From contig CP133187.1 in the NCBI GenBank assembly GCA_030913685.1, positions 620,001 through 684,000 of the forward strand: DNA of 64,000 nt, written 5' to 3'. How positions within the stretch are numbered: the stretch's first letter is position 1; each line of letters starts with the position of its first letter. Below the pieces are notes generated by a model that was not told the DNA's origin, ran no database searches, and saw only the letters and a list, made by a program, of their open reading frames with translations. This document shows, in pieces, positions 1 to 64,000 of this stretch. The DNA is from Oscillospiraceae bacterium MB24-C1. GTDB taxonomy: Bacteria; Bacillota; Clostridia; Oscillospirales; Ruminococcaceae. A program made the position numbers and the translations under genes.

Positions 1-1
1 G

Positions 2-415
2 CTGGTTACGCACGACAATGAATTAGCACGTTACGCCGACCGTATTATTACGATACGCGACGGCATGGTCATCAGCGACGAAACGAATCCTCACCCGGCC
101 TACCTTGATCCGGTTCCAGTCGGCGAAGCGTCCACAAAAACGTTACCGTCGCTGGAGGACGTACAACCAGAAGCGCCGTCCCTATCTGTAGAAGACGCCG
201 TCGAAGGCACTGAGGCCGCCGCACAGTCAAACATAGCCCCGGCACCAGACAACAACGTGCAGCCGCCAAACGAGACACAGGCCGAAGTCGCCGAACCAAA
301 GCCCCTAGCAGATAATCAGCCCGAAATCGCTGCGCAGTCACCCCCGGGCAAGACCCAACCCAAGCCCAACGAGCCGCAGAGCGAACCGACGACAGAGGGC
401 AAAACTGATGAATAA
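2..415 (+). CDS. ABC transporter ATP-binding protein (MacB/LolD type), C-terminal part
   Basis: The reading frame is open from base 2, so the gene starts upstream of the window. The first residues, LVTHDNELARYADRI, are the H-loop (switch histidine) region of an ABC ATPase, followed by the usual RIITIRDG ending of the MacB/LolD family. After that comes an unusual tail of about 110 residues rich in Pro, Glu, Gln and Ala with no recognisable domain. The stop overlaps the region just upstream of the next gene, and an FtsX-type permease follows. The subunit would energise that permease at the inner face of the membrane. Family assignment is firm from the H-loop and context; the substrate is unknown. 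Confidence 0.85.
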   Translation: MVTHDNELARYADRIITIRDGMVISDETNPHPAYLDPVPVGEASTKTLPSLEDVQPEAPSLSVEDAVEGTEAAAQSNIAPAPDNNVQPPNETQAEVAEPKPLADNQPEIAAQSPPGKTQPKPNEPQSEPTTEGKTDE

Positions 416-434
416 CAGCAAGGAGAGAACACGC

Positions 435-2144
435 TTGAATATGATAAAAAGACTGTTTTGTTTACTGGTTGTGGTAATGATGGTGGCGGCTATGCTGCCC
501 GCAACGGCGTTAGCCGTCAGTAAAGAGGCCGTCAATGTGGAAAACCACGGCCTTTCAATTAGCGGATATCCTAACTCGGCGTTGCCGATTGGCAGTGGTT
601 ACAGGCTGTGGGTAGAAGAACCTAACCCTGGAAGTATGGTGCTAAAACTCAGCGGCCCGAGTAGCGCGGTCGATCCAAAATACGATGACCAGACCATCTA
701 TTATAATCTCGGTAGCCAAAGCTACGTTATTTGGAACGGTATTACCATTACACGTAGTAGTGCGTACGATGGCTGGACTCCTGATCAATACTGCACGTTC
801 AACGTTGTTGATGACGACAGCGACACAACCGTCAGCTCAAACAACATCACTCTGCTCGATTTTACCAAGCGAAAAATAACAAAAAACCAAGCCATTAACC
901 CCACTTTTCAAATAGTCGACTACAATGTAGAGGATTCCGAGGTGGCATCCGACACTCTCCCCTACCTCACTGGCTACAACTCCAACGCCTCTTTTTCGTT
1001 ATTAAGCACTGCTAAAGATCGACTTATCATAGAGCGTGTCCCCAATCCCGCAAGCGGCAAATTTACCTTTAAAATTACTTTACCGCTTAAATACACCGGC
1101 ACCGGCAATAGTCTGTCCTTCACATTAGCATACCGCACCGACAGCGATTCCTTGCGCACACTGGATTGCACCACCACGATTCCATATACCGAAGAGTATA
1201 AAGACGATGACGATGACGATGATGACGATAATGACTCCGACTCCCCCGTCCCCTACATCATCGTAGATAGCTACTCCTACGGCGGCAACAGCGTGACGGC
1301 GGGCGATGAATTTACCTTAAAGCTGAGGCTTCGCAATACCAGCACTACAAACTCCCTTGTCAACATCGTCATGAACATCTCACCGATGGGTGTGTTCTCA
1401 ATGGCCAGCTCGTCAAACACCTTCTTTATCAATCAGCTTCAAGCTGGTAGTGTAATAGAACGTGAAATTACGCTAAAGGCTGGACTGACCAAAGTAACCG
1501 ACGACGACGACGCCAACTCCATTGACATGAAATTTACATACCAGTACGCCGGAACCGACGTTAAAAAACTAGAATCGGGCACCTCCAACGAAAGCATTAC
1601 CCTGCCAGTAGATTTTCCTGATCGGTTCGAGTTAGGCGTTCCCGAGTCAGACGACGCCGCCTATATTGGCGAGGATTTTTATATCTCGGTGCCGATGGTC
1701 AACAAAGGGCGTAGCGGGGTTTATAACCTCACCGCTTTTGTCCGTGGCGACGGCCTCAAAAACCCGGGTCAAACTCAATACATCGGCAATCTAAACGCCG
1801 GTACTGAGTCAAGCGCAGACTTTTCGTTGCAATATCTCGAGCCCGGCGATTACAGCGGCGAAATCGTCGTCACTTATGAGGATGCCAACATGAATCCCAA
1901 GGAAATGATCTCGGTCTTTAATGTCACTGTTGAGGACATGTGGGGTGGCGAGCCGATGGAGCCGGAATTTCCCGATGGCTTTGACCCCAACGAGCCAGCC
2001 GAGCCGACGAATACCGAGCCGGAGAACGACCCCGTTCGACCCGTCAAAATTGTCGTCGGTCTCATCGTCTGTGCTATGAGTGCCTATGTGACCATCCAGA
2101 AGGCCAAAGCCAAGAGGAGTATCTATTTAGATGAAGACCTTTGA
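435..2144 (+). CDS. Secreted, membrane-anchored COG1361-like Ig-domain protein of an ABC exporter operon
   Basis: The protein has an N-terminal signal peptide (KRLFCLLVVVMMVAAM then an ALA site), several beta-rich Ig/CARDB-like repeats, a run of nine aspartates near the middle, a Pro/Glu-rich stretch and a C-terminal membrane helix (IVVGLIVCAMSAYV) followed by basic residues. Most of it should lie outside the cell. The TTG at 435 is preferred because AAGGAG ends 9 nt before it; an ATG at 408 overlaps the ATPase stop and lacks a good ribosome site. The gene lies between the ATPase and permease and overlaps the permease start by 14 nt, so it is probably a periplasm-side partner of the transporter. 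The exact role is unknown. Confidence 0.75.
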   Translation: MNMIKRLFCLLVVVMMVAAMLPATALAVSKEAVNVENHGLSISGYPNSALPIGSGYRLWVEEPNPGSMVLKLSGPSSAVDPKYDDQTIYYNLGSQSYVIWNGITITRSSAYDGWTPDQYCTFNVVDDDSDTTVSSNNITLLDFTKRKITKNQAINPTFQIVDYNVEDSEVASDTLPYLTGYNSNASFSLLSTAKDRLIIERVPNPASGKFTFKITLPLKYTGTGNSLSFTLAYRTDSDSLRTLDCTTTIPYTEEYKDDDDDDDDDNDSDSPVPYIIVDSYSYGGNSVTAGDEFTLKLRLRNTSTTNSLVNIVMNISPMGVFSMASSSNTFFINQLQAGSVIEREITLKAGLTKVTDDDDANSIDMKFTYQYAGTDVKKLESGTSNESITLPVDFPDRFELGVPESDDAAYIGEDFYISVPMVNKGRSGVYNLTAFVRGDGLKNPGQTQYIGNLNAGTESSADFSLQYLEPGDYSGEIVVTYEDANMNPKEMISVFNVTVEDMWGGEPMEPEFPDGFDPNEPAEPTNTEPENDPVRPVKIVVGLIVCAMSAYVTIQKAKAKRSIYLDEDL

Positions 2145-3489
2145 TATCATCCAGATGTGCCTACGTAATCTGATCAGGCGCAAATACCGTACCTTGCTGA
2201 CCTTGATCGGCGTGGTCGCGGGCACCTGCGCCGTTGTGCTGATGATTGCGGTAGGCCTCGGTATGAAAGCCAATCAGGAAGAGCAGCTGGCACAGATGGG
2301 CGACTTGACCATCATTGAGGTATATAGTTATGGTCAGACCGATAAATTGGGCAACAAAGTGATCATGGACGACGCCATGGTCGAGAAAATCAGATCAATG
2401 CCCGGCGTTTTGACCGCAACACCGCTTTATCGTCCCCAAAATCTAAGTGCGCAGCTCTTCGCTGGTAAAAACGAGCGATATATGACCTATTTTTACAACG
2501 TCATCGGTGTATATCCTGACGCCCTTCCCCTTCTGGGTTATGAGCTAATGGAGGGCACATGGGAGGATGCGTTTGCAGCGCCATATTCCATTGTCATGGG
2601 GCAATACGGCGCCTACAACCTTCAGGATACTCGAAAAAAGCGCGGCAATAACCGCGTGGACCCCTACCCCGACCGCTTTGGTAACATCTCCGATCCGTTT
2701 GTCAATATGTTGGAAAGCAAGCTGCTCATCCGTCTGCAACAGGAAAGCGAAAGCGCAAAAAAGATCGAATATAAGCCCAAGGTCACTGCCGTAATGAAAG
2801 AGGATTGGCAACGCGGCTATGAGACCTCACGCGGCATGTTTATGTCCATTACCGATTTAAAAAAGATGGAGGCCGACTACATGAAGGCCAACAAGATTAA
2901 AGTGGACAGAAACAACAATAACGGCTATGAAGAGACCAAGGTTAAGGTCACCGATATTAATTACGTCGATACGGTGCAGACCGCCATTGACGATATGGGC
3001 TTTGACACCTGGTCGATGGAAAGCATCCGCAAACCAATGGTTGAGCAGACCAAAAAAACTCAGATTTTCCTTGGGATGATCGCAGGCGTTTCGCTTTTTG
3101 TCGCATCGCTGGGCATCATCAACACCATGCTAATGAGTGTGTATGAGCGCACCCGCGAAATTGGCGTTATGAAGGTAGTCGGCTGTCACGTCAAGGATAT
3201 CCGCACCCTGTTTCTTATGGAAGCCGGTTGCATCGGCCTGCTCGGCGGTATCGTAGGTATTGTTTTAAGTGGCTCTATTGCTTACCTGGTCAATTACATG
3301 GGCCTGAGCATTAGTTTCGGCACAGACATTTTCGGCAGAGGCGACGGCCCAGCGCAGATGTTCATCATCACACCGTGGCTTGTTATGCTGGCTCTGGTAT
3401 TTTCAACCCTTATCGGCATTCTCTCTGGCTACTACCCGGCCAACCGCGCTGTTAAAATTTCGGCTCTAACCGCCATTAAACAAGAATAG
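2131..3489 (+). CDS. ABC transporter permease, MacB/FtsX family
   Basis: This has MacB permease architecture. One N-terminal membrane helix follows the RRKYRTLLTLIGVVAG segment. A large extracytoplasmic domain spans roughly residues 50-300. Three C-terminal helices follow, with the FtsX signature SVYERTREIGVMKVVG around residue 340. The C-terminus (ANRAVKISALTAIK) is also typical. It overlaps the preceding gene and should pair with the ATPase encoded at the window start. Such systems act in export or envelope stress (mechanotransmission) rather than import. The substrate cannot be read from the sequence. A strong hairpin follows the stop. Confidence 0.85.
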   Translation: MKTFDIIQMCLRNLIRRKYRTLLTLIGVVAGTCAVVLMIAVGLGMKANQEEQLAQMGDLTIIEVYSYGQTDKLGNKVIMDDAMVEKIRSMPGVLTATPLYRPQNLSAQLFAGKNERYMTYFYNVIGVYPDALPLLGYELMEGTWEDAFAAPYSIVMGQYGAYNLQDTRKKRGNNRVDPYPDRFGNISDPFVNMLESKLLIRLQQESESAKKIEYKPKVTAVMKEDWQRGYETSRGMFMSITDLKKMEADYMKANKIKVDRNNNNGYEETKVKVTDINYVDTVQTAIDDMGFDTWSMESIRKPMVEQTKKTQIFLGMIAGVSLFVASLGIINTMLMSVYERTREIGVMKVVGCHVKDIRTLFLMEAGCIGLLGGIVGIVLSGSIAYLVNYMGLSISFGTDIFGRGDGPAQMFIITPWLVMLALVFSTLIGILSGYYPANRAVKISALTAIKQE

Positions 3490-3500
3490 TATGTATTGTT

Positions 3501-3560
3501 TATAGTTTTAAAAGGCCCTGATGCGGACAAAAGTCTACATCAGGGCCTTTTAAAACTATA
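3501..3560. terminator. Bidirectional intrinsic terminator
   Basis: A long inverted repeat (arms about 20 nt, TAGTTTTAAAAGGCCCTGATG and its complement) sits between two convergent genes. A-rich and T-rich flanks on each side allow termination in both directions. Confidence 0.85.
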
Positions 3561-3593
3561 TTTTGCGTATGGTACAAGGTATGGTACGGCCAT

Positions 3594-4601
3594 TTAACCG
3601 CCCGCTAGATTGCGAATTTCGATATGCTGATCCCAATCCCAAAGGCTTTGATAGCGAATTGAAGCACGTAACGCCTTATCAGCGGCTTCGCTGAATTCAC
3701 CATAGTTTGGAACACTGATCTCCGCACCCAAGCCTTTAACATAATCGAAGCCCCTTTGTTCCTGCTGCAAAACCAACTCATCATTCGCCGCAATAGAATA
3801 GGCCACCGCCTCGGTAAGAACCGCTTGTTCAAAAGAGGTCAATAATTCCTTTGCTGGTTGAGACAGTACCAACCAGTTTACCCGCGCACGATGAAAGCTT
3901 TTGCATACCGAGAATTGGGAGTTTTCCTTAGGAGCACTCAGTTCTTCGAGGGCCAATGTATCACATTCCATAACCGCATTATCACGATTGCGTCCAAAGT
4001 TCAACAACAGATATTCGCTGCTGCGCTCCTTAACCGTGGCGCCGACCGCCTTGAGCACTTCGGCAAGCACCGGATCCTCCAAAATGTTGACTGTACTGTC
4101 CTGGAACTGGTCAACGGTATCAAATAGCTTATCACGCGATGAGAGAATCACGCTATTTCCATCGTAAAAAGCGCCTATCGGCATTGCGTTCATCAAGCTA
4201 AGGTTCTTCTCTCTTATGATATCATAAAAGTTCTTGGAATTCAGCGTTAAGGTCAGATGCTTATAGTCATAAAAATAGAATGGTGAAATATAAGAGTTAA
4301 AGTTACCGTTTGCCCGCACAAGCTCCGTCGTAGGGGCAAAAATTAGTTCACAGCCATTGTCGAGTGAGCCAAGCAAATCGTCGCTCTCCACCACTTTGAC
4401 AATCAGCTGTCCGCCGGAAATTTGACGTACCTTTTTGGCGAAACAATCCACACCGGCCTGCCCATGAGAAGAGATATCCGTCTTAACCGCCAAGGTCAAT
4501 ATACGAACCTCTTTCCCTATTTCTGCGTACTCATCCTTGCCGCACCCGCCCAGCAGGCACAGCATCAGTATCATACACAGAAAAGCCAACCGTTTTTTCA
4601 T
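3594..4601 (-). CDS. Lipoprotein resembling a TRAP (DctP-type) solute-binding protein
   Basis: A lipoprotein signal with lipobox LLGGC puts the anchoring Cys at residue 20. The mature region resembles DctP-family binding proteins, including VDCFAKKVRQISGGQLIVKV near the start, then a two-lobe alpha/beta pattern. No TRAP membrane genes lie nearby. It is instead the last gene of an operon with an MBOAT O-acyltransferase and a DHHW protein, and its start overlaps the upstream stop by 4 nt. A role as a carbohydrate- or acyl-binding partner of that pathway is inference. Fold-family confidence is moderate; function is unproven. Confidence 0.7.
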   Translation of the reverse strand: MKKRLAFLCMILMLCLLGGCGKDEYAEIGKEVRILTLAVKTDISSHGQAGVDCFAKKVRQISGGQLIVKVVESDDLLGSLDNGCELIFAPTTELVRANGNFNSYISPFYFYDYKHLTLTLNSKNFYDIIREKNLSLMNAMPIGAFYDGNSVILSSRDKLFDTVDQFQDSTVNILEDPVLAEVLKAVGATVKERSSEYLLLNFGRNRDNAVMECDTLALEELSAPKENSQFSVCKSFHRARVNWLVLSQPAKELLTSFEQAVLTEAVAYSIAANDELVLQQEQRGFDYVKGLGAEISVPNYGEFSEAADKALRASIRYQSLWDWDQHIEIRNLAGG

Positions 4602-6169
4602 GATTTCTCCTGCTGCTGCCCGGTTGCCGATTGTGCCTGCTGCTGATCTTCTACCCGGGTCATATCCTCCGGTTCAGCCTCCGACTCTGGCGGAACATAG
4701 GTACGGCTTGGCAACGAGGCAAGCTCCTGAATTCTGACTGCGGTATGTGCCGCAGCGATGTTATTGATAAACAACAGCTCATTGACGTTAAACTCATTAA
4801 GCACGTCGTAAAAGCTTTTTTCTAGATAACGCTGGTCAATCACCACAACCGTTTCATAATGATTCACCAAAAACGGAATAAACGCGTTACCAAAGGATTC
4901 TTTAACCACAGCGATGCGTCGACCATTCTTTATTTCAGTATCAATAACCGTCACAGGGAAATCACCGTGCATAAACACCGAATAAGAATTATAGCTTTGG
5001 GCATATTCGCCATAGAGCGAAATTCTGATAGCGGTTTCGGGCGAACCCTTTCGGTACTGATAACATTTATAAGCCGTTGGCATGATGTAATAATCCACAT
5101 GATCGGGCCTACTGGCCATTCTGGAGTTTTGCGTCTGTGAATAAAGCGTCCCCAAAAAATTATCCAGCGTCCGCTTTTCCATTTTCTCAAGCGGTACCGG
5201 CTCAAAACCAGCTGCCTTGGCAAACTCAGCATAAGCATAGTATGCGCCCAAAGTGCTCCAATGATGATCGGTACGATAGTACAAATATTCGTCCTTGTGC
5301 TGTGAAAGCATCTCATATACATCTACCCAAGTGATAGCCGGATCAAGCGAGGCCGCAATGTTCTCCAGTCGGGACTTCTGTGGTGTCGTAACACTTTGAA
5401 ATTGCTCGGGCAAATTAAATTCAATCGAAGAAGGAACCACGAGATTATAAAGTTTAATATGATCGCCGAGCACATTCTGATAAGTATTAAGCACCTGTGC
5501 ATACCACTGTCCCATCCGGTTACTGCCGCCAAAGATGGTGTATCCGATGTCCTTGTAGATGAATATTGCACCCATTCGGACACCCTCGTCAACAGAATCC
5601 ACACCTCCAACTTCGTCAACAGGCAAAAACGGCATAGTAGGGTCACTTGCCGCAGCTGCTGGCGGGGCAATGTCCGCTCGATTTACAACATTTGTACCTT
5701 CTGAACTTTCTTCAGATGGCAGAACTTCTTGAACTTCAGCACCCTGTGTCTCTTCAGGCCCCGAAGAAGCTGCCGGTAAAACTACAGGAGCCGCCGAATG
5801 TTCCGGCAGCAAGGGAAGATTTGAATCTATAGAAGATTTCTGCTCCGAAGTATCGTAGAACCAAACCTCGTTAAAGCGAAAACCTCTGTGTTCTCGAATC
5901 GCGCCGGCCAAATGCATAAGGTTCTCCCGCGCGGGAAAGGTATCGGCAAAATAAGTTGAAAGCTGCTTGGTGTATTGTCCGTGTAACAAAGAAGAAAGCG
6001 AAAACGCAGGCAGCGGTGCCAATTCGCGCTTTTCTATTTCTGACACGGTCGGGCGATTACCATACAAAACCGAAACTGTGCCCACCGCTGCAAGGATAAC
6101 GGTGATTAGCAGCACATTAAATGCCGGCAATATAGGGAATCCTCGTTTTTCATTCTTCTTATTCATCAA
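4598..6169 (-). CDS. DHHW-family (AlgJ/AlgX-like SGNH) membrane-anchored protein
   Basis: An N-terminal membrane helix (about residues 14-36) is followed by an extracytoplasmic domain with the family-defining YRTDHHWSTLGAYYAY motif, the DHHW being residues 301-304. A low-complexity insert rich in Ala, Ser, Pro and Glu (about 115-185) interrupts the N-terminal part, and the C-terminus is a Glu/Gln-rich tail. DHHW proteins work with an MBOAT protein of the AlgI type to O-acetylate exopolysaccharides. The MBOAT gene lies 22 bp upstream in the same orientation, supporting a shared pathway. The start codon may be TTG at 6169 or the next ATG; both fit the AGGAG site. Confidence 0.85.
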   Translation of the reverse strand: MMNKKNEKRGFPILPAFNVLLITVILAAVGTVSVLYGNRPTVSEIEKRELAPLPAFSLSSLLHGQYTKQLSTYFADTFPARENLMHLAGAIREHRGFRFNEVWFYDTSEQKSSIDSNLPLLPEHSAAPVVLPAASSGPEETQGAEVQEVLPSEESSEGTNVVNRADIAPPAAAASDPTMPFLPVDEVGGVDSVDEGVRMGAIFIYKDIGYTIFGGSNRMGQWYAQVLNTYQNVLGDHIKLYNLVVPSSIEFNLPEQFQSVTTPQKSRLENIAASLDPAITWVDVYEMLSQHKDEYLYYRTDHHWSTLGAYYAYAEFAKAAGFEPVPLEKMEKRTLDNFLGTLYSQTQNSRMASRPDHVDYYIMPTAYKCYQYRKGSPETAIRISLYGEYAQSYNSYSVFMHGDFPVTVIDTEIKNGRRIAVVKESFGNAFIPFLVNHYETVVVIDQRYLEKSFYDVLNEFNVNELLFINNIAAAHTAVRIQELASLPSRTYVPPESEAEPEDMTRVEDQQQAQSATGQQQEKS

Positions 6170-6191
6170 GTGATACTCCTACGCGCAGAAT

Positions 6192-7598
6192 TTAGAATCT
6201 GAAATACATAAAGGGGTTATAACTCTGCCCCACAAGCAGTGCGGTTCCCACTATCAGTAAAATAATATTGAATACAGGGCGCACCCATCCCAGCCGGTTT
6301 TGGTGCAACTTTGGAACACGTTCCCAAATGCATTCAAGCAAAACCGTCACCGGCAAGCTGAACAGAATGGAGAGGAAAAACCATATTCCATTGCTGCTGA
6401 TGTCAAGCCAGACCGAAAGATCATAAAGCGGCGCACCATTCAGCCCAATCATTCTGCCCATATATAAGAAGGCATCCGACAGGTTAATATAATTAAATAG
6501 TACCCAGCCAAACAACATCAGGATTACAAAATATAGGTGCGAAATAAAGCGCGGCAAGCGTTCCAGCAGATTGAGCAAAAATAGGCGCTCTATTAATATT
6601 AGTACGCCATAATAACCGCCCCACAGCACAAAATTCCACGATGCGCCATGCCACAAGCCGGTTGCAAGCCATGTAATTAACAGATTGAATATCATATGCC
6701 GACGGTTTCCACCAAGCGGTATATAGAGATAATCCCTGAAAAAACGTCCCAGAGACACATGCCACCTGCGCCAAAACTCTGTGGCCGAGCGTGATATGTA
6801 AGGGTAACGGAAATTCTCAGGATGGCGGAAGCCAAACATATGGCCCAGCCCAATCGCCATATCCGAATATCCTGAAAAATCATAATAGATCTGCAGTGCG
6901 TAAAGTATGATGCCAAACCATGCACCCAGCACCGAAAGCGATGCAATATTCCCCTCGAGATAAGGGATAGCTAATTTGCCAGCCGTATTGGCCACCAGCG
7001 TTTTCTTGGTAAGACCAATCAAAAAGCGATTGATGCCGGATGAAAACTCCGCCCAGCTTTCGTGACGCTCTTCAATACGCTCACTAATTTCGTTGTAGCG
7101 CACAATCGGCCCCGCCACCAACTGATGATAAAGCGAAACAAACAGCAAAAACTTACCGAAATTGTGTTGGGGCTCGGCATCGCCCCGATAAACATCTATT
7201 GTATAAGAAATCGTCTGAAAAGTATAAAATGAAATACCGATCGGCAGCGCGAAGGATGGCGGTGTGAACGCAGTACCGAACAAATTGTTCACCGTCACTA
7301 CAATCAGACCGCTATATTTAAAGCTGGCCAAAAGCGCCAAGTTGATCACCAACGAAGAAACTACCGCCAGCTTTGCGCCAATCTTTTGGCGTTGCTGTTC
7401 TATAATCAGCCCATGTATATAATCCACTGTTGCGGAAAACAGTAAAAGGACGATCCAGATCGGCTCGCCCCACGCATAAAAAAACAGTGAAAACAACACC
7501 AACACCAGATTCCGGTAGGTGCGGTTTTTTGATATGTAATACAAAATCAAATTTGCAGGTAGAAAAAGATACAAAAAAACTAGATCAGCAAAAACCAT
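6192..7598 (-). CDS. MBOAT family O-acyltransferase, AlgI-like
   Basis: This multi-pass membrane protein has the MBOAT signatures RYPYISRSATEFWRRWHVSLG and GLWHGASWNFVLWGGYYG; the His of the second motif is the conserved catalytic residue of the family. Length (468 aa) is normal for AlgI-like proteins. These transfer acyl groups, usually acetyl, across the membrane to an extracytoplasmic polysaccharide together with DHHW/SGNH proteins, which matches the next gene. It is the first gene of the leftward three-gene operon. The polysaccharide substrate is not encoded nearby. Confidence 0.9.
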   Translation of the reverse strand: MVFADLVFLYLFLPANLILYYISKNRTYRNLVLVLFSLFFYAWGEPIWIVLLLFSATVDYIHGLIIEQQRQKIGAKLAVVSSLVINLALLASFKYSGLIVVTVNNLFGTAFTPPSFALPIGISFYTFQTISYTIDVYRGDAEPQHNFGKFLLFVSLYHQLVAGPIVRYNEISERIEERHESWAEFSSGINRFLIGLTKKTLVANTAGKLAIPYLEGNIASLSVLGAWFGIILYALQIYYDFSGYSDMAIGLGHMFGFRHPENFRYPYISRSATEFWRRWHVSLGRFFRDYLYIPLGGNRRHMIFNLLITWLATGLWHGASWNFVLWGGYYGVLILIERLFLLNLLERLPRFISHLYFVILMLFGWVLFNYINLSDAFLYMGRMIGLNGAPLYDLSVWLDISSNGIWFFLSILFSLPVTVLLECIWERVPKLHQNRLGWVRPVFNIILLIVGTALLVGQSYNPFMYFRF

Positions 7599-8028
7599 GT
7601 AAGATGTTTCTCCTCTTACGCTTTTCTTCAGATAGCACCGTTATGACGCCAAAGCAAAACGATTAACCGCCACGACGTAGCCACCGCAGCAAGGGTCATC
7701 CGTAAAAACAATCAGCCGCCAAAAAAGGCAAGCCGACAAAAGCTGTTTGGGGTACCTTATTCATGAAAATGACATGAACAGCATTAATTCTTTGCAGCCC
7801 AAACTATTGGTCACCATCGGTGTAATGACTACTTTTTGGATTATACCACAAACGCAAGCTGCGCAGTGGTACAATTGTCCATCAAAAGGCAGTTGCCGTG
7901 TTTGGCGGAAAGCCACTGGGCATCCTCGATGTAATAGCTGCTTTGCGGTTATTATACCGCAAATTCCCGCAAAAAGGAACAGTTTTTATACATATTTTGA
8001 ACATTGTTGCATTCTTTCTAGATTTTGT
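7599..8028. other. Intergenic region with one palindrome
   Basis: This 430-bp gap lies between divergent genes. I see no convincing coding sequence. The only clear structure is a 22-bp palindrome at 7942-7963 with 8-nt arms TTTGCGGT/ACCGCAAA around TATTAT. The complementary strand reads TATAAT in its centre, so it could be an operator over a leftward promoter, although no good -35 is visible. Confidence 0.4.
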
Positions 8029-8057
8029 TTGCAAACCTGCCAAAGCCGGGTTAAAAT
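8029..8057 (+). promoter_or_regulatory. Sigma-A-type promoter of the EamA transporter gene
   Basis: TTGCAA and TAAAAT are separated by 17 nt, ending about 36 nt before the preferred start codon. Confidence 0.6.
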
Positions 8058-8093
8058 AGTGCTGTTGTAATTGTGAAAAGGAGTCGGTGTATC

Positions 8094-8960
8094 TTGTTGA
8101 TTTCTTCGCAAAAAAAAGGCATATTAAGTCTGGTCGTATGTGCTTGTCTGTGGAGCACGGGTGGGTTATTTATAAAGCTTATCAGTTGGAATGCTATGGT
8201 GCTTGGCGGCTTTCGCAGCGCCATAGCCGCCAGTGTTTTGTGGGTGGCACTATGTAAATCGGGTTACGCCTGTCCAATCATCAACCGACGGACACTGCTC
8301 ACCGGCTTTTTTCTGGGTAGCACCTGCTCTTTGTTTGTGGCAGCGAACAAGCTGACCACAGCCGCCAACGCTATTGTGTTACAATCGGCAAATCCCATTT
8401 TTGTATTGCTGTTTTGCGCTCTGTTTAATCATGAGCGCATTACAAAGCGTGATGCAACGGTGGTCGCTATTGTAATGGCCGGCGTGGCACTGTTCTTCTT
8501 CGATGAGTTATCGCCCGGCGGAATTCTTGGCAACATTTTGGCGCTTCTTTCGGCCGTGATGTTGGCTTCAGCCTTTGTATCTGCTTGCGGCTCTGACTCG
8601 CTACACGAGAGTATGAGCGGCGTCTTGTTGGGGCATCTGTTCAGTGCGCTGATCGGTCTGCCATTTGTGTTTGTTTTTCCGCCGCAGCTGTCTTTGACCT
8701 CGGTTGGTGCTATTTTGTTTCTGGGTTTGTTCCAGCTTGGGATTCCCTACACGTTATTTGCAGTTGGCACTCGTTATTGCCCGCCTATCGCTGTTTCGCT
8801 CATCTGCATGCTTGAGCCCATATTCAACCCAGTTTGGGTCGCCTTGTTCCTGCATGAAATACCTGGGTTGCCCGCTATTGTAGGCGGTATTGTTGTCATC
8901 GCTACGTTGGCTTTTTGGTGTGTGGATAATGCAAAACGCGAACCAGCAAAAACACTTTAA
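8094..8960 (+). CDS. EamA/DMT superfamily transporter
   Basis: About ten membrane helices are arranged as two EamA repeats. The first begins LVVCACLWSTGGLFIKLISWN and contains the typical AANAIVLQSANPIFVLLF helix; the second ends with LEPIFNPVWVALFLHEIPG, the signature of this family. Such proteins export or import small metabolites such as amino acids; the substrate is unknown. The frame extends to a GTG at 8073, but AAAGGAG at 8077-8083 lies inside that extension and places the start at TTG 8094 or 8097. It is monocistronic, with its own promoter and terminator. Confidence 0.88.
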   Translation: MLISSQKKGILSLVVCACLWSTGGLFIKLISWNAMVLGGFRSAIAASVLWVALCKSGYACPIINRRTLLTGFFLGSTCSLFVAANKLTTAANAIVLQSANPIFVLLFCALFNHERITKRDATVVAIVMAGVALFFFDELSPGGILGNILALLSAVMLASAFVSACGSDSLHESMSGVLLGHLFSALIGLPFVFVFPPQLSLTSVGAILFLGLFQLGIPYTLFAVGTRYCPPIAVSLICMLEPIFNPVWVALFLHEIPGLPAIVGGIVVIATLAFWCVDNAKREPAKTL

Positions 8961-8983
8961 CTTTGTTTTCTGCCTCTTAACTG

Positions 8984-9026
8984 AGCAAGCGCCACTGTTT
9001 ATAACGGCGGCGCTTGAGCTATTTTT
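8984..9026 (+). terminator. Intrinsic terminator after the EamA gene
   Basis: Arms AAGCGCC and GGCGCTT form a hairpin that is soon followed by ATTTTTATAG on the + strand. Confidence 0.65.
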
Positions 9027-9046
9027 ATAGAATGTAAGTGTTATGG

Positions 9047-10372
9047 TCATTCATAATATTCCACACCGTCAAGGGTGACGCGTGCAAATATGAGCGGCCT
9101 TTTGGCAGGTGGTGCACTGTCAACTTTAAACGCCTCCAACAGCCGTTCTTCAGCAAGCCCCAGTGCGTCGGAACGGTCGGTATAAACAGTGGCGAGTGGT
9201 GCGCCCGCTTCAACCCATTGGCCGGATTTGGCGTGCAGCATGATGCCCGCAGCAAAATCGATGGTGCTCTCTTTCGTTTCGCGTCCTGCCCCCAATAGCA
9301 CCGAGGTGTTGCCAATTTCTTCGGTGTTCATCGCGGTAACATAGCCTGCGCGCTGCGTTTTAATGGTATGAGCCACATTGGCTTTTTTAAATAGCGATGT
9401 ATCCCTCAGAGCAGCACTGTCGCCGCCCTGCGCCTCCACCATAGCGCACAATGTCTCAAACGCTTTTCCACTGGAAAGAGCCTCCTGAACTAGTGCGCGG
9501 CAATAAGCGATATCCCCCCTGCCGCCCAAATAGAGCATATTGGCCGCAAGTTCCAGCGATACCGTCGTCAAATCCTCAGGCCCGTGACCGCGAAGCGTTT
9601 CCACCGCCTCGATAACCTCCAATGTATTTCCGATGGCAAAGCCCAACGGACAATCCATATCAGTGATTAACGCGGCGGTTTTTCGTCCGGTGTGCTCGCC
9701 GATAGACACCATCTCCTCAGCCAGCGCAATCGAATCTGAAACAGTTTTCATGAACGCACCGCTACCGGTTTTAACGTCGAGCACAATGCCGTTTGCGCCA
9801 GAAGCCAGTTTCTTGCTCATAATCGAAGCGGCAATCAACGAGATATTCTCCACCGTGGCGGTCACATCCCGTAGCGCATAAAGCTTTTTATCAGCGGGAG
9901 CCAAATTTCCGGTCTGTCCCACTACCGCAACGCCGGTTTTGCGTACCACGTCAAAAAATTGCTCAGTTGAAAGTGCCGTGCAAAAACCCGGAATCGACTC
10001 GAGTTTGTCAACCGTACCGCCGGTGTGGCCCAGCCCGCGTCCCGACATCTTCGCCACCCGCACCCCACATGCCGCGACAATGGGCGCCGCAATCAACGTG
10101 GTTTTATCCCCCACGCCACCGGTGGAATGCTTATCCACCTTAAAACCTTCTATCGGTGACAGGTCGACCATATCGCCCGAATGCGCCATCAAGTCGGTGA
10201 GATCAGCGGTTTCGCGTCGGTCCATCTTCTGAAAATAGACTGCCATCATCAGTGCTGAGGTCTGATAGTCCGGTATGCTGCCATCGGTAACACCCTCGAC
10301 AAAGAATTTTAACTCCTCGCGAGTCAACGCCCCGCCGTCGCGCTTTTTGTGAATGACATCGTACATCCTCAT
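9047..10372 (-). CDS. pdp: Pyrimidine-nucleoside phosphorylase
   Basis: The full-length 441-aa protein begins MRMYDVIHKKRDGGALTREE, as in Firmicute pyrimidine-nucleoside phosphorylases. It carries the phosphate- and base-binding motif VDKHSTGGVGDKTTL. The order of the all-alpha domain, alpha/beta domain and C-terminal lipoyl-like domain is normal. It cleaves uridine, deoxyuridine and thymidine with phosphate to give the free base and (deoxy)ribose-1-phosphate in cytoplasmic salvage. It stands alone here, whereas this gene is often next to deoC, cdd or nucleoside transporter genes. Distinguishing Pdp from thymidine phosphorylase (DoeA-type) relies on the Firmicute context. Confidence 0.93.
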   Translation of the reverse strand: MRMYDVIHKKRDGGALTREELKFFVEGVTDGSIPDYQTSALMMAVYFQKMDRRETADLTDLMAHSGDMVDLSPIEGFKVDKHSTGGVGDKTTLIAAPIVAACGVRVAKMSGRGLGHTGGTVDKLESIPGFCTALSTEQFFDVVRKTGVAVVGQTGNLAPADKKLYALRDVTATVENISLIAASIMSKKLASGANGIVLDVKTGSGAFMKTVSDSIALAEEMVSIGEHTGRKTAALITDMDCPLGFAIGNTLEVIEAVETLRGHGPEDLTTVSLELAANMLYLGGRGDIAYCRALVQEALSSGKAFETLCAMVEAQGGDSAALRDTSLFKKANVAHTIKTQRAGYVTAMNTEEIGNTSVLLGAGRETKESTIDFAAGIMLHAKSGQWVEAGAPLATVYTDRSDALGLAEERLLEAFKVDSAPPAKRPLIFARVTLDGVEYYE

Positions 10373-10543
10373 AATAAATCCCCCAGACAGGTGTATGTTT
10401 TGTGGTCTTATTAACAGTATACCGTACCTACAGAAATTTTTCCAGATGATTTATTAAGTGTTGTTTTGAATACTGCGCTCTTTTAATTGCCAATTTTTTT
10501 TGCTATACTGATAAAAATATCTCGTTAAAGGAGCTTAAAGCAC

Positions 10544-10870
10544 ATGAACGATACTATCGCTGGGCTGTTTGAAGTTATCAACATGCGTAAGGCACAGCCG
10601 CAGGAGGGCTCATATACCTGTTATTTATTCGAAAAAGGTACTGATAAAATTTTGAAAAAAGTCGGTGAAGAAGCGTCTGAGGTTATTATCGCAGCAAAAA
10701 ACGGCGATAATAGCGAAACCTCCAATGAGATATGCGATTTGCTCTATCACCTGCTGGTGCTGATGGCGGAGCAGGATATTCCTTTAGAGCAGGTAACGGA
10801 TATACTAGAGCAGCGCCGCCTGAAAATCGGCAATCTTAAAGAATTTCACATAAGCGACCATAACAGTTAG
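10544..10870 (+). CDS. hisE: Phosphoribosyl-ATP diphosphatase (HisE)
   Basis: The 108-aa all-alpha MazG-like protein has the HisE signature [18 protein letters not shown] followed by [12 protein letters not shown], which carries the metal-binding acidic residues. It hydrolyses phosphoribosyl-ATP to phosphoribosyl-AMP, the second step of histidine synthesis. No other his gene is in the window, so hisE is detached from the rest of the pathway here or lies at the edge of a his cluster elsewhere. A TATACT box at 10504-10509 suggests its own promoter, and a terminator follows. Confidence 0.93.
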
Positions 10871-10888
10871 TCCATCGGCTAAGAGCTT

Positions 10889-10921
10889 AAGCGGCACACA
10901 GAAATCTGTGCGCCGCTTTTT
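10889..10921 (+). terminator. Intrinsic terminator after hisE
   Basis: AGCGGCACACAG pairs with CTGTGCGCCGCT (one mismatch), followed by TTTTTAA. Confidence 0.85.
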
Positions 10922-10973
10922 AACGTCCCGCTTATTTAATCCAACATCATTGCCTTAAATTACTTAACTTCAT

Positions 10974-11846
10974 TCACGTTATTTTTTTGTGAAATGTCTT
11001 AGACAATATATCTTGCGTTTCTGCCGAAGGTAAAAAAGTATTTTTCCCTTGGTTATATTCGCCCTTTACCGGCAATATTTCCACTGTCAGCGAACGCGAC
11101 ATCATATGTGTCAGTGCTCGACGGCGCGACTCAAAATCGCCAACCGCCATGTTCGAAGATCCGTTGTTCACCGCTGTTTCAAACGCTTTGACCAACAGCG
11201 ATTCGGTCATCAGCGGCATGCGCTGTAACAGCATCTGTTCAGTGAGATCTCCCACCATCTTTAGTCGATCCCGCTCACCCGCAGCGTAACCTTGATAGTT
11301 GATCAAAAGGGCCGCCCTACGTCCGTCGATAATTTGCCGCCCCTGTGGCAAAGCCGACAATCCGTTCTCTGTCGACAGTGACGCGTCGAGCGTAAAATCA
11401 ATGGCACCAACCACATCGCCCAGCTTTAAAAGACTGTCGGAGGTCAAATCCATCCAGCGGTCGCTCTCCACCGAAAGCGCATTTTCAAGTGCGGCCTCGG
11501 CGCGTGCGGCCCCCTCCCTTTTCCAAACACTGGCCACCGCATCAAATTTTCCGGCGTCCTCCACCATTGTCTCGGGGGGAATAACAGCTATTCTGACCGC
11601 GTTAGATAGCGGGTCAATCCTACAAAGCAGAATGCAATTGGGCTTTTCCTTGGCATTTTCGCGCAGCGCCACGCTGATGGTGATGGCGTCGCTGCTCTGT
11701 GGGTAGTAGCTTTCCGGTTGAGAATGAATCGCCATCCTGTTGCCTGCAAAGCGAAACAGGGCAAACGAAAATGGGATGGCCAACACCAGTATTCCTATTA
11801 AAAACGCGATAAAAAACTGCATGATTGCAGAACGTCCCTGTTTCAT
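10974..11846 (-). CDS. Degenerate LytR-CpsA-Psr (LCP)-like membrane protein
   Basis: One N-terminal membrane helix (IMQFFIAFLIGILVLAIPFSFAL) is followed by an extracytoplasmic LCP-like domain. It starts ILLCRIDPLSNAVRIAVIPPETMV and includes the later QIIDGRRAALLINYQGY region and ERDRLKMVGDL. In active LCP phosphotransferases the early motif reads SIPRDT, where Arg and Asp help bind the pyrophosphate. Here it reads VIPPET, so both are replaced. It may therefore bind, but not transfer, polyprenyl-linked glycans. The ribosome site is GGAGG before ATG. It is monocistronic. Confidence 0.6.
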   Translation of the reverse strand: MKQGRSAIMQFFIAFLIGILVLAIPFSFALFRFAGNRMAIHSQPESYYPQSSDAITISVALRENAKEKPNCILLCRIDPLSNAVRIAVIPPETMVEDAGKFDAVASVWKREGAARAEAALENALSVESDRWMDLTSDSLLKLGDVVGAIDFTLDASLSTENGLSALPQGRQIIDGRRAALLINYQGYAAGERDRLKMVGDLTEQMLLQRMPLMTESLLVKAFETAVNNGSSNMAVGDFESRRRALTHMMSRSLTVEILPVKGEYNQGKNTFLPSAETQDILSKTFHKKIT

Positions 11847-12034
11847 GTTTGTGCCTCCTGACCTGTATTAGTGTTGGCTCAAAACAAGGCAAAATATGCA
11901 AATTTAACCTTGTTGATTTAAATGAGACCAGCTCCACCCCAAAAAGGCCGTTTACTGTACGATCACGCTAAAAAAGGGCAAAAATATCGACTAGAGGCCT
12001 ACTTTCAGTAATCTTATCGCTCGGCTGCAAACAA

Positions 12035-12071
12035 AACAAGAGCGAGGGCGCAGACATCACTGCCTGCGCCC
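12035..12071 (-). terminator. Probable leftward terminator after the small gene at 12107
   Basis: GGGCGCAG and CTGCGCCC arms form an 8-bp stem with a 10-nt loop. On the - strand the stem is followed by a T-rich stretch (TCGCTCTTGTTTTG). Confidence 0.55.
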
Positions 12072-12106
12072 ATATTGCTGTACCTGTCATTATAACTTCG
12101 GTATAC

Positions 12107-12247
12107 TCACCGCCTGGTGTTGGGGCCAAGCGCTTCTTTTTTTACATTGTGGTCGCTCATGGGCTGGGTGTTGTTTTGGTTCAAGGCAGCCTTTTCTTCT
12201 TCTTTAGAAACGATCTCTGCCGGGCCTTTGGCATTTGGCTTTGACAT
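12107..12247 (-). CDS. Small hydrophilic protein of 46 aa, unknown function
   Basis: A good ribosome site (GGAGGGG, 5 nt before ATG) precedes a 46-codon frame starting MSKPNAKGPAEIVSKEEEKA and ending KKEALGPNTRR. It is strongly charged and has no membrane segment or cysteine. It lies 12 bp downstream of the HMA-like gene in the same orientation and is followed by a terminator-like hairpin, so the two are probably co-transcribed. I do not recognise the family. Confidence 0.6.
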   Translation of the reverse strand: MSKPNAKGPAEIVSKEEEKAALNQNNTQPMSDHNVKKEALGPNTRR

Positions 12248-12259
12248 GGTATCCCCTCC

Positions 12260-12499
12260 CTACATGATATGGTCTTCGACAATGCTGCCGGTAATTTCAT
12301 AGCCCAGCGTTTCAATCTTTTTTGCGAGCTGGTCCGATCTGACGCCGGTTGTATCAAAATCGACAGCAATACACTCAGTACGGTCATTGACACTGACCGA
12401 AATTACCCCTCTGAATGTATCAAGCTCACGTTTGAGCTGCTTAACATCATGTTTGCCGTTGACGTTGGTTACGTTAAAATACGCACTTGCTTTTGACAT
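12260..12499 (-). CDS. HMA-like (ferredoxin-fold) small protein without the metal-binding CxxC
   Basis: The 79-aa protein has the beta-alpha-beta-beta-alpha-beta pattern of heavy-metal-associated domains. Recognisable pieces are DTFRGVISVSVNDRTECIAVDFDTT and the second helix SDQLAKKIETLGYEI. The loop that holds MxCxxC in CopZ reads TNVNGKHD here, so copper binding in the usual way is not possible. ATG 12499 is preferred because GAGGTGA lies just before it; the frame extends six codons further. It may be a protein-interaction or regulatory domain. No copper ATPase is nearby. Confidence 0.7.
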   Translation of the reverse strand: MSKASAYFNVTNVNGKHDVKQLKRELDTFRGVISVSVNDRTECIAVDFDTTGVRSDQLAKKIETLGYEITGSIVEDHIM

Positions 12500-12649
12500 C
12501 AAAATCACCTCGCCCATAGTATTGTCAACTGCACTCTTTTTATGAAAGCAAAGTGCTTATACGGTCTAAAGATGATTTTTTATTAAGTTTTCAAGTGAAC
12601 TACCAGAACGAACGATTGGCAGTATCCTAGATGCTTATTCTGCCTCTTT

Positions 12650-13837
12650 TCAGGTGTCGCCATCTTGCTTTAGTAATTTTTTGTATAGCCGGTCGATTGC
12701 CATTGCTCCAAGCGGCGCTGTGATTAAAATAGACAGCACCGCCACGGTCAAAACTTGCTGCCCGCCAGCTAGCCCCATTGAAAGCGGAATAGCACCAATG
12801 GCGGCTTGCACCGTCGCTTTCGGCGTATATGCCAGCATACAAAAATATTTTTCCCGCAAAGGGAGCCCGGTTTTAATCAGACAAAGCCATACACCCAGTA
12901 TGCGGAAAAGCAACGCGCCTAGCACGATGATTACCGCCGCATAACCCTGCATTTTTACATATCTTAAATCCACTGTTGCGCCAACCAGTACAAATAGCAA
13001 AATCTGGGCAGCAAGCCACAGCTTGTTATATTTTGACGCCAACTGCTCGGATAAATCCGGGCATTTTTGATATAGCGCGATGCCCAAGCTCATAATAGCC
13101 AGTAGACCGGACATCGGCAGAATCCCCTCCAACCGGTTTTGACATTCTATAAGCAAAAAGGAGATGCTAAGCATTATCAGCACCTTAATGGAGTTGCGTA
13201 TTTTAAACCGTTTGAAAAATGTCATGAGCAATAGACCACACACTGCGCCAACAATAATGCCCAAGACAATGGAAACGGGTATCTCAGCAAAACCGGCTGC
13301 GGAAAAATCCCCCCCTGCTGCCAGCGAAATGAATGCTGTAAACAACACGATGACAAAGACGTCATCCACCGAAGCTCCAGCCAAGATAAGCTGTGGAATA
13401 CTGTGCTTTTTGCCATAACCCTCCGCCATAATGGTTATCATGCGCGGGACAATAACCGCGGGTGAAACGGCTGCGAGTACACTGCCCATAATGGCTGCCT
13501 GCAACTGCGTAACCCCTAAAATGATGGGCGCAATAATTATCACACCAATTATTTCCAAGCTAGCAGGTACAAAACACATTAAAACCGCCGGTCGGCCTAC
13601 CCGCTTTAAATCCGCCACGTCGAGCGATAACCCCGCCCTTGTCAGGATGATGACCAGCGCAAGCTGGCGTAGCTCCGCAGAGATGTTCAAAATAGACTGA
13701 TCCAGCAAATTAAACGCATGCGGCCCCAATATCATACCGGTCACTATCATGCCCAAAAGAGGCGGTAGCTTCAGGCGCTCGAATAGAACGCCGAACAATA
13801 AGCCCAACAAGAAAATGAGTGCAAGACTGGTTAGCAT
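12650..13837 (-). CDS. Cation/proton antiporter (CPA, Kef/NhaP-like), fluoride-responsive
   Basis: The 395-aa protein has about 12 membrane helices. The N-terminal FGVLFERLKLPPLLGMIVTGMILGP and the paired-acid region LILAGASVDDVFVIVLFTAF are typical of the CPA superfamily; the adjacent aspartates are likely ion-binding. There is no C-terminal TrkA/RCK domain. AAGGAG is 7 nt before ATG 13837, so the longer frame upstream (to 13990) is leader RNA, not protein. That leader folds as a fluoride riboswitch with a terminator. Na+/H+ antiporters are a known fluoride-riboswitch gene class, suggesting a role in coping with fluoride or the acid load it brings. Confidence 0.85.
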   Translation of the reverse strand: MLTSLALIFLLGLLFGVLFERLKLPPLLGMIVTGMILGPHAFNLLDQSILNISAELRQLALVIILTRAGLSLDVADLKRVGRPAVLMCFVPASLEIIGVIIIAPIILGVTQLQAAIMGSVLAAVSPAVIVPRMITIMAEGYGKKHSIPQLILAGASVDDVFVIVLFTAFISLAAGGDFSAAGFAEIPVSIVLGIIVGAVCGLLLMTFFKRFKIRNSIKVLIMLSISFLLIECQNRLEGILPMSGLLAIMSLGIALYQKCPDLSEQLASKYNKLWLAAQILLFVLVGATVDLRYVKMQGYAAVIIVLGALLFRILGVWLCLIKTGLPLREKYFCMLAYTPKATVQAAIGAIPLSMGLAGGQQVLTVAVLSILITAPLGAMAIDRLYKKLLKQDGDT

Positions 13838-13863
13838 CAGTTTTCTCCTTAAATAAAAGCAAA

Positions 13864-13912
13864 ATAAAAAGCTGATTGTTTCTGCGCAAAAAATCGCAGA
13901 AGTCATCAGCTT
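13864..13912 (-). terminator. Riboswitch expression-platform terminator
   Basis: On the - strand AAGCTGAT and TTCTGCG pair with CGCAGAA and ATCAGCTT, forming a two-part stem followed by TTTTATTTT, 27 nt before the antiporter start codon. Its 5' strand includes the GATGACTTC segment the aptamer needs, so aptamer and terminator exclude each other. Confidence 0.8.
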
Positions 13913-13956
13913 AAAGCGGTTTTGGTTGAACCAAGGGAGAACTTCATTCCCAATGG
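13896..13956 (-). promoter_or_regulatory. Fluoride riboswitch (crcB motif) aptamer
   Basis: Read on the - strand, the order of conserved parts matches the crcB motif. A P1-like GGGA..TCCC stem encloses ATGAAGTTC. An AAAACCGC segment follows, then a short GCT/AGC hairpin and GCTGATGACTTCTGC. GAAGT in the first loop pairs exactly with ACTTC at the 3' end, giving the pseudoknot typical of the fluoride aptamer. In this class fluoride binding stabilises the aptamer and prevents terminator formation, switching the downstream gene on. Identification was by eye, not by covariance model. Confidence 0.85.
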
Positions 13957-14011
13957 TTGTTATCATAACACAGCACAGGTTACGGCGCAAGCAAATGTTA
14001 AAATTTTTTTA

Positions 14012-15346
14012 TCAGTTTTTCCGCCTTTGATCATAAACGCGCACCAGTTGATGTACCTCGCGCGCGAAAAATAGCAGTCCCAGCATGTTGAATATCATCA
14101 TCAATCCAGTTAACAGGTCGCTTAACAACCAGATTCTGCGCACGCTCCACAATGCGCCAAGCGATACCCCAAGCGCATATAGAAGACGGTAAAGCTTTGG
14201 TGCGACGTAAGATTTTGGCAACAGGTATTGCAGTGCTGTTTTGCCATATGTATACCATCCGCACACCGATGTCACACCAAAAAGCGCAATGAATACTGCC
14301 ACCATTGCTCCCCAGTGCCCACCCAACAGTGCCGAAAAGCAACGGATGGCCAACGCCGCACCGTCATGCGCACCATAAAGTAGCTGTCCACTCTGGGCTG
14401 TCAGCAACACGAGCGCCGTCAGTGTGCAGGAAAGTGTGGTATCTATAAACACCTCTAAAATGCCCCACATGCCCTGAGTCACCGGGTCACTGCAATTTGA
14501 CTGCGAATGCGCGATGGGGCTGGAACCCATCCCGGCCTCGTTAGAAAACACGCCCCGAGCCAACCCGAACCGCATTGCGCTGCGCGCTGTATGGCCGATA
14601 GTTCCGCCCGCGGCAGCCCGCAGACCAAAGGCCTGCGAAAACATAGCACCGACTGCATCGGGCAGTTGTGATCTACCCTGCCATACCGCCACCATTGACA
14701 ACAGTAGGTAACCGACCGTAATAACCGGTACAATCCAGGCTGATAATATCATAATGCCTCTGACTCCCTTACCGGTGGCCACCCAGGTGAACAATCCCAG
14801 CGCGACAGCGCATAGAATGGGCGAAACCGAAAAATACGCTAGCGCCTGCGCCGCAGAGTTGGACTGTGTCATATTCCCTGTGCCAAGTGAAGCCGCAACA
14901 CAACTAACGGCAAACAAAGCGGCCAACACACCGCCCCATTTGCCCAACGCGTGCAGATAGCCCATCGGACCCGCACCCTGCCGTTTATATTTAACAGCCA
15001 GCGCCACTTCGGCAAACTTGATCATCATACCGGCGAGAGCAGCAAGCTGCATCCATACTACTGCGCCGGGCCCGCCCGCCACGATGGCGGTGGCAACACC
15101 GACGATATTTCCGGTGCCCATTGTGGCCCCAAGCGCAGTACTCATCGCCATAAAAGCGGAAACATCACGCTTTTCTTGACGTTTGACACCAAGATTGCCA
15201 AAGATGTTTTTAAATGCCTGTGGCATGCTTCTGAGTGAGAAAAATTGAGTTTTTACTGTTAGATATCCGCCCAGCCCCAAAATTATAACCATGGTAAACG
15301 GCCCCCACAGGGTGCCGGCGGCGCGTTCAAGCAGCATGTCGGTCAA
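14012..15346 (-). CDS. Sodium:alanine/glycine symporter, AGCS family
   Basis: This multi-helix transporter carries clear AGCS signatures: GLGGYLTVKTQFFSLR, MSTALGATMGTGNIVGVATAI, a GGPGAVVWMQLAALAGM segment and GVFSNEAGMGSSPIAHS. It should import alanine or glycine with Na+. TTG at 15346 is chosen because GGAGGGG lies 6 nt upstream; ATG at 15337 is the alternative. I looked for a glycine riboswitch in the leader and saw none. The gene is downstream of, and antisense-free from, the glyoxalase gene's terminator, so it is probably transcribed alone. Confidence 0.9.
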   Translation of the reverse strand: MTDMLLERAAGTLWGPFTMVIILGLGGYLTVKTQFFSLRSMPQAFKNIFGNLGVKRQEKRDVSAFMAMSTALGATMGTGNIVGVATAIVAGGPGAVVWMQLAALAGMMIKFAEVALAVKYKRQGAGPMGYLHALGKWGGVLAALFAVSCVAASLGTGNMTQSNSAAQALAYFSVSPILCAVALGLFTWVATGKGVRGIMILSAWIVPVITVGYLLLSMVAVWQGRSQLPDAVGAMFSQAFGLRAAAGGTIGHTARSAMRFGLARGVFSNEAGMGSSPIAHSQSNCSDPVTQGMWGILEVFIDTTLSCTLTALVLLTAQSGQLLYGAHDGAALAIRCFSALLGGHWGAMVAVFIALFGVTSVCGWYTYGKTALQYLLPKSYVAPKLYRLLYALGVSLGALWSVRRIWLLSDLLTGLMMIFNMLGLLFFAREVHQLVRVYDQRRKN

Positions 15347-15425
15347 TGGTATCCCCTCCTTTAAACAGGCTATTCCCAATGACAGCGAATCATGCCGGGT
15401 AATAATGTTATAAGATAGCAAAATA

Positions 15426-15457
15426 ACAGAGACCCGCCATTTTAAGCGGGTCTCTGT
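15426..15457 (-). terminator. Terminator after the glyoxalase gene
   Basis: ACAGAGACCCGC and GCGGGTCTCTGT are perfect 12-nt arms with an 8-nt loop. On the - strand TATTTTG follows. Confidence 0.75.
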
Positions 15458-15566
15458 ATTTAAGGAGAGTTTTGAACGAACGCGAGGGCTTTTTAGTGGA
15501 GAGCACCCTCGTCTATGAAGGTAAAAAAGGTTTTAGGAGAGTACCTTTTCACCGAGAAATCTGATG

Positions 15567-15941
15567 TTAGTGGCGATCCGGTGGCAGAATCTCAAGCCAG
15601 TAGCCATCCGGGTCGCTGATGAAATAAATTCCCATACCCTTATTTTCGTAGCAGATGCAGCCCATTTCGCTGTGCAGCGCATGCGCCGCCTCGAAATCAT
15701 CAGTGCGAAACGCGATATGAATTTCGTTTTCGCCAAGATTATAAGGGTCGGTATGGTCGCGCAGCCAGGTCAGCTCAAGCTGGTGTTCGCTGCTGCCGTC
15801 CGACAAGAATGCCAGTGTAAAGCTGCCGTCCGCCGCGTTCTTGCGTCGCACTTCGTTTAATCCTAGCGCCTTTTTATAAAACGCGATACTGGCGTCTAAA
15901 TCACAGACATTTATATTATTATGTGCAAACTTAAAGGTCAT
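15567..15941 (-). CDS. Glyoxalase I-like VOC family protein (lactoylglutathione lyase type)
   Basis: The 124-aa VOC protein has two beta-alpha-beta-beta-beta modules. Candidate metal ligands are in the usual places: His in KFAHNNINVCDLD, Glu in QLELTW, His in NEIHIAF and Glu in YWLEILPP. The DPDGYWLEI motif is typical of glyoxalase I and close relatives. The likely reaction is conversion of the methylglyoxal-thiol hemithioacetal, but other VOC enzymes share these motifs and Clostridia generally lack glutathione, so the thiol partner is uncertain. A terminator follows. Confidence 0.8.
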   Translation of the reverse strand: MTFKFAHNNINVCDLDASIAFYKKALGLNEVRRKNAADGSFTLAFLSDGSSEHQLELTWLRDHTDPYNLGENEIHIAFRTDDFEAAHALHSEMGCICYENKGMGIYFISDPDGYWLEILPPDRH

Positions 15942-16110
15942 CAGCCATACCTCATTAATTAATTTTATGGGTTAATGATACCTTATTGAGTGCGCGATTT
16001 CATCCTTTGTTAATTAAAGAGTGGTTACAATTTGTTTTCAAGCATCAAAAGGTTATGACAAAGAAGATTTTTTGCAGTATTTTTTTTAATTTCGACCACT
16101 CTATATAATG

Positions 16111-16458
16111 TCAGCTTGTATAGTCTTCGATAAGCTGCAATAGCTCAGCATAATCTGAAACCTCGATACCCTGTTCAAGCCGCATGCGATCCACGTCGGG
16201 GAGATAATGCAGGTAGCGGTCAAACACTAGCTCAGGCTCTTTTTTCCCGATCATATATACCGCCAGCTTGCCCTCATACCCCGACAGTAGATAACGCGGT
16301 TTTTGCGGTGTCTCTTCGGCGCTTATCCCCGGCTTGACATCCATAGCTGCCTGAGGAATATCGGACGCCTGAAATTTTGCCCATATACCGAAAGCGCTGC
16401 CGCCCAATATAGCCACCGCCAAAGCTGCAACACCAAACCAACTCATCTTTCTCTTCAC
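16111..16458 (-). CDS. BofC C-terminal-domain-like membrane-anchored protein
   Basis: An N-terminal membrane helix (SWFGVAALAVAILGGSAFGIWA) is followed by a short domain RYLLSGYEGKLAVYM..PELVFDRYLHYLPDVDRMRLEQGIEV ending in LLQLIEDYTS. This pattern recurs in Clostridia proteins related to the BofC C-terminal domain. BofC in Bacillus controls SpoIVB signalling in sporulation, but many clostridial relatives are of unknown role. GTG at 16458 is preferred since AGGAG sits 9 nt upstream; the longer frame starting at 16512 lacks a ribosome site. No spore gene is adjacent. Confidence 0.6.
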   Translation of the reverse strand: MKRKMSWFGVAALAVAILGGSAFGIWAKFQASDIPQAAMDVKPGISAEETPQKPRYLLSGYEGKLAVYMIGKKEPELVFDRYLHYLPDVDRMRLEQGIEVSDYAELLQLIEDYTS

Positions 16459-16724
16459 AGCTATCATCTCCTGCACAATTAATAGAAATTGAACAAACCT
16501 AGAACAGTTCATTCCCCTTATTTACAATGCCGCTATCAGAAATATTGTTGACTCTATTTCAGTGTGGTATGCGCTTCAAGCACAAAACTTTTGGGCAAAA
16601 TACATGTACACAAACACTTTTATTTATGCTATACTTAGCGGTGATATCTTGATAAGGATATCATTATGATATGCAGAATATATCAGTTTGGCTTTGCCAT
16701 GCAATATAAAAAAGGAGTGATTTG

Positions 16725-18986
16725 GTGTCAGTTGAAAACACCAGACAACCGGAGAACCGGCCGTCAAAGCGTCGCCGGCGCAGCCCCCGCTATAATCCAC
16801 TGGCCATTTTCGGCAAGTTTTTTGCCGTAATTGTAATGGTCGGTATTATAACGGGTTGTATTGTTGCGTCTGTACTTACCGTTTATGTCCTTAATACGCT
16901 GGATTCTAGCGACCGCGTGGAGCTTGATAATGTTAAGATGAGTTTTACGACCATTCTTTACGCTAAAAAAGAAAACAGCGACGAGTATTTTGAATTGCAG
17001 CGTGTGCAGAACAACGAAAACCGTATCTGGGTGGATTATTCCGATATTCCACAGAGCCTCAAGGATGCGGCAGTCGCCGTTGAGGATAAGCGCTTCTGGT
17101 CTCATTCCGGTATCGACTTTAAACGCACATTGGCAGCGGTAATAAATTACGCAAACCCCTTTGCGCAGGACATGTTCGGCGGTTCTACCATCACCCAGCA
17201 GGTCATTAAAAATGTGACTAACGACAATGAGTTCGATGTAGGCCGTAAGGTGCGCGAGATTTTTCGCGCTATCAACCTAGAAAAGAACTATTCAAAAGAG
17301 CAGATTCTCGAAGTTTATCTTAACACCATTGCGCTGGGCAACGGTCAAAATGGCGTTCAGTCTGCCTCAAACCTTTATTTTGGAAAGAATGTCTCCGAGC
17401 TAACCCCGGCAGAATCTGCGTCGCTGATCGCGATTACCCAGAACCCGACCAAGTGGAATCCCTTTTCCAACCCCGAGGATAATCGCGCCCGTCAGCTGAT
17501 GATTCTGGGTATGATGCATGAACAGAGTCACCCGGACGGCACCCCACTGCTGACCGACGAGGAATATGAAGCGGCGATCTCTCAGGAGATGATGTTCAAA
17601 AAGGATGAGTATGTCCAAAAGCTCGACACAGTGCAAAACTGGTTTATCGACACCGTCTATGAAGAGGTGCGCAAAGACCTTGTTGAAAAAGCAGGTTATA
17701 CCGAATCGGGTGCGCGAGAGGCGGTTCGTACCGGCGGCTTTAGAATTTACACCACCGTCGATGCCGAAATGCAGGATTATCTGGAAGAAAAATATCTCAA
17801 TCCTGATACCTTCCCGACCATCCGCAACAAGGAATATCCTGAATCAGCTTTTGTCATTTTAGATTTTAACGGCCAAATTAAAGCTATTGTCGGCTCAAAC
17901 CGTGAAAAATCGGGTGCGCTTGTGTTCAATCGTGCCACCAGTGCGGTGCGTCATCCAGGCTCCACCATTAAGCCGATTGCCTCTTATGCGTTGGCACTGG
18001 AATACAATATGATCAACTGGTCGATGGTCTGGGAGGACAGCCCCATTCTGCTTGACCCCGAAGATCCGAACTCGATTTACCCAAAGAACTTCTACAATGC
18101 CTATAAAGGCCCGATCACCATTACCGAAGCCATACAGCGTTCAACCAACACCATACCGGTTAAGTTGGTACAAATGTTGTCGCCGCGTACCAGCTTTAAT
18201 TTCCTGTGCGATTCGCTTGGGTTTAAAAACCTGGTGGAAAGTGAAGCAAAGAACGGCAAGGTTTATACCGATGTTGCGCTGGCACCTATGGCGCTGGGCG
18301 GCTTAACCAAGGGTGTTACGCCGCTTGAAATGGCCGGTTCCTATCAGATTTTTGGCAATGGCGGACTTTATACTCCGCCACATTCCTACACTAAGGTCAT
18401 CGATTCCGAGGGTAATATTATCCTTGAAAACAAAGCTGTTCCCAAACGTGTCATTTCGCAAGAAACCGCAACCATTATGAATAAGCTGTTGCAGCGCGTA
18501 ACCTCTGCGGCCCCCGGCACCGCCACTAACGCGCGTTTCCCGAACTCTAGCATGCCCATCGCGGGTAAAACCGGCACCTCGGATAACGACTATAATGAAT
18601 GGTTTATTGGCGTGACTCCTTATTACGTCGGTGTGTGTTATCTCGGTTATGACGAGATGGAAACTATCAATTACTCCGGCTACTACTATCCACCACCCCT
18701 GATCTATCGCAATGTCATGGCGCCGATACATGCCAATCTGCCGGTTATCGACTTCCCTGTTTCCCCCAACGTTATCGAGCGCACCTATTGTACCGAATCA
18801 GGTTTACTCGCCTCCGAAAAGTGTACAAATACGGCTATGGGATGGTATAAAATCGATGCCATGCCGGAGGTCTGCGATATCCACGACGAAGAAGAAGTGG
18901 ATGATGATGACATTGAGCGCTTTGACCCAAACTCTGACATGTCTTATTGGGACTGGCTCAGCTCCCGTTATCCCACAGAAGAATAA
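16725..18986 (+). CDS. Class A penicillin-binding protein (bifunctional transglycosylase/transpeptidase)
   Basis: A basic cytoplasmic N-terminus and one membrane helix (about 30-58) precede a GT51 transglycosylase domain with AVEDKRFWSHSGIDFKR and GGSTITQQVIKN. The transpeptidase domain has the SxxK serine in HPGSTIKP (about residue 412), the STN triad in RSTNT (about 472) and KTGT (about 615). It polymerises lipid II and cross-links peptidoglycan outside the membrane. The C-terminal tail is acidic (EEEVDDDDIERFD). GTG 16725 fits AAAGGAG better than the TTG one codon earlier. It is monocistronic, with a strong terminator after it. Confidence 0.93.
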   Translation: MSVENTRQPENRPSKRRRRSPRYNPLAIFGKFFAVIVMVGIITGCIVASVLTVYVLNTLDSSDRVELDNVKMSFTTILYAKKENSDEYFELQRVQNNENRIWVDYSDIPQSLKDAAVAVEDKRFWSHSGIDFKRTLAAVINYANPFAQDMFGGSTITQQVIKNVTNDNEFDVGRKVREIFRAINLEKNYSKEQILEVYLNTIALGNGQNGVQSASNLYFGKNVSELTPAESASLIAITQNPTKWNPFSNPEDNRARQLMILGMMHEQSHPDGTPLLTDEEYEAAISQEMMFKKDEYVQKLDTVQNWFIDTVYEEVRKDLVEKAGYTESGAREAVRTGGFRIYTTVDAEMQDYLEEKYLNPDTFPTIRNKEYPESAFVILDFNGQIKAIVGSNREKSGALVFNRATSAVRHPGSTIKPIASYALALEYNMINWSMVWEDSPILLDPEDPNSIYPKNFYNAYKGPITITEAIQRSTNTIPVKLVQMLSPRTSFNFLCDSLGFKNLVESEAKNGKVYTDVALAPMALGGLTKGVTPLEMAGSYQIFGNGGLYTPPHSYTKVIDSEGNIILENKAVPKRVISQETATIMNKLLQRVTSAAPGTATNARFPNSSMPIAGKTGTSDNDYNEWFIGVTPYYVGVCYLGYDEMETINYSGYYYPPPLIYRNVMAPIHANLPVIDFPVSPNVIERTYCTESGLLASEKCTNTAMGWYKIDAMPEVCDIHDEEEVDDDDIERFDPNSDMSYWDWLSSRYPTEE

Positions 18987-19000
18987 GCTTCATATTTAAA

Positions 19001-19036
19001 GACAGCAGAGGGTTTGAAACCCTCTGCTGTCTTTTG
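19001..19036 (+). terminator. Intrinsic terminator after the PBP gene
   Basis: GACAGCAGAGGGTTT and AAACCCTCTGCTGTC are perfect arms, followed by TTTTGTT. Confidence 0.9.
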
Positions 19037-19118
19037 TTACATTGACAGACCCCATCGCATAAAGCAAACGCGCAACAGAACCGTTTCGGGTTTTGTCGCG
19101 CGTCCACCATTTTTAATG

Positions 19119-21218
19119 TTAATCAGCCAATGCAAAATCAATTCTACCTGTAGAAACCTCTGCGGCGGCCACAATAACCGCTATTTGATCCCCCACTCGG
19201 ACGTGGCGCTTTCCGTCGGCGGTAGCATATTGCATCCTGCCATCGTAGAGCATTCCTTCACCCAGTGATTCGGTACGCACCAGTCCTTCGATGGTGTTTT
19301 CGAGCTGGACATAAACACCATGCGCCGCAGCGGAAGTAATGGTACCGGTATAGCGTTCGCCAATGTGACGACTCAAATATTCGGCTTTATAACAATCCTC
19401 GCAGGAACGTTCGGCGCCCATTGCGTTAACCTCCGCCTCGCTCGATTGCTTGGAGGCTGACGCCGCAAAACTGCCAAATCGCTTTTGCAGTTTTGGAACC
19501 GATTCACCCTTGACAAAGGCCGAAAGAATGCGATGAATCGCCAAATCGGGATAGCGACGGATCGGCGAGGTAAAATGCGTATAATTAGCCAGAGCAAGAC
19601 CATAATGTCCCAGGTTTTTTTCATTGTAGCGTGCCTTTTGCATGGCGCGCAGTATGGCCGAATTAATCAGCACCGCATAAGGTGTCGGCTGCGCACGCTG
19701 CAAGATATCTGAAAGCACCGTAGGTCGCACGCCGGGCAGTACCTTACCGGAGGGCAGTCCAACAGTATCCAGCAACTCTTTTAGTGCTGCCAGCTTTTCG
19801 GGGGCGGGCGTCTCATGCACACGAAAGACAAACGGCAGTTGCTGATCTAAAGCTAGCGTTGCCGCCGCCTCATTCGCGGTAAGCATCAACTCTTCAATCA
19901 AACGCTCGGCTTCGCCCTGTACACGGGGCAAAACATCTGAGGCCACACCGTTTTCATCCACCTTAATTTTCGATTCGGTCGACGCCAGCGCCAAAGAACC
20001 TCTCTGAGAACGCTGCTTTTGCAAAAGCTTTGCCAGCTTCGCCATCTCAATAAGCTGCGACTTAACCTCACTATATTTTTGGTCTAGCGCTGCGTCCTGC
20101 TCACCCGAGAGGATGCGGTTGACCTCGTCATACACGCCCTTGACACGGGAACGTATCACTGTTTTGACAAAGCGATAATCAGTCAGCGCGCCATCGTGAT
20201 CCAGCTTAATCAGCGCTGAAAAGGCAAGTCTATCCTCCTGCGGGTTCAGCGAACAGGCTCCGTTCGAGAGTGCAGGCGGCAACATTGGAATAACCGAGTC
20301 CGCAAAATAGACCGACGTACCACGATGGTACGCTTCGGCGTCAAGAGGGCTGTTTGGGGTGACATAGTGACTGACGTCCGCAATATGCACGCCCAACTCC
20401 CATCCGGTTTCGGTTTTTTTAAGCGAAACCGCATCGTCAATGTCCTTTGTGTCGGCACCATCTATTGTAAAAATTAGCTCATGACGTAAATCTAGTCGAT
20501 TGATAATTTCCTCGGTAATATCGCGTCCGGCGGCCTTCTCTGCTGCTTGCAAAACCTCGGGTCGGAAGCGCCGGTCTATTCCAGCAGCGTCTAAAATGGC
20601 ATCGCAACAATTTTTTGCTAGCATAGCACTGCCAAAACGACCCTCGACCACCGCACGATAATCACGGTGTCTGTCACCATCCTGCCGAATGGTTGCAACC
20701 ACCTTTTCACCGTTTTCCACCGCGCGCTTTTGCCCTTCGATTAGCAACGGGGCAAAGGCGGGATTGTCGGGAATGAGCTCCAGCTCTCCATAGGCATTGG
20801 CTTTCGCAGTACCCGAAAGACGCACATGGGCACGTTCTAAGACAGAAAGCACCTCACCCGCATCTAATTCACCGTTAGATTTGCTAATCTTCAACATGAC
20901 GCGGTCTCCGGGCATAGCACCCATCAGTTGATGTCCCGGTACAAAAACATCCCGATCCGCGCCATCCGGGCGTGCAAAACCAAAGGTACCTTTCACCTTG
21001 ATAATGGTAGCAGGCTTTGCACCGACGTTTTGAGATAATACCACGCGACGGTTTTCGCCCACAATTTCGCCGCGCGCTTGCATCCGGTCTATTAGCTTTT
21101 GGTATTCGCCCATATCCTTATTACCCACTCTGGCGCGGCGGCGCAACTCTTTGTGTGCAATAGGCTTTTTACCGCTTTTGCGTAGCTGTACCCGAATTCT
21201 TTTTTCTAAATCCGACAT
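19119..21218 (-). CDS. rnr: Ribonuclease R (3'-5' exoribonuclease, RNB family)
   Basis: The order is an N-terminal winged-helix-like segment, two cold-shock domains (for example GTFGFARPDGADRDVFV), the RNB catalytic domain with the acidic cluster FTIDGADTKDIDDAVSL, and a C-terminal S1 domain (GERYTGTITSAAAHGVYVQ). It degrades structured RNA to mononucleotides. The start at 21218 is preferred because AAAGGA precedes it by 6 nt; the frame opens 25 codons earlier. secG lies directly upstream, the usual Firmicute pairing, but smpB, which commonly follows rnr, is absent here. Confidence 0.93.
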   Translation of the reverse strand: MSDLEKRIRVQLRKSGKKPIAHKELRRRARVGNKDMGEYQKLIDRMQARGEIVGENRRVVLSQNVGAKPATIIKVKGTFGFARPDGADRDVFVPGHQLMGAMPGDRVMLKISKSNGELDAGEVLSVLERAHVRLSGTAKANAYGELELIPDNPAFAPLLIEGQKRAVENGEKVVATIRQDGDRHRDYRAVVEGRFGSAMLAKNCCDAILDAAGIDRRFRPEVLQAAEKAAGRDITEEIINRLDLRHELIFTIDGADTKDIDDAVSLKKTETGWELGVHIADVSHYVTPNSPLDAEAYHRGTSVYFADSVIPMLPPALSNGACSLNPQEDRLAFSALIKLDHDGALTDYRFVKTVIRSRVKGVYDEVNRILSGEQDAALDQKYSEVKSQLIEMAKLAKLLQKQRSQRGSLALASTESKIKVDENGVASDVLPRVQGEAERLIEELMLTANEAAATLALDQQLPFVFRVHETPAPEKLAALKELLDTVGLPSGKVLPGVRPTVLSDILQRAQPTPYAVLINSAILRAMQKARYNEKNLGHYGLALANYTHFTSPIRRYPDLAIHRILSAFVKGESVPKLQKRFGSFAASASKQSSEAEVNAMGAERSCEDCYKAEYLSRHIGERYTGTITSAAAHGVYVQLENTIEGLVRTESLGEGMLYDGRMQYATADGKRHVRVGDQIAVIVAAAEVSTGRIDFALAD

Positions 21219-21349
21219 AAATATTCCTTTCATATTATTGCTCTCACCATAAGGTGGACGAATTATATATAATCTTTTATTTTCGATTGACAAAGAACGT
21301 CTTTGCGCATTAGCACAAAACGTCTGTATTTAGTAGGAGATAAATTGAT

Positions 21350-21389
21350 GATAAAAAACGGAGTCCCGCTATAAAAGCAGAACTCCGTC
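21350..21389 (-). terminator. Terminator between secG and rnr
   Basis: ACGGAGT and ACTCCGT arms enclose an inner GC-rich section; on the - strand TTTTTTATC follows. It implies that rnr has its own promoter or depends on read-through from secG. Confidence 0.8.
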
Positions 21390-21404
21390 ACCATATTTGC
21401 AGAT

Positions 21405-21647
21405 TTATCTAAGCGACGCGAAAAGCACAACCAAAGTGACAATCACCATAGCGACGCCAGTGATAGTTGTTGCCCGAACCAACATGGCCTCTTTGGTTTT
21501 TCCGCGGTTTTTATCAAAAAACGTTCCAGACGATTCGCCTGCAATGGTGCCAAGTCCACTCTTAGATTCCTGAGCGGTAACGACGGCAATAATGATGACG
21601 CATAAAGCAATAAGAACAAAACCGCCGACGATTTCTAACATTCCCAT
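21405..21647 (-). CDS. secG: Preprotein translocase subunit SecG
   Basis: The 80-aa protein has two membrane helices (about 6-24 and 58-77) joined by the SecG-like loop TAQESKSGLGTIAGESSGTFFDKNRGKTKEAMLVRAT. It is an accessory subunit of the SecYEG channel in the plasma membrane. It lies just upstream of rnr as in many Firmicutes. Family assignment is secure from the loop and gene order. Confidence 0.93.
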   Translation of the reverse strand: MGMLEIVGGFVLIALCVIIIAVVTAQESKSGLGTIAGESSGTFFDKNRGKTKEAMLVRATTITGVAMVIVTLVVLFASLR

Positions 21648-21837
21648 TAATATGACCTCCGATTCATTTAAAGCATATGCTTTGACTGATAAATGATATC
21701 ATAAAAAAAGCAGCAATGCAACCTTTACGTAAAAATACTTCATGAATAATGCTCGTGCATAAAGGCATAATAACAAACGCCGCACTGAGTTCGGGAAAGC
21801 GTTTGCCCTGCACTCTGTCGGTTTGCCCTTTTGGGCT

Positions 21838-21877
21838 AAGCTGTCATGTGAATTTTCACATGACAGCTTTTATTTAT
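21838..21877 (+). terminator. Strong hairpin with + strand T-run next to the parC stop
   Basis: AGCTGTCATGTGAA and TTCACATGACAGCT are perfect 14-nt arms. TTTTATTTATT follows on the + strand and overlaps the parC stop codon. On the - strand it is also the first hairpin after parC but lacks a T-run. Confidence 0.75.
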
Positions 21878-24120
21878 TCCTGTGATTCTAGCGTAATCTG
21901 GGTCATAATATCCTCTTCCCGCGGCGTATAGCCAGCCGAAGGAATAGATCGTGGGGCGTAGTGATGCGCATTATCCAACATGCCGTCCTCAAACATCTTC
22001 ATGGTGGTGACAACATTTTTGCCTTTAACGGTCATTACCTGCACGCCGACTGAGTCACGTGCGGTTTTGGCCGAAATACGTGCGGTATCCAAAAGCATCA
22101 CCTTGCCGTTCTTGGCCTTGAGCAACAGTGTAGCGTCACCTTCAGCCGAGAGCATCCCCGCTAGCGGCTCTTTGGTGCTATATGCACTAGTCAGCTTTTT
22201 ACGGCGTGTTTTTGTTTCGTAAGAAGTCAGCGCAATTTTTGCAACCTTACCATTTTCAAAGCCAAAGAACATAAAGCCCTTATAGTCATTGGTCACCGCC
22301 ATATAAACCGAGTTTTCGCCTTCGTCAAAGCCGAGCTTGGCTGCGATAAAATCGCCTAGAACACTGGCCTTGGTATCGTCGAAATCAGACGCGACAGCCT
22401 TATAAACCTGCCCCTTGTCCGAGAAGAACAACAGATGTGAACGGTTGCCGGCCTCGATCGCCTGCACCACCTCGTCGCCTTCTTTAAGCTTGTGCTCGCC
22501 CGACATGCGCCACGACTGCGGCGTAATCTTTTTAAAATAGCCCTCGCGGGTAAAGAACAAGTGCACCGGATAATCGGGCACGGCCTCCTCCACTTGGGCC
22601 TCTTCAATGTCGTCGTCAATGATGACCTCGCTTCTTCTCGGCTGTCCAAATTTTTTGGCGACGGCTTTAAGTTCGGACGTAACAATCGCAAGCATGCGGG
22701 GGCGGCTTTTCAGCGTCTCCTCCATATCGGCGATGCTGTTTTTAAGGTCGTCAATTTCCTCGATGCGCTTTAAGATATATTCGCGGTTTAATTGTCGCAG
22801 CTTAATTTCCGCCACGTATTCGGCTTGCACCTCGTCGATGCCAAACCCGATCATCAAATTCGGGACAACCTCGCGTTCCTCTTCGGTCTCGCGAACAATC
22901 TTGATTGCCTTGTCAATATCCAATAGAATCTTCGCTAGGCCCTGCAACAGATGCAGTTTTTCACGCTTCTTTTTAAGCTCAAAGAATAGCCTACGGCGGA
23001 TACATTCCAACCGGAATGCCGTCCACTCGTTTAAAAGCTCACCAACGCCCATCACCCGCGGACTGGAGCCAATCAACACGTTAAAGTTGCATGAAAATGT
23101 GTCCTCCAGTGGCGTCAGCTTATAAAGTCGGCGTATCAGCTTCTCCCCATCGGCACCACGCTTCAGGTCGAGCGTAATTTTCAGGCCGCCGAGGTCGGTT
23201 TCGTCCCGAATATCTGCAATCTCACGTACCTTACCGGATTTAACCAGTTCAACCACCTTGTCGATGATGGCCTCCACCGTTGTGGTGGGCGGAATTGCAA
23301 CAATCTCAAGGCAGCCGCTGCTCTTATCAATGCGATAGCGACTGCGCACCCGGACTGAACCACGCCCGGTAGCGTAGATTTTCTCCAGGTCATCGGCGTT
23401 GTAGATAATCTGCCCGCCGCCCGGAAAATCGGGTGCCTTCAGTGTGTCCGATATGACATGCTCCGGGTTTTTAATCAATGCAATCGCCGTTTCACAGACC
23501 TCAGCGAGGTTAAACGGACAGATAGAACTCGCCATACCAACCGCAATGCCGACGTTTGAATTGACCAAAATGCTTGGATACGATACCGGCAGCAGTGTTG
23601 GCTCCTTCATTCGACCGTCGTAACTGTCCACCATATCCACCGCATCTTTATCCAGATCGGCAAAAAGCTCCTGACACAGCGGCATCAGCTTGACCTCGGT
23701 ATAACGTGCCGCGGCGTAAGCCATGTCACGCGAATAGGACTTGCCAAAGTTGCCCTTGGAATCAATATATGGATGCAGCAACGCCTCGTTACCACGCGAG
23801 AGACGCACCAGCGTCTCGTAGATGGCTTGGTCTCCATGCGGGTGTAGCTTCATTACCTCACCCACCGCGTTGGCCGATTTGACCCTGCCGCCGTTGATGA
23901 GCCCCATCTTGTACATAGTATAAAGAATCTTACGGTGTGAGGGTTTAAAGCCATCAATTTCGGGGATAGCGCGTGAGACAATGACGCTCATCGCGTAGGG
24001 CATGTAGTTTTTGGTCAGCGTCTGGGTAATCGGCTGTTCCTGCACAATCCCTGCATTTTCAATCACCGCATTACTGCCCGTAGTAGGCTTTAAGGAATCA
24101 GATTTTTTCTTTTTCGCCAT
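21874..24120 (-). CDS. parC: Type II topoisomerase subunit A (ParC-like)
   Basis: The GyrA/ParC fold begins TLTKNYMPYAMSVIVSRAIPEIDGFKPSHRKILY. The active-site tyrosine is Y140 in AAARYTEVKL, and the LHPHGDQAIYE motif of the winged-helix domain is present. The C-terminal third is a shortened beta-pinwheel domain without a clear GyrA box (QRRGGKG), favouring ParC over GyrA. It cuts and rejoins DNA with the ParE-like partner encoded 20 bp upstream in the same operon. It would decatenate chromosomes in the cytoplasm. Clostridia often carry such a second gyrase-like pair. Confidence 0.88.
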   Translation of the reverse strand: MAKKKKSDSLKPTTGSNAVIENAGIVQEQPITQTLTKNYMPYAMSVIVSRAIPEIDGFKPSHRKILYTMYKMGLINGGRVKSANAVGEVMKLHPHGDQAIYETLVRLSRGNEALLHPYIDSKGNFGKSYSRDMAYAAARYTEVKLMPLCQELFADLDKDAVDMVDSYDGRMKEPTLLPVSYPSILVNSNVGIAVGMASSICPFNLAEVCETAIALIKNPEHVISDTLKAPDFPGGGQIIYNADDLEKIYATGRGSVRVRSRYRIDKSSGCLEIVAIPPTTTVEAIIDKVVELVKSGKVREIADIRDETDLGGLKITLDLKRGADGEKLIRRLYKLTPLEDTFSCNFNVLIGSSPRVMGVGELLNEWTAFRLECIRRRLFFELKKKREKLHLLQGLAKILLDIDKAIKIVRETEEEREVVPNLMIGFGIDEVQAEYVAEIKLRQLNREYILKRIEEIDDLKNSIADMEETLKSRPRMLAIVTSELKAVAKKFGQPRRSEVIIDDDIEEAQVEEAVPDYPVHLFFTREGYFKKITPQSWRMSGEHKLKEGDEVVQAIEAGNRSHLLFFSDKGQVYKAVASDFDDTKASVLGDFIAAKLGFDEGENSVYMAVTNDYKGFMFFGFENGKVAKIALTSYETKTRRKKLTSAYSTKEPLAGMLSAEGDATLLLKAKNGKVMLLDTARISAKTARDSVGVQVMTVKGKNVVTTMKMFEDGMLDNAHHYAPRSIPSAGYTPREEDIMTQITLESQE

Positions 24121-24140
24121 TCGGTTGCTCTACCCCCTTT

Positions 24141-26123
24141 CTACGCCAAATCCAGCTCATCCAAATATAGATGACCATTTTGCGCAATGTAGTCTTTTCG
24201 CCCTGAGAGGTTGTCCCCTAGCAGCAGGTCAAAGGTCTCGGCAGTTTTAGCCGCCGCTTCCGGCGTAACACGAATCAGCCGACGGGTTTCAGGGTTCATG
24301 GTGGTCAGCCACATCATGTCCGCCTCATTCTCGCCCAAACCTTTCGAGCGTTGAATCGTCAGCTTCTGCCCCGCCAATGTCTCAGTGATGCGATTTTTCT
24401 CGGCGTCAGAATAGACAAACCAGGTCTTGTCCTTGCCGGTAATCTCATAAAGCGGTGACTCGGCGATGTAGACATATCCTTCTTCAATCAGCTTTGGCGT
24501 CAGCCTGTAAATCATGGTGAGGATCAGCGTGCGGATCTGGAAGCCATCGACGTCGGCGTCGGTACAAATGATGATTTTATTCCAGCGCAGGTTTTCCAAA
24601 TCGAAGGAAGATAGCGCCTTGTTGGCTTTACTTTTAACCTCGACACCGCAGCCTAGCACCTTGATAACGTCTGTTATAATCTCATTTTTAAAGATCTTAT
24701 CATATTCTGCCTTCAAACAATTTAAAATTTTACCGCGTACCGGCATGACAGCCTGAAACTCCGAGTCGCGCCCCATCTTGCAGGAACCCAGCGCAGAATC
24801 ACCCTCAACGATGAAAACTTCACGACGAGAGACGTCCTTGGTGCGGCAGTCAACAAACTTTTGTACACGGTTAGAGATATCCAAAGACCCCGCCAACTTC
24901 TTTTTGATGTTGATTCGGGTCTTTTCAGCCGATTCACGGCTGCGCTTATTGATTAACACTTGTTCGGCAATTTTAAGCGCATCGTCGGGGTTTTCGGTAA
25001 AATACACTTCCAGATTATGCTTTAAAAATTCCGCCATGGCCTCGTATATAAAGCGGTTGTTTATCGCCTTTTTCGTCTGGTTTTCATAAGAAGTCTGGGT
25101 GGAAAAGTTGGAGGAAATCAGCGCAAGGCAGGGCTCAATATCATTATAGGTAATCTTGCTTTCATCCTTGAGGTATTTATTGTTCGACTTCAGCCATCCA
25201 TCTATCTGGTTGACAAATGCCACCTTAACCGCCTTTTCAGGACTTCCACCATACTCGAGCCAGCTGGAGTTATGGTAATATTCGGTGAACGCTGTCGTGT
25301 TGGAAAAGCACAGTGTCACCAGAAGCTTGACGCGATATTCCGGGCGATCCTCGCGATCACGCCCCTTACGTTCGGCCGACCATGTCTGTATCGGCGTAAT
25401 AAAGTCGCTTCCAACCCGTTCAGCTAGATAATCCGAAATGCCGTTCTGGTAGATGAATTGCTCCTCTTCAAAGGAATTACCGATCTGATTACGCAGAACG
25501 AACAATATATTGGGGTTGACCACCGCCTGACGGCGCACCGTCTCGCGGAAATAGTCTATCGGAATCGCAATGTCTGTAAATACGTCGAGATCGGGCCGCC
25601 ACTTGATCTTGGTGCCGGTCTGTTTTTTCTTGGTGGGAACCTTCATCAGGTCCCCCACATTCTCGCCCTTTTCAAACGAAAGATTATATTGATAGCCGTC
25701 TCGTATGATCTCGACCTGCATATATTCCGACGCGTACTGCGCCGAGCAAAGACCAAGGCCATTTAGACCAAGCGAGAACTCATAGCTGTCTTCACCACCA
25801 TCTTTATATTTTCCGCCTGCGTACAGCTCGCAAAACACAAGCTCCCAGTTAAAGCGTTCCTCGCGGGTGTTATAATCGACCGGTATGCCACGACCAAAGT
25901 CCTCGCACTCGATGGAGCCATCCGCATAGCGGGTGAGGATGATCTTGTTGCCATGGCCTTCGCGCGCCTCGTCGATCGAGTTTGAAAAAATCTCAAATAC
26001 CGCATGCTGACAGCCATCCAGACCATCCGAACCGAAAATAACCGCCGGGCGCTTGCGCACACGGTCGGCTCCTTTTAGCGAGGTAATGCTTTCATTGGTA
26101 TATCCCGAAGCAGGTTTCGCCAT
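24141..26123 (-). CDS. parE: Type II topoisomerase subunit B (ParE-like)
   Basis: This is a GHKL ATPase with an N-terminal FEIFSNSIDEAREGHG, where Glu and Asn bind ATP and Mg, and a DFGRGIPVD ATP lid region. A transducer domain follows, then a Toprim domain with VEGDSALGS and the DADVDGFQIRTLIL acidic motif. The 660-aa protein starts at ATG 26123, preceded by AAGGAG; the longer frame is leader. Together with the downstream parC-like gene it forms a complete topoisomerase. The ILTRYADGSIECEDF lead-in resembles the clostridial topo IV-like group rather than housekeeping GyrB. Confidence 0.9.
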   Translation of the reverse strand: MAKPASGYTNESITSLKGADRVRKRPAVIFGSDGLDGCQHAVFEIFSNSIDEAREGHGNKIILTRYADGSIECEDFGRGIPVDYNTREERFNWELVFCELYAGGKYKDGGEDSYEFSLGLNGLGLCSAQYASEYMQVEIIRDGYQYNLSFEKGENVGDLMKVPTKKKQTGTKIKWRPDLDVFTDIAIPIDYFRETVRRQAVVNPNILFVLRNQIGNSFEEEQFIYQNGISDYLAERVGSDFITPIQTWSAERKGRDREDRPEYRVKLLVTLCFSNTTAFTEYYHNSSWLEYGGSPEKAVKVAFVNQIDGWLKSNNKYLKDESKITYNDIEPCLALISSNFSTQTSYENQTKKAINNRFIYEAMAEFLKHNLEVYFTENPDDALKIAEQVLINKRSRESAEKTRINIKKKLAGSLDISNRVQKFVDCRTKDVSRREVFIVEGDSALGSCKMGRDSEFQAVMPVRGKILNCLKAEYDKIFKNEIITDVIKVLGCGVEVKSKANKALSSFDLENLRWNKIIICTDADVDGFQIRTLILTMIYRLTPKLIEEGYVYIAESPLYEITGKDKTWFVYSDAEKNRITETLAGQKLTIQRSKGLGENEADMMWLTTMNPETRRLIRVTPEAAAKTAETFDLLLGDNLSGRKDYIAQNGHLYLDELDLA

Positions 26124-26319
26124 AAAATTCTCCTTCCTGCATAGTTGTAATGAAATGCCGTCATGAGATATCATATCCCCTTTTAACGGTCAAAATCAGT
26201 CAAAATAAACACGCAAAATGCAAAGCTGCACGTTTTGTTTTCCGGTGGTGGATTTATCCGCTTTAGATCAACGCAAAAGTAGGGGCTCATCGTCCCCTTC
26301 ATCTTGCCGTATTCTATAT

Positions 26320-26349
26320 ATTTTATCTGGAAAACGCTGCATTTGTCAA
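26320..26349 (-). promoter_or_regulatory. Sigma-A-type promoter of parE-parC
   Basis: On the - strand a perfect TTGACA is followed after 18 nt by TAAAAT. The inferred leader is about 190 nt long, with no recognisable riboswitch. Confidence 0.7.
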
Positions 26350-26431
26350 GCGAGTACCATTGTACGCACAGCACAACTCATCGCCTGATCGCGTATTCGC
26401 ATTGTATACATCAAAAATTTGATCCGTCCCG

Positions 26432-26962
26432 TTAACGCAAATATAGACGACATTCTATTCCTTCATAACGTACTTTACCCGCATTCGCTTCATAAGGAAT
26501 ATCCCTGCAATAATTAAACCCTAGCTTTTTTAGAATATTGCCGGAAGCCGGATTATCTTTTGCATATCTTCCGACCAGCTCTTTAATTTGCAAATCATTT
26601 TTGGCAAAATTAATTATTTCACGCATTGATTCCGTTGCAAAGCCTTGTCCCCAATATTGTTTCCCAAAATTATATCCCACTTCAAATAAGTTGTATTCCG
26701 GTTCAAAATAAATCAGCCCTGTACCGATTAAAACGCCTGTATGCTTTTCTGTTACCGCCCACCTATACCAGGCGTCTGAAGATATTTGCTCGATTTCGGA
26801 CTTAACCCATTCCTTAGTCTTTTCTATATCATTATGGCTACGCCAAAACATATATTTTGAAACATCGGGGTCACTTTCCCAACAGTCAAATACATTTTGC
26901 GCATCATCTTCACAAAATGGTCTAAGTAAAAGTCTCGTTGTTTCCAAAAATGGTGTATTCAT
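26432..26962 (-). CDS. GNAT family N-acetyltransferase (RimJ/RimL-like)
   Basis: The protein starts MNTPFLETTRLLLRPFCEDDAQ, the usual opening of RimJ/RimL-like acetyltransferases. It contains the acetyl-CoA motif GKQYWGQGFATESMREIINFA followed by NPASGNILKKLGF. The predicted length is 176 aa from ATG 26962, preceded by GAGGT. It acetylates an amine, either a protein N-terminus or a small molecule; the substrate is unknown. It is more AT-rich than the neighbouring recG and is separated from it by 40 bp. Confidence 0.85.
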   Translation of the reverse strand: MNTPFLETTRLLLRPFCEDDAQNVFDCWESDPDVSKYMFWRSHNDIEKTKEWVKSEIEQISSDAWYRWAVTEKHTGVLIGTGLIYFEPEYNLFEVGYNFGKQYWGQGFATESMREIINFAKNDLQIKELVGRYAKDNPASGNILKKLGFNYCRDIPYEANAGKVRYEGIECRLYLR

Positions 26963-27002
26963 ATAAACCTCAGTAATCAATGTAGTTAACATTCTTGCTA
27001 TT

Positions 27003-29069
27003 TCAATTTGGGCGTTCTCCCACCTGCGCAATCAAACGGTTAACACCCTGCGCAATGCCGCCGTGATCAGGTCGGCTCAAATCAGGATCTTCCCTCAGTA
27101 GCGTGGCTGCTACCTGCTGCGCCTTTAAAAACAGCGCGGCATCCTGCGCCAGATCGGCATTCTCCAGCCCGGGCAGACCATGCTGTCGGGCGCCTAGGAT
27201 ATCACCCGGGCCACGTAGGCGTAAATCCTCTTCCGCGATGCGAAAGCCATCGTTTGTAGCGGCAATAGCCGCCAAACGCTCTGCAGTTGCCTGACTTTTA
27301 GAATCGGTAACGAGAATGCAATAGGCGCTGTGTTTGCCGCGCCCCACCCGCCCACGCAGCTGGTGCAGCTGTGAAAGGCCAAAGCGTTCGGCATTCTCAA
27401 TGAGCATAACAGCCGCGTTGGGAACATCTACTCCAACCTCAATGACCGTTGTCGAAACCAACAACTGTATTTCACCTGCGGCAAAGCGCGCCATCACGCG
27501 CTCTTTATCCGCGGGCTTCATTTTACCATGTAATAGACCAACAGTGTAAGCTTTGAATACGCCTACAGCGAGTGTCTTGGCGTAGTCCTCAGCGGCGTGT
27601 AGTGGAGGGCCCGGCTGCGTTTGCTGTGTTTCTTCGTCCTGCGCACTGACCAGTGGACAGACGATATACGCCTGACGCCCCTCGTTTAACCTCTCGCAAA
27701 TAAAACTGAAAGCGCGCAACCGCTTGGCGGAGTCAATGCGATAGGTTGCCACCGGTGTTCTGCCGGGTGGCAGCTCTTTGATTAGCGACACGTCAAGATC
27801 GCCGTACAAAATCAGCGATAGCGTACGCGGAATTGGCGTAGCGCTCATAACCAGCGTGTGTACCGCATTCCCCTTTGCGGTGAGTGCAGCGCGCTGCGCC
27901 ACCCCAAACCGGTGCTGCTCATCGGTGATTACCAGTCCCAGCGACGCAAATTCGGTGCTGCCGGACAACAGCGCATGCGTGCCGACGATGACATCGCGTT
28001 CGCCTGACGCTACCCACGCATCCTGCACACGTCGTTCCTTGGCTTTAAGCGATCCAGTCATCAGTGCAACACGGATTCCAAAAGGTGTAAGCAGTTGCGT
28101 CAATGTTTTGTAGTGCTGTTCGGCAAGAAGCTCGGTCGGCGCCATCAGCGCCGTCTGTTTGCCGTTCTGCCACACAATGTAAGCCGCTGCTGCCGCTACT
28201 AGCGTCTTACCTGAGCCTACGTCTCCCTGAATAAGTCGGTTCATTACATTTCCAGATGAAAGATCGCGATCAATGTCCTCAATAGCCGCAAACTGTCCTC
28301 CGGTGGGCGTAAACGGCAGACTATCGAAGAACCTTCGCATCTCGCCCGATACCATCGGTGCTGTTTTTTGGTCACACCGAGATGAACGCAGCCGCAACAT
28401 AGCGGCAGAGAAAACCAGTAGCTCTTCAAATAAAATGCGCCCACGCGCCGCCTCACATTGAGGCAGCGACTCCGGTGCATGTACGATACGGACGGCTTCA
28501 TCCAGCGTGGGCAACCCGGCATTCTCACGCACATCCTGCGGCAGTGTATCCGTCACCGGCTCAGAGAGTGCGGCCAGCGCCCGTTGCACATCCTGCGCCA
28601 CCGCGCGAGAGGAAAGTCCCGCACAAACGGGGTACACCGGCATTAACCGCCCCAGCCAACGGTCCGACAGAATCTGAGGCGCACTGATCTCGCGTTTAAT
28701 AAGTGTGCCACCCATGATGCCGTAAAACAAATAGCTTTGTCCTACTTTGAGGGAATCTACCACAAAACGGGTGTTAAAAAAAGTGAGTAGAAGCGTTTCT
28801 TCACCATCTCCAACCTCTACCTTAAAAATAGACAACCCTTTTCTAATCCGCTGTTCACGTGATTTCTTCAAAACTTCGGCACGTATAACGTAGGGGTTTC
28901 CAAATCCGCATTGCGCAATTGTGGAAATGCGCGTTAAATCAACATAGCTTCGCGGCAGATGTAGCAGCAAACGGCGCACACTGTCAATGCCCAGTCTGTG
29001 GTAGAGCAGGGCCTTTTTAGGGCCGACGCCATTGATTTTAGTCACGCTGTCGTTCAACGTTAGCCCCAT
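27003..29069 (-). CDS. recG: ATP-dependent DNA helicase RecG
   Basis: The 688-aa SF2 helicase opens with TKINGVGPKKALLYHRLGI, followed by the wedge/OB domain (about 55-150). The helicase motifs are Walker A GDVGSGKT, motif II ITDEQHRFG, motif III VMSATPIPRT and motif VI QLRGRVGRG, all in order. RecG reverses stalled replication forks and migrates branched DNA. ATG 29069 sits a few nt after a GAGG-type ribosome site. Assignment is secure. Confidence 0.95.
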   Translation of the reverse strand: MGLTLNDSVTKINGVGPKKALLYHRLGIDSVRRLLLHLPRSYVDLTRISTIAQCGFGNPYVIRAEVLKKSREQRIRKGLSIFKVEVGDGEETLLLTFFNTRFVVDSLKVGQSYLFYGIMGGTLIKREISAPQILSDRWLGRLMPVYPVCAGLSSRAVAQDVQRALAALSEPVTDTLPQDVRENAGLPTLDEAVRIVHAPESLPQCEAARGRILFEELLVFSAAMLRLRSSRCDQKTAPMVSGEMRRFFDSLPFTPTGGQFAAIEDIDRDLSSGNVMNRLIQGDVGSGKTLVAAAAAYIVWQNGKQTALMAPTELLAEQHYKTLTQLLTPFGIRVALMTGSLKAKERRVQDAWVASGERDVIVGTHALLSGSTEFASLGLVITDEQHRFGVAQRAALTAKGNAVHTLVMSATPIPRTLSLILYGDLDVSLIKELPPGRTPVATYRIDSAKRLRAFSFICERLNEGRQAYIVCPLVSAQDEETQQTQPGPPLHAAEDYAKTLAVGVFKAYTVGLLHGKMKPADKERVMARFAAGEIQLLVSTTVIEVGVDVPNAAVMLIENAERFGLSQLHQLRGRVGRGKHSAYCILVTDSKSQATAERLAAIAATNDGFRIAEEDLRLRGPGDILGARQHGLPGLENADLAQDAALFLKAQQVAATLLREDPDLSRPDHGGIAQGVNRLIAQVGERPN

Positions 29070-29121
29070 TGTGCATCCCCCTCTTTCCAGCCGCTTATTC
29101 CTTTTATCGCTTTAAATTATT

Positions 29122-29460
29122 CTATTCATGCGCGGCCTCCCAGTTTTTGGCCTCACCGTAGCATTTTACGCAAAGTTCTTTGCCTTTGTATGTAACAAAC
29201 ACCGCTCTATCACAGTCGGGTGTCGAACATGTTTTGTTGGGGTTGGTTACCCTTGGCTTGTCACTGGTAGCTGCCGTTTTTTCAGCAGTTTCCACTTTTT
29301 CGATACTTTCGGATGAAGATGCTGTCGACTTCGATTTTTTGGCACTCGTGCTGGGACGGTCTACATTTTCTACACTTCGGTTAGCGTACCATTCATATGC
29401 ACCACCCGCCAGAATACCCGCTACAAATACTAATGCAAAAACTACTATTACCTTTTTCAC
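29122..29460 (-). CDS. Membrane-anchored small protein with C-terminal zinc-ribbon-like motif
   Basis: An N-terminal membrane helix (VIVVFALVFVAGILAGGAYEW) is followed by a Ser/Lys/Glu-rich linker and a C-terminal module with CSTPDC and CVKC pairs, a likely zinc ribbon. The ribbon would sit outside the membrane if the helix is a signal anchor. It lies downstream-adjacent to tRNA-Lys on the opposite strand and has no clear partner. I do not recognise a named family. Confidence 0.65.
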   Translation of the reverse strand: MKKVIVVFALVFVAGILAGGAYEWYANRSVENVDRPSTSAKKSKSTASSSESIEKVETAEKTAATSDKPRVTNPNKTCSTPDCDRAVFVTYKGKELCVKCYGEAKNWEAAHE

Positions 29461-29666
29461 CTTTTGGTACCTCGGTTTTAAAATATTGTTACCAATTTAG
29501 CAGCATAACTACTAAACATTTCTTTTATATTTTACATGGTTTGCCTAATAAGAGCAACATACTTCATGGCTTCCTAAGAAATTTTTATATTTTTACAGGC
29601 TTTTATAGCCTTTTTCCGGCAAACACAATCTTTTAATTACACAAAATAATATTTTTATTTAACTTA

Positions 29667-29695
29667 TTGACAAATCCACTTACAGTTGCTATACT
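29667..29695 (+). promoter_or_regulatory. Promoter of tRNA-Lys
   Basis: Consensus TTGACA, 17-nt spacer and TATACT end 15 nt before the tRNA 5' end. Confidence 0.85.
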
Positions 29696-29710
29696 AGACA
29701 AGCATCATTT

Positions 29711-29786
29711 GAGCCACTAGCTCAGTTGGCAGAGCATTTGACTTTTAATCAAAGGGTCCGGAGTTCGAATCTCCGGTGGCTCACCA
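29711..29786 (+). tRNA. tRNA-Lys (anticodon TTT)
   Basis: A complete cloverleaf can be drawn. GAGCCAC pairs with GTGGCTC in the acceptor stem. The D arm is CTCAGTTGGCAGAG. The anticodon loop is CTTTTAA with anticodon TTT. The T arm is CCGGAGTTCGAATCTCCGG, and a CCA end is encoded. Its 3' part from 29739 is also the left attachment site of the integrated element. Confidence 0.97.
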
Positions 29787-29787
29787 G
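29739..29787 (+). repeat. Attachment site, left (att copy 1)
   Basis: This 49-bp sequence runs from the anticodon arm through the encoded CCA of tRNA-Lys plus one base. It recurs identically at 32149 and 34556. It completes the functional tRNA here, so insertion leaves the tRNA intact. Confidence 0.9.
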
Positions 29788-29788
29788 A

Positions 29789-29824
29789 AAAGGACATTCT
29801 GAAAAGAGTGTCCTTTTTTCCTTT
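29789..29824 (+). terminator. Element-supplied terminator for tRNA-Lys, copy 1
   Basis: AAAGGACA and TGTCCTTT-type arms are followed by TTTTTTCC just after the tRNA. Insertion moved the tRNA away from its former downstream DNA, and this hairpin would end its transcript. Confidence 0.75.
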
Positions 29825-29844
29825 TGTCATGCGTTTTTTAAGTA

Positions 29845-30723
29845 TCAAATGAGATTGTCCAGCGGACTAAAGTCCAAGAATTTTGACACGGTTTTTCGAG
29901 GTGTAGTGTGGACATATCGCTTTACCATTTCGAGCGAAGTATGGCCTAATATCTGTTGCAGCGCATAAATATCCCCACCGTTCTCTAAGAACCGTGTAGC
30001 GAAGGTATGGCGCAACAGATGTGCTTTTAGTCTTGGGATTCCAGAACGCTTTTTAAGCTTGCGGAAAAGCTGCTTAACTGTACCAAGGGAGATCGGCCGC
30101 ATATCACCCATGAGAAACAGCCGATCTGTTGCCGCTAAAGCTGGGCGGTGCGAAAGATACTTCAGCAAGACCTTTCGGGATTGTAGCCCTAATGGAACAA
30201 TACGCTGCTTGTTTCCTTTTCCCTCAACAACGATATATCCGTCAGACAGATGCAAGGCCGAAACTGTAAGAGTTACAGCTTCATTCATTCTCAAACCACA
30301 GTCTAGCATCAGGCAGCAAATGCAATAATTCCGCAGATGAATGTTATAGCGCAGATTAAAGCAGCTCATAAGCTGGCGAACTTCGGAATCCGTCAGCGTA
30401 TCAATAACTTTTCGTTTCGCTTTGGGCAATCGGAACTTCTGCGAAAAATCCACAGAGCAATATTCCTCATCATAGCACCAAGACAGAAAACACCTTAATG
30501 CCCGAACATAGGTCTGAATCGTCACGCTGCTTAAGTTACGACCAGATAAAGAAACATAGTAGCTTTTCAACATTGGCAGCGTCAGACCAGATACGTCGAA
30601 ATCGTTCCCAACAAACGACACGAAGTAACCAATACAGGAACGATAAAACGAAACAGTATTTATAGAATTGCCCTTTACTTGCTGGTCAAGCAAAAATGTT
30701 GAAAGGACAGCATCAACGGTCAT
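29845..30723 (-). CDS. Tyrosine recombinase (integrase), copy 1
   Basis: The 292-aa XerC/D-like integrase has an N-terminal SAM-like DNA-binding domain (about 1-85) and a C-terminal catalytic domain. Catalytic residues are all present: R145 in LDCGLRMNEA, K169 in EGKGNKQR, H235 and R238 in HLLRHTFATRF, H261 in ILGHTSLE and nucleophile Y270 in KRYVHTT. AAAGGAG precedes the ATG. It lies next to the att site, as expected for the enzyme inserting this element into tRNA-Lys. It is identical to the copy at 32255. Confidence 0.95.
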   Translation of the reverse strand: MTVDAVLSTFLLDQQVKGNSINTVSFYRSCIGYFVSFVGNDFDVSGLTLPMLKSYYVSLSGRNLSSVTIQTYVRALRCFLSWCYDEEYCSVDFSQKFRLPKAKRKVIDTLTDSEVRQLMSCFNLRYNIHLRNYCICCLMLDCGLRMNEAVTLTVSALHLSDGYIVVEGKGNKQRIVPLGLQSRKVLLKYLSHRPALAATDRLFLMGDMRPISLGTVKQLFRKLKKRSGIPRLKAHLLRHTFATRFLENGGDIYALQQILGHTSLEMVKRYVHTTPRKTVSKFLDFSPLDNLI

Positions 30724-31144
30724 AGTTAGAATTCTCCTTTAACCTGAATTTTGATACATGCTATATGTCACCACTCCGAGCTCATCTTCGCCCGAGTTTC
30801 CCTAATCGTTATTCTCATGCCTTAACCCCAAAGGAAATCGGGCTCGTTCGCCTTACGTTAGTGTCATCCCTAGCATGTGCAATAGAACGGCTGGACAGGG
30901 AAAATTGCAGCTAGAAGCCAAACCCTGTGCGCCTGGGCAAAGTCTGCTGTAACACAATTTTCTTGCCCTGGAGCGCTGGCTGCCGGGACGAATTGTGTTA
31001 CTCCCCTCCTAGACCACGAATTTACTCCTGAAGATAAAGCGTGGGGGGCACGGTTTGTTTTGCGGCGCAAAGCTTTGCGCGCGCAAAAACAAAGCCGAAG
31101 CCCCTCCCTACGCCCTTATGTATATCCACTCAAACCAAAATTCA
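30724..31144. other. Structured non-coding region of the element, copy 1
   Basis: No gene is supported here. Two strong inverted repeats stand out. One has perfect 11-nt arms GTAACACAATT/AATTGTGTTAC at 30949-31001. The other is a near-palindrome of about 40 nt at 31054-31093 centred on GCGCAAAGCTTTGCGC. They could be a replication or transfer origin, recombinase accessory sites or transcription terminators; the sequence alone does not decide. Confidence 0.5.
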
Positions 31145-31417
31145 TTAAAAGACTACATCAGGCTCGACGCCGATCAAGTAGGACAACCCACGGGCTGTAT
31201 CTGCAACTTCATCCAATGCCATACAAAAAAGATCACTAGCAGCACGAGAATCCGTTAGACCGCCAAACTTTTTATCCATAATGTCCGAAAAAGCCTTTAG
31301 AGAAGCGTACGCAACCCCCAGACGGGCAACCTCGTTAGAAATGTCCTCATAGATCTCAGAGGAGATTTGCGGCCTTTCCTGCGGTACCTCCAATTGAATT
31401 GCTTTAACTGTTGACAT
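31145..31417 (-). CDS. 90-aa protein of unknown function in the element, copy 1
   Basis: GGAGGT precedes ATG 31417. The protein starts MSTVKAIQLEVPQERPQ and is mostly helical, with an acidic middle (SSEIYEDISNEVARLGVAYAS) and a hydrophobic end. No cysteine motif, membrane helix or HTH is evident. It is divergent from the XRE gene across an operator cluster, so it is probably controlled by that regulator. Candidates include an excision or copy-control factor, but there is no direct sequence support. I do not recognise the family. Confidence 0.65.
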   Translation of the reverse strand: MSTVKAIQLEVPQERPQISSEIYEDISNEVARLGVAYASLKAFSDIMDKKFGGLTDSRAASDLFCMALDEVADTARGLSYLIGVEPDVVF

Positions 31418-31477
31418 GAACATTACCTCCTGTTTTGTTTTTAAGTGAGCCACAGCAAACATGCTACCATAAACAAT

Positions 31478-31561
31478 TGTAAGAATTACTTACATTTTTA
31501 GCAAACGCCAAATGTAAGTGAAAATTACATATAGGCTTTAGAAATGTAAGAATAGCTTTCA
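31478..31561. promoter_or_regulatory. Three XRE operator-like palindromes, copy 1
   Basis: Sites at 31478-31494 (perfect TGTAAG-N5-CTTACA), 31513-31529 and 31545-31561 (degenerate) lie between the divergent 90-aa and XRE genes at 35- and 32-bp spacing. The third overlaps a TTTCAT -35 whose TATAAT (31580-31585) is 17 bp downstream, implying autoregulation of the XRE gene. Confidence 0.7.
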
Positions 31562-31607
31562 TATGCTTTCTTTTTCGCTTATAATTAAAACAAAGGAGTG
31601 AAGCCAA

Positions 31608-31811
31608 ATGTCCGCATTTTCTGAAAGATTAAGAGCCGAAAGAAAGAAAGCGAAACTTACACAAGAACAAATGGCAAATCAGCTCGGAATTACCAGAGCC
31701 GCCTATACTCTTTATGAAACAGACAAAACACAGCCCACCCTAGAAACAGCAACTAAAATTGCAGAAATCTTAAAAACTTCATTGGATTACCTCACCGGAC
31801 GCTATTCCTAG
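31608..31811 (+). CDS. XRE family HTH transcriptional regulator, copy 1
   Basis: The 67-aa single-domain Cro/CI-type regulator has the helix-turn-helix LTQEQMANQLGITRAAYTLYETDKTQPTLET and the usual ending ILKTSLDYLTGRYS. AAAGGAG precedes the ATG. It probably binds the TGTAAG palindromes just upstream and governs itself and the divergent 90-aa gene. A terminator follows. Confidence 0.92.
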   Translation: MSAFSERLRAERKKAKLTQEQMANQLGITRAAYTLYETDKTQPTLETATKIAEILKTSLDYLTGRYS

Positions 31812-31821
31812 AAACAAAAAA

Positions 31822-31869
31822 AGACCTCCCACAGCTCAACGAAAGAGCCATGAAAGGTCTGCTTTTTTT
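31822..31869 (+). terminator. Terminator after the XRE gene, copy 1
   Basis: AGACCT and AGGTCT arms enclose a smaller inner hairpin, followed by GCTTTTTTTG. Confidence 0.75.
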
Positions 31870-32148
31870 GAATTATTGTGAAAATGCACAAAGAGCTTAA
31901 AAAAACGGCTTTATAATAACGTTTTTTTAAATCTATACTAAAATTGTATTGGAGTTAGTACCCCCCTGTTAGCCAGGGGGGGTTATGCTAGCCGAAGCTA
32001 GCAGTATGCACAATACACAAATACGAGATACTATAGTCCTATAATAACAAATCCACCGCAAAATGCAATACCAAAATGGACTTTCAAAGGGTTATAGTAT
32101 CGACTTATAGAAGCAAACAATCTACCAGTCTTGCGAAATTGCAGAGCA
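31870..32148. other. Hairpin-rich non-coding right end of the element, copy 1
   Basis: This gene-free 280 bp contains a C6/G6 hairpin at about 31961-31982 directly followed by a GCTAGC/GCTAGC hairpin (about 31987-32002). Further on, ATACTATAG/CTATAAT-type repeats near the att site could be recombinase arm sites. No coding sequence is supported. Confidence 0.45.
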
Positions 32149-32197
32149 TGACTTTTAATCAAAGGGTCCGGAGTTCGAATCTCCGGTGGCTCACCAG
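32149..32197 (+). repeat. Attachment site, middle (att copy 2)
   Basis: The 49 bp are identical to the 3' part of tRNA-Lys but preceded by unrelated DNA, so no second tRNA is formed. It is the junction between the two tandem element copies. Confidence 0.9.
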
Positions 32198-32198
32198 A

Positions 32199-32234
32199 AA
32201 AGGACATTCTGAAAAGAGTGTCCTTTTTTCCTTT
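32199..32234 (+). terminator. Terminator after att copy 2
   Basis: Same hairpin and T-run as at 29789-29824. Confidence 0.7.
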
Positions 32235-32254
32235 TGTCATGCGTTTTTTAAGTA

Positions 32255-33133
32255 TCAAATGAGATTGTCCAGCGGACTAAAGTCCAAGAATTTTGACACG
32301 GTTTTTCGAGGTGTAGTGTGGACATATCGCTTTACCATTTCGAGCGAAGTATGGCCTAATATCTGTTGCAGCGCATAAATATCCCCACCGTTCTCTAAGA
32401 ACCGTGTAGCGAAGGTATGGCGCAACAGATGTGCTTTTAGTCTTGGGATTCCAGAACGCTTTTTAAGCTTGCGGAAAAGCTGCTTAACTGTACCAAGGGA
32501 GATCGGCCGCATATCACCCATGAGAAACAGCCGATCTGTTGCCGCTAAAGCTGGGCGGTGCGAAAGATACTTCAGCAAGACCTTTCGGGATTGTAGCCCT
32601 AATGGAACAATACGCTGCTTGTTTCCTTTTCCCTCAACAACGATATATCCGTCAGACAGATGCAAGGCCGAAACTGTAAGAGTTACAGCTTCATTCATTC
32701 TCAAACCACAGTCTAGCATCAGGCAGCAAATGCAATAATTCCGCAGATGAATGTTATAGCGCAGATTAAAGCAGCTCATAAGCTGGCGAACTTCGGAATC
32801 CGTCAGCGTATCAATAACTTTTCGTTTCGCTTTGGGCAATCGGAACTTCTGCGAAAAATCCACAGAGCAATATTCCTCATCATAGCACCAAGACAGAAAA
32901 CACCTTAATGCCCGAACATAGGTCTGAATCGTCACGCTGCTTAAGTTACGACCAGATAAAGAAACATAGTAGCTTTTCAACATTGGCAGCGTCAGACCAG
33001 ATACGTCGAAATCGTTCCCAACAAACGACACGAAGTAACCAATACAGGAACGATAAAACGAAACAGTATTTATAGAATTGCCCTTTACTTGCTGGTCAAG
33101 CAAAAATGTTGAAAGGACAGCATCAACGGTCAT
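32255..33133 (-). CDS. Tyrosine recombinase (integrase), copy 2
   Basis: The protein is identical to the product of the gene at 29845, with all catalytic residues (R145, K169, H235, R238, H261, Y270) intact. Both copies should therefore be active and able to recombine any of the three att sites, giving excision of one or both units. Confidence 0.95.
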   Translation of the reverse strand: MTVDAVLSTFLLDQQVKGNSINTVSFYRSCIGYFVSFVGNDFDVSGLTLPMLKSYYVSLSGRNLSSVTIQTYVRALRCFLSWCYDEEYCSVDFSQKFRLPKAKRKVIDTLTDSEVRQLMSCFNLRYNIHLRNYCICCLMLDCGLRMNEAVTLTVSALHLSDGYIVVEGKGNKQRIVPLGLQSRKVLLKYLSHRPALAATDRLFLMGDMRPISLGTVKQLFRKLKKRSGIPRLKAHLLRHTFATRFLENGGDIYALQQILGHTSLEMVKRYVHTTPRKTVSKFLDFSPLDNLI

Positions 33134-33551
33134 AGTTAGAATTCTCCTTTAACCTGAATTTTGATACATGCTATATGTCACCACTCCGAGCTCATCTTCG
33201 CCCGAGTTTCCCTAATCGTTATTCTCATGCCTTAACCCCAAAGGAAATCGGGCTCGTTCGCCTTACGTTAGTGTCATCCCTAGCATGTGCAATAGAACGG
33301 CTGGACAGGGAAAATTGCAGCTAGAAGCCAAACCCTGTGCGCCTGGGCAAAGTCTGCTGTAACACAATTTTCTTGCCCTGGAGCGCTGGCTGCCGGGACG
33401 AATTGTGTTACTCCTCCTAGACCACGAATTTACTCCTGAAGATAAAGCGTGGGGGCACGGTTTGTTTTGCGGCGCAAAGCTTTGCGCGCGCAAAAACAAA
33501 GCCGAAGCCCCTCCCTACGCCCTTATGTATATCCACTCAAACCAAAATTCA
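33134..33551. other. Structured non-coding region of the element, copy 2
   Basis: Same palindromes as in copy 1, the 40-nt one now at 33461-33500. This copy is 3 bp shorter, from one C-rich and one G-run length difference. Confidence 0.5.
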
Positions 33552-33824
33552 TTAAAAGACTACATCAGGCTCGACGCCGATCAAGTAGGACAACCCACGG
33601 GCTGTATCTGCAACTTCATCCAATGCCATACAAAAAAGATCACTAGCAGCACGAGAATCCGTTAGACCGCCAAACTTTTTATCCATAATGTCCGAAAAAG
33701 CCTTTAGAGAAGCGTACGCAACCCCCAGACGGGCAACCTCGTTAGAAATGTCCTCATAGATCTCAGAGGAGATTTGCGGCCTTTCCTGCGGTACCTCCAA
33801 TTGAATTGCTTTAACTGTTGACAT
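33552..33824 (-). CDS. 90-aa protein of unknown function in the element, copy 2
   Basis: Identical protein to that of 31145-31417, with the same GGAGGT ribosome site and the same position opposite the XRE gene. Function unknown. Confidence 0.65.
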   Translation of the reverse strand: MSTVKAIQLEVPQERPQISSEIYEDISNEVARLGVAYASLKAFSDIMDKKFGGLTDSRAASDLFCMALDEVADTARGLSYLIGVEPDVVF

Positions 33825-33884
33825 GAACATTACCTCCTGTTTTGTTTTTAAGTGAGCCACAGCAAACATGCTACCATAAACAAT

Positions 33885-33968
33885 TGTAAGAATTACTTAC
33901 ATTTTTAGCAAACGCCAAATGTAAGTGAAAATTACATATAGGCTTTAGAAATGTAAGAATAGCTTTCA
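33885..33968. promoter_or_regulatory. Three XRE operator-like palindromes, copy 2
   Basis: Sites at 33885-33901, 33920-33936 and 33952-33968, identical in sequence and spacing to copy 1. Confidence 0.7.
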
Positions 33969-34014
33969 TATGCTTTCTTTTTCGCTTATAATTAAAACAA
34001 AGGAGTGAAGCCAA

Positions 34015-34218
34015 ATGTCCGCATTTTCTGAAAGATTAAGAGCCGAAAGAAAGAAAGCGAAACTTACACAAGAACAAATGGCAAATCAGCTCGGAATTAC
34101 CAGAGCCGCCTATACTCTTTATGAAACAGACAAAACACAGCCCACCCTAGAAACAGCAACTAAAATTGCAGAAATCTTAAAAACTTCATTGGATTACCTC
34201 ACCGGACGCTATTCCTAG
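34015..34218 (+). CDS. XRE family HTH transcriptional regulator, copy 2
   Basis: Identical to the 67-aa regulator at 31608. Two copies would double repressor dosage acting on both operator clusters in trans. Confidence 0.92.
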   Translation: MSAFSERLRAERKKAKLTQEQMANQLGITRAAYTLYETDKTQPTLETATKIAEILKTSLDYLTGRYS

Positions 34219-34228
34219 AAACAAAAAA

Positions 34229-34276
34229 AGACCTCCCACAGCTCAACGAAAGAGCCATGAAAGGTCTGCTTTTTTT
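34229..34276 (+). terminator. Terminator after the XRE gene, copy 2
   Basis: Same AGACCT/AGGTCT hairpin and T-run as copy 1. Confidence 0.75.
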
Positions 34277-34555
34277 GAATTATTGTGAAAATGCACAAAG
34301 AGCTTAAAAAAACGGCTTTATAATAACGTTTTTTTAAATCTATACTAAAATTGTATTGGAGTTAGTACCCCCCTGTTAGCCAGGGGGGGTTATGCTAGCC
34401 GAAGCTAGCAGTATGCACAATACACAAATACGAGATACTATAGTCCTATAATAACAAATCCACCGCAAAATGCAATACCAAAATGGACTTTCAAAGGGTT
34501 ATAGTATCGACTTATAGAAGCAAACAATCTACCAGTCTTGCGAAATTGCAGAGCA
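34277..34555. other. Hairpin-rich non-coding right end of the element, copy 2
   Basis: Repeats the C6/G6 and GCTAGC hairpins of copy 1 (about 34368-34409). No gene is supported. Confidence 0.45.
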
Positions 34556-34604
34556 TGACTTTTAATCAAAGGGTCCGGAGTTCGAATCTCCGGTGGCTCA
34601 CCAG
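34556..34604 (+). repeat. Attachment site, right (att copy 3)
   Basis: This is the last identical 49-bp repeat. Sequence diverges immediately after CCAG, so this marks the outer right boundary of the tandem array. Confidence 0.9.
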
Positions 34605-34698
34605 TGCAACCTTATCCGAACACTTCCCCTTATTTTACATCTTTTTGGGTGTGGGGTACAGTGTTCGGATATACTGTTTTTAAGCTTATATTATAACT

Positions 34699-34734
34699 AT
34701 ACCGCTCTGGATCGTTCCAGAGCGGTATTTTAAA
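34699..34734 (+). terminator. Probable original tRNA-Lys terminator, now displaced
   Basis: ATACCGCTCTGGA and TCCAGAGCGGTAT arms are followed by TTTTAAAT. It lies about 95 bp beyond att copy 3, where the tRNA transcript would have ended before the elements inserted. Confidence 0.7.
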
Positions 34735-34846
34735 TTATAGATAGCTCTTGTTTGAAATAGCCATTCATGCTCTCAGAGTATTCCTAAAGGTATTATCTAA
34801 ATAAAACATAATGGGAAATGGTTTAATGCAAATTAATTATATTCAT

Positions 34847-35560
34847 TCATAAATCCCTTGTTTTCAAATTTGACAAAACACTTAATGTACCAAATTCCAT
34901 GATGCCGCCACTCGTTCGGTTGCATACAAATTTATTTGAAAAGAAATCTATGTATTTATTTTCATGGGAATATATATTGGATGTCGGATAGATTAATATT
35001 CTAGTAGTATCTAATGCTCTAAAGCTATCAATTGACAGTTTTGAATTAGTGACTTGTCCAAATATAAGCCTATCAAATCTCATTTTACCTCCATACCAAT
35101 GCTGTTTAATCCTCTTCAAAATGTCTTGTGTGGTTCCAATGTATAGCTGACAGAATTTATCAAGTATCATTATGTAATAGCCCGGGCAACTATAGTTTGT
35201 CAAGTCAGTAATTTCAAAAAATGGAGATCTGTGAAGGAAGTTAGTAATTTCTCTTTCAAACTCTTCATGATCCAATTTCCCAAAAAACTCAATATTTAGA
35301 TCATAGTTCTGCATCACTTTAGCCAAGTGCGTTTTACACCAATCGTCTTTGTATACTAGACCTTCATAATCAGCATAAACTTCAGAATAACACTTTATAA
35401 GGTTCTCGTCTTTATCTTCTAGTGCTTTAATGTATATTAAATTTTTCCCTAGTGTACTTTTGTTTGAAACGTCAGCATAATTTTCTCGTGTTAATTTATA
35501 ACCACGCGTCCGAAAATTCATTGATACTCCAAAATGAGTAATAGAGCTATGTTTCATCAT
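34847..35560 (-). CDS. GIY-YIG nuclease-like protein downstream of the reverse transcriptases
   Basis: The C-terminal half carries a GIY-YIG core. PGYYIMI (127-130) stands for GIY, LYIG (140-142) for YIG, then R150 with H154 in LKRIKQHW, E200 in SHENKYIDFF and N214 in VCNRTSG. These match the catalytic Tyr, Arg and Glu positions of the fold. The first 120 residues are unlike anything I recognise. It is AT-rich like the two RT genes, points the same way and lies 166 bp downstream of the second RT. It may be an effector or a passenger of the defence locus. ATG 35560 or 35557 follows AGAGG. Confidence 0.65.
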   Translation of the reverse strand: MMKHSSITHFGVSMNFRTRGYKLTRENYADVSNKSTLGKNLIYIKALEDKDENLIKCYSEVYADYEGLVYKDDWCKTHLAKVMQNYDLNIEFFGKLDHEEFEREITNFLHRSPFFEITDLTNYSCPGYYIMILDKFCQLYIGTTQDILKRIKQHWYGGKMRFDRLIFGQVTNSKLSIDSFRALDTTRILIYPTSNIYSHENKYIDFFSNKFVCNRTSGGIMEFGTLSVLSNLKTRDL

Positions 35561-35726
35561 ATACCTCTTAGTTCATTAAATATTCAAGGAGTGATGATTA
35601 TTATCTATTTTGGTCCAGAAGAGTGCCTTCTGGCTTGCCCCTTAAGTAAACATAATTGTCAATTAAGAAACTATACAAAAATGTGATGGGGATGTATTTT
35701 CAGAATATATAAGCAATGTTACCTTA

Positions 35727-37745
35727 TTAATCAATACTAGCATATAACCCATACTTATTTCCTCTGTAGTTCTTAAACAGCGTTCTCTGATATGTACGGA
35801 ATGTCATGATTTCGCTTATATTGTTATTTCTGTTATTCCAATTAAAGAAACTCTCTTTGGGCTTATTCCCTGTTGCATCCTTGCGTAACAAATAGTCACA
35901 TACAAGACGCGTTGCTTGAGCACTAGGAGTATCTTCTGCGGCATCATTTTTTATCGATATGATAATATTTGTGGCTCTATCTTTTATCGCTTGTGATAAA
36001 AACGGACAGTTATGAAAAACCAACACAAACCAGAATTCTTGTTGCTCCAAGTGCTTTTTGTCAACTATTTTTTCTAGTTCAGAAGATATGATTCCCTCCA
36101 AATTTGCCACTGTTTTATTGAAGAATGGCTCGTGATATTCTGAATAAAGCAGAATGTTTGCTAACACTAACGGATTCCTCTCGTCTTGTGCCTTCTGATA
36201 AACGGCATTTTCGACACTCTTGCCGAGTGTTAGTCCATACTCTCTAAAAAATATAAACCAATCGCACAAATCGGCAAGATTGCCACGTTCGAAAAGGAAT
36301 TCATACCGGTTGATTACTTGCTGTAGCTTCTCATTTTCCTTGCTTTCTATCTCAGAGAAACCTACCTCTGTGTTCATAAAGACAAGTATAGATATTAGCT
36401 TTCGGGTATGCTCAAAACATGGCGAGTATGAATACATAAACATTGACAAATCAACAAACAAAGTAGCCTTTTTTGTTGTGCCTTCTTTAAATAACTGGTA
36501 TCCATCCTTCTTTAAACTAAATTTATTAAGTAGCGTTGATAGAAGAAAAGACACAATTGTTCGTCTGTCTTGCGGAAATTCCTTCATCAAAATCACAAAC
36601 TCGTCTTTCATTCTGTCTACGGACACAAAATCAGATTTTACTATGTATCGTTTGTCCTCTTCTAAACTCTGATACTCCTGTTTTGTGCCACAAAAAAAGC
36701 ACTCACTTATCTTATCAGCAAGAATGCGTGTTTTCTCAATCCAATTGCTGAATGTTGCCGGTGTCTCACACTCACTGAATTTGAGTTCGTTGAGTCTGAG
36801 AAGGTACTTCCCGCTAATGGACTGAAATGTAGCAATTATCTTTTCCCGTATCTCCGGAGTGTTGGAGAAAATAAATATATCGTCTACATATCTGAAAACT
36901 CGATAATCCTTCTTCACTTGGAAACCGCACTTTAGAAGCTCAACCAAAACCTCGGAATCAATTTGTTGTAATAGTATTTCAACTATCATTCGAGAAAACT
37001 CCGGGCCAACCACAACCCCATTTGACGAGTGACAATTAATGTTCTGTATAAGCCTGTCAATTGTTAGGTAGATGCTTGAATTACGGGCTTCTTTTGAGTC
37101 GATTACTTTACCCTCAATAATCCACTTGTATGAATGGGAATATATACTATCGAAGCAAGACTTGTAGTCTATTTTGGCAAAATACCGATATTTGAAATTG
37201 CATATACGCCAAATACGCGAAGCGGTAAATGACCTTACAGAATCAAACGGAGCAATCTTAAAGTATCCCCCTGTTTGTTGTAAGACGCCTTTGCCAATTT
37301 TTATAGATTCTGCCCTGAAATACTCAAATGCATTTTTTGAGCGTGTTCTGTAGTATAAATCGTTGCTCTTACGATGATAGCGAATGGAAAAACAATGATT
37401 TTTCTCAAACAAGTCTAATAGGCGCTTTTGATAGCACTCTATAAATAGGTAAATATTCAGTGCAGACAATGGCTGAATTAGGCTCATTTCCCGTAGCGAA
37501 TTGACACCTTTAAGAATATTAAACTTCAATGGTGCAGTTGCCCACTTGTCTTTAAACAGAACAACATTGCTTTTTGCTTGTTCTGTTTTCAATTCTTCGA
37601 TCAAGCTCGTAAGAACGGTGCTATTTTCCTTACGAAGGAGAAAGTCATAGAATGAACGGAACGAAAACAACTCCGATATCTCTACAGGGAGAAGTTCAGA
37701 TAAAATAAAATCCAGTTTATTTCGTTCAATTCCATTCCAACTCAT
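35727..37745 (-). CDS. drt3b: Reverse transcriptase, probable Drt3b (UG8-type) of a DRT type 3 system
   Basis: The 672-aa protein has an RT domain in its N-terminal half. Motif A is AKIDYKSCFDSIYS (D193), motif B SNGVVVGPEFSRMIVEI (241-257) and motif C RYVDDIFIF (YVDD 286-289). A long, mainly helical C-terminal region of about 370 residues has no maturase, endonuclease or other known domain. That excludes group II introns and retrons and fits the unknown-group defence RTs. Being paired with a second RT gene is the hallmark of DRT3. The literature on DRT3 describes Drt3b as making a dinucleotide-repeat strand; that role is by family only. The ribosome site is AAGGTGG. Confidence 0.75.
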   Translation of the reverse strand: MSWNGIERNKLDFILSELLPVEISELFSFRSFYDFLLRKENSTVLTSLIEELKTEQAKSNVVLFKDKWATAPLKFNILKGVNSLREMSLIQPLSALNIYLFIECYQKRLLDLFEKNHCFSIRYHRKSNDLYYRTRSKNAFEYFRAESIKIGKGVLQQTGGYFKIAPFDSVRSFTASRIWRICNFKYRYFAKIDYKSCFDSIYSHSYKWIIEGKVIDSKEARNSSIYLTIDRLIQNINCHSSNGVVVGPEFSRMIVEILLQQIDSEVLVELLKCGFQVKKDYRVFRYVDDIFIFSNTPEIREKIIATFQSISGKYLLRLNELKFSECETPATFSNWIEKTRILADKISECFFCGTKQEYQSLEEDKRYIVKSDFVSVDRMKDEFVILMKEFPQDRRTIVSFLLSTLLNKFSLKKDGYQLFKEGTTKKATLFVDLSMFMYSYSPCFEHTRKLISILVFMNTEVGFSEIESKENEKLQQVINRYEFLFERGNLADLCDWFIFFREYGLTLGKSVENAVYQKAQDERNPLVLANILLYSEYHEPFFNKTVANLEGIISSELEKIVDKKHLEQQEFWFVLVFHNCPFLSQAIKDRATNIIISIKNDAAEDTPSAQATRLVCDYLLRKDATGNKPKESFFNWNNRNNNISEIMTFRTYQRTLFKNYRGNKYGLYASID

Positions 37746-37773
37746 TGACTTCTACCACCTTATTTATTAAAAT
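37745..37773 (+). promoter_or_regulatory. Opposite-strand promoter between the two RT genes
   Basis: TTGACT, exactly 17 nt, then TAAAAT on the + strand, directed into the gap between the RT genes. Predicted start is about 37780. It overlaps the drt3b start codon region. Confidence 0.65.
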
Positions 37774-37779
37774 AATATT

Positions 37780-37936
37780 GCAAGATAAGATCGCTACTTG
37801 CTTGCAGTGCTTCGGCACACACATCATCGGCGCACCGCCTGCTTTGCAATTTTACATATGCGACGGTTCGTTTAGAACATACCTACGGGAAATGTTCAAC
37901 AAAGGGGCAGGGGAAACCTTGTCCCTTTGTTTAATA
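37780..37936 (+). ncRNA. Candidate DRT3-associated non-coding RNA
   Basis: The predicted transcript of about 155 nt runs against the RT genes and fills the gap between them. Hairpins in order are GCAAG/CTTGC (37780-37801), GTGC-TTCG-GCAC with the extra-stable C(UUCG)G loop (37807-37818), GGCG-CAC-CGCC (37829-37839) and GAACAT/ATGTTC (37875-37897). A 14-bp terminator-like hairpin (37898-37931) with GGAAA loop and TTTGTTTAAT completes it. ACACACA (37817-37823) lies at the foot of the UUCG hairpin, leading into an unpaired stretch. TTGC/GCAA and GCA/TGC pairs enclose the central two hairpins. Orientation is inferred from the promoter, UUCG loop and T-run. Confidence 0.6.
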
Positions 37937-39334
37937 CCCAACTTTTGTTTTTATCAAATAGTCTCTTACTAATTCGCCATATCCCTTGTTGCGCTGGCTA
38001 TCATTGCGTTCGTTAGACCTCACAGTCAAAGGGATGCCGATTTTCTGACACATCTTTTCTAATGTGTTTCTATCAATGCCGATATGTTCTACAAACAACA
38101 TTGTTTTATTATATTTGAGGTTTTCCAACAGGTTATAGCCCCTATTGCCATTTGCGCCTTTGATGAAGTATGGGAGTGGCAATCCCGCACGATAAAACGC
38201 CTCATCAACCATATTGTTTAAAAATCGTTTCGAAACAGAATCTATAATAGTCGTATCAGTTAAATATCGCAGTTCACCATAGTTTGCAATGAATCCTTTT
38301 ACCTTCCACTGAGACGAGTTAAAATGTTTACTCATATAAACAGTTCGTTGTGCGAACGCGGCTATCCTATGGCGCAGTAACTCAAGGTCACCTTCTTCAC
38401 TTGGCACAGTTCCCATACCTTGATAAGCGTCAATGATCTCATCCATCCGTTTATTGTATTTCTTTCTTTTAGCCTCTGTTATTCCGCATCTCAATTCGAC
38501 TTTATCGTTATTAAGGCGAAAAATAAACTCATATCCTAAGTAATCCACGCGAACGGACGAATTTGTCAAAGCCCTATGAGAGATGTATACAAATTTATTG
38601 TCGTTGAATTTTGTCTTACATTTTACTCCAACGTTAATAGCTGCATCGTGATACACTTCAGTAAGAGCTTGTACAAAAATTTCATTGCACCTATCTTCGC
38701 TAATATGTTTGTTAAGGACTATTATGCTATCATCGATGTAGCGTTCAAAAAAGAGTAGTCCGCTACCGGAAAATAACATTTTTATCTTCTCATCAAACTG
38801 TTGTGCAATTATCTCAGAGATAACATTTGAGGTGCATAATCCAGCGTATGCGTAACGTGTCTGTACAGCAAAGGCATTAATAAGGTCAGTTTCAAAACGT
38901 GTTTTAATTTTGTCTTTTATGTATTTTTCAAAGACATAAATAGAGGACACTGAGTTGAAGTAATCCTTGAAGTCAAATTTGATGATAGTAAAATCCGACA
39001 TTTGCCGAATAGCTTTCATTATATCAAATAAGGCTCGAACAGACTTGTTTCTATTAGGATACTTAATTGAAAAACTTCTGTCCAGTATCTGTTTAACGCA
39101 GTGGCACAGAATATTCTCACACGAAAACTCATCAAAAACTTTTACAAGTCGTTTTTTATCATTTTGATTTAATATTATAGATTGCGCTGATGTAAAATCA
39201 TATGAACGACCTTTCGCTTTCGCAATGCTTTCGCTTATGAGAATAGTCATTTCTTCGGGTGACTTTTTATCCGAAACGGCAGCGTTTACGTTGATATGAT
39301 TAACCGCTCTTTTTACCATATCTTCAAAATTCAT
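37931..39334 (-). CDS. drt3a: Reverse transcriptase, probable Drt3a (UG3-type) of a DRT type 3 system
   Basis: The 467-aa RT has motif A FTIIKFDFKDYFNSV (D121), motif B-like YAGLCTSNVISEIIAQ and motif C FERYIDDSIIV (YIDD 199-202), then a thumb-like region and a helical C-terminus. There is no endonuclease, maturase or retron-type N-terminal element. It is the first gene of the leftward operon, with GGAGGCGAC before ATG 39334 and a promoter about 130 bp upstream. In described DRT3 systems Drt3a copies an ACACAC template in the ncRNA. The second RT gene starts 185 bp downstream. UG-group placement is from architecture, not phylogeny. Confidence 0.75.
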   Translation of the reverse strand: MNFEDMVKRAVNHINVNAAVSDKKSPEEMTILISESIAKAKGRSYDFTSAQSIILNQNDKKRLVKVFDEFSCENILCHCVKQILDRSFSIKYPNRNKSVRALFDIMKAIRQMSDFTIIKFDFKDYFNSVSSIYVFEKYIKDKIKTRFETDLINAFAVQTRYAYAGLCTSNVISEIIAQQFDEKIKMLFSGSGLLFFERYIDDSIIVLNKHISEDRCNEIFVQALTEVYHDAAINVGVKCKTKFNDNKFVYISHRALTNSSVRVDYLGYEFIFRLNNDKVELRCGITEAKRKKYNKRMDEIIDAYQGMGTVPSEEGDLELLRHRIAAFAQRTVYMSKHFNSSQWKVKGFIANYGELRYLTDTTIIDSVSKRFLNNMVDEAFYRAGLPLPYFIKGANGNRGYNLLENLKYNKTMLFVEHIGIDRNTLEKMCQKIGIPLTVRSNERNDSQRNKGYGELVRDYLIKTKVGY

Positions 39335-39379
39335 ACCGTTGTCGCCTCCTTGTCGTTCATAATATCAACATATAGCCAA

Positions 39380-39437
39380 CTTCACCTAATTGCTAAACCC
39401 TTCCGTTAGCCTAGTTATTGCTATAACCTGTCGTTAG
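39380..39437 (-). repeat. Imperfect tandem repeat in the drt3a leader
   Basis: On the - strand two units of about 28-30 nt begin CTAACGACAGGTTATAGCAA and CTAACGGAAGGGTTTAGCAA. They lie between the promoter and the RT start, in a transcribed leader of about 125 nt. They may be RNA structure or protein-binding sites. Confidence 0.5.
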
Positions 39438-39465
39438 ACCCAAGTAAAAAGAAATATTTACCACC

Positions 39466-39494
39466 ATTATACATTTGATTGCATCAAGTTACAA
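39466..39494 (-). promoter_or_regulatory. Promoter of the reverse transcriptase operon
   Basis: On the - strand TTGTAA, 17 nt and TATAAT, about 130 nt before drt3a. Confidence 0.65.
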
Positions 39495-39549
39495 GTTTCG
39501 CGCTCTAAAGAACTTACCAAAATTCAGGCGTGATTTTCTTTTTGTCACT

Positions 39550-39593
39550 ACGCAAAAATAAGATGGGCCTCCTGATTCAAAATCAGGAGGCCC
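39550..39593 (-). terminator. Late-operon terminator of the prophage
   Basis: GGGCCTCCTGATT and AATCAGGAGGCCC are perfect 13-nt arms with a 3-nt loop; on the - strand ATCTTATTTTTG follows. It lies 23 bp past the endolysin stop. Confidence 0.85.
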
Positions 39594-39615
39594 TTTCGTC
39601 ACATACCTATAAACT

Positions 39616-40407
39616 TTATTCCCCGTCAACAAGCGCCCGCAGCTTGGCCAGCAGCCTCTCATACATCGCCTTATAATCCGGCTTCGTGTCGTAGTCTTTT
39701 TCCGGCTCGTCCGTTTTGCTCCAGCCATTCAGCCCCGCACCCTTGATAATGCTTGGGTAATCCACATAGCACACATTGACGTCACAGTTCGCACCTACCC
39801 CCGGCACTGCGCCGTCAATCGTGAAGTCCTTGCCCTTGGTGCCGTATGAACCGATCACCCCATGCTGCCAAATGCCGACCTTGCCGGTAAAGGTGCAGGC
39901 GCTCGCATACTGCGCCACCCACGCCGCAAATTTAGCCACTCTGCCCGGTGCGTAGTTGTACAACTTTTGCAGATAATAGGCACTCATGTAGATCATGCCA
40001 AAGTAACCGGCCTTTTCAATAACACTCAAAAATGCCTCAATGATACAAAGCTGCTTTTCCAGACTGTACCCCTTGTAAGTAATCCCGTTTTTAGTACCGC
40101 CGATCTGGAACGGTTCTTCAAAGTCGAACGCCACCGGCATGGTGGGCTTGTACGGCGCAATATGCCGCAGGAAGAACTCTGCCTCTTTGACGGCATCCTC
40201 CGGGCTTTCGGCATAGGAATAATGATAGAAGCCATACGGCAGGCCCACGGCCTCACATCCGGCGATATTCGCCATCATTTTCGGGTCAATCTGCTTGTCA
40301 TTGTCCCAACCATAGGTGGCCTTTATCATGGCGAATTCATAACCTGCAGCTTTGACCTTTGCCCAGTCAATCACGCCCTGATAATGTGAAACATCTATGC
40401 CTTTCAT
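39616..40407 (-). CDS. Phage endolysin, GH25 lysozyme
   Basis: The GH25 catalytic domain starts MKGIDVSHYQGVIDWAKVKAAG, where the Asp is catalytic, and contains MPVAFDFEEP, the second acidic motif, and IWQHGVIGSYGTKGKDFTIDGAVP. It hydrolyses the MurNAc-GlcNAc bond of peptidoglycan. The C-terminus is a short Lys/Asp-rich tail ending in a helix (TKPDYKAMYERLLAKLRALV); no separate binding domain is seen. The holin gene lies directly upstream, together forming the lysis module. Confidence 0.93.
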   Translation of the reverse strand: MKGIDVSHYQGVIDWAKVKAAGYEFAMIKATYGWDNDKQIDPKMMANIAGCEAVGLPYGFYHYSYAESPEDAVKEAEFFLRHIAPYKPTMPVAFDFEEPFQIGGTKNGITYKGYSLEKQLCIIEAFLSVIEKAGYFGMIYMSAYYLQKLYNYAPGRVAKFAAWVAQYASACTFTGKVGIWQHGVIGSYGTKGKDFTIDGAVPGVGANCDVNVCYVDYPSIIKGAGLNGWSKTDEPEKDYDTKPDYKAMYERLLAKLRALVDGE

Positions 40408-40410
40408 TCA

Positions 40411-40866
40411 CTACACCCCCGACTTGCCTTTTTCTTCGGCCTGCTGCTGCACCCACTTGACCATAGGCAGCAGGAATGCGGGCGACTTCACGCCAATGTC
40501 GCCGATGTTCTCCAGAATACTAAGAATTTCATTGGCAACCAACCAGATTGCTACCAGCGCAGCAAACAGGCATTTGACCGGCGACACCATACCGAGCGTT
40601 GCAGCGGCGAAAATCAGCAGCCAGTCAAGCGCCATACCAAGGCCGACCAGCACCAGCATGCACAGCTTTTTTGCAATCCCACGAAAGCCCTTGTCGCTGT
40701 TGCGCGTCTCACCGCGATAGGGTGCCGCAGTCACGCCGGTAATATAATCGGTAATCTGCAAAATCAGCAGCAGATAGACCAGCGGAGCCAGCGTTCCCAA
40801 CCATGCGTTAATGACCGTAAATATCGCGATAAATATTCCTTTGACCTCATTTGTTTTCATAGACAC
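40411..40866 (-). CDS. Phage holin (holin_4_1/TcdE-like family)
   Basis: The 151-aa protein has three to four membrane helices. The characteristic DYITGVTAAPYRGETRNSDKGFRGIAKKLCMLVLVGLG region defines this toxin-secretion/lysis holin family (shown as seen across residues 40-80). The charged tail QQQAEEKGKSGV is typical. It would form membrane lesions that release the endolysin encoded 3 bp downstream. GAAAGG lies before the ATG. Confidence 0.88.
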   Translation of the reverse strand: MSMKTNEVKGIFIAIFTVINAWLGTLAPLVYLLLILQITDYITGVTAAPYRGETRNSDKGFRGIAKKLCMLVLVGLGMALDWLLIFAAATLGMVSPVKCLFAALVAIWLVANEILSILENIGDIGVKSPAFLLPMVKWVQQQAEEKGKSGV

Positions 40867-40881
40867 TTTCCTTTCATATCA

Positions 40882-40911
40882 AATCCCCGCCACTTTTCAG
40901 CAGCGGGGATT
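40882..40911 (-). terminator. Hairpin between the CmpB-like and holin genes
   Basis: ATCCCCGC and GCGGGGAT arms enclose 12 nt. The best T-run is on the + strand (TTCTTTTTT); leftwards it could act as a weak attenuator or processing site before the holin gene. Confidence 0.5.
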
Positions 40912-40916
40912 CTTTT

Positions 40917-41324
40917 TTATATTAGTCTGTACGACGGCATTTTGTCGCCGTACCACTTCCAGCGCAGTATATCATCCAGTATGATTATCGGCCCGGATAG
41001 CACCACCCACAGGAAACTATACTGTGGGCAGATTTGCCCCCACAGGTTGCCCAGCAGCGCGGAATAATCCCACACGTTCCAGCCAAACCAGAGGTTCACG
41101 ACGATGCCAGTCAGCAGCTCGCCGACCGTGATAATCAGCCCGCCGAGCAGCATTTGACGCACCAGTGGCATTTCCCACGGCAAAAACTCATTGAGGCCGC
41201 CCACCAGCACAAAGCATAGCCCACCGAGAACAAACATTGTCCAGTGAGAATATCCCCGCCACAGTGTTTCAAACAGGAAGTACAACGCCCCGCCCGTCAT
41301 GAACAGGGCGCTTATCCGCTTCAT
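40917..41324 (-). CDS. Membrane protein of the putative ABC transporter type IV (CmpB) family
   Basis: The 135-aa protein has four helices. The LNEFLPWEMPLVRQMLLGGLI and LWFGWNVWDYSALLGNLWGQICPQ segments are the signature of PF06541-like proteins that recur in clostridial phage lysis regions. No ATPase is associated, so ABC transport is unlikely. Its place between the tail genes and holin suggests a membrane role at lysis or in the lysogen. It overlaps the upstream gene by 4 nt. Confidence 0.75.
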   Translation of the reverse strand: MKRISALFMTGGALYFLFETLWRGYSHWTMFVLGGLCFVLVGGLNEFLPWEMPLVRQMLLGGLIITVGELLTGIVVNLWFGWNVWDYSALLGNLWGQICPQYSFLWVVLSGPIIILDDILRWKWYGDKMPSYRLI

Positions 41325-41854
41325 GATCCGTAGGCGATCACAATCGCCTCGACTTCGGCCACGGTGCTGCAGGCGTTAATGGCCACCTCTGCGGCCTGCT
41401 GCTGTGAGACAAGTGGCTCAACATAGGCCGCAATCTCCAAGGCCAGCGCCGCCAGATCAGCGTATTCCCACACGGTGCATTCCTCGCCGGTGGCGTTCCA
41501 CTTTAACGCAGTTTGCACCCCGGCGGCGGTTGCAATCTGATATCGCGCCAGTGCCGAGGTCAGCAGGCTTTGCTTCTCGGCGGTGACGCTGTATTGCTTG
41601 CCGTCGGTGTATGTAAGCGGGTGGGTTTCTAAATACTCTGCGAGCTGTGTTTTGCTGGCGGAAATTTTGGAAGATTTGATTTCATTCAATGATCTTTCTG
41701 ACCATTCCCCGCCGCTGATGGCATAACAAGAAAAATCGGATATGCCTTCAAAGCTAGCGATGCAGTTGCCGCCACTGTCAAACAGATATATATCCCTGTC
41801 TCCCTTAACGGCTTTGGCACACTCAAATTGTGCTCCATATGCTGTCATTTTCAT
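41321..41854 (-). CDS. Phage protein with DUF4376-like C-terminal domain (tail-fibre accessory)
   Basis: The 177-aa protein has an N-terminal beta-rich part (ECAKAVKGDRDIYLFDSGGN). Its C-terminal helical domain, YTDGKQYSVTAEKQSLLTSA then NATGEECTVWEYADLAALAL, resembles DUF4376, often found in tail-fibre assembly or accessory proteins. It directly follows the tail-fibre gene, which fits. The ribosome site GGGGGAT precedes ATG. The exact role is uncertain. Confidence 0.6.
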   Translation of the reverse strand: MKMTAYGAQFECAKAVKGDRDIYLFDSGGNCIASFEGISDFSCYAISGGEWSERSLNEIKSSKISASKTQLAEYLETHPLTYTDGKQYSVTAEKQSLLTSALARYQIATAAGVQTALKWNATGEECTVWEYADLAALALEIAAYVEPLVSQQQAAEVAINACSTVAEVEAIVIAYGS

Positions 41855-41870
41855 GTTTTATCCCCCTTTT

Positions 41871-43187
41871 TTAGCCAGTATATGCTTGACCTCCGCGTGT
41901 CTTTGAGACTTCTGTTGTTGAAAATCCGCTTTGTAAAGTCCCATATGTTATAATTCCTCCCCACGCTCTAATGCCAATTCCGTTCCCGTTCCCCATAATG
42001 GTATTGGCATAAACACGACCTGTTCCGTTTGCTGCAATAGCAGCATTGGTCATGTCTGTGATGCTTATTGTTCCGCTTGCAACAGCGGTGTTCATGTTGC
42101 CGCCTAACTCGGCTAATACTCCAATAACCCCTGACAGGCCACTGGTATTAGTTAATATCAGCGTTTTATTGTCAAGGTTAAATGTTCCGCCTCTGTTAAC
42201 ATTCACCAATATAGCAGACGCAGACGTAGCATTTATCGTAAGATTATTACCGAGAACAATTTGCGCTCCTGATATGGTCAGTGTTCCGTTTATCGTGGTA
42301 CTCCCAGATGGGCTTAACGTTACAACATTACTGATATTTGCAATCAAAATATTCTCTGTGTATGTCCCGGTAGCTATATTGATGGTGGTGTTATAGTTGC
42401 CCGCAGACACAGGCGTTAGCATGCTTACGGCCTTGCTTATAGTTGCGTACGGATTTGCACTTGTGCCATCGCCAGTAATGTCGCTCCCCGTAGTTGCTAC
42501 GTATATGGTGCGGCTGCTTCTCATGAAATCAGGTGCGGCCCCTATCTCGCCAGTCGTTGGTAACCAGTCATTAGGCCGTGCGTCTACGTCTGGCGCAGTC
42601 AGCGTCACATCAGCAGAAAGCGCCTTGCCGTTCACCTTCCGCGTGGTCGGAACAGCGCCCACCGCCGCCGCTGTGTGGTTGTGGTTGCCCAGCGCCACGG
42701 TGCCGGATGTGGTGCCGGTACACATCCACGCCGCCGCGCCGAAACTTGCGTACCACTTCATGAGCTTGCCGAAGATCACCGACAGCTTTTCACCGCTGGA
42801 AATGTTCAATTTTGACGATGCCTGTGTAAAGTCCGCCGTCACATTCGAGCCGTTGCCGTCAGTGTTCAGCTTACCGGTGTTCAGTTTCTCAATATTCGCC
42901 TTGAAAGCGTCGTGGTCGTAGGCCGTGAAATTTCGCGCGATGGTCGTTCTGTCCGCCCACGTCCGGGCGGTACCGTTCACCGCGCGCTGAATGGTCAGCG
43001 TCGAGCCAGACACCGCCGTCAGCAGCACCGTCTCGGCGTCGGGCCTGTCGCCGCCGATCACCAAAAGGTTCGGCGGCACCGGTATTTTGGTAATGTCCTG
43101 CACCGTCACGGTGGTGTCGGTCGGCGAAATCGCGCCGAGCGTCACCGTTTCCGGGCTGTTTACAAAAGCCGGGTACATCGTTTGCAT
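41871..43187 (-). CDS. Phage tail fibre/tailspike with parallel beta-helix domain
   Basis: The 438-aa protein has an N-terminal baseplate-type beta region, a linker (LNTGKLNTDGNGSNVTADFT) and a C-terminal half that begins TIYVATTGSDITGDGTSANP. The latter is the classic start of a right-handed beta-helix, followed by many short Gly/Asn/Thr-rich rungs (about 225-435). It is probably the receptor-binding protein. No polysaccharide-lyase active site was identified. It lies immediately downstream of the tail-tip gene. Confidence 0.8.
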   Translation of the reverse strand: MQTMYPAFVNSPETVTLGAISPTDTTVTVQDITKIPVPPNLLVIGGDRPDAETVLLTAVSGSTLTIQRAVNGTARTWADRTTIARNFTAYDHDAFKANIEKLNTGKLNTDGNGSNVTADFTQASSKLNISSGEKLSVIFGKLMKWYASFGAAAWMCTGTTSGTVALGNHNHTAAAVGAVPTTRKVNGKALSADVTLTAPDVDARPNDWLPTTGEIGAAPDFMRSSRTIYVATTGSDITGDGTSANPYATISKAVSMLTPVSAGNYNTTINIATGTYTENILIANISNVVTLSPSGSTTINGTLTISGAQIVLGNNLTINATSASAILVNVNRGGTFNLDNKTLILTNTSGLSGVIGVLAELGGNMNTAVASGTISITDMTNAAIAANGTGRVYANTIMGNGNGIGIRAWGGIITYGTLQSGFSTTEVSKTRGGQAYTG

Positions 43188-44954
43188 TTAATAATCCCCC
43201 TTGCCGCGAGAATTGATGAAAACCTGCACCATGACCGACGCCTCGATGCGGGTCAGCAGGTTGGGTATAATCTCGATAGAATGCCACGCCGACCGGGTGA
43301 TTTTCCCCGCGTTGTCGGTGGCCAGATATTGCACAATATCCAGCTCGGTGTCGGCGGTCGCCGGAATGGCGCGCCCGTCTACCTTGATGGTCGCCGCGCT
43401 GGCTTTGGTGCCGGTAAAAATGCCATGCTGCATGTCGTGCGTGTGTGTCGGAACATCTACCTTGTGGGTGTGGGAAGGAATATCGAAGGAATGCCGGTGA
43501 TCCGGTATCGCTACCTCATGTGTATGACCCGGGACGGTGTGCGAATGCGCCATTGTCCCCGTTCCCACCGTGTGGTAATGCTCTTCAATGCCCTCGCCGT
43601 CGTCATATTTGGGATAGCTCGACGCCACCGAGTTGTAGGTCGGCGAATAGGACACCGTCACCCTGCCGCCCGATTCGCTCGTTACACTGTCCCCGCCGCC
43701 CGCGTCGGATGTGGCGCTTTGTCCGCCGCCAGACTTCGAGGTCACGCTGCTGCCGCCCCCGCTCGCAACACCCTTAGAGAATGAACGAAACGGCAGGAAG
43801 GAATAGGTCAGCTTCACCGCGTTGATCCGCACCGCCTCGGCAGGAATATAAAACCGCAGCGTTGCCGGATTAGATGCGTCACAGTTGTCGGCGAAGTCGT
43901 GGGAGTCGATGTTGGTCGCCCCCTGCGCGTAGAGGTCGGCGATCCGCTGCCGGTCAGAAAGGTCGGCAATCGTCGCCGCCACATCCTGCACCTTGCTGGC
44001 GATCTGCACTGTGACGTTATCCTGCGCCACCGTCATAGCAGCCACGACGGCATAAAATTCGATGCCGTCCTCGTCGTCTAGTACCCGCACTGTTTCGCCG
44101 ATGGTTGCGGCCTTGTCGGTCGCCTGCATCGTGTAACTGACATATGGTTCCTTGGCTGCCTCCAGCACCGCCCGCCCCGCCGCGCGCAGGCTTTCACGGG
44201 TCTGCTGGCTGCGGTCGACATAGATTTTAGAAATAATGCCATAGCGGTCGATGGTGTCGGCATCCAGATACGGCGGGCTGCCAATCGTCAGCTGGTTGTC
44301 CCCCTCCCCATACCCGAGGCAATAAAGCCGGGTCGTCAAGTTGGTGGCGTCCACCGTCTTGGTGATCTCCGACATATTTTTGCGGTAGCGGATTTCCTTG
44401 CCGCTGAAAGTCTCGTCGGCAGGAATGAGATTCAGCACCCACGGCGTCACGGTCGTGTCAAATGTCCAGCGGTACGCCACCGTAAAGGGTGACGGAATGG
44501 AAAAGAGTGCCGACAGCAGGTTTTCGTTCTCCCACGCATACTGATAATAGTCGCCGAAATCGCACCGCCCCAACTGCCAGCGCGTCACAACCTGCCGGTC
44601 GAGGACATAGCGCATGATCTGAGGCGTGGCCATGTTGCCCAGCTCATGCCAGCCGAATAGCACATCGTCCATCAGCACCGCGAGAACATGCTCGCACTCG
44701 TAGGTGTAGGCGTGGGTGTCCGCCGTCCGGGTGAAGGTATACGGCATGATGCGAAACAGCTCGACCCGCTCGTCGCCGTCGAACAGCTCCACATAATTAA
44801 ACGGTGTACAATAGGCGTTTTTGGCGTCCTCCGCCGGGAGGGAGAACCGCGCCGTGTGTAGGCCGTTGAGGTTCAGCGAATATTCAATGTCAAAGGCATT
44901 TTGCAGAAAACACAGCCGCAGCCCCGTTTTGTGGTCGTAGATTGTCGTCACCAT
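43188..44954 (-). CDS. Phage tail-tip protein (Tal/minor structural, siphovirus type) with HxH repeats
   Basis: The N-terminal 370 residues match the minor structural/tail endopeptidase-type Tal fold: FDIEYSLNLNGLHTARFSLP, then VELFRIMPYTFTRTADTHAY. From about residue 395 there is a Gly/Ser-rich repeat block (SVTSKSGGG, SVTSESGG). At about 465-508 there are repeated His-x-His motifs (HSHTVPGHTH, PDHRHSFDIPSHTH, PTHTHDMQH). Similar HxH series bind iron in trimeric tail-fibre needles. The C-terminus is a small beta domain. It is the hub between Dit and the fibre. Confidence 0.8.
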   Translation of the reverse strand: MVTTIYDHKTGLRLCFLQNAFDIEYSLNLNGLHTARFSLPAEDAKNAYCTPFNYVELFDGDERVELFRIMPYTFTRTADTHAYTYECEHVLAVLMDDVLFGWHELGNMATPQIMRYVLDRQVVTRWQLGRCDFGDYYQYAWENENLLSALFSIPSPFTVAYRWTFDTTVTPWVLNLIPADETFSGKEIRYRKNMSEITKTVDATNLTTRLYCLGYGEGDNQLTIGSPPYLDADTIDRYGIISKIYVDRSQQTRESLRAAGRAVLEAAKEPYVSYTMQATDKAATIGETVRVLDDEDGIEFYAVVAAMTVAQDNVTVQIASKVQDVAATIADLSDRQRIADLYAQGATNIDSHDFADNCDASNPATLRFYIPAEAVRINAVKLTYSFLPFRSFSKGVASGGGSSVTSKSGGGQSATSDAGGGDSVTSESGGRVTVSYSPTYNSVASSYPKYDDGEGIEEHYHTVGTGTMAHSHTVPGHTHEVAIPDHRHSFDIPSHTHKVDVPTHTHDMQHGIFTGTKASAATIKVDGRAIPATADTELDIVQYLATDNAGKITRSAWHSIEIIPNLLTRIEASVMVQVFINSRGKGDY

Positions 44955-44955
44955 A

Positions 44956-45483
44956 TCACAGCCACCTGTCGCGCCATGTCACCGTGAGGGCTGCTTTGCG
45001 CGCCGATCCGGTGTCGTAATAAATGAACGTATTTTCGCCCGGTGCCAGCTCAAAAAACTTGCTGCCCAGCTGCCAGTGCTGCACCGCGTTTTTGCCGTTG
45101 ATGGTTACCGTCATGTTCTCGGTGTCGATCTCCAGCGTTTCACCGGGCATCAGCGCAATGCCTTTCAGGTCGATGTAATCATAGGCGGTGGTGCGCAGCG
45201 TCGGGGCGGATAGCGAAAACTGCGCGATAATCTGCGCCGTTCCCAAATTGACCAGATACTTCGGCCTTGCCACACCTGAGAATGCCGACTGAATCGAACA
45301 GCGAGCGGCCAACGTCGCCGACAGCCTGCCGGTCACGCCATGCGCCGCTGAAAGCGTCGTGCGCTCCAGCTTTACAAGCGTGGACATGCGCGCTTCAACC
45401 CCGTGTGACGCGCGTACATCGCAAATGAAGCTGGTCGTGTCCCCACCCGAAACGTTGAACTTGCCCCTGTTAAAGCGGATCAT
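44956..45483 (-). CDS. Phage tail protein with Dit C-terminal-like domain
   Basis: The 175-aa protein's second half (about 95-175) reads like the C-terminal domain of siphovirus distal tail proteins: LMPGETLEIDTENMTVTINGKN, then FFELAPGENTFIYYDTGSARK and a terminal TVTWRDRWL. The first 90 residues are beta-rich, with short repeats of the form ATLAARCSIQ. The N-terminal Dit domain is encoded separately at 45893, with a third gene between. It probably belongs to the baseplate. It overlaps nothing and abuts the Tal gene. Confidence 0.65.
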   Translation of the reverse strand: MIRFNRGKFNVSGGDTTSFICDVRASHGVEARMSTLVKLERTTLSAAHGVTGRLSATLAARCSIQSAFSGVARPKYLVNLGTAQIIAQFSLSAPTLRTTAYDYIDLKGIALMPGETLEIDTENMTVTINGKNAVQHWQLGSKFFELAPGENTFIYYDTGSARKAALTVTWRDRWL

Positions 45484-45495
45484 TGCCCCGCCCCC

Positions 45496-45891
45496 TTATT
45501 CAAGGAATACCGTCAGCGTCCCCGCCTCAAATTTCGGCGTTGTCCCGGTCAGCACATCGAGCGCCGTACTCAGTGCGCCATAATATAGCAGGTTGCCGCC
45601 GGTTGCGGCATCGCGAATGCCAAGATAGGCGACGCGCCCCCATGAGCCGCCCGCTTCGGGGAACGTCACGACCGCCGAATTGGACACCGACGAAGATGTC
45701 CCGCTCGACGTGGCAGCCGAAAATGCCACCGGCACCCGCTCATAGTTGATGCCGTTGACCTCCGTGCCCGAATCGCTCGACCCGGGGTTAGTGGTGTAAA
45801 GCGCCAGATAGCAGGTGTTTGGAATGGTCGGCACAGTCCCGCGCAAAAACGCGTTGAGGGCTTGCCGCTGTAAATAGTTGCTTGCAGGCAT
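45496..45891 (-). CDS. Phage tail fibre-associated protein
   Basis: The 131-aa protein opens NYLQRQALNAFLRGTVPTIPNTCYLALYTTNPG and continues with a beta-sandwich pattern (EAGGSWGRVAYLGIRDAATGG) seen in small tail fibre or head-fibre proteins of tailed phages. It lies between two genes that encode the separate halves of a Dit-like protein. No enzymatic motif is seen. Confidence 0.65.
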   Translation of the reverse strand: MPASNYLQRQALNAFLRGTVPTIPNTCYLALYTTNPGSSDSGTEVNGINYERVPVAFSAATSSGTSSSVSNSAVVTFPEAGGSWGRVAYLGIRDAATGGNLLYYGALSTALDVLTGTTPKFEAGTLTVFLE

Positions 45892-45892
45892 A

Positions 45893-46435
45893 TCAATTGA
45901 CCTCCTTCCGGTGCCCGATCTGGATGTTATAAATCGGGCTGGTGCCGGTATTTTTGATGCGGATCACGCAAGGTGTATCAGCGGTGCCGCTGACCGCGAC
46001 CTGCGCAGTTTGCTCGTGGCTGCTGATGAAGAAGTCCACCATATTGGGCTGGCTCAACGCAAAGGGAAAGCCTGAAAATGCAATTTGAAAGGACTGTGTT
46101 GACTGGTTGGGCGACAGCACAATCTCCCCGTCCGGCGACATGTCATAAATGCGGCCGGGCGTCGAGAGGATCACCAGCTCGCCGGAAGTGGAAAGCCATT
46201 TGGCGATGGCCTCCACTTTCAGCTGTAGCGCCGCGCGACTGTGCTCAATCAGCATGCAATCCATGAGGATCTGACGCTCGGCATAGGTGCCGTCGGTCTG
46301 GCGCGTCACACCGTTGCGCCCAGCAATGGTCAGCAGATTGACCCGCTTCGCCGGTTTTAGCAAGTTCGTGATCCGCTGCACAATAATGCCCTTTGACGAG
46401 GCGCGTTCACCCCTGAATGTAAAATCATTGACCAT
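45893..46435 (-). CDS. Distal tail protein (Dit) N-terminal-domain protein
   Basis: The 180-aa protein has the Dit N-terminal pattern: FTFRGERASSKGIIVQRI, then RQTDGTYAERQILMDCMLI, and an S/T-rich strand, SFQIAFSGFPFAL. Dit forms the hexameric ring linking tail tube and tip. Here the protein ends soon after the N-terminal domain, and a matching C-terminal-like domain is found in the gene at 44956. It overlaps the tape measure gene by 1 nt. Confidence 0.75.
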   Translation of the reverse strand: MVNDFTFRGERASSKGIIVQRITNLLKPAKRVNLLTIAGRNGVTRQTDGTYAERQILMDCMLIEHSRAALQLKVEAIAKWLSTSGELVILSTPGRIYDMSPDGEIVLSPNQSTQSFQIAFSGFPFALSQPNMVDFFISSHEQTAQVAVSGTADTPCVIRIKNTGTSPIYNIQIGHRKEVN

Positions 46436-48087
46436 TAAGGCAACCCCCTCCCGCGCTTTTCACGCTGGATTTTCCGATGCAGCGCCGTTGCAATCTTGTC
46501 AATATCGGCCTCTTCCCGCACGATGATGGTGTCGGCCAGCTTGGCGATAGTGACACCGCCCTCCTGCCCGTAGCCTCTGGCCTCATCAGCGGTCAGCACC
46601 CGCTCGCCTTGGTGCAGCTCCGCGACATAACCGTCATACGGCACATAAGAAAGGCCGGTTGCATGGCTGCCGTCGATGTCGTCGCCCTCGCTCATCTGCG
46701 ACTTTCCGCTGCGCCAGAATGCGAGCTTGTCGGCCAGCCAAGAGACTTTTTCACTCACCCAGCTGACAATGCCGTCCCACACGCTTTTAAGGCCGTCCCA
46801 CAGCGCATTGAACAGGCTCTCACCGACATCAAACAGCAGCGAAAAGCCCAGCTCAAAAGCTTTGATAAAGGCTTGCAGCAGCAGCGGCACCAGCTGAACA
46901 ATGCCATCCCACAAGGATTTGAGCAGGGTTTTAATCTCTGTCCAAAAGCCCGACCAGTCCCCTTTGAACAAGGCGGCGAATGCCCGGAACAGCGCCATGA
47001 GGACATTGAGGGCGGTGTCGATAATGACCTTCACGCCCTCCCACAGCGGTTCGATAATTGCGATGATCTCGTCGCCGTGGGCTTTCCAAAAGGCGCTCAT
47101 TGCATCCATAAAAGCCTTAATGACTTCTAAAACGGTCGCCGCCAACTCTTGCACCCACTCCCAAAGAGAAGCGAGCGCCGCCATGACGGCGTCTATCGTT
47201 TCTTGGTTGCTGGTCGCCCATTCGGCCCATGCCGCAATGAGCTGCGCGATAAAGTCCACAACAACCGAAACGCCCGACCCGATGATGTCAAAGACCTTGC
47301 TCACAACTTTCTGGATCATGGGCATGTTTTCAATGACCCAGCTCGCCGCCTGCTGGATGATGGGCATCAGCTTGACGCCCACCTGCGTGGCCGCCGCACC
47401 GAAAGAGCGCTTCATCTGGTCAATGGTGTCGGTGAACTTTACACCGGCATCGACCGCATCGTCGGCAATGACAAGCCCTAATTCATGCGCCTGCTTGCGC
47501 ATTTCCTCCATGCTGCCCGCCTGCCCGTTTAATAACGGCATCAGCTCGGTGCCGGTTCGCCCGAAAAGCTCCTGTGCGAGGCGGGCCTTTTCGGTGCCGT
47601 CCTCCATCTTCTGAAAGGCGTCGATGGTATCAAAAAGCACATCCTCCTGATTGCGCAGGTTGCCGTTGGCATCCACCGCCGACACACCCAGCTTATTAAA
47701 GTTTTCAATGGCAGCCTTGTTGCCGGTGCTGACGCCATCAATGGCCGTGGTCAGCGACTTCATGCCCGACTGCATTTTATCGACTGATGTGCCGCTCTGC
47801 GACAGCACAAAGTCCAATTCCTGATAGGCGGTGCGCGAGACGCCAATCTTCTGGCTCATTTTGTCGATGGTGTCGGTCGCTGCCGCTGCCTTGGTCGCCA
47901 TGCCATACATCGCCGCCGCACCGGCAGAGGCCGCAGCCCCCACCGCCACCGCCGCACCCGCGACGGCCTTGATCCCACCGCCGACCGAATCCATCAGCCC
48001 TTTGGCTTTGCCGTCGGTCTGGCTGATGCTGTTGAGCGCCTCTTTGTTATCGACTAGAATTGTGCCAAACAGTTTAAACAGTTCCAC
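46435..48087 (-). CDS. Phage tail tape measure protein
   Basis: The 550-aa protein has an N-terminal helical region (DNKEALNSISQTDGKAKGLM), an Ala/Gly-rich hydrophobic stretch (about 38-68), and the tape-measure signature DKMSQKIGVSRTAYQELDFV with FGRTGTELMPLLNG. Several membrane-like helices follow in the second half. It is short for a tape measure, implying a short tail. It sets tail length and lines the tube before DNA injection. A small chaperone-region gene precedes it by 4 nt. Confidence 0.9.
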   Translation of the reverse strand: MELFKLFGTILVDNKEALNSISQTDGKAKGLMDSVGGGIKAVAGAAVAVGAAASAGAAAMYGMATKAAAATDTIDKMSQKIGVSRTAYQELDFVLSQSGTSVDKMQSGMKSLTTAIDGVSTGNKAAIENFNKLGVSAVDANGNLRNQEDVLFDTIDAFQKMEDGTEKARLAQELFGRTGTELMPLLNGQAGSMEEMRKQAHELGLVIADDAVDAGVKFTDTIDQMKRSFGAAATQVGVKLMPIIQQAASWVIENMPMIQKVVSKVFDIIGSGVSVVVDFIAQLIAAWAEWATSNQETIDAVMAALASLWEWVQELAATVLEVIKAFMDAMSAFWKAHGDEIIAIIEPLWEGVKVIIDTALNVLMALFRAFAALFKGDWSGFWTEIKTLLKSLWDGIVQLVPLLLQAFIKAFELGFSLLFDVGESLFNALWDGLKSVWDGIVSWVSEKVSWLADKLAFWRSGKSQMSEGDDIDGSHATGLSYVPYDGYVAELHQGERVLTADEARGYGQEGGVTIAKLADTIIVREEADIDKIATALHRKIQREKRGRGLP

Positions 48088-48091
48088 AGCA

Positions 48092-48298
48092 TCACCTCGC
48101 CATGCTCAAAATAGACTTCACGTCCGCTAAAATATCCGATTCGTTCCGGGTGTCCGCCCGCGCCGACAGGCCGCGCTTGAATTCCTCAAACGGTATGTGC
48201 TGATATCCTGCCACCCAGCGCTGGCGCAGAAAATCCTCTTCCCGCTCTCGCATGGCGTGGCGGATCAGCCGCAGCCCATCCCCGGACGGCATCGCCAT
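48092..48298 (-). CDS. Small tail-assembly protein between chaperone and tape measure
   Basis: The 68-aa helical protein begins MAMPSGDGLRLIRHAMREREEDFLRQRWVAGY. Genes in this position are usually the second tail-assembly chaperone, sometimes made by -1 frameshift from the first. Here the frame has its own ATG 8 nt after the upstream stop, and no clear slippery heptamer is seen, so separate initiation is more likely. Confidence 0.7.
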   Translation of the reverse strand: MAMPSGDGLRLIRHAMREREEDFLRQRWVAGYQHIPFEEFKRGLSARADTRNESDILADVKSILSMAR

Positions 48299-48306
48299 GA
48301 TGAACG

Positions 48307-48681
48307 CTATTTCGCGATAGCGGCAAAGGACGAGGTCGAGGACTTCGGTGTAGTCAAGCCGCCCAGCAACGTAAAAAAACCGGCGAGGTTGTTTTCCTCC
48401 GCCAGTGTTTTAACGTTTTCCGCTAAATCCATCAGCGGCATGTCGCGCACTTCCTCGGGCGTTATTTCAAACGGCCCGGCGAGAAATTCATAAATGCGCC
48501 CCTCCGCCTTTTTAGAAACAAACAGATCCAACACCTTCATAAACGCCTGCGCGCCAATCTCGTCTTTAGACAGTTTGCCATCGTTGGCCAGCTGCGCAAG
48601 GGTCTGAATCTCGTCTTTAAGCTGCAAATCCGAAGCAATTCGCAGCGCAGAAAAAACATCCTGCGTCGTTAATTTTCTCAT
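48307..48681 (-). CDS. Tail assembly chaperone
   Basis: The 124-aa acidic, mostly helical protein (LTTQDVFSALRIASDLQLKDEI, then FEITPEEVRDMPLMDLAENV) has the size and position of gpG-type tail assembly chaperones of siphoviruses, between tail tube and tape measure genes. It would bind the tape measure and recruit tube subunits. It lies 2 bp after the tube gene stop. Confidence 0.8.
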   Translation of the reverse strand: MRKLTTQDVFSALRIASDLQLKDEIQTLAQLANDGKLSKDEIGAQAFMKVLDLFVSKKAEGRIYEFLAGPFEITPEEVRDMPLMDLAENVKTLAEENNLAGFFTLLGGLTTPKSSTSSFAAIAK

Positions 48682-48683
48682 GC

Positions 48684-49280
48684 CTATGCCTCCGTTTCAG
48701 CCTTGGGATAGAAAATCTTAAATGGCGGGCTGTCCAAACTCGCTTGGTCATAGTGCCCGGTGAAAATCATCTGCACCACGCCCTCGTTCTTGTCTTGCAT
48801 GCTGGCGGTCAGTCCGTTGGTGTTAATGGCGTTCATTACCTGAATAATCACCGGCATACCGCTGCCCGAAAGCTTGCCCACCCATGTAACATTCTCGATA
48901 TAGTCCGCCAAATCGAAGTAGTTGCGGGCCGAAAGAATGTTGTAATCAGTGTTGGTCGTGCTGTCCACATCCGCCGAAACCAGTGCCAATTTTAGCACGT
49001 CCTCCGAGAGTTCCAAGAAATTGGCCATCAGTGTGACCACCCACTCGTCGATGGCCTCCAGCCCCTTGGCCGCACCCTTGACGCCGTCCACCTCAATGCG
49101 GCGGATGGTCGGGGCAGCCTTAAATTCACCGCCTCCGCGTGTCGCGCCAATCAGTTTTCCGGCAGTCACCGCCGTGTCAAAGGTATCGGTCGCGGCATCA
49201 AAATTCTTAAAAAAAGCGCCCGCATCCAAAAGCAGGCGCTCCGGGGTCTTTGCAGTAAAACCGCTATATGTTTTGCTCAT
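48684..49280 (-). CDS. Major tail (tube) protein
   Basis: The 198-aa protein opens SKTYSGFTAKTPERLLLDAGAFFKNF and contains AAPTIRRIEVDGVKGAAKGL and a C-terminal FTGHYDQASLDSPPFKIFYP. Both are usual for tail tube proteins of Firmicute siphoviruses. It polymerises into the tail tube around the tape measure. Position upstream of the chaperone genes agrees. Confidence 0.85.
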   Translation of the reverse strand: MSKTYSGFTAKTPERLLLDAGAFFKNFDAATDTFDTAVTAGKLIGATRGGGEFKAAPTIRRIEVDGVKGAAKGLEAIDEWVVTLMANFLELSEDVLKLALVSADVDSTTNTDYNILSARNYFDLADYIENVTWVGKLSGSGMPVIIQVMNAINTNGLTASMQDKNEGVVQMIFTGHYDQASLDSPPFKIFYPKAETEA

Positions 49281-49645
49281 GTGTTACTCCTTTCGTAAGC
49301 ATAAAGTTCAAATGTCAATCGTCGGCGCCGCAGTTCGGGGTCGGGGTCTTCCACCTTGTTGCGCGTCGCCCGGTAAATGCGGTATTGCAGTGTGTCGGTC
49401 AGTTCACAGCGGTGATCCAACGCCTTGGTGCAGGCATCCGCCAACGCATCGACCGCCGCCGTGTCACTTGACCTGTCCCACACATTAATCTCCAGCGAAT
49501 AGTCCCACCGATCCCCGCTGAAAAAACAGTTGAGATCAAACACAATGTGCGGGAACAGCTTCTCGGGCGGCGCGTCCTCATAATAAACATTCGGGCAGCG
49601 TGCCATCAGCAGCGCCCGGATGATGGTTTTAAGTTTCTGCGTCAT
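49277..49645 (-). CDS. Tail terminator/completion protein
   Basis: The 122-aa alpha/beta protein has AMAT-free compact sequence LKTIIRALLMARCPNVYYEDAPP and a long strand-rich middle, DYSLEINVWDRSSDTAAVDAL. It sits in the tail-terminator slot between the HK97 gp10-like and tube genes, overlapping the tube gene by 4 nt. Function is mainly from synteny and size. Confidence 0.7.
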   Translation of the reverse strand: MTQKLKTIIRALLMARCPNVYYEDAPPEKLFPHIVFDLNCFFSGDRWDYSLEINVWDRSSDTAAVDALADACTKALDHRCELTDTLQYRIYRATRNKVEDPDPELRRRRLTFELYAYERSNT

Positions 49646-50114
49646 CGTCGCCCGCCTCCCCGATTTCCTCGTTTTCGTCGATTAGCTCCTGCGCGCGGAT
49701 GTCGTCCTCAATAGCGGATAGATACGCGCCCTGAATCTTGCGAATGTCCTCGATGCTCTCCCGCACCGTGGATTGCAGAATCTCGCGCCGCGGCTGGTTC
49801 GAGGTGCCCAGCTCTTGCAGTTCGCCATACCATGCCTCACCGTGCGCGCCCCGCTGCAAATTGTGAATGCCAATAATCAGGTCATTTTCCTGCTTGCGCA
49901 CCCAAAATTGAAATTTACCGGTGCGGTTTTTGTTCATGAACTTCGAGCCGCCCGGAAGTGTCCGCAGTTTGCGCGCGCAGCGCATGAGGATCAACCGCCC
50001 AGTGTCTTTTAAGGCGGCGCGGGTTAATTCGGTCAGGGTGTAGCTGGCGCGGTCAACGCTAGAAACAAGCTCAACCTGCCCCTTTCTAAACTTCACGGGT
50101 GAAGGAATCGCCAT
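49629..50114 (-). CDS. HK97 gp10-like head-tail/neck protein
   Basis: The 161-aa protein has a basic N-terminal half (TELTRAALKDTGRLILMRCARKL), then KNRTGKFQFWVRKQENDLIIGI and HGEAWYGELQELGTSNQPRRE, the usual gp10-type pattern. The C-terminal tail is very acidic (ENEEIGEAGDDDAET), which is unusual. It overlaps both neighbours by a few bases, indicating translational coupling. Confidence 0.75.
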   Translation of the reverse strand: MAIPSPVKFRKGQVELVSSVDRASYTLTELTRAALKDTGRLILMRCARKLRTLPGGSKFMNKNRTGKFQFWVRKQENDLIIGIHNLQRGAHGEAWYGELQELGTSNQPRREILQSTVRESIEDIRKIQGAYLSAIEDDIRAQELIDENEEIGEAGDDDAET

Positions 50115-50413
50115 TAACCCACCCCCGACTGACAGGTTAGCTCCATATGGTCGCCATCCTGATAGGTTCGGTTAATGCGATACACCCGCCCGTCAATTTC
50201 CACCTGTTGCTGGCCAGCGTATTCCACCGCCCAAATCACGGCTTTAATCTCCGGCTTTTGCCCCAATGCCTGCGCCTGATAAAATTCAGACTGACCGACC
50301 GAGCGAATGCGCGCAACCACGTCGGTGCGCGCGCTGCCCGGGATCGTATCGCCCGCCGCATTGACAGAGGGTTCACCACCCAGCAGCGTTATCACGGTGT
50401 CACGATTCAACAC
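50114..50413 (-). CDS. Head closure (head-tail joining) protein
   Basis: The roughly 99-aa beta-barrel-type protein has DVVARIRSVGQSEFYQAQAL and ending YRINRTYQDGDHMELTCQSG, the typical pattern of SPP1 gp16/HK97 head-closure proteins. GTG at 50413 is preferred, as GGGGGAT is 4 nt upstream; the frame also has an ATG at 50428. It overlaps the connector gene by 14 nt. Confidence 0.75.
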   Translation of the reverse strand: MLNRDTVITLLGGEPSVNAAGDTIPGSARTDVVARIRSVGQSEFYQAQALGQKPEIKAVIWAVEYAGQQQVEIDGRVYRINRTYQDGDHMELTCQSGVG

Positions 50414-50678
50414 GATAATCCCCCGCAATCATCAAAGAACCTTTCAGCATGTCGTAGGACTGCTGATAGCGCCCGGCGTTGTCGTCCGCGCCAAAATGCG
50501 CCTTGCAATAAAGCACAACGGCCCGCTTTATCAGCGGGTCGTCCTGTTTTTCGGCAGCATTGACGCCGCACAGTGTCAAATCGGCCTGCGCGGCGTCGAT
50601 CAAATCAGTCAGTTCAGCGTCAAAATAGCCGGTTGTAATCCGCAGCGCCAGTTTGACCACGTCCAGTATCGCCGCCAT
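50400..50678 (-). CDS. Head-tail connector (gp6-like)
   Basis: The 92-aa helical protein starts VVKLALRITTGYFDAELTDLIDAAQADL and contains PLIKRAVVLYCKAHFG, the hallmark of HK97 gp6/YqbG-like adaptor proteins. It would form the ring under the portal. It follows the capsid gene with a 1-nt overlap. Confidence 0.85.
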   Translation of the reverse strand: MAAILDVVKLALRITTGYFDAELTDLIDAAQADLTLCGVNAAEKQDDPLIKRAVVLYCKAHFGADDNAGRYQQSYDMLKGSLMIAGDYRVES

Positions 50679-51799
50679 TAGGCCACCTTGACGGTCAGCA
50701 GCGCGAAGGACTTATCATCCATCAGCGCGCCCTCGCCTCGGGCATAACCGGCATAAGTATAGACGTGGTTTTTGATGTCCTTGTCCCGCTCGATCATGAT
50801 ATCCTGCACCATGTTGAACAGCACCCGGTTCGGGTCGCCGATCAGAATCTTATCGTCGCCAACCGAATCCTCAATGCGGATCAGGCCGCCCAGCAGCGCA
50901 CCCTTGGCACCGTCCTGCATGTTGGGCTGGAAAATCGGCCGGCCGGTGTCGTCGATCATAGCCACCAGCCGGTTGTAAAGGGTGGCGTTGGTGACATAAA
51001 TCTTGATGTCGCGCGCCCGCTTTAGCAGCCCGAAGAGGGCAGCCAGCTCCTTGTAGGTGACGGTCGCCACCGTCGCCGTTTCAACTTTGTTCGTCGCGTT
51101 GATACCTGCGATAATCGTGGCGACCGCGTCGTCGGCCATCGCCTCGCCCAGCTGCTCCGAAAGCTCGGTGACAAGATACGCCTCCAGCGCGTCAATGCTC
51201 ATTTGCGCCATGGCATACGAAACGTTGATATGCTTCGAAAAGTCGTTGCCGGTGAGTGTGACATCCACGAAGGTGTTCTTCTCGTCGTCGTTGGCGGCAC
51301 CCTCCGCCACCTTCTTGGCCTTGCCCTGCACAATGGCGATATGCTTTGCAACCTTAATCACGGTGCCGGTTTTCAGCACCTTGATATCCTTCATGATGCT
51401 GTGCTGCCCGCTCACCAAGTCCCAAATCTGGTTTAGAGTCGTGGTCGGCAGCACGGCGGTGGTGTTGGTGGTCAGGTGGGTGAAAGCGGCGCGTTCCTCG
51501 GTGTCCAGCTCGCGGCCCAGCAGGTTTTTAAAAAACGCGCTGCGGTACTCGGGCGATTCAGCGGAATACTTGCGCGCCTCCGGCCCATCGCCAAAATTGC
51601 GGATCACCTGACCCGCACCACCCTCGGAAATGCTGTCCAGCAACTTCTGGCGCTTTTCGGCCTGTTCCAGCAGGCCCTTGCGCTCTTCCTGCAAGTCGCC
51701 CGCCTCCTTGGTCAGCGCGTCAATGTTCGCGTCGTCCTTTGCCGCCTCGGTCTTGATGGCCGACAGGCGCGCTTCAATTTCAAGAATTCTCTTTTTCAT
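50678..51799 (-). CDS. Major capsid protein, HK97 fold
   Basis: The 373-aa protein has an N-terminal coiled-coil scaffold-like delta domain (about 1-60) rich in Lys and Glu. The HK97 core follows: FTHLTTNTTAVLPTTTLNQIW, VTLTGNDFSKHINVSYAMAQ, and VGDDKILIGDPNRVLFNMVQ. The delta domain is normally removed by the protease encoded next door. Synteny with portal, protease and gp6 is complete. Confidence 0.93.
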   Translation of the reverse strand: MKKRILEIEARLSAIKTEAAKDDANIDALTKEAGDLQEERKGLLEQAEKRQKLLDSISEGGAGQVIRNFGDGPEARKYSAESPEYRSAFFKNLLGRELDTEERAAFTHLTTNTTAVLPTTTLNQIWDLVSGQHSIMKDIKVLKTGTVIKVAKHIAIVQGKAKKVAEGAANDDEKNTFVDVTLTGNDFSKHINVSYAMAQMSIDALEAYLVTELSEQLGEAMADDAVATIIAGINATNKVETATVATVTYKELAALFGLLKRARDIKIYVTNATLYNRLVAMIDDTGRPIFQPNMQDGAKGALLGGLIRIEDSVGDDKILIGDPNRVLFNMVQDIMIERDKDIKNHVYTYAGYARGEGALMDDKSFALLTVKVA

Positions 51800-51800
51800 G

Positions 51801-52823
51801 CTAAAATCCCTCCGTTGTTAAATTTAAAATCAGTCTTTTTGCCGCATTTCGGTGCTGAATAACTTCTGCCGCCTCGGCTTCTGCCTGCGCCTCAAAAAAG
51901 GAACGCGCCGAAATGCTGGTGCTATCGTAAGCCGGAATATCGACCGCAGCCACGTCATAGATGCGCTCGAAGCCGGAAATACGCCGTGTATGGGTCAGCC
52001 GGTCATAGCTGTCCCGGTTGGGGTCTGCCTTGAAGGTAAAGGACATTTTGTCGATGTACCCGCCCTTGACCTCTTCGTAGAGCCTGCGCCCCTCTTCGGT
52101 GCCGGAAAGGTCGGCCTTGATTTTCAGGCCGTAGTCGTCCACCTCCAGCGTCAGGGTGCCGTTCTTGGTGCGGGCCACCGGCTTGCCCCGGTGGTTAAAG
52201 TTCATCATCACGTCGGACATCTGCGCGCCGGTGAACGCCCCGCGCGAAATGACCTCGTAATACTTGATGCCGTCATATTCATACAACACGGTGGGCTGCT
52301 CAAAAGTGGCGGCGTAGCCCTCAACGGTCATGCCGTCCGCCGCTGCCCGAATCTCAAATGTGCGGTGCTGCCGGTCTTTTGTAACCAAATTGCTTCTCCC
52401 TTCCTGTTTCTGTACACTCTCATGCGCTTTAAACCATTCATCTATTTTAGTTCGCCACGCTTCTTTGTCCGGTCGGTCATCATCCCCCGCTAACCTTTTG
52501 TAGCATTCTTCCTTGGAAACATCCATTTCGATGTAGTTGGGGTTCATCGTGTCCAAATAGCTTTTGAAGTTGTCGCTCAAATTCGTTGTAATAATCCATG
52601 CATTCTTAACGTCTTTTTCCCGATTTAGCCGTCTGAGAATCGCCATTCTAACCTCAATAACATACGGGTGAATTGCCTCGCGCTCAGTCTTATGCTGCTT
52701 GTCATAGGTCAGTGCCCGAGCAATACGGTCATAGTCGGAAACAATATCGCCCTCTTTGATGCGCTCTTGCACATAGGTCGATTTTCCCGAACAAGGAGGG
52801 CCTATGATAACATTAATTGTCAT
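51801..52823 (-). CDS. P-loop kinase-prohead protease fusion
   Basis: Residues 1 to about 145 form a small P-loop domain with Walker A GPPCSGKST (8-16) and YLDTMNPNYIEMDVSKEECYKRL, resembling AAA/nucleotide-kinase folds. Residues about 150-325 are an HK97 family prohead serine protease: FEIRAAADGMTVEGYAATF, likely catalytic H211 in MNFNHRGKP and S261 in IDKMSFTF, then FERIYDVAAVDIPAYDSTSI. It should cleave the capsid delta domain. The kinase-like part has no obvious role in this step. The joining region shows no frameshift in the given sequence. Confidence 0.88.
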   Translation of the reverse strand: MTINVIIGPPCSGKSTYVQERIKEGDIVSDYDRIARALTYDKQHKTEREAIHPYVIEVRMAILRRLNREKDVKNAWIITTNLSDNFKSYLDTMNPNYIEMDVSKEECYKRLAGDDDRPDKEAWRTKIDEWFKAHESVQKQEGRSNLVTKDRQHRTFEIRAAADGMTVEGYAATFEQPTVLYEYDGIKYYEVISRGAFTGAQMSDVMMNFNHRGKPVARTKNGTLTLEVDDYGLKIKADLSGTEEGRRLYEEVKGGYIDKMSFTFKADPNRDSYDRLTHTRRISGFERIYDVAAVDIPAYDSTSISARSFFEAQAEAEAAEVIQHRNAAKRLILNLTTEGF

Positions 52824-53962
52824 GTCGGTTCCTCCTTTGTCGGGTGATATTCGCCGCGAATATAATAGCCGTCCCCATCATCCAGTGGTGGCAGGTTCCA
52901 AATCTCGCGTATCTCGTTGCGGTTCATGAGGCCACGGTCGAACATTAAGGTTGACACCCGCAACTTGTCATTGTTTGTCATGTATTGCAGCCGGTTGGCA
53001 GTGAGAAAAATCTGGTTGCCGGTTGAACGCTCGCGGTCGGTGAAGGTCATATTGGTCATAACGGTGGAAATCTGAATGGAAAGCGGCTCGATCTGCCCCT
53101 CATAGAATGCCGCCCAGCTGTCGCCGATGGCCTTATTCTGCAAAATCTCCTCATTGACCCCGAAGTAATTAAACACATTCGCCTGAATCGCCTGCATCTG
53201 CGCGGCATCCACTACAAACGGCTGGCTTTTAATCTGCTGTATGTTGGTGTAGGTGTTCGGGAACAGCAGCAGCCCGCCCGACTCTTCGGCGGCGAAGTTC
53301 TCGGTGGTGAAGCGCTTGCGCTCGGCAGTCAAATCGGTACCCTTGGCGAAGTTTGAGGACTGCGCCATAAAGCGGAATGTCGCCGAATTCTTCACGCCCT
53401 CCTGAATACCCTGATTTTGTGTGTGGATCAGCTGCATGGTCGGGTTCATGGCCGCGTTATTTTCGCCGAAAAAGTCGTCGCGATACTGGTGCATCGTCAG
53501 CACCCCCGCCCGCTCCAGTTCAATGGTCGCGCGTTTCCCGCTCGAAAAGGTATAACGCAAATAGGGCCTGCCGCTCACCTCCATGACCTCGCAAAGCTGC
53601 GGCAGCGCCGGATAATACCCGATGATGTCCCCGAATCCGTCCTCAATCGGCACAATGAAAGCCGTGTTATTCACCAGCAGAATGGTGGCCAGCCGGTATA
53701 AAAACTGCGGCGTCGATGAAAACGGGTTCGGGCGGTAGGCAAGTGTGCGCGCCAAATGTGGCTTTGCCGCCCCGATCACCTCCGGCTTTAGCTTGCTGAC
53801 GTGGTTTGCTACCGCGTGAACCGCCGCGCGGGTCAGCTCCATCTCATACAGCCCGCCCTCAAACGAAGAAAACACCGGGCGGTAGGCCGTCAGGGTTTGA
53901 AAATACTGCCCGGCGTCGTTCGCGCGGTTGGGCCGCTTAAAAATACTCTCGAAAAGTCCCAA
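52820..53962 (-). CDS. Phage portal protein
   Basis: The 380-aa HK97-type portal has FEGGLYEMELTRAAVHAVANHVSKL near the start, the LAYRPNPFSSTPQFLYRLATILL segment, and FNYFGVNEEILQNKAIGDSWAAFYEGQIEPL toward the end (parts of each shown). It forms the dodecameric DNA channel at the capsid vertex. It overlaps the protease gene by 4 nt. Confidence 0.93.
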   Translation of the reverse strand: MGLFESIFKRPNRANDAGQYFQTLTAYRPVFSSFEGGLYEMELTRAAVHAVANHVSKLKPEVIGAAKPHLARTLAYRPNPFSSTPQFLYRLATILLVNNTAFIVPIEDGFGDIIGYYPALPQLCEVMEVSGRPYLRYTFSSGKRATIELERAGVLTMHQYRDDFFGENNAAMNPTMQLIHTQNQGIQEGVKNSATFRFMAQSSNFAKGTDLTAERKRFTTENFAAEESGGLLLFPNTYTNIQQIKSQPFVVDAAQMQAIQANVFNYFGVNEEILQNKAIGDSWAAFYEGQIEPLSIQISTVMTNMTFTDRERSTGNQIFLTANRLQYMTNNDKLRVSTLMFDRGLMNRNEIREIWNLPPLDDGDGYYIRGEYHPTKEEPT

Positions 53963-53966
53963 AGAA

Positions 53967-55613
53967 TCACCCCTCGTTTTTTAGCTGCTCGCCGATGTCG
54001 GCATACCATTTTTGGCGCACCGTCATGGCGTCGATCACGGCGACAAAGCCGTCAATGCGCTCACGCTGCCCAATCTTCACCGGGCGGAATTTTCTTGTCT
54101 CGCTGTTGTGTTTTAGCGCCACATTGAGAAAATGCGCCTTTAACAGCGCATTGTCGCCCATCTCGAACGCGCCGTCTTTCAGAATGCCCTCGAATTCCCG
54201 AATAACCGGTGTGAGGTTCTCGCCCTGATGCACGTCGTCCATGTGAAAGCCGTATTGCTTCATTTCCTCCACCAAATACTGCGCCGAATAACGGTCATAG
54301 CCGATTTTTAGCGGTAGAATCTCGTATTCCTCCACCAGCATTCGGAACCAGTTTAGGCAGTCCCGATAGTCCACATAGTTCTCGCCAGAAAGCTGCAAGA
54401 GGCCGCACTGCCGGAACAGCTCATAAGGCACACCGTCCTCGGCCTGCGCCGCCTCCAGCCGAGACGCAGGCATGAAGAATTTTGCAAAGGTGAACAGTTT
54501 CCCCTCCCGCTCGATCACCACACAGCAGGCGGTCAGGTCGGTGGTCTGCGAGAGGTCGATGCCACCAACGCAGTAGGACGAACGGAAGTCCTCGAGGCTA
54601 TAAACCTTTTTCGCGGCCTTGTCCACTGTCTGATAATCCAGCCACGCGACAGAGGCGTTCTGCTTGATGTTGCAGTATTTGGTCAGGAATTCTGCCCGCT
54701 TTGAAAGGCTGTTTTCGGCGACTGCAATCTCTTCCAGCAGAAAATCCACCGCCACCGACACGCCGAGGTTCGGCCCCGCCTTTTGCAGTTCGTTGATGTC
54801 GCTCCACTTGTCCGGGTCGTCGATCATGTACAAAAACGGCAGCAGGCGGCGCTCCCGGCTGCTCCCCAGCAAAAAGGCCGTGGCGCGCTTGACCAGCTCG
54901 TCATAAATCGAATCGTTGATATAGCCCGCAGTAGAGATTGAAAGAATCAACGGCTGCCGCCGGGCACCGAGCGCCGACTTCATGACCTCATACTGCCGCA
55001 ACCCCGCCTCACCTGACCAGCCCGCGATCTCGTCGCAGATCACCAAATGCGGGTTGAAGCCGTCCGACTTCTTGGCATTAAAGGCTATAGGCTTGATGCT
55101 GGTGTTATAGTCGGCGATGTAAATATCCGACCGGCGTTTCTTGGCCAGCGCCGACAATTCCGGCTCCTTTTCCACCATCTGATAAAAGTTTTCGTACACG
55201 ATGGCGGCCTGCTCCAGCTTTGGCGCGAGGCAATAGACCTTTGCGCCATACTCGCCGTCGAGGTACGCCATATAGGCGATAATCGCCGAGGCGAAAAGCG
55301 TCTTGCCCTGCTTGCGCATCATGATGATTAATACCTCGCGGAATACGCGCAGGCCCTCACCGTCCACAATGCCGAAAACGCAGGAGAGTATCGCCTTTTG
55401 CCACAGCTCCAGCTTAATTAAATCGCTGCGCCCTTCGCAGTGGTGACAAAACGCCTCCACAAAGCGGATGGCCTTGCCCGCCTTTTTAGAGGAAAAGAAA
55501 AACGAGCCGTTTTCCAGCCCGCTCACGATATATTCGTACACCAGCAAAATCCACTTGCCGACGATGATTTCCCCGGCCTTGATTTTCTGGTAATACTCCA
55601 GTATGTAGTTCAT
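53967..55613 (-). CDS. Terminase large subunit
   Basis: The 548-aa terminase has an ATPase domain with a degenerate Walker A (REVLIIMMRKQGKTLFAS) and Walker B LVICDEIAGW. A nuclease domain carries the acidic residues VGGIDLSQTTDLTACC and a later D in IGYDRYSAQ. It pumps and cuts DNA during packaging. It follows the small subunit gene by 11 bp. Confidence 0.93.
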   Translation of the reverse strand: MNYILEYYQKIKAGEIIVGKWILLVYEYIVSGLENGSFFFSSKKAGKAIRFVEAFCHHCEGRSDLIKLELWQKAILSCVFGIVDGEGLRVFREVLIIMMRKQGKTLFASAIIAYMAYLDGEYGAKVYCLAPKLEQAAIVYENFYQMVEKEPELSALAKKRRSDIYIADYNTSIKPIAFNAKKSDGFNPHLVICDEIAGWSGEAGLRQYEVMKSALGARRQPLILSISTAGYINDSIYDELVKRATAFLLGSSRERRLLPFLYMIDDPDKWSDINELQKAGPNLGVSVAVDFLLEEIAVAENSLSKRAEFLTKYCNIKQNASVAWLDYQTVDKAAKKVYSLEDFRSSYCVGGIDLSQTTDLTACCVVIEREGKLFTFAKFFMPASRLEAAQAEDGVPYELFRQCGLLQLSGENYVDYRDCLNWFRMLVEEYEILPLKIGYDRYSAQYLVEEMKQYGFHMDDVHQGENLTPVIREFEGILKDGAFEMGDNALLKAHFLNVALKHNSETRKFRPVKIGQRERIDGFVAVIDAMTVRQKWYADIGEQLKNEG

Positions 55614-55624
55614 CCGCTCCCCCC

Positions 55625-55975
55625 TTACTCGCCGCGCATCGCGTCAAGCTTGGACTTTCGCTGCTCCGGCGGCAGCAGTTTTTCAAGCCGTTCCATGACG
55701 GTGTTGTAATTCTTGAAAAGGCTGTTGTACGCCTGCAAATCGGACGAGGCTTTCTTCCCGAACTGGTTGGCCCCGTTCCGGTAGTCCTCGCTGCAGCCGT
55801 TGGAGTTGAGCGACGCCTGCAGGTCGTCCAGCGTGACACGCATAAACGCCGCGTTTTCGATCAGCGGAAAGGCGAGCGCATACTTACCCGGCTCCAAAAC
55901 CTTGTAGATTTTGTTAAGTCTGTTCTTCTCCTTCTTGATCCGCTCTGCTTTAGTTTTTTCTGGCTTATTTTCCAT
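55625..55975 (-). CDS. Terminase small subunit (P27-like)
   Basis: The predicted 116-aa protein has a Lys-rich start (ENKPEKTKAERIKKEKNRLN), then FPLIENAAFMRVTLDDLQASL and YNSLFKNYNTVMERLEKLLPP, the usual P27 pattern. ATG 55975 is preceded by AAGGGGGG; the frame extends 56 codons upstream without a start signal. It recognises phage DNA for packaging. Confidence 0.85.
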   Translation of the reverse strand: MENKPEKTKAERIKKEKNRLNKIYKVLEPGKYALAFPLIENAAFMRVTLDDLQASLNSNGCSEDYRNGANQFGKKASSDLQAYNSLFKNYNTVMERLEKLLPPEQRKSKLDAMRGE

Positions 55976-56055
55976 GGGTACACCCCCCTTCGCGACCCTG
56001 CGGTAAAAAATGAATGGCCCCTCTCGGTCTTGAGGTATTGATAAACGAAAAATTT

Positions 56056-56349
56056 TCAAGGGGGGAGTACGTTTCCATCTGCCCCCCACCGGTACCGTTG
56101 CGGGCGCTCCTGCTGCCGCGCGGCATGTTCTTTGTTGTGGCATTCCTGACAGAGATATTCCAGCCTTGCATGGTTGAGTGTAACGCCCGGGTCGTTGATA
56201 TTATGCGGCGTGAGAATGGTCTTGTGGTGGACGATGTCGCCCGGTTTGCCGCACCGCTCGCACAGGCCAAACACCGACGCGATGTAGCTCTCTCTACAGG
56301 CTTGCCATGCTGTTGAATTGTAGAATGCTTTTGCGAATAATTTTGCCAT
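56056..56349 (-). CDS. HNH endonuclease, packaging-associated
   Basis: The 97-aa protein contains the HNH fold: CERCGKPGDIVHHKTILTP (zinc Cys pair and HH), then NHARLEYLCQECHNKEH with the closing CxxCH and Asn. Such genes next to terminase are common in HK97-like phages and help cut cos DNA. It is the first gene of the late leftward block. Confidence 0.9.
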   Translation of the reverse strand: MAKLFAKAFYNSTAWQACRESYIASVFGLCERCGKPGDIVHHKTILTPHNINDPGVTLNHARLEYLCQECHNKEHAARQQERPQRYRWGADGNVLPP

Positions 56350-56382
56350 GTTTGCATCCTTCTGGTTACCCGTCTAGGAATG

Positions 56383-56411
56383 TTGAATTTATTATAAATC
56401 AGTGGTAATAT
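56383..56411 (+). promoter_or_regulatory. Promoter of the + strand DUF2806-like gene
   Basis: TTGAAT, 17 nt, TAATAT; 32 nt before the ATG. Confidence 0.65.
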
Positions 56412-56443
56412 ATGTATTATTCTTTATATTGGAGGTACCTACT

Positions 56444-57349
56444 ATGCCTGGTAGCGCTGCACCCAGTTCTGATGCACTTCTTGGATTTGGTAAAGAATTT
56501 GTTGGCCCTAGTTCAGGATTGATTAATAAAATAGCCTGCTTTGGGCTAAATCCACTTATTCCATGGTTAGCTAAAAGATCCGATGAAGAAGAAGCTGTAA
56601 AATCATTAAGACATTCTTTAGAAGCCATGGATATGGACCCTTTAATGAAAGCCGCTATGATAGCCACAGCAAGACAAAATTTAAATTATTTTCTAAATCA
56701 AAGTAGCATTATAGAAAAAGCCATCCCGTTACTGCACGAAACAGAGCGTTCACAAGATGTTGACGAAGAATGGCTCTCTCGTTTTTTAGATGGCGCAAAG
56801 CATGTTTCCTCAGACGAGGTGAGAACTATATGGGCTAATATTCTAGCTAGCGAATGCAACGAACCCGGAACAATTCCGAAATCAATTTTGGCTGCTCTGG
56901 CTTCTATCGAAATTGAAACTGCGAGAGCCTTTGAAATTCTAGCAAAGTTCGTCATACAACTGTCCCCCTACGGACTTCCAAATTTAGTGATTGATTGGAA
57001 TCAAAATTTTGTGTTGCGTAAATTTGGTGTTTCTTTCGCAGATATTTTAGAACTTTCCAGAATAGGCTTAGTCTCATGGAGTAATGAAAATGGTTTTAAT
57101 TTTGATGTCGAACAAGTGACATTTAAATTGCCCCTTGAATCCGATTTCTGCCACACATTTGTTTATGATGTAAAAAAGCCGCATCATAAGTTTTACACTC
57201 AACAAGGCCGCATTTCAAGGGGAAACGTAGTATTTACACCTGCTGGTCTATCGCTTTATCAAACGCTTACTGTAGAGCCTCTGGACGCAACAGATTTTAT
57301 GGCATATTTGAATACATTTGCTGAAAGCTATGACCTTCTGATTAAATAA
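56444..57349 (+). CDS. DUF2806-like protein, independently transcribed prophage cargo gene
   Basis: The 301-aa soluble protein has VDEEWLSRFLDGAKHVSSDE, then VRTIWANILASECNEPGTIPKS, the pattern of DUF2806 and related helical domains, followed by a mixed C-terminal region (HKFYTQQGRISRGNVVFTPAG). GGAGG precedes ATG 56444. It runs against all late genes, is more AT-rich, and has its own promoter and terminator, the usual marks of a moron expressed in the lysogen. A role in superinfection immunity is possible, but the sequence does not show it. Confidence 0.75.
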   Translation: MPGSAAPSSDALLGFGKEFVGPSSGLINKIACFGLNPLIPWLAKRSDEEEAVKSLRHSLEAMDMDPLMKAAMIATARQNLNYFLNQSSIIEKAIPLLHETERSQDVDEEWLSRFLDGAKHVSSDEVRTIWANILASECNEPGTIPKSILAALASIEIETARAFEILAKFVIQLSPYGLPNLVIDWNQNFVLRKFGVSFADILELSRIGLVSWSNENGFNFDVEQVTFKLPLESDFCHTFVYDVKKPHHKFYTQQGRISRGNVVFTPAGLSLYQTLTVEPLDATDFMAYLNTFAESYDLLIK

Positions 57350-57386
57350 TGCATCTTATGATACTGAAAGTGATTTCTACAATATA

Positions 57387-57423
57387 TAAGGCACCCTCCT
57401 TGTGAGGGTGCCTTATATTATAT
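57387..57423 (+). terminator. Terminator of the DUF2806-like gene
   Basis: AAGGCACCCTCC and GGAGGGTGCCTT-like arms, with TATATTATAT after the stem; probably bidirectional. Confidence 0.8.
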
Positions 57424-57461
57424 CTATAATACCACTTGATTTTTGCCCCGTGATATCAACA

Positions 57462-57848
57462 TCAGGCCAAACCGGCATTTTTTGCAACGTACCAGATATA
57501 ACGAGAACGCCACCGCTGCCACGTTGCACTACCGGCTATAATCGGGTAAGGCATTCCATAAAGAACATTGTTCCATACACCCCGTCGGTATTCTTCTGGT
57601 ATTTTTTCTGCCGCCCGCTCGATGGCTCGAATCTGATCTTCAACTCGGCTCAGTCGTTCCGCTTTATTATACGTTTGGTCTGCTGGTTCGGAAGAGCGTG
57701 GCATGCCGTCATTAATTGGAACAGCGCATAGTATGTCTTGGCGCTCTGCACGCAACCGATCATAATCCTTCGTCATGTAAAGAACCTGCTTATAAACATT
57801 GTGTGGTAAAAGATATGGGTTTCGCCGCTGACGCTGGTAATCTCTCAA
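57462..57848 (-). CDS. Phage late transcription regulator-like protein (sigma-70-like/ArpU type)
   Basis: The 128-aa protein has a coiled middle (AERLSRVEDQIRAIERAAEKI) and an HTH-like C-terminus (PIIAGSATWQRWRSRYIWYVAKNAGL), as in small phage proteins placed just before the terminase genes that activate late transcription. The start is probably TTG 57848 after AAAGGTGATG. It is the last gene of the early block; the + strand cargo gene separates it from HNH. Confidence 0.65.
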   Translation of the reverse strand: MRDYQRQRRNPYLLPHNVYKQVLYMTKDYDRLRAERQDILCAVPINDGMPRSSEPADQTYNKAERLSRVEDQIRAIERAAEKIPEEYRRGVWNNVLYGMPYPIIAGSATWQRWRSRYIWYVAKNAGLA

Positions 57849-57883
57849 TTTATCATCACCTTTCTGTTGAGGGTGTTATATGG

Positions 57884-58168
57884 TTATTGCTCCTCTCGCG
57901 CACTATGTATTATCAGCACCCAATAACGCTTTACCGGGTCGCCGCCCCACTCAGGGCTATGCCCGCTCGCTCGGCGTATCGGCGTGACTTCACAAATAGC
58001 GGTGGGTGACGTGCTACTATACCCGTTGCGCAGCTTAATGGTTATGCGCTGACCTTCGTAGCGCTTAAAGCGGGCGGCATAATAAGGCGTATCGTCGCGG
58101 TATTCCTCGCCTTTTATGCCTGCAAGTATCATCTGGTACCAGTTGCTTTTTATCGGCAAAGTTAGCAT
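57884..58168 (-). CDS. ASCH domain protein
   Basis: The 94-aa protein opens LTLPIKSNWYQMILAGIKGEEYRDDTPYYAARF, which is the ASCH domain core with the Lys-x-x-E-Y-R motif, and continues with a beta-barrel (RITIKLRNGYSSTSPTAICE). ASCH domains bind RNA or modified nucleosides; some hydrolyse N4-acetylcytidine. Its role in phages is unknown. GAGGTG precedes ATG. Confidence 0.85.
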   Translation of the reverse strand: MLTLPIKSNWYQMILAGIKGEEYRDDTPYYAARFKRYEGQRITIKLRNGYSSTSPTAICEVTPIRRASGHSPEWGGDPVKRYWVLIIHSAREEQ

Positions 58169-58183
58169 TTCTACACCTCAAAA

Positions 58184-58930
58184 CTACTGTTTGCACAGTT
58201 GAAGGTCTTGCGCATCTGCTATGCGCTTCTTTGCAACATCGAAATTATGTGAGTCAAGTTCTATCCCAACAAAATTTCGGGATGTATTGATGCAGGCCAC
58301 GCCCGTGCTGCCGCTGCCCATGAAGCAATCGCAAACGGTGCCACCCTCGGGAACGATTCTTACAATGTTCTCCATTAGCTCAACCGGCTTTTCGGTCTGG
58401 TGGTTTAGTTTGCTGGTTGGGACATTGGAGTGAGAAAAAAGCCCGTCTAGTATAGGAACACCCCGGTCAAAAGGCATCTTGCCATTACTACCCCACACGA
58501 CATATTCGCACCGGTTTCTAAATCTGCCCATTTGCGGGCGACTGTTTTTCTTATCCCATACGACAATGCCGCGCCATGTCCAGCCCGCCATTTGTATGGC
58601 ATCGGCTACTGCAGGCAGATTTCTAAAATCAATAAACACGCAGCACACGCCGCCTTCTTTTGTTTTCGCTCTGGCAGTGAACAACACCTCGCGCAAAAAG
58701 TTGGTATAACTGCGCATATCCATATTGTCGCCACTAAAGGATGGCATTTTTACTGCCCTTGCGCTGCCGCTGCTCGCATATTTGCTTGCTGTATCGTTTT
58801 TTCTTTGGGTAGAAAACGTTCCACCCGAAGAATATGGCGGGTCAATGATAAAGCCGTCAATGCTGTCAGCGGGCAACTTTGACATTTCGGTTAAACAATC
58901 CCCGCAGAAAAGTTTTGCTGTTTGATTCAT
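58184..58930 (-). CDS. Phage DNA methyltransferase (beta-type, N4/N6)
   Basis: The 248-aa protein has the catalytic motif IV first (FIIDPPYSSGGTF), then a target-recognition region, and finally the AdoMet motif GGTVCDCFMGSGSTGVACI, the order of beta-class methyltransferases. QTEKPVELMENIVRIVPEG is the usual motif preceding it. DPPY indicates adenine-N6 or cytosine-N4 methylation. No restriction enzyme is adjacent, so it probably protects phage DNA or changes host methylation. Confidence 0.92.
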   Translation of the reverse strand: MNQTAKLFCGDCLTEMSKLPADSIDGFIIDPPYSSGGTFSTQRKNDTASKYASSGSARAVKMPSFSGDNMDMRSYTNFLREVLFTARAKTKEGGVCCVFIDFRNLPAVADAIQMAGWTWRGIVVWDKKNSRPQMGRFRNRCEYVVWGSNGKMPFDRGVPILDGLFSHSNVPTSKLNHQTEKPVELMENIVRIVPEGGTVCDCFMGSGSTGVACINTSRNFVGIELDSHNFDVAKKRIADAQDLQLCKQ

Positions 58931-58957
58931 TGTTTATATGCGTCCTCCAATTTAAAT

Positions 58958-58987
58958 TTGTTTTTCTGTCGCTTTTTGATGTATAAT
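58958..58987 (+). promoter_or_regulatory. Promoter of the + strand small membrane protein gene
   Basis: TTGTTT, 18 nt, TATAAT; 22 nt before the proposed TTG start. Confidence 0.55.
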
Positions 58988-59009
58988 GTTTCCAAAAGAG
59001 GTGATTTCC

Positions 59010-59270
59010 TTGGGCTTAGATTGGGAACAGATCATGCAGGATAGCCTAGCAATTTTTATTAAAATGGCCTCAGATATACTTGTTGATACTTGGCCTATTT
59101 GGGCCTCAATTATCGGCGCTGCAATCGCCAGTTTTATTGTCAACCGCACTTTGCGTAGCGGTTTTATCTTTGCAGGATACCCTCGCCACCAAGCCAAGAA
59201 AAAGGCTGATAAAATCAGCGGTATTTTGGATTTAATATCCACCGCATCCGATTTGAATAAAAAGAAATGA
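59010..59270 (+). CDS. Small membrane protein in the early region, opposite orientation
   Basis: The roughly 86-aa protein has one clear helix (WPIWASIIGAAIASFIVNRT) and a Lys-rich end (HQAKKKADKI, then SDLNKKK). AGAGGTGA lies 5 nt before TTG 59010, and a TATAAT promoter precedes it. It runs against its neighbours, like the gene at 56444, suggesting expression in the lysogen, for example in superinfection exclusion; that is inference. A frame on the other strand also spans this region but lacks comparable signals. Confidence 0.5.
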   Translation: MGLDWEQIMQDSLAIFIKMASDILVDTWPIWASIIGAAIASFIVNRTLRSGFIFAGYPRHQAKKKADKISGILDLISTASDLNKKK

Positions 59271-59315
59271 CAGGACGTTAATTGTTTCATCGCGCCTCAA
59301 AATCATAGTTTGTGA

Positions 59316-59951
59316 TTACATTTCTTGCACTTCGCCGGTATCACAATTCACGGTCAGCCCCATTTCTGCCAGCTGCTCGGCCTGTTTTCTGACCTTCTCC
59401 CGCTCGGTGGCTAATCGTATTTGATCCGCCAGCCCTTCAAGAGAATCGGCAAAGTTGCCTTTTGGCATCGACATGGGCATAATGGCCGCCTGCACAATCA
59501 AGCCAGTTTTCACAACGATGTAACTAATGCCGTTCGCCGTCTTGCGCTCAAAGAAGCGCTGAAAGTCCTGTTCGTCTGATACCGGTTTGAGGTACTTTGT
59601 CTGAATGAACATAATACCGTCGCTGATTCTCAGCGGCTTCAAGACCCGCTCGGTATAGACAATTTCGGGGTAGGCGTCCCGCTCGTCTATTGGCAATTCA
59701 TTTTCGCAGCAGTCGGTCATGTTGATTTCGGTCGGCAGCGCCCGATTTAGCACCGTCCACTTAGGGCGGTTTTTCTCTGGCACATCAAAGATGGTCAGCA
59801 GGTTTGAAGCGTCCAAATAAGGCAGCCTGAACAGCTTATAAATGCCCCCGCCGTCACTGACATACTGCTCCACGGTGTCTTCTCCCCTGCTCTCGAACAA
59901 AATAGCCACCTTGTTTTTCTTGCATATAGTCGCCACGTCTTTAATTTTCAT
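59316..59951 (-). CDS. Phage protein of unknown function, 211 aa
   Basis: GGAGGACAGC precedes ATG 59951. The protein starts MKIKDVATICKKNKVAILFE and contains YVSDGGGIYKLFRLPYLDAS and ISYIVVKTGLIVQAAIMPM. It ends in a helical stretch (RLATEREKVRKQAEQLAEMG). It looks soluble and conserved in length, but I cannot assign a family. It sits between the methyltransferase and nuclease genes of the early block. Confidence 0.7.
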   Translation of the reverse strand: MKIKDVATICKKNKVAILFESRGEDTVEQYVSDGGGIYKLFRLPYLDASNLLTIFDVPEKNRPKWTVLNRALPTEINMTDCCENELPIDERDAYPEIVYTERVLKPLRISDGIMFIQTKYLKPVSDEQDFQRFFERKTANGISYIVVKTGLIVQAAIMPMSMPKGNFADSLEGLADQIRLATEREKVRKQAEQLAEMGLTVNCDTGEVQEM

Positions 59952-60006
59952 GCTGTCCTCCTGTCTCGCCAGTTGCTTCTGCAGCTGGCTTTTATGTTTT
60001 ATGATC

Positions 60007-60219
60007 TTACATGGCATCTTTTGCCCGCAGGCGACAAAACGCCTCCAGCTTCGCCCGTGCCGTGGGCCTGTCCTCTGCCTGCATGTGCTTATTGATCCAG
60101 TTGTGAGCATCGGGCAGAAGGTCACCCGGATGGCTGCCGGAAGAGATCAGCACATCAACGCGGTTTATCAGGGCAGCGTATGAAGGATATTTCAAAATCA
60201 GCTCTGCATGTTTAATCAC
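60007..60219 (-). CDS. Small phage protein, 70 aa
   Basis: GTG 60219 follows GGGAAGGGG, overlaps the VRR-NUC stop and gives VIKHAELILKYPSYAALINR, then RPTARAKLEAFCRLRAKDAM. A longer frame opening at 60291 would overlap the nuclease gene by 80 nt and is less likely. Helical; family unknown. Confidence 0.55.
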   Translation of the reverse strand: MIKHAELILKYPSYAALINRVDVLISSGSHPGDLLPDAHNWINKHMQAEDRPTARAKLEAFCRLRAKDAM

Positions 60220-60646
60220 CCGCTCGCCCCTTCCCTTTTGGCAGTGTTGGGCGCGGTTCATATAGCCCTGTTTCATCGGTTCCGGCCACATAGCGCAAAA
60301 TCACCCGGGCGGCATCTTCGCAGGAATAGCAAACTGCAACGCAATAGCCTTGACCGACAAGCTGCTCCATCCACCACGTTTGATTTTTATCGGGCCGGTT
60401 CTTGCCGAACTTCATTTCGATATAAAGGCCGTGATATGTATCGCGGGCAACTGGCAGGCACAGATCGGGAACGCCCGCTCGCAGTCCTAACCGTTTTTGA
60501 CGGGCACCACCGGCAACACTGCGCTTGCCCTCGTTCGGCACATGATACAACAGCTGCAATTCGGGGTATCGGGCGGTCTGCCATGCGGCCCATGCAATAA
60601 GCTGCTGCTGTTCGTTGTCCTCGCTGGACTGAATGGGATATTTCAT
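60212..60646 (-). CDS. VRR-NUC domain nuclease
   Basis: The 144-aa protein has the PD-(D/E)xK-type VRR-NUC core. LLYHVPNEGKR lies near the start; LRAGVPDLCLPVARDTYHGLYIEMKFG carries the catalytic Asp and the E-x-K, and KNQTWWMEQLVGQGYCVAVC follows. Such phage nucleases take part in replication or recombination. GGAGG lies before ATG. Confidence 0.92.
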   Translation of the reverse strand: MKYPIQSSEDNEQQQLIAWAAWQTARYPELQLLYHVPNEGKRSVAGGARQKRLGLRAGVPDLCLPVARDTYHGLYIEMKFGKNRPDKNQTWWMEQLVGQGYCVAVCYSCEDAARVILRYVAGTDETGLYEPRPTLPKGKGRAGD

Positions 60647-60963
60647 TGCTGGCGGTTCCTCCTTTCGGTTTCCTGTTCTGCCTGCTCGAATGACTCAAAC
60701 AGATCATGCGGCAATACCAAATCAGTGAGCGATAAATCGTCGACATCTTGGACGGCATAGGTCATGCCTGTACCAAAAGCATGAATATCTACCATTCCGG
60801 CCAGCTTCTTTTCGACCGGCTGCCATGTGCTTTCTTCATCCACCACTAGCACCCAGCAGGATTGACCCAGCGGCACAGGCAATCTGTGCCAACAGCGGCG
60901 ATTGCGGTTCCAGTCCCGGTCTTGCCACGAGCGGGTGAGTCTTTTCTTTGCACGACTGTTCAT
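60643..60963 (-). CDS. Phage protein of unknown function, 106 aa
   Basis: AAAGGAG precedes ATG 60963, giving MNSRAKKRLTRSWQDRDWNR, Trp/Arg-rich, followed by a beta-rich middle (SCWVLVVDEESTWQPVEK) and an acidic helical end. It overlaps the nuclease gene by 4 nt. I do not recognise it. Confidence 0.65.
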   Translation of the reverse strand: MNSRAKKRLTRSWQDRDWNRNRRCWHRLPVPLGQSCWVLVVDEESTWQPVEKKLAGMVDIHAFGTGMTYAVQDVDDLSLTDLVLPHDLFESFEQAEQETERRNRQQ

Positions 60964-60965
60964 TT

Positions 60966-61691
60966 TCAACATCTCCTTTTGATCGGTTGTAATCGGATGA
61001 GGGTATAGCGCAGGTATTCGGCCCCGCTGTATGGGTTGCGTCCCCGTTCCGGTTCGGTCTGCGGGTCGAGCATCCAGCCCTTTGGCACCTTGATACCCTC
61101 CCGCCAATGTTTTGCCTTAATGGTCGCCTGCTTTGGTTGGGGCCTGTCCAGCCCTTTTGAGCATTTCCAGCGATTGCCCACCCGCTCGGGTGTGTCGGTG
61201 TGGGCAAAGATATACTCTGCCAGCCTGCGATATTGCCCCGATTCATCTAGCGGGCGCACATTGACATGACCATACGGCCATAGCGCCTGCAGCTGTCTCA
61301 GCTTGATGCCCGGCAGCACCATATGGTGGTGCGATTTCTTCGATGGTCTTTGTTCTGTGACAGCCACATACCGCAACGGGACGTTTTCAGCAGCGTATAT
61401 TTTTCTGATATTCTGCATTAAGGTGTGATAATGGGCTAATGCTTCGGCAGTAGTTGGGCGCAGCTCTTTGCGATAGGTGAACGTCACCCATATATCCTCC
61501 GGGCCGAAATTCGCATTGAGGATATGGCGCAGCCGTCGAAGAGCGTTACTGCGGTTTACTCTTGCGATCTCTTCGGGGGATGGCTTATGCCACTCTTCCC
61601 CCGATCCCGTGGACTGGCTGCGGACGGCTCTCTGCCTTAGTTCTACCTCTCGGGTTCGACCGGCGTCGGTCGTTCTCTTACAGTAGGGCAT
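60966..61691 (-). CDS. HUH-type Rep-like replication protein
   Basis: The 241-aa protein has the three Rep motifs. Motif I is DIWVTFTYRK (about 67-75), motif II the metal-binding SHHHMVLPG (H121-H123) and motif III candidate tyrosines in GQYRRLAEYIFAHT (Y154, Y160). This resembles rolling-circle Rep endonucleases that nick one strand. It is the only replication-type gene seen in the early region. A structured, independently transcribed stretch lies just upstream (61783-61889) and might include its origin. ATG 61691 follows AAGGAAC. Confidence 0.75.
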   Translation of the reverse strand: MPYCKRTTDAGRTREVELRQRAVRSQSTGSGEEWHKPSPEEIARVNRSNALRRLRHILNANFGPEDIWVTFTYRKELRPTTAEALAHYHTLMQNIRKIYAAENVPLRYVAVTEQRPSKKSHHHMVLPGIKLRQLQALWPYGHVNVRPLDESGQYRRLAEYIFAHTDTPERVGNRWKCSKGLDRPQPKQATIKAKHWREGIKVPKGWMLDPQTEPERGRNPYSGAEYLRYTLIRLQPIKRRC

Positions 61692-61782
61692 GGTTTGTTC
61701 CTTCTGTCCCCCTCGGGGCGGGTGAACCAAAAGTTAATACCCCTTAATCAAGCTAAAAGGCGCATTCTGGCGCACTTTTTAA

Positions 61783-61811
61783 TTGATTTTCTCGCGCGAT
61801 TATGCTATAAT
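61783..61811 (+). promoter_or_regulatory. Strong + strand promoter upstream of the Rep gene
   Basis: TTGATT, 17 nt, TATAAT, pointing away from the Rep gene. Confidence 0.7.
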
Positions 61812-61817
61812 ATTTAT

Positions 61818-61889
61818 GTACAGTTGGCGCGAAAGCGTTGGGTATTTTAGGGGCATCACCGTTTGCGGCGGCGATGCCCTATCTCTTTA
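61818..61889 (+). ncRNA. Candidate small RNA of the prophage
   Basis: This short transcript of about 70 nt starts after the promoter at 61783 and ends in a hairpin (61850-61879) with arms GGGGCATCACCG and CGGCGGCGATGCCC, followed by TATCTCTTTAT. A small GCGCGAAAGCG hairpin lies near its 5' end. No ribosome site precedes the only short frame. It runs against the early operon and its 3' end touches the next gene's stop. Confidence 0.5.
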
Positions 61890-62121
61890 TGCGCTTTGAT
61901 GCCGGGGGCGCGTCCCGGTGCGTTGGCTCGGCGAATTGCCGGGCCTCTTTGCTTTGGTTAAAGTTGCAGACTGTGCGGCTGCTGCTCTGGTCGAGGTGCG
62001 GGCAACCGCTGTAACAATGGGTCATGCAGACGGGTGCCTGATGCTTCGGGCATCGTACCCATGACCGCTGTTGTTCCGGTGTCTTTCCGCAGACAGGGCA
62101 GCGCGTGTCATGTTCCGACAT
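61879..62121 (-). CDS. Small cysteine-rich zinc-binding phage protein
   Basis: GGAGGTGTG precedes ATG 62121. The 80-aa protein has CPVCGKT, then a CxxH-like VRCPKHQAPVCMTHCYSGCPHLD and a Cys near the end, enough ligands for two zinc sites. It resembles small zinc-finger proteins found near phage Rep genes. Function unknown. Confidence 0.75.
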   Translation of the reverse strand: MSEHDTRCPVCGKTPEQQRSWVRCPKHQAPVCMTHCYSGCPHLDQSSSRTVCNFNQSKEARQFAEPTHRDAPPASKRIKR

Positions 62122-62302
62122 TCTCGCACACCTCCCCGGTGTAGCGATTGCGCCCGCTCGCTTCGAGCTTGTCCCCGATGGCGCGGCGGCCATCCGTTTC
62201 GAGGATGTTTATAAAGTTCTGCCATGCGATAAGCGGGTTCTCGTCCCACATCGCCCGCTCGATGGCTTCATCCACAAGGCGATGCAGTTCTGAGCGCTTC
62301 AT
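62108..62302 (-). CDS. Small phage protein, 64 aa
   Basis: ATG 62302 gives MKRSELHRLVDEAIERAMWD, then NPLIAWQNFINILETDGRRA. It is helical and acidic and overlaps the zinc-protein gene by 14 nt, as is common in this operon. The ribosome site is weak. Family unknown. Confidence 0.6.
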   Translation of the reverse strand: MKRSELHRLVDEAIERAMWDENPLIAWQNFINILETDGRRAIGDKLEASGRNRYTGEVCENVGT

Positions 62303-62316
62303 AGCGGCGGTTGGTG

Positions 62317-62601
62317 CTATAACTGCCACCTCCCCCACCCGATCAGGAACAGGCCCAACAGCACGAGGCACACCCGCGACGGAAAATAAACGATATGTAT
62401 CACAACCGGCAGCAGTATCATGACAAGGCCCGTAACCGTAAAAAGGCGCTTTAATCTGGTACGCGCCGCCTCGGCGAGGAAGATGCTTTTTAAGGCAAAT
62501 AGCCGTTTGAAATAGCATGAAAGGTGTTTCCGCCGTTTTGTCCGGCAACCTTTAAGCGAAGCAAGTCGCATGTCATGGGTGATTTTCGGTGCGGTCAGCA
62601 T
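62317..62601 (-). CDS. Small phage membrane protein
   Basis: The 94-aa frame has a basic N-terminal half (CRTKRRKHLSCYFKRLFALK) and two membrane helices (LFTVTGLVMILLPVVIHIVYF and VCLVLLGLFLIGW). It overlaps the upstream gene by 7 nt. The true start may be internal. Function unknown. Confidence 0.5.
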   Translation of the reverse strand: MLTAPKITHDMRLASLKGCRTKRRKHLSCYFKRLFALKSIFLAEAARTRLKRLFTVTGLVMILLPVVIHIVYFPSRVCLVLLGLFLIGWGRWQL

Positions 62602-62768
62602 AGGCCGCTCTTTTCCAACTGCGATTTCAGCAGCTTCGCCCGACGGTAGAATGCTTCACGGTCGTAATACATCGCGTCGGTCAGCTCTTTGCAGGTGTTG
62701 GGGTTGGTGACATAATAAACAAACTGCTCCAGTAGTTTCAGCGCATCGCCGGTGATTGTTGGGTTCAA
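62595..62768 (-). CDS. Small phage protein, about 57 aa
   Basis: TTG 62768 lies 8 nt after AAAGGA; an ATG three codons earlier is too close to it. The helical product contains ALKLLEQFVYYVTNPNTCKE and YYDREAFYRRAKLLKSQLEK. It may bind DNA or protein; family unknown. Confidence 0.6.
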   Translation of the reverse strand: MNPTITGDALKLLEQFVYYVTNPNTCKELTDAMYYDREAFYRRAKLLKSQLEKSGLC

Positions 62769-62791
62769 TACGAACATCCTTTCTTAGAGCA

Positions 62792-62974
62792 TTAATATGT
62801 TGCACCTGCTAACATTTTTTCGCGCTGCCCTTCCCGCCACTGATACGGCCTGCCGTACTTTTCAACGTGCCACTTTTCAAAAGAGGCTATATTGTCCGGG
62901 TCTTGGTAAAACCGCGAAACGGCACCAATCGTCTTATGCGCCAGTAGCCTTTCCTGATAGGGCAGCAATTCCAT
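62792..62974 (-). CDS. Small phage protein, 60 aa
   Basis: AAAGGAGCG precedes ATG. The product is MELLPYQERLLAHKTIGAVS followed by RFYQDPDNIASFEKWHVEKY and a basic end. Charged and helical; typical of short early phage genes. Family unknown. Confidence 0.65.
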   Translation of the reverse strand: MELLPYQERLLAHKTIGAVSRFYQDPDNIASFEKWHVEKYGRPYQWREGQREKMLAGATY

Positions 62975-62978
62975 TTTT

Positions 62979-63227
62979 CTACGCTCCTTTCATCTGTTTT
63001 TCGTATCTGTGCAAAATTTCCGCCGAGGTTGTGACGATCGCCTCGGCTTTTTTGCCGCGACGGGTGCCGGATAGCGACGAACTAAGCTCGGTTCCGCAGG
63101 TTTTAATTCCTCTTTCCTCTAATCTGTTTATCAGCCATATGTTTGAAAGCGAATTATCACTTAGCGCTCTCCGCACATAGAGTCTGACTTCCAGATTGCC
63201 CACTTGTTGATTTCTGACTTCCTGCAC
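62979..63227 (-). CDS. Phage Cro-like/early regulatory DNA-binding protein
   Basis: GTG 63227 follows AAGGGGGTG. The 82-aa product, VRLYVRRALSDNSLSNIWLINRLEERG then ELSSSLSGTRRGKKAEAIVTTSAEIL, has the helix layout of a small HTH protein common in Firmicute prophages opposite the CI-type repressor. It is the first gene of the leftward early operon, about 160 nt after a promoter filled by an operator. It probably acts as Cro or an early activator. Confidence 0.65.
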   Translation of the reverse strand: MQEVRNQQVGNLEVRLYVRRALSDNSLSNIWLINRLEERGIKTCGTELSSSLSGTRRGKKAEAIVTTSAEILHRYEKQMKGA

Positions 63228-63392
63228 AGCATCACCCCCTTTCATTTGCGGCATTTTGTAAACATTTATTGACAAATTACATCCCCAGTGGTACAATTCA
63301 TTTGTCGAGTTGAATTAAACCATTGGAGAACCGCAGCGCAGGGTGTCCCGCGTTGTGGCTAGTGTTTTATTGTCTTTTCTGTTTACAGTCTC

Positions 63393-63421
63393 AGTATATC
63401 CTACATAAGTTGGATAGTCAA
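63393..63421 (-). promoter_or_regulatory. Early leftward promoter with operator in its spacer
   Basis: On the - strand TTGACT, 17 nt, TATACT. The 16-bp palindrome at 63399-63414 occupies the spacer exactly, so a bound repressor would block RNA polymerase. Confidence 0.8.
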
Positions 63422-63445
63422 TTATATTTTCCTACTTTTGTTGGA
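63399..63445. promoter_or_regulatory. Two repressor operator palindromes
   Basis: TCCTACATAAGTTGGA (63399-63414) and TCCTACTTTTGTTGGA (63430-63445) share TCCTAC-N4-GTTGGA and lie 31 bp apart, about three helical turns, between the divergent early operon and repressor. Confidence 0.75.
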
Positions 63446-63479
63446 TTTCCCTTTATCTTATAAAAAGGTGGTGCTTTTG

Positions 63480-63821
63480 TTGTTGATTTTTGACAGGCTC
63501 GAGCGACTGGTCGAAGATAAGGGTATAAGCAAAGCCTTTATTGCTTCTAAGCTGGGCAAATCTCGCTCATTATTGATTGACTGGAAAAAGCAAAAATCTC
63601 AGCCGACACAAGAAGATTTAATTGTGGTGGCTGACATTCTTAGCACTACTGTCGAATATCTCACAGGCCAAACCGATATAAAAGAAAAGCCCATCTCCAA
63701 TACTGGCGATGAGCTTTCGACCTTGGACAAGCAACTTATGAATGCAATGTTAGGTCTTTCTGACGATCAGAAGCGCTTTCTTCTGGCTCAGATCGAGGTA
63801 ACGTTGAAGCAAGAGCAATGA
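63480..63821 (+). CDS. Prophage CI-type repressor (XRE family)
   Basis: The HTH is in KGISKAFIASKLGKSRSLLIDWKKQKSQP, followed by EDLIVVADILSTTVEYLTGQ, the usual XRE pattern, and a C-terminal tail (LMNAMLGLSDDQKRFLLAQIEV). No LexA-like peptidase domain is present, so it cannot self-cleave. TTG 63477 or 63480 follows AAAGGTGGT. It faces away from the early operon across two operators. Confidence 0.85.
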   Translation: MLIFDRLERLVEDKGISKAFIASKLGKSRSLLIDWKKQKSQPTQEDLIVVADILSTTVEYLTGQTDIKEKPISNTGDELSTLDKQLMNAMLGLSDDQKRFLLAQIEVTLKQEQ

Positions 63822-63903
63822 TTTTCAACTGTCCCTCACGGGATAGCAGATTGAACTTTTTTAGAATTTCATCTTCAATATTTGTGTTGCTGTTTACTTT
63901 CAC
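63736..63903 (-). CDS. Small SOS-controlled candidate antirepressor, 55 aa
   Basis: GTG 63903 follows AAAGGAG. The product, VKVNSNTNIEDEILKKFNLL then SREGQLKIIALASTLPRSEP, resembles the C-terminal tail of XRE regulators (LS..GQ..II) but lacks an HTH. Its 3' end overlaps the repressor gene's 3' end by 86 nt in convergent orientation. A strong promoter with a LexA-type box precedes it. A protein that interacts with the repressor through the shared tail is plausible but unproven. Confidence 0.55.
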   Translation of the reverse strand: MKVNSNTNIEDEILKKFNLLSREGQLKIIALASTLPRSEPEESASDRQKDLTLHS

Positions 63904-63922
63904 GCTTTTGCTCCTTTCGTTA

Positions 63923-63936
63923 AGAACATTTGTTCT
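63923..63936. promoter_or_regulatory. LexA (DinR-type SOS) box
   Basis: AGAACATTTGTTCT matches the Firmicute core GAAC-N4-GTTC with symmetrical flanks, and lies over the expected start of transcription of the leftward promoter at 63940-63968. Confidence 0.75.
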
Positions 63937-63939
63937 AGT

Positions 63940-63968
63940 ATAATACTGCACTTTTCATTTACTTGCAA
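63940..63968 (-). promoter_or_regulatory. Promoter of the SOS-controlled small gene
   Basis: On the - strand TTGCAA, 17 nt, TATTAT. Confidence 0.7.
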
Positions 63969-64000
63969 TCGTATTTACTGTTTTTGGAGGAATTGACAAA

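Follow-up and report, generated by a model that had tools for sequence, protein, structure and literature searches.

In the window (the whole 64,000-nt stretch of DNA that was analysed), the 185-nt gap between the two reverse transcriptase (RT) genes very probably holds the template RNA of a DRT3 system that is divergent and carried by a prophage. This RNA is predicted to have a + strand promoter of its own and to run antisense to the drt3a-drt3b mRNA. Sequence comparisons across related loci show a conserved RNA, predicted to form five hairpins, in which the ACACAC hardly varies; its stems covary, its wobble pairs and tetraloops are specific to one strand, and the promoter-like site is conserved as well.

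E. coli DRT3 combines UG3, UG8 and a non-coding RNA (ncRNA), according to the available portions of Wang et al. 2026 (PMC13174585) and to Deng et al. 2026 as represented in citing papers. In those portions of PMC13174585, E. coli DRT3a copies the ACACAC loop of its ncRNA into poly(dTdG), DRT3b synthesises poly(dCdA), for which E22 and R241 act as gates and Y666 primes, and the ncRNA sits downstream of drt3b. An initial annotation of the window had stated that Drt3a copies an ACACAC template in the ncRNA, which agrees with this source. It had also taken the gap to be template RNA read against the RT operon; our analysis supports that reading for the window, but not as the DRT3 norm, as the published E. 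coli ncRNA is downstream of drt3b.

The RT gene pair and its related loci

The window comes from a genome of 2.95 Mb, and both RT genes are read on the − strand: drt3a (39334-37931) encodes a class 2 (UG3-type) RT of 467 aa, and, after the gap, drt3b (37745-35727) encodes a class 1 (UG8-type) RT of 672 aa. The RT catalytic motifs are present in both proteins (YIDD in Drt3a and YVDD in Drt3b). The best PADLOC families are Drt3a (E = 3.3e-33) and Drt3b (E = 2.4e-120), and the adjoining Drt3a and Drt3b coding regions that DRT3 requires are therefore present. NCBIfam likewise places the proteins best with Drt3a (88.9 bits) and Drt3b (235.5 bits), but under the respective equivalog cut-offs of 200 and 350, and consequently we file the pair as a divergent DRT3 variant rather than as an equivalog.

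The proteins were also compared with solved structures. As the sole query, the window Drt3b matched 26cz_A (E = 4.3e-30), which from its length and numbering appears to be E. coli DRT3b behind a SUMO tag, and the Drt3b chain 9z6y_H (E = 2.8e-25). The window Drt3a as sole phmmer query reached only a DRT9 RT (E = 0.017) and missed the solved Drt3a (9z6y), which is recovered at 1.2e-75, as expected, once seven comparison Drt3a proteins are part of the profile. The predicted Drt3a model is weak (pLDDT of 65), and we give little weight to its nearest solved folds, which are those of DRT9. The window Drt3a also has a C-terminal stretch that is absent from seven proteobacterial and Bacteroidota Drt3a proteins (alignment A10, from which L081 is absent).

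The RT pair looks like prophage cargo, because it is flanked by endolysin and minor-head-type genes on one side and by an integrase gene and tRNA-Lys on the other. A related pair in Erysipelothrix phage SE-1 sits between a CHAP-domain gene and an integrase gene.

Seven other distinct loci share the gene order with a gap, giving an antisense-gap set of eight with the window. They come from Anaeromassilibacillus (L001) and Clostridium simiarum (L002), both of class Clostridia; two IMG/VR contigs (L003 and L011); genome G381, of the same order as the window (L006); MT836158, a phage clone from human faeces (L015); and phage SE-1 (L016). Duplicates were dropped (L004, L005, L012, L013, L043, L044, L073-L075, L083-L085, L095 and L096); L075, a longer copy of L006, was used only for the RNA-model search of loci and for one further check. 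Some flanks are partial, as the L006 sequence starts within drt3a and only 119 nt follow drt3b in L001.

Further members were sought in four partly overlapping genome searches, covering 394 genomes of the order, 391 of the class (E ≤ 1e-60), 398 of the phylum (E ≤ 1e-40) and 220 of the family of G381 (E ≤ 1e-40). Their yield was a single additional antisense-gap locus (in G381) and a locus whose RT genes are divergent (in G566). Two viral pattern scans returned 54 and 10 stretches; when 55 loci (the 54 and one of the window's own) and then the 9 new ones were put through tblastn, every contig with drt3 genes was one already known.

Structure, conservation and strand of the gap RNA

The predicted core of the template ncRNA spans 37780..37931 on the + strand, with its 5′ end placed from the promoter and its 3′ end from hairpin 5. 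The initial annotation had counted four or five hairpins in the gap, and we find five on the + strand. Hairpin 1 (37780..37805) pairs GCAAG with CUUGC. Hairpin 2 (37807..37818), GUGC(UUCG)GCAC, is a stable stem-loop directly 5′ of the template and the proposed template boundary. Hairpin 3 (37830..37871) has 4 of its 8 pairs changed on both sides, and its first pair is G-U in all six of the loci aligned below. Hairpin 4 (37875..37897), GAACAU...AUGUUC, has an inner C(UACG)G loop, and hairpin 5 (37898..37931) is a long stem with a GAAA loop, whose last base is also the first of the reversed drt3a stop codon (37931-37933). Folding of 37780-37933 gives −55.3 kcal/mol on the + strand (z = −4.66), a value that none of 200 shuffles reached, and −46.8 kcal/mol on the − strand (z = −2.53), which 2 of 200 shuffles reached. 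The gap RNA matches no family described in Rfam (best score 18.2 bits versus a cut-off of 55.8).

The template segment ACACACAUCAUCGGC (37817..37831, + strand) starts at the foot of the UUCG hairpin, as had been noticed from the window's sequence: the first AC of ACACACA (37817-37823) closes hairpin 2 and leads into the unpaired ACACAUCAUC (37819-37828), with unpaired UCAUC directly after ACACACA. The motif is ordinary in the window, where ACACAC occurs 17 times versus 20.4 expected, and its weight therefore rests on its conservation. In the six close loci, 14 of the 15 columns of ACACACAUCAUCGGC are invariant, versus 43 of 146 other columns. Antisense ACACAC is present in 7 of the 8 gaps, window included, and the eighth (L016) has ACACA. 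Sense ACACAC occurs in none of the eight gaps, nor outside genes within 600 nt of the eight operons, as far as the contigs reach. An unpaired, conserved ACACAC adjoining a stem-loop is seen in six loci; in L015 the motif comes after a UUCG hairpin, and L016 has ACACA only.

We evaluated the structure as 39 pairs on alignment A5, which holds six loci (the window and its five closest). In this set of related loci, whose cells are not independent, and with a structure drawn on the + strand with all six in view, which favours G-U over A-C, 97.0% of 231 cells are paired versus 87.9% in shuffles, 13 pairs are changed on both sides versus 6.3, and the covariation score is 0.424 versus 0.222; for each of the three values, 0 of 500 shuffles were as high. 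For further pair types, 2 of 500 shuffles were as high. Slid versions of the 39-pair structure are at most 49.5% paired. The L001 row of A5 is two columns off at hairpin 1; the shuffle test was made on this row as it stood, and the count over all cells by pair type and the tetraloop count with the gap moved. A model-fitted alignment, on which the narrower strand count below was made, is 97.4% paired, with the same 13 pairs. RNAalifold, unaided, draws the same five helices on the + strand at −51.1 kcal/mol with a covariation term of −4.84. The compensatory changes that the initial annotation had suggested looking for in homologues are thus present.

An RNA model built without the window (R2, from five homologues) finds 37780-37929 on the + strand at 87.6 bits (E = 1.2e-21), a held-out test that is not fully independent, as the structure line was drawn with the window in view; the next R2 match in the window scores 6.9 bits. 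A whole-genome search with the RNA model gave one match; the drt3a leader, the other neighbouring sequence and the remaining genome contained nothing comparable, which would have counted against the gap. Across the 394 genomes of the order, searched with strict filters, strong matches occur in two, both with full-length Drt3b. A match in a third genome (G370, 26.3 bits) contains a hairpin-5-like hairpin but has no drt3 gene in the 3.1 kb examined, and we take it as chance. L015 and L016 barely match the model (7.3 and 8.6 bits); the full structure is present in six loci, and these two are placed by position, strand, motif and promoter.

The drt3a leader and the region downstream of drt3b were considered as sites of the ncRNA and gave no strong model match. 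With filters off, a weak match does appear at 35615-35727 on the − strand (R1: 17.8 bits, E = 0.00035 in 5.5 kb; R2: 14.8 bits, E = 0.0011). It sits on the sense strand just downstream of drt3b, the site of the E. coli ncRNA, and it could mean that the working template RNA is encoded there, in the E. coli manner, the gap RNA being a relic. However, there is no ACACAC at 35615-35727; the models' E-values are rough, with a 19.0-bit match including reversed hairpin 5 on the wrong strand of L001; and the gap RNA is visibly constrained in six loci. We give a relic in the gap almost no credence.

The strand of the gap RNA was assessed by its wobble pairs. A G-U pair on the + strand is an A-C mismatch on the − strand, and therefore an excess of G-U marks the strand. 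In A5, once the L001 gap is corrected, the cells divide into 204 Watson-Crick, 23 G-U, 1 A-C, 5 others and 1 gap. Because the structure had been drawn on the + strand, we added a fairer count, limited to the 37 columns in which the commonest pair is Watson-Crick, and it holds 13 G-U cells versus 1 A-C cell (11 columns versus 1). GNRA or UNCG loops close 17 of 20 examined hairpins on the + strand and 0 of 20 on the − strand, in a count that covers seven loci (L016 left out, L015 without hairpin 4) with loops delimited by hand; on the + strand, the exceptions come from L003 (hairpins 2 and 4) and L015 (hairpin 5). In the window, the C(UUCG)G loop exists only in the + orientation, as first noted: GUGC(UUCG)GCAC reads on the + strand, and the − strand reads CGAA.

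The second RT bears on the strand as well. Residues E22, R85, R252 and Y668 of the window Drt3b align with E22, R71, R241 and Y666 of E. coli DRT3b, with Y668 matched to Y666 through relatives and not through the E. coli sequence itself. Among 15 aligned Drt3b proteins, L015 is without the tyrosine and L078 has D in place of E. With these gates kept, the strand made by the window Drt3b should be poly(dCdA), and consequently the template of Drt3a should be ACACAC and not UGUGUG. A UGUGUG template would yield the strand that is already expected from Drt3b, so ACACAC is expected on the + strand.

These observations speak against a structured RNA that belongs to the − strand operon transcript, as a processed intergenic element or a drt3b leader, with UGUGUG as its template or a regulatory element. 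Operon transcription must indeed cross the gap unless drt3b has its own promoter, and the hairpins fold on the − strand too, but less well (RNAalifold: −36.5 kcal/mol, covariation term −1.23). The G-U and A-C counts, the tetraloops and the fold energies led us to reject a sense-strand reading of the gap, the promoter-like site described below is conserved on the + strand, and UGUGUG would duplicate the predicted product of Drt3b. An RNA of the operon transcript is therefore very improbable.

Promoter-like site and 3′ end

The proposed template RNA on the + strand is preceded by a predicted promoter, TTGACT-17-TAAAAT, which had been reported to point against the RT genes and does so, with 10 of 12 consensus positions. 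Its −35 box, TTGACT (37745..37750, + strand), shares its first base with drt3b, whose reversed start codon ends there, and its −10 box, TAAAAT (37768..37773, + strand), ends 6 nt before hairpin 1. Judged by its distance from the −10 box, the RNA would start at hairpin 1. A promoter scan of 37600-38050 returned 2 sites versus a mean of 1.1 in shuffles. The match in the window proves little by itself, and it counts through conservation at the same place in homologues.

All eight loci have a sigma-70-like, promoter-like site whose −35 box overlaps the drt3b start codon. It is the best antisense promoter match in seven of the eight, with 10-12 of 12 positions and a spacing of 16-17 nt; among these seven, the overlap with the reversed start codon is one base in six and two bases in L016, the phage SE-1 locus, where the site is a perfect TTGACA-17-TATAAT. 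L006 has TTGCTT-17-TATAAT at the drt3b start (9 of 12), tied with two other sites. Sense-strand promoter matches in the same regions reach 7-9 of 12 at best.

At the other end, the initial annotation had described a terminator-like stem with a T-rich tail. The long stem (37898-37931) is real, but the terminator role is weak, as the T-rich stretch does not adjoin it: hairpin 5 is directly abutted by TAATACCC, and the T-rich TTTTGTTTTT starts 11 nt later (37943-37952). A terminator scan scores only short sub-stems of hairpin 5. None of the five close homologues has a T run longer than 4 directly 3′ of hairpin 5; in L001 and L002, TTTTT appears some 20 nt beyond it. Hairpin 5 is thus a conserved hairpin but a weak terminator candidate, a role that the data support only in part, and the 3′ end of the ncRNA, placed from hairpin 5, is uncertain.

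The position of the promoter on the drt3b start, and the complementarity of the RNA to the operon mRNA over its whole length, would also suit an antisense RNA of the + strand that controls expression of drt3a or drt3b and holds no template. However, a plain antisense regulator would have no need of an ACACAC that is unpaired and hardly varies, or of five helices with compensatory changes, and DRT3 requires a template RNA, for which the surveyed 600 nt around the eight operons offer no sense ACACAC outside genes. We consider a regulator without a template highly unlikely. The template RNA could also regulate as a side effect.

DRT3 layout and a proposed mechanism

We compared the antisense-gap loci with eight proteobacterial and Bacteroidota loci (L017, L018 and L077-L082), which are 8 of the best 9 of 164 matching plasmid records; H7 (Pediococcus, one RT annotated) was left out. 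In all eight, drt3a and drt3b abut or overlap, and a sense ACACAC follows drt3b at a distance of 43-222 nt; one of the eight also has an antisense ACACAC within 450 nt downstream. The antisense-gap loci are unlike this E. coli-type position of the ncRNA, as their ACACAC is antisense between the genes and no sense ACACAC lies within 600 nt downstream, as far as the contigs reach.

FastTree trees of 17 Drt3a and 16 Drt3b sequences were built; neither the Drt3b tree nor the Drt3b alignment includes L017, whose drt3b is annotated in two pieces. The eight antisense-gap loci split from the rest with a support of 1.000 in both trees. In these trees without an outgroup, one change of layout, in either direction, would explain the split. 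L076, the locus with divergent RT genes from G566, branches between the antisense-gap and the sense-downstream loci.

The likeness to E. coli DRT3 lies in the paired YxDD RTs, the gate residues and C-terminal tyrosine of Drt3b, and an ACACAC beside a stem-loop in the ncRNA; unlike in E. coli, the RNA here is located between the genes, antisense, with its promoter on the drt3b start codon. The proteins are distant: the Drt3b of the eight gap loci are 19-22% identical to the Enterobacter Drt3b, and seven comparison Drt3a are 13-18% identical to the window Drt3a. With model R1, no homology of the gap RNA to the comparison-locus RNAs was recognised: the model gave no match at E up to 10 in the eight comparison loci, and L017, searched unfiltered, had 3.6 bits, on the wrong strand.

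The published DRT3 RNA model, as set out in the available portions of PMC13174585, was seeded with the 250 nt that follow E. coli-like operons and afterwards applied to 1 kb on each side of drt3b homologues. Because the gap RNA is unlike the downstream regions of the comparison loci, that model may well miss it. In the available portions of PMC13174585, PMC13314766, PMC13213688 and PMC12632851, our literature basis, we found no antisense or intergenic DRT3 ncRNA. The wording 'antisense' and 'opposite strand' in the portions of PMC13314766 concerns drugs and product strands and not the ncRNA layout. Provisionally, a DRT3 layout variant with a flipped template RNA is undescribed.

Based on E. 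coli DRT3 and DRT10, Drt3a would bind the gap RNA and copy its unpaired ACACAC repeatedly into poly(dTdG). Hairpin 2 may stop Drt3a at the 5′ template boundary, as the available portions of PMC12632851 propose for the DRT10 stem-loop. Drt3b, its gate residues conserved, would make poly(dCdA) without a nucleic-acid template, and the two strands would pair into DNA that drives abortive infection. From the full-length complementarity to the operon mRNA and the promoter on the drt3b start, we infer that template and operon transcription may restrain each other.

A broader proposal is that these loci form a DRT3 clade of Clostridia and phages, with the template RNA reversed between the RT genes, mutually antisense with the mRNA, and with its promoter on the drt3b start. 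Competition between the transcripts would then be a built-in switch, and a phage that disturbs host transcription would shift the RNA:mRNA ratio and start repeat-DNA synthesis. We regard this proposal as speculative and rather unlikely in full.

With this clade a further, independent series of template RNAs becomes available, in which the ACACAC is unchanged and the scaffold differs, so that the needs of Drt3a (an unpaired ACACAC that follows a stem-loop) can be told apart from lineage-specific traits. The clade also raises the question of antisense control in a self-toxic defence system. A similar arrangement is described in the available portions of PMC12632851 for DRT10 (UG17), also a class 2 RT that repeatedly copies a short ncRNA template, where the template lies directly 3′ of a stable stem-loop, the proposed 5′ boundary. 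Unlike here, the DRT10 repeat units are longer (9 nt in the studied case), the templates are poorly conserved and those portions mention no second RT. DRT9, whose solved folds are nearest to the weak Drt3a model, is likewise an RT with an ncRNA template, but according to the same portions its template is poly-uridine and its product poly(dA).

Drt3a C terminus and a related locus with divergent genes

We found by alignment that the last part of drt3a (37931-38130, minus strand) encodes a conserved C-terminal stretch, ending VGY, that is common to the Drt3a proteins of the six close loci carrying the antisense ACACAC RNA in the drt3a-drt3b gap, and is absent from the seven proteobacterial and Bacteroidota Drt3a proteins in the same alignment. 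This stretch could be an RNA-binding addition accompanying the altered RNA.

At L076, a locus of genome G566 that branches between the antisense-gap and sense-downstream loci in the protein trees, the drt3a-like (341-1648, minus strand) and drt3b-like (1898-3841, plus strand) genes are divergent, with a 249-nt spacer between them. This spacer contains UACACAG, reading in the drt3a direction, and part of it has a folding z of -1.28. The template RNA may have a third layout here.

Region downstream of drt3b

Just downstream of drt3b, the RNA model built from the gap RNA has a weak match (35615-35727, minus strand; 17.8 bits, or 14.8 bits with the held-out model built without the window), within which ACACAC is absent. 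Directly downstream of drt3b is also a gene for a UzuA-like protein (34847-35560, minus strand; PADLOC E 2.1e-77) with a weak GIY-YIG domain; looking only through the ORFs listed beside drt3b, we did not notice such a gene in three of the close loci (L002, L003 and L011).

Other features of the window

A segment of ~2.4 kb with two ORFs, one for a 292-aa integrase and another of 105 aa, is present twice in tandem, and its reported repeats (29739-30038 with 32149-32448; 31044-31343 with 33451-33750) are 100% identical. The start of the first copy lies within a tRNA-Lys gene (29711-29786). The segment appears to be a small element that has inserted two times at an attachment site in the tRNA gene. 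Elsewhere, a fluoride riboswitch is found at 13890-13960 (minus strand; 48.2 bits).
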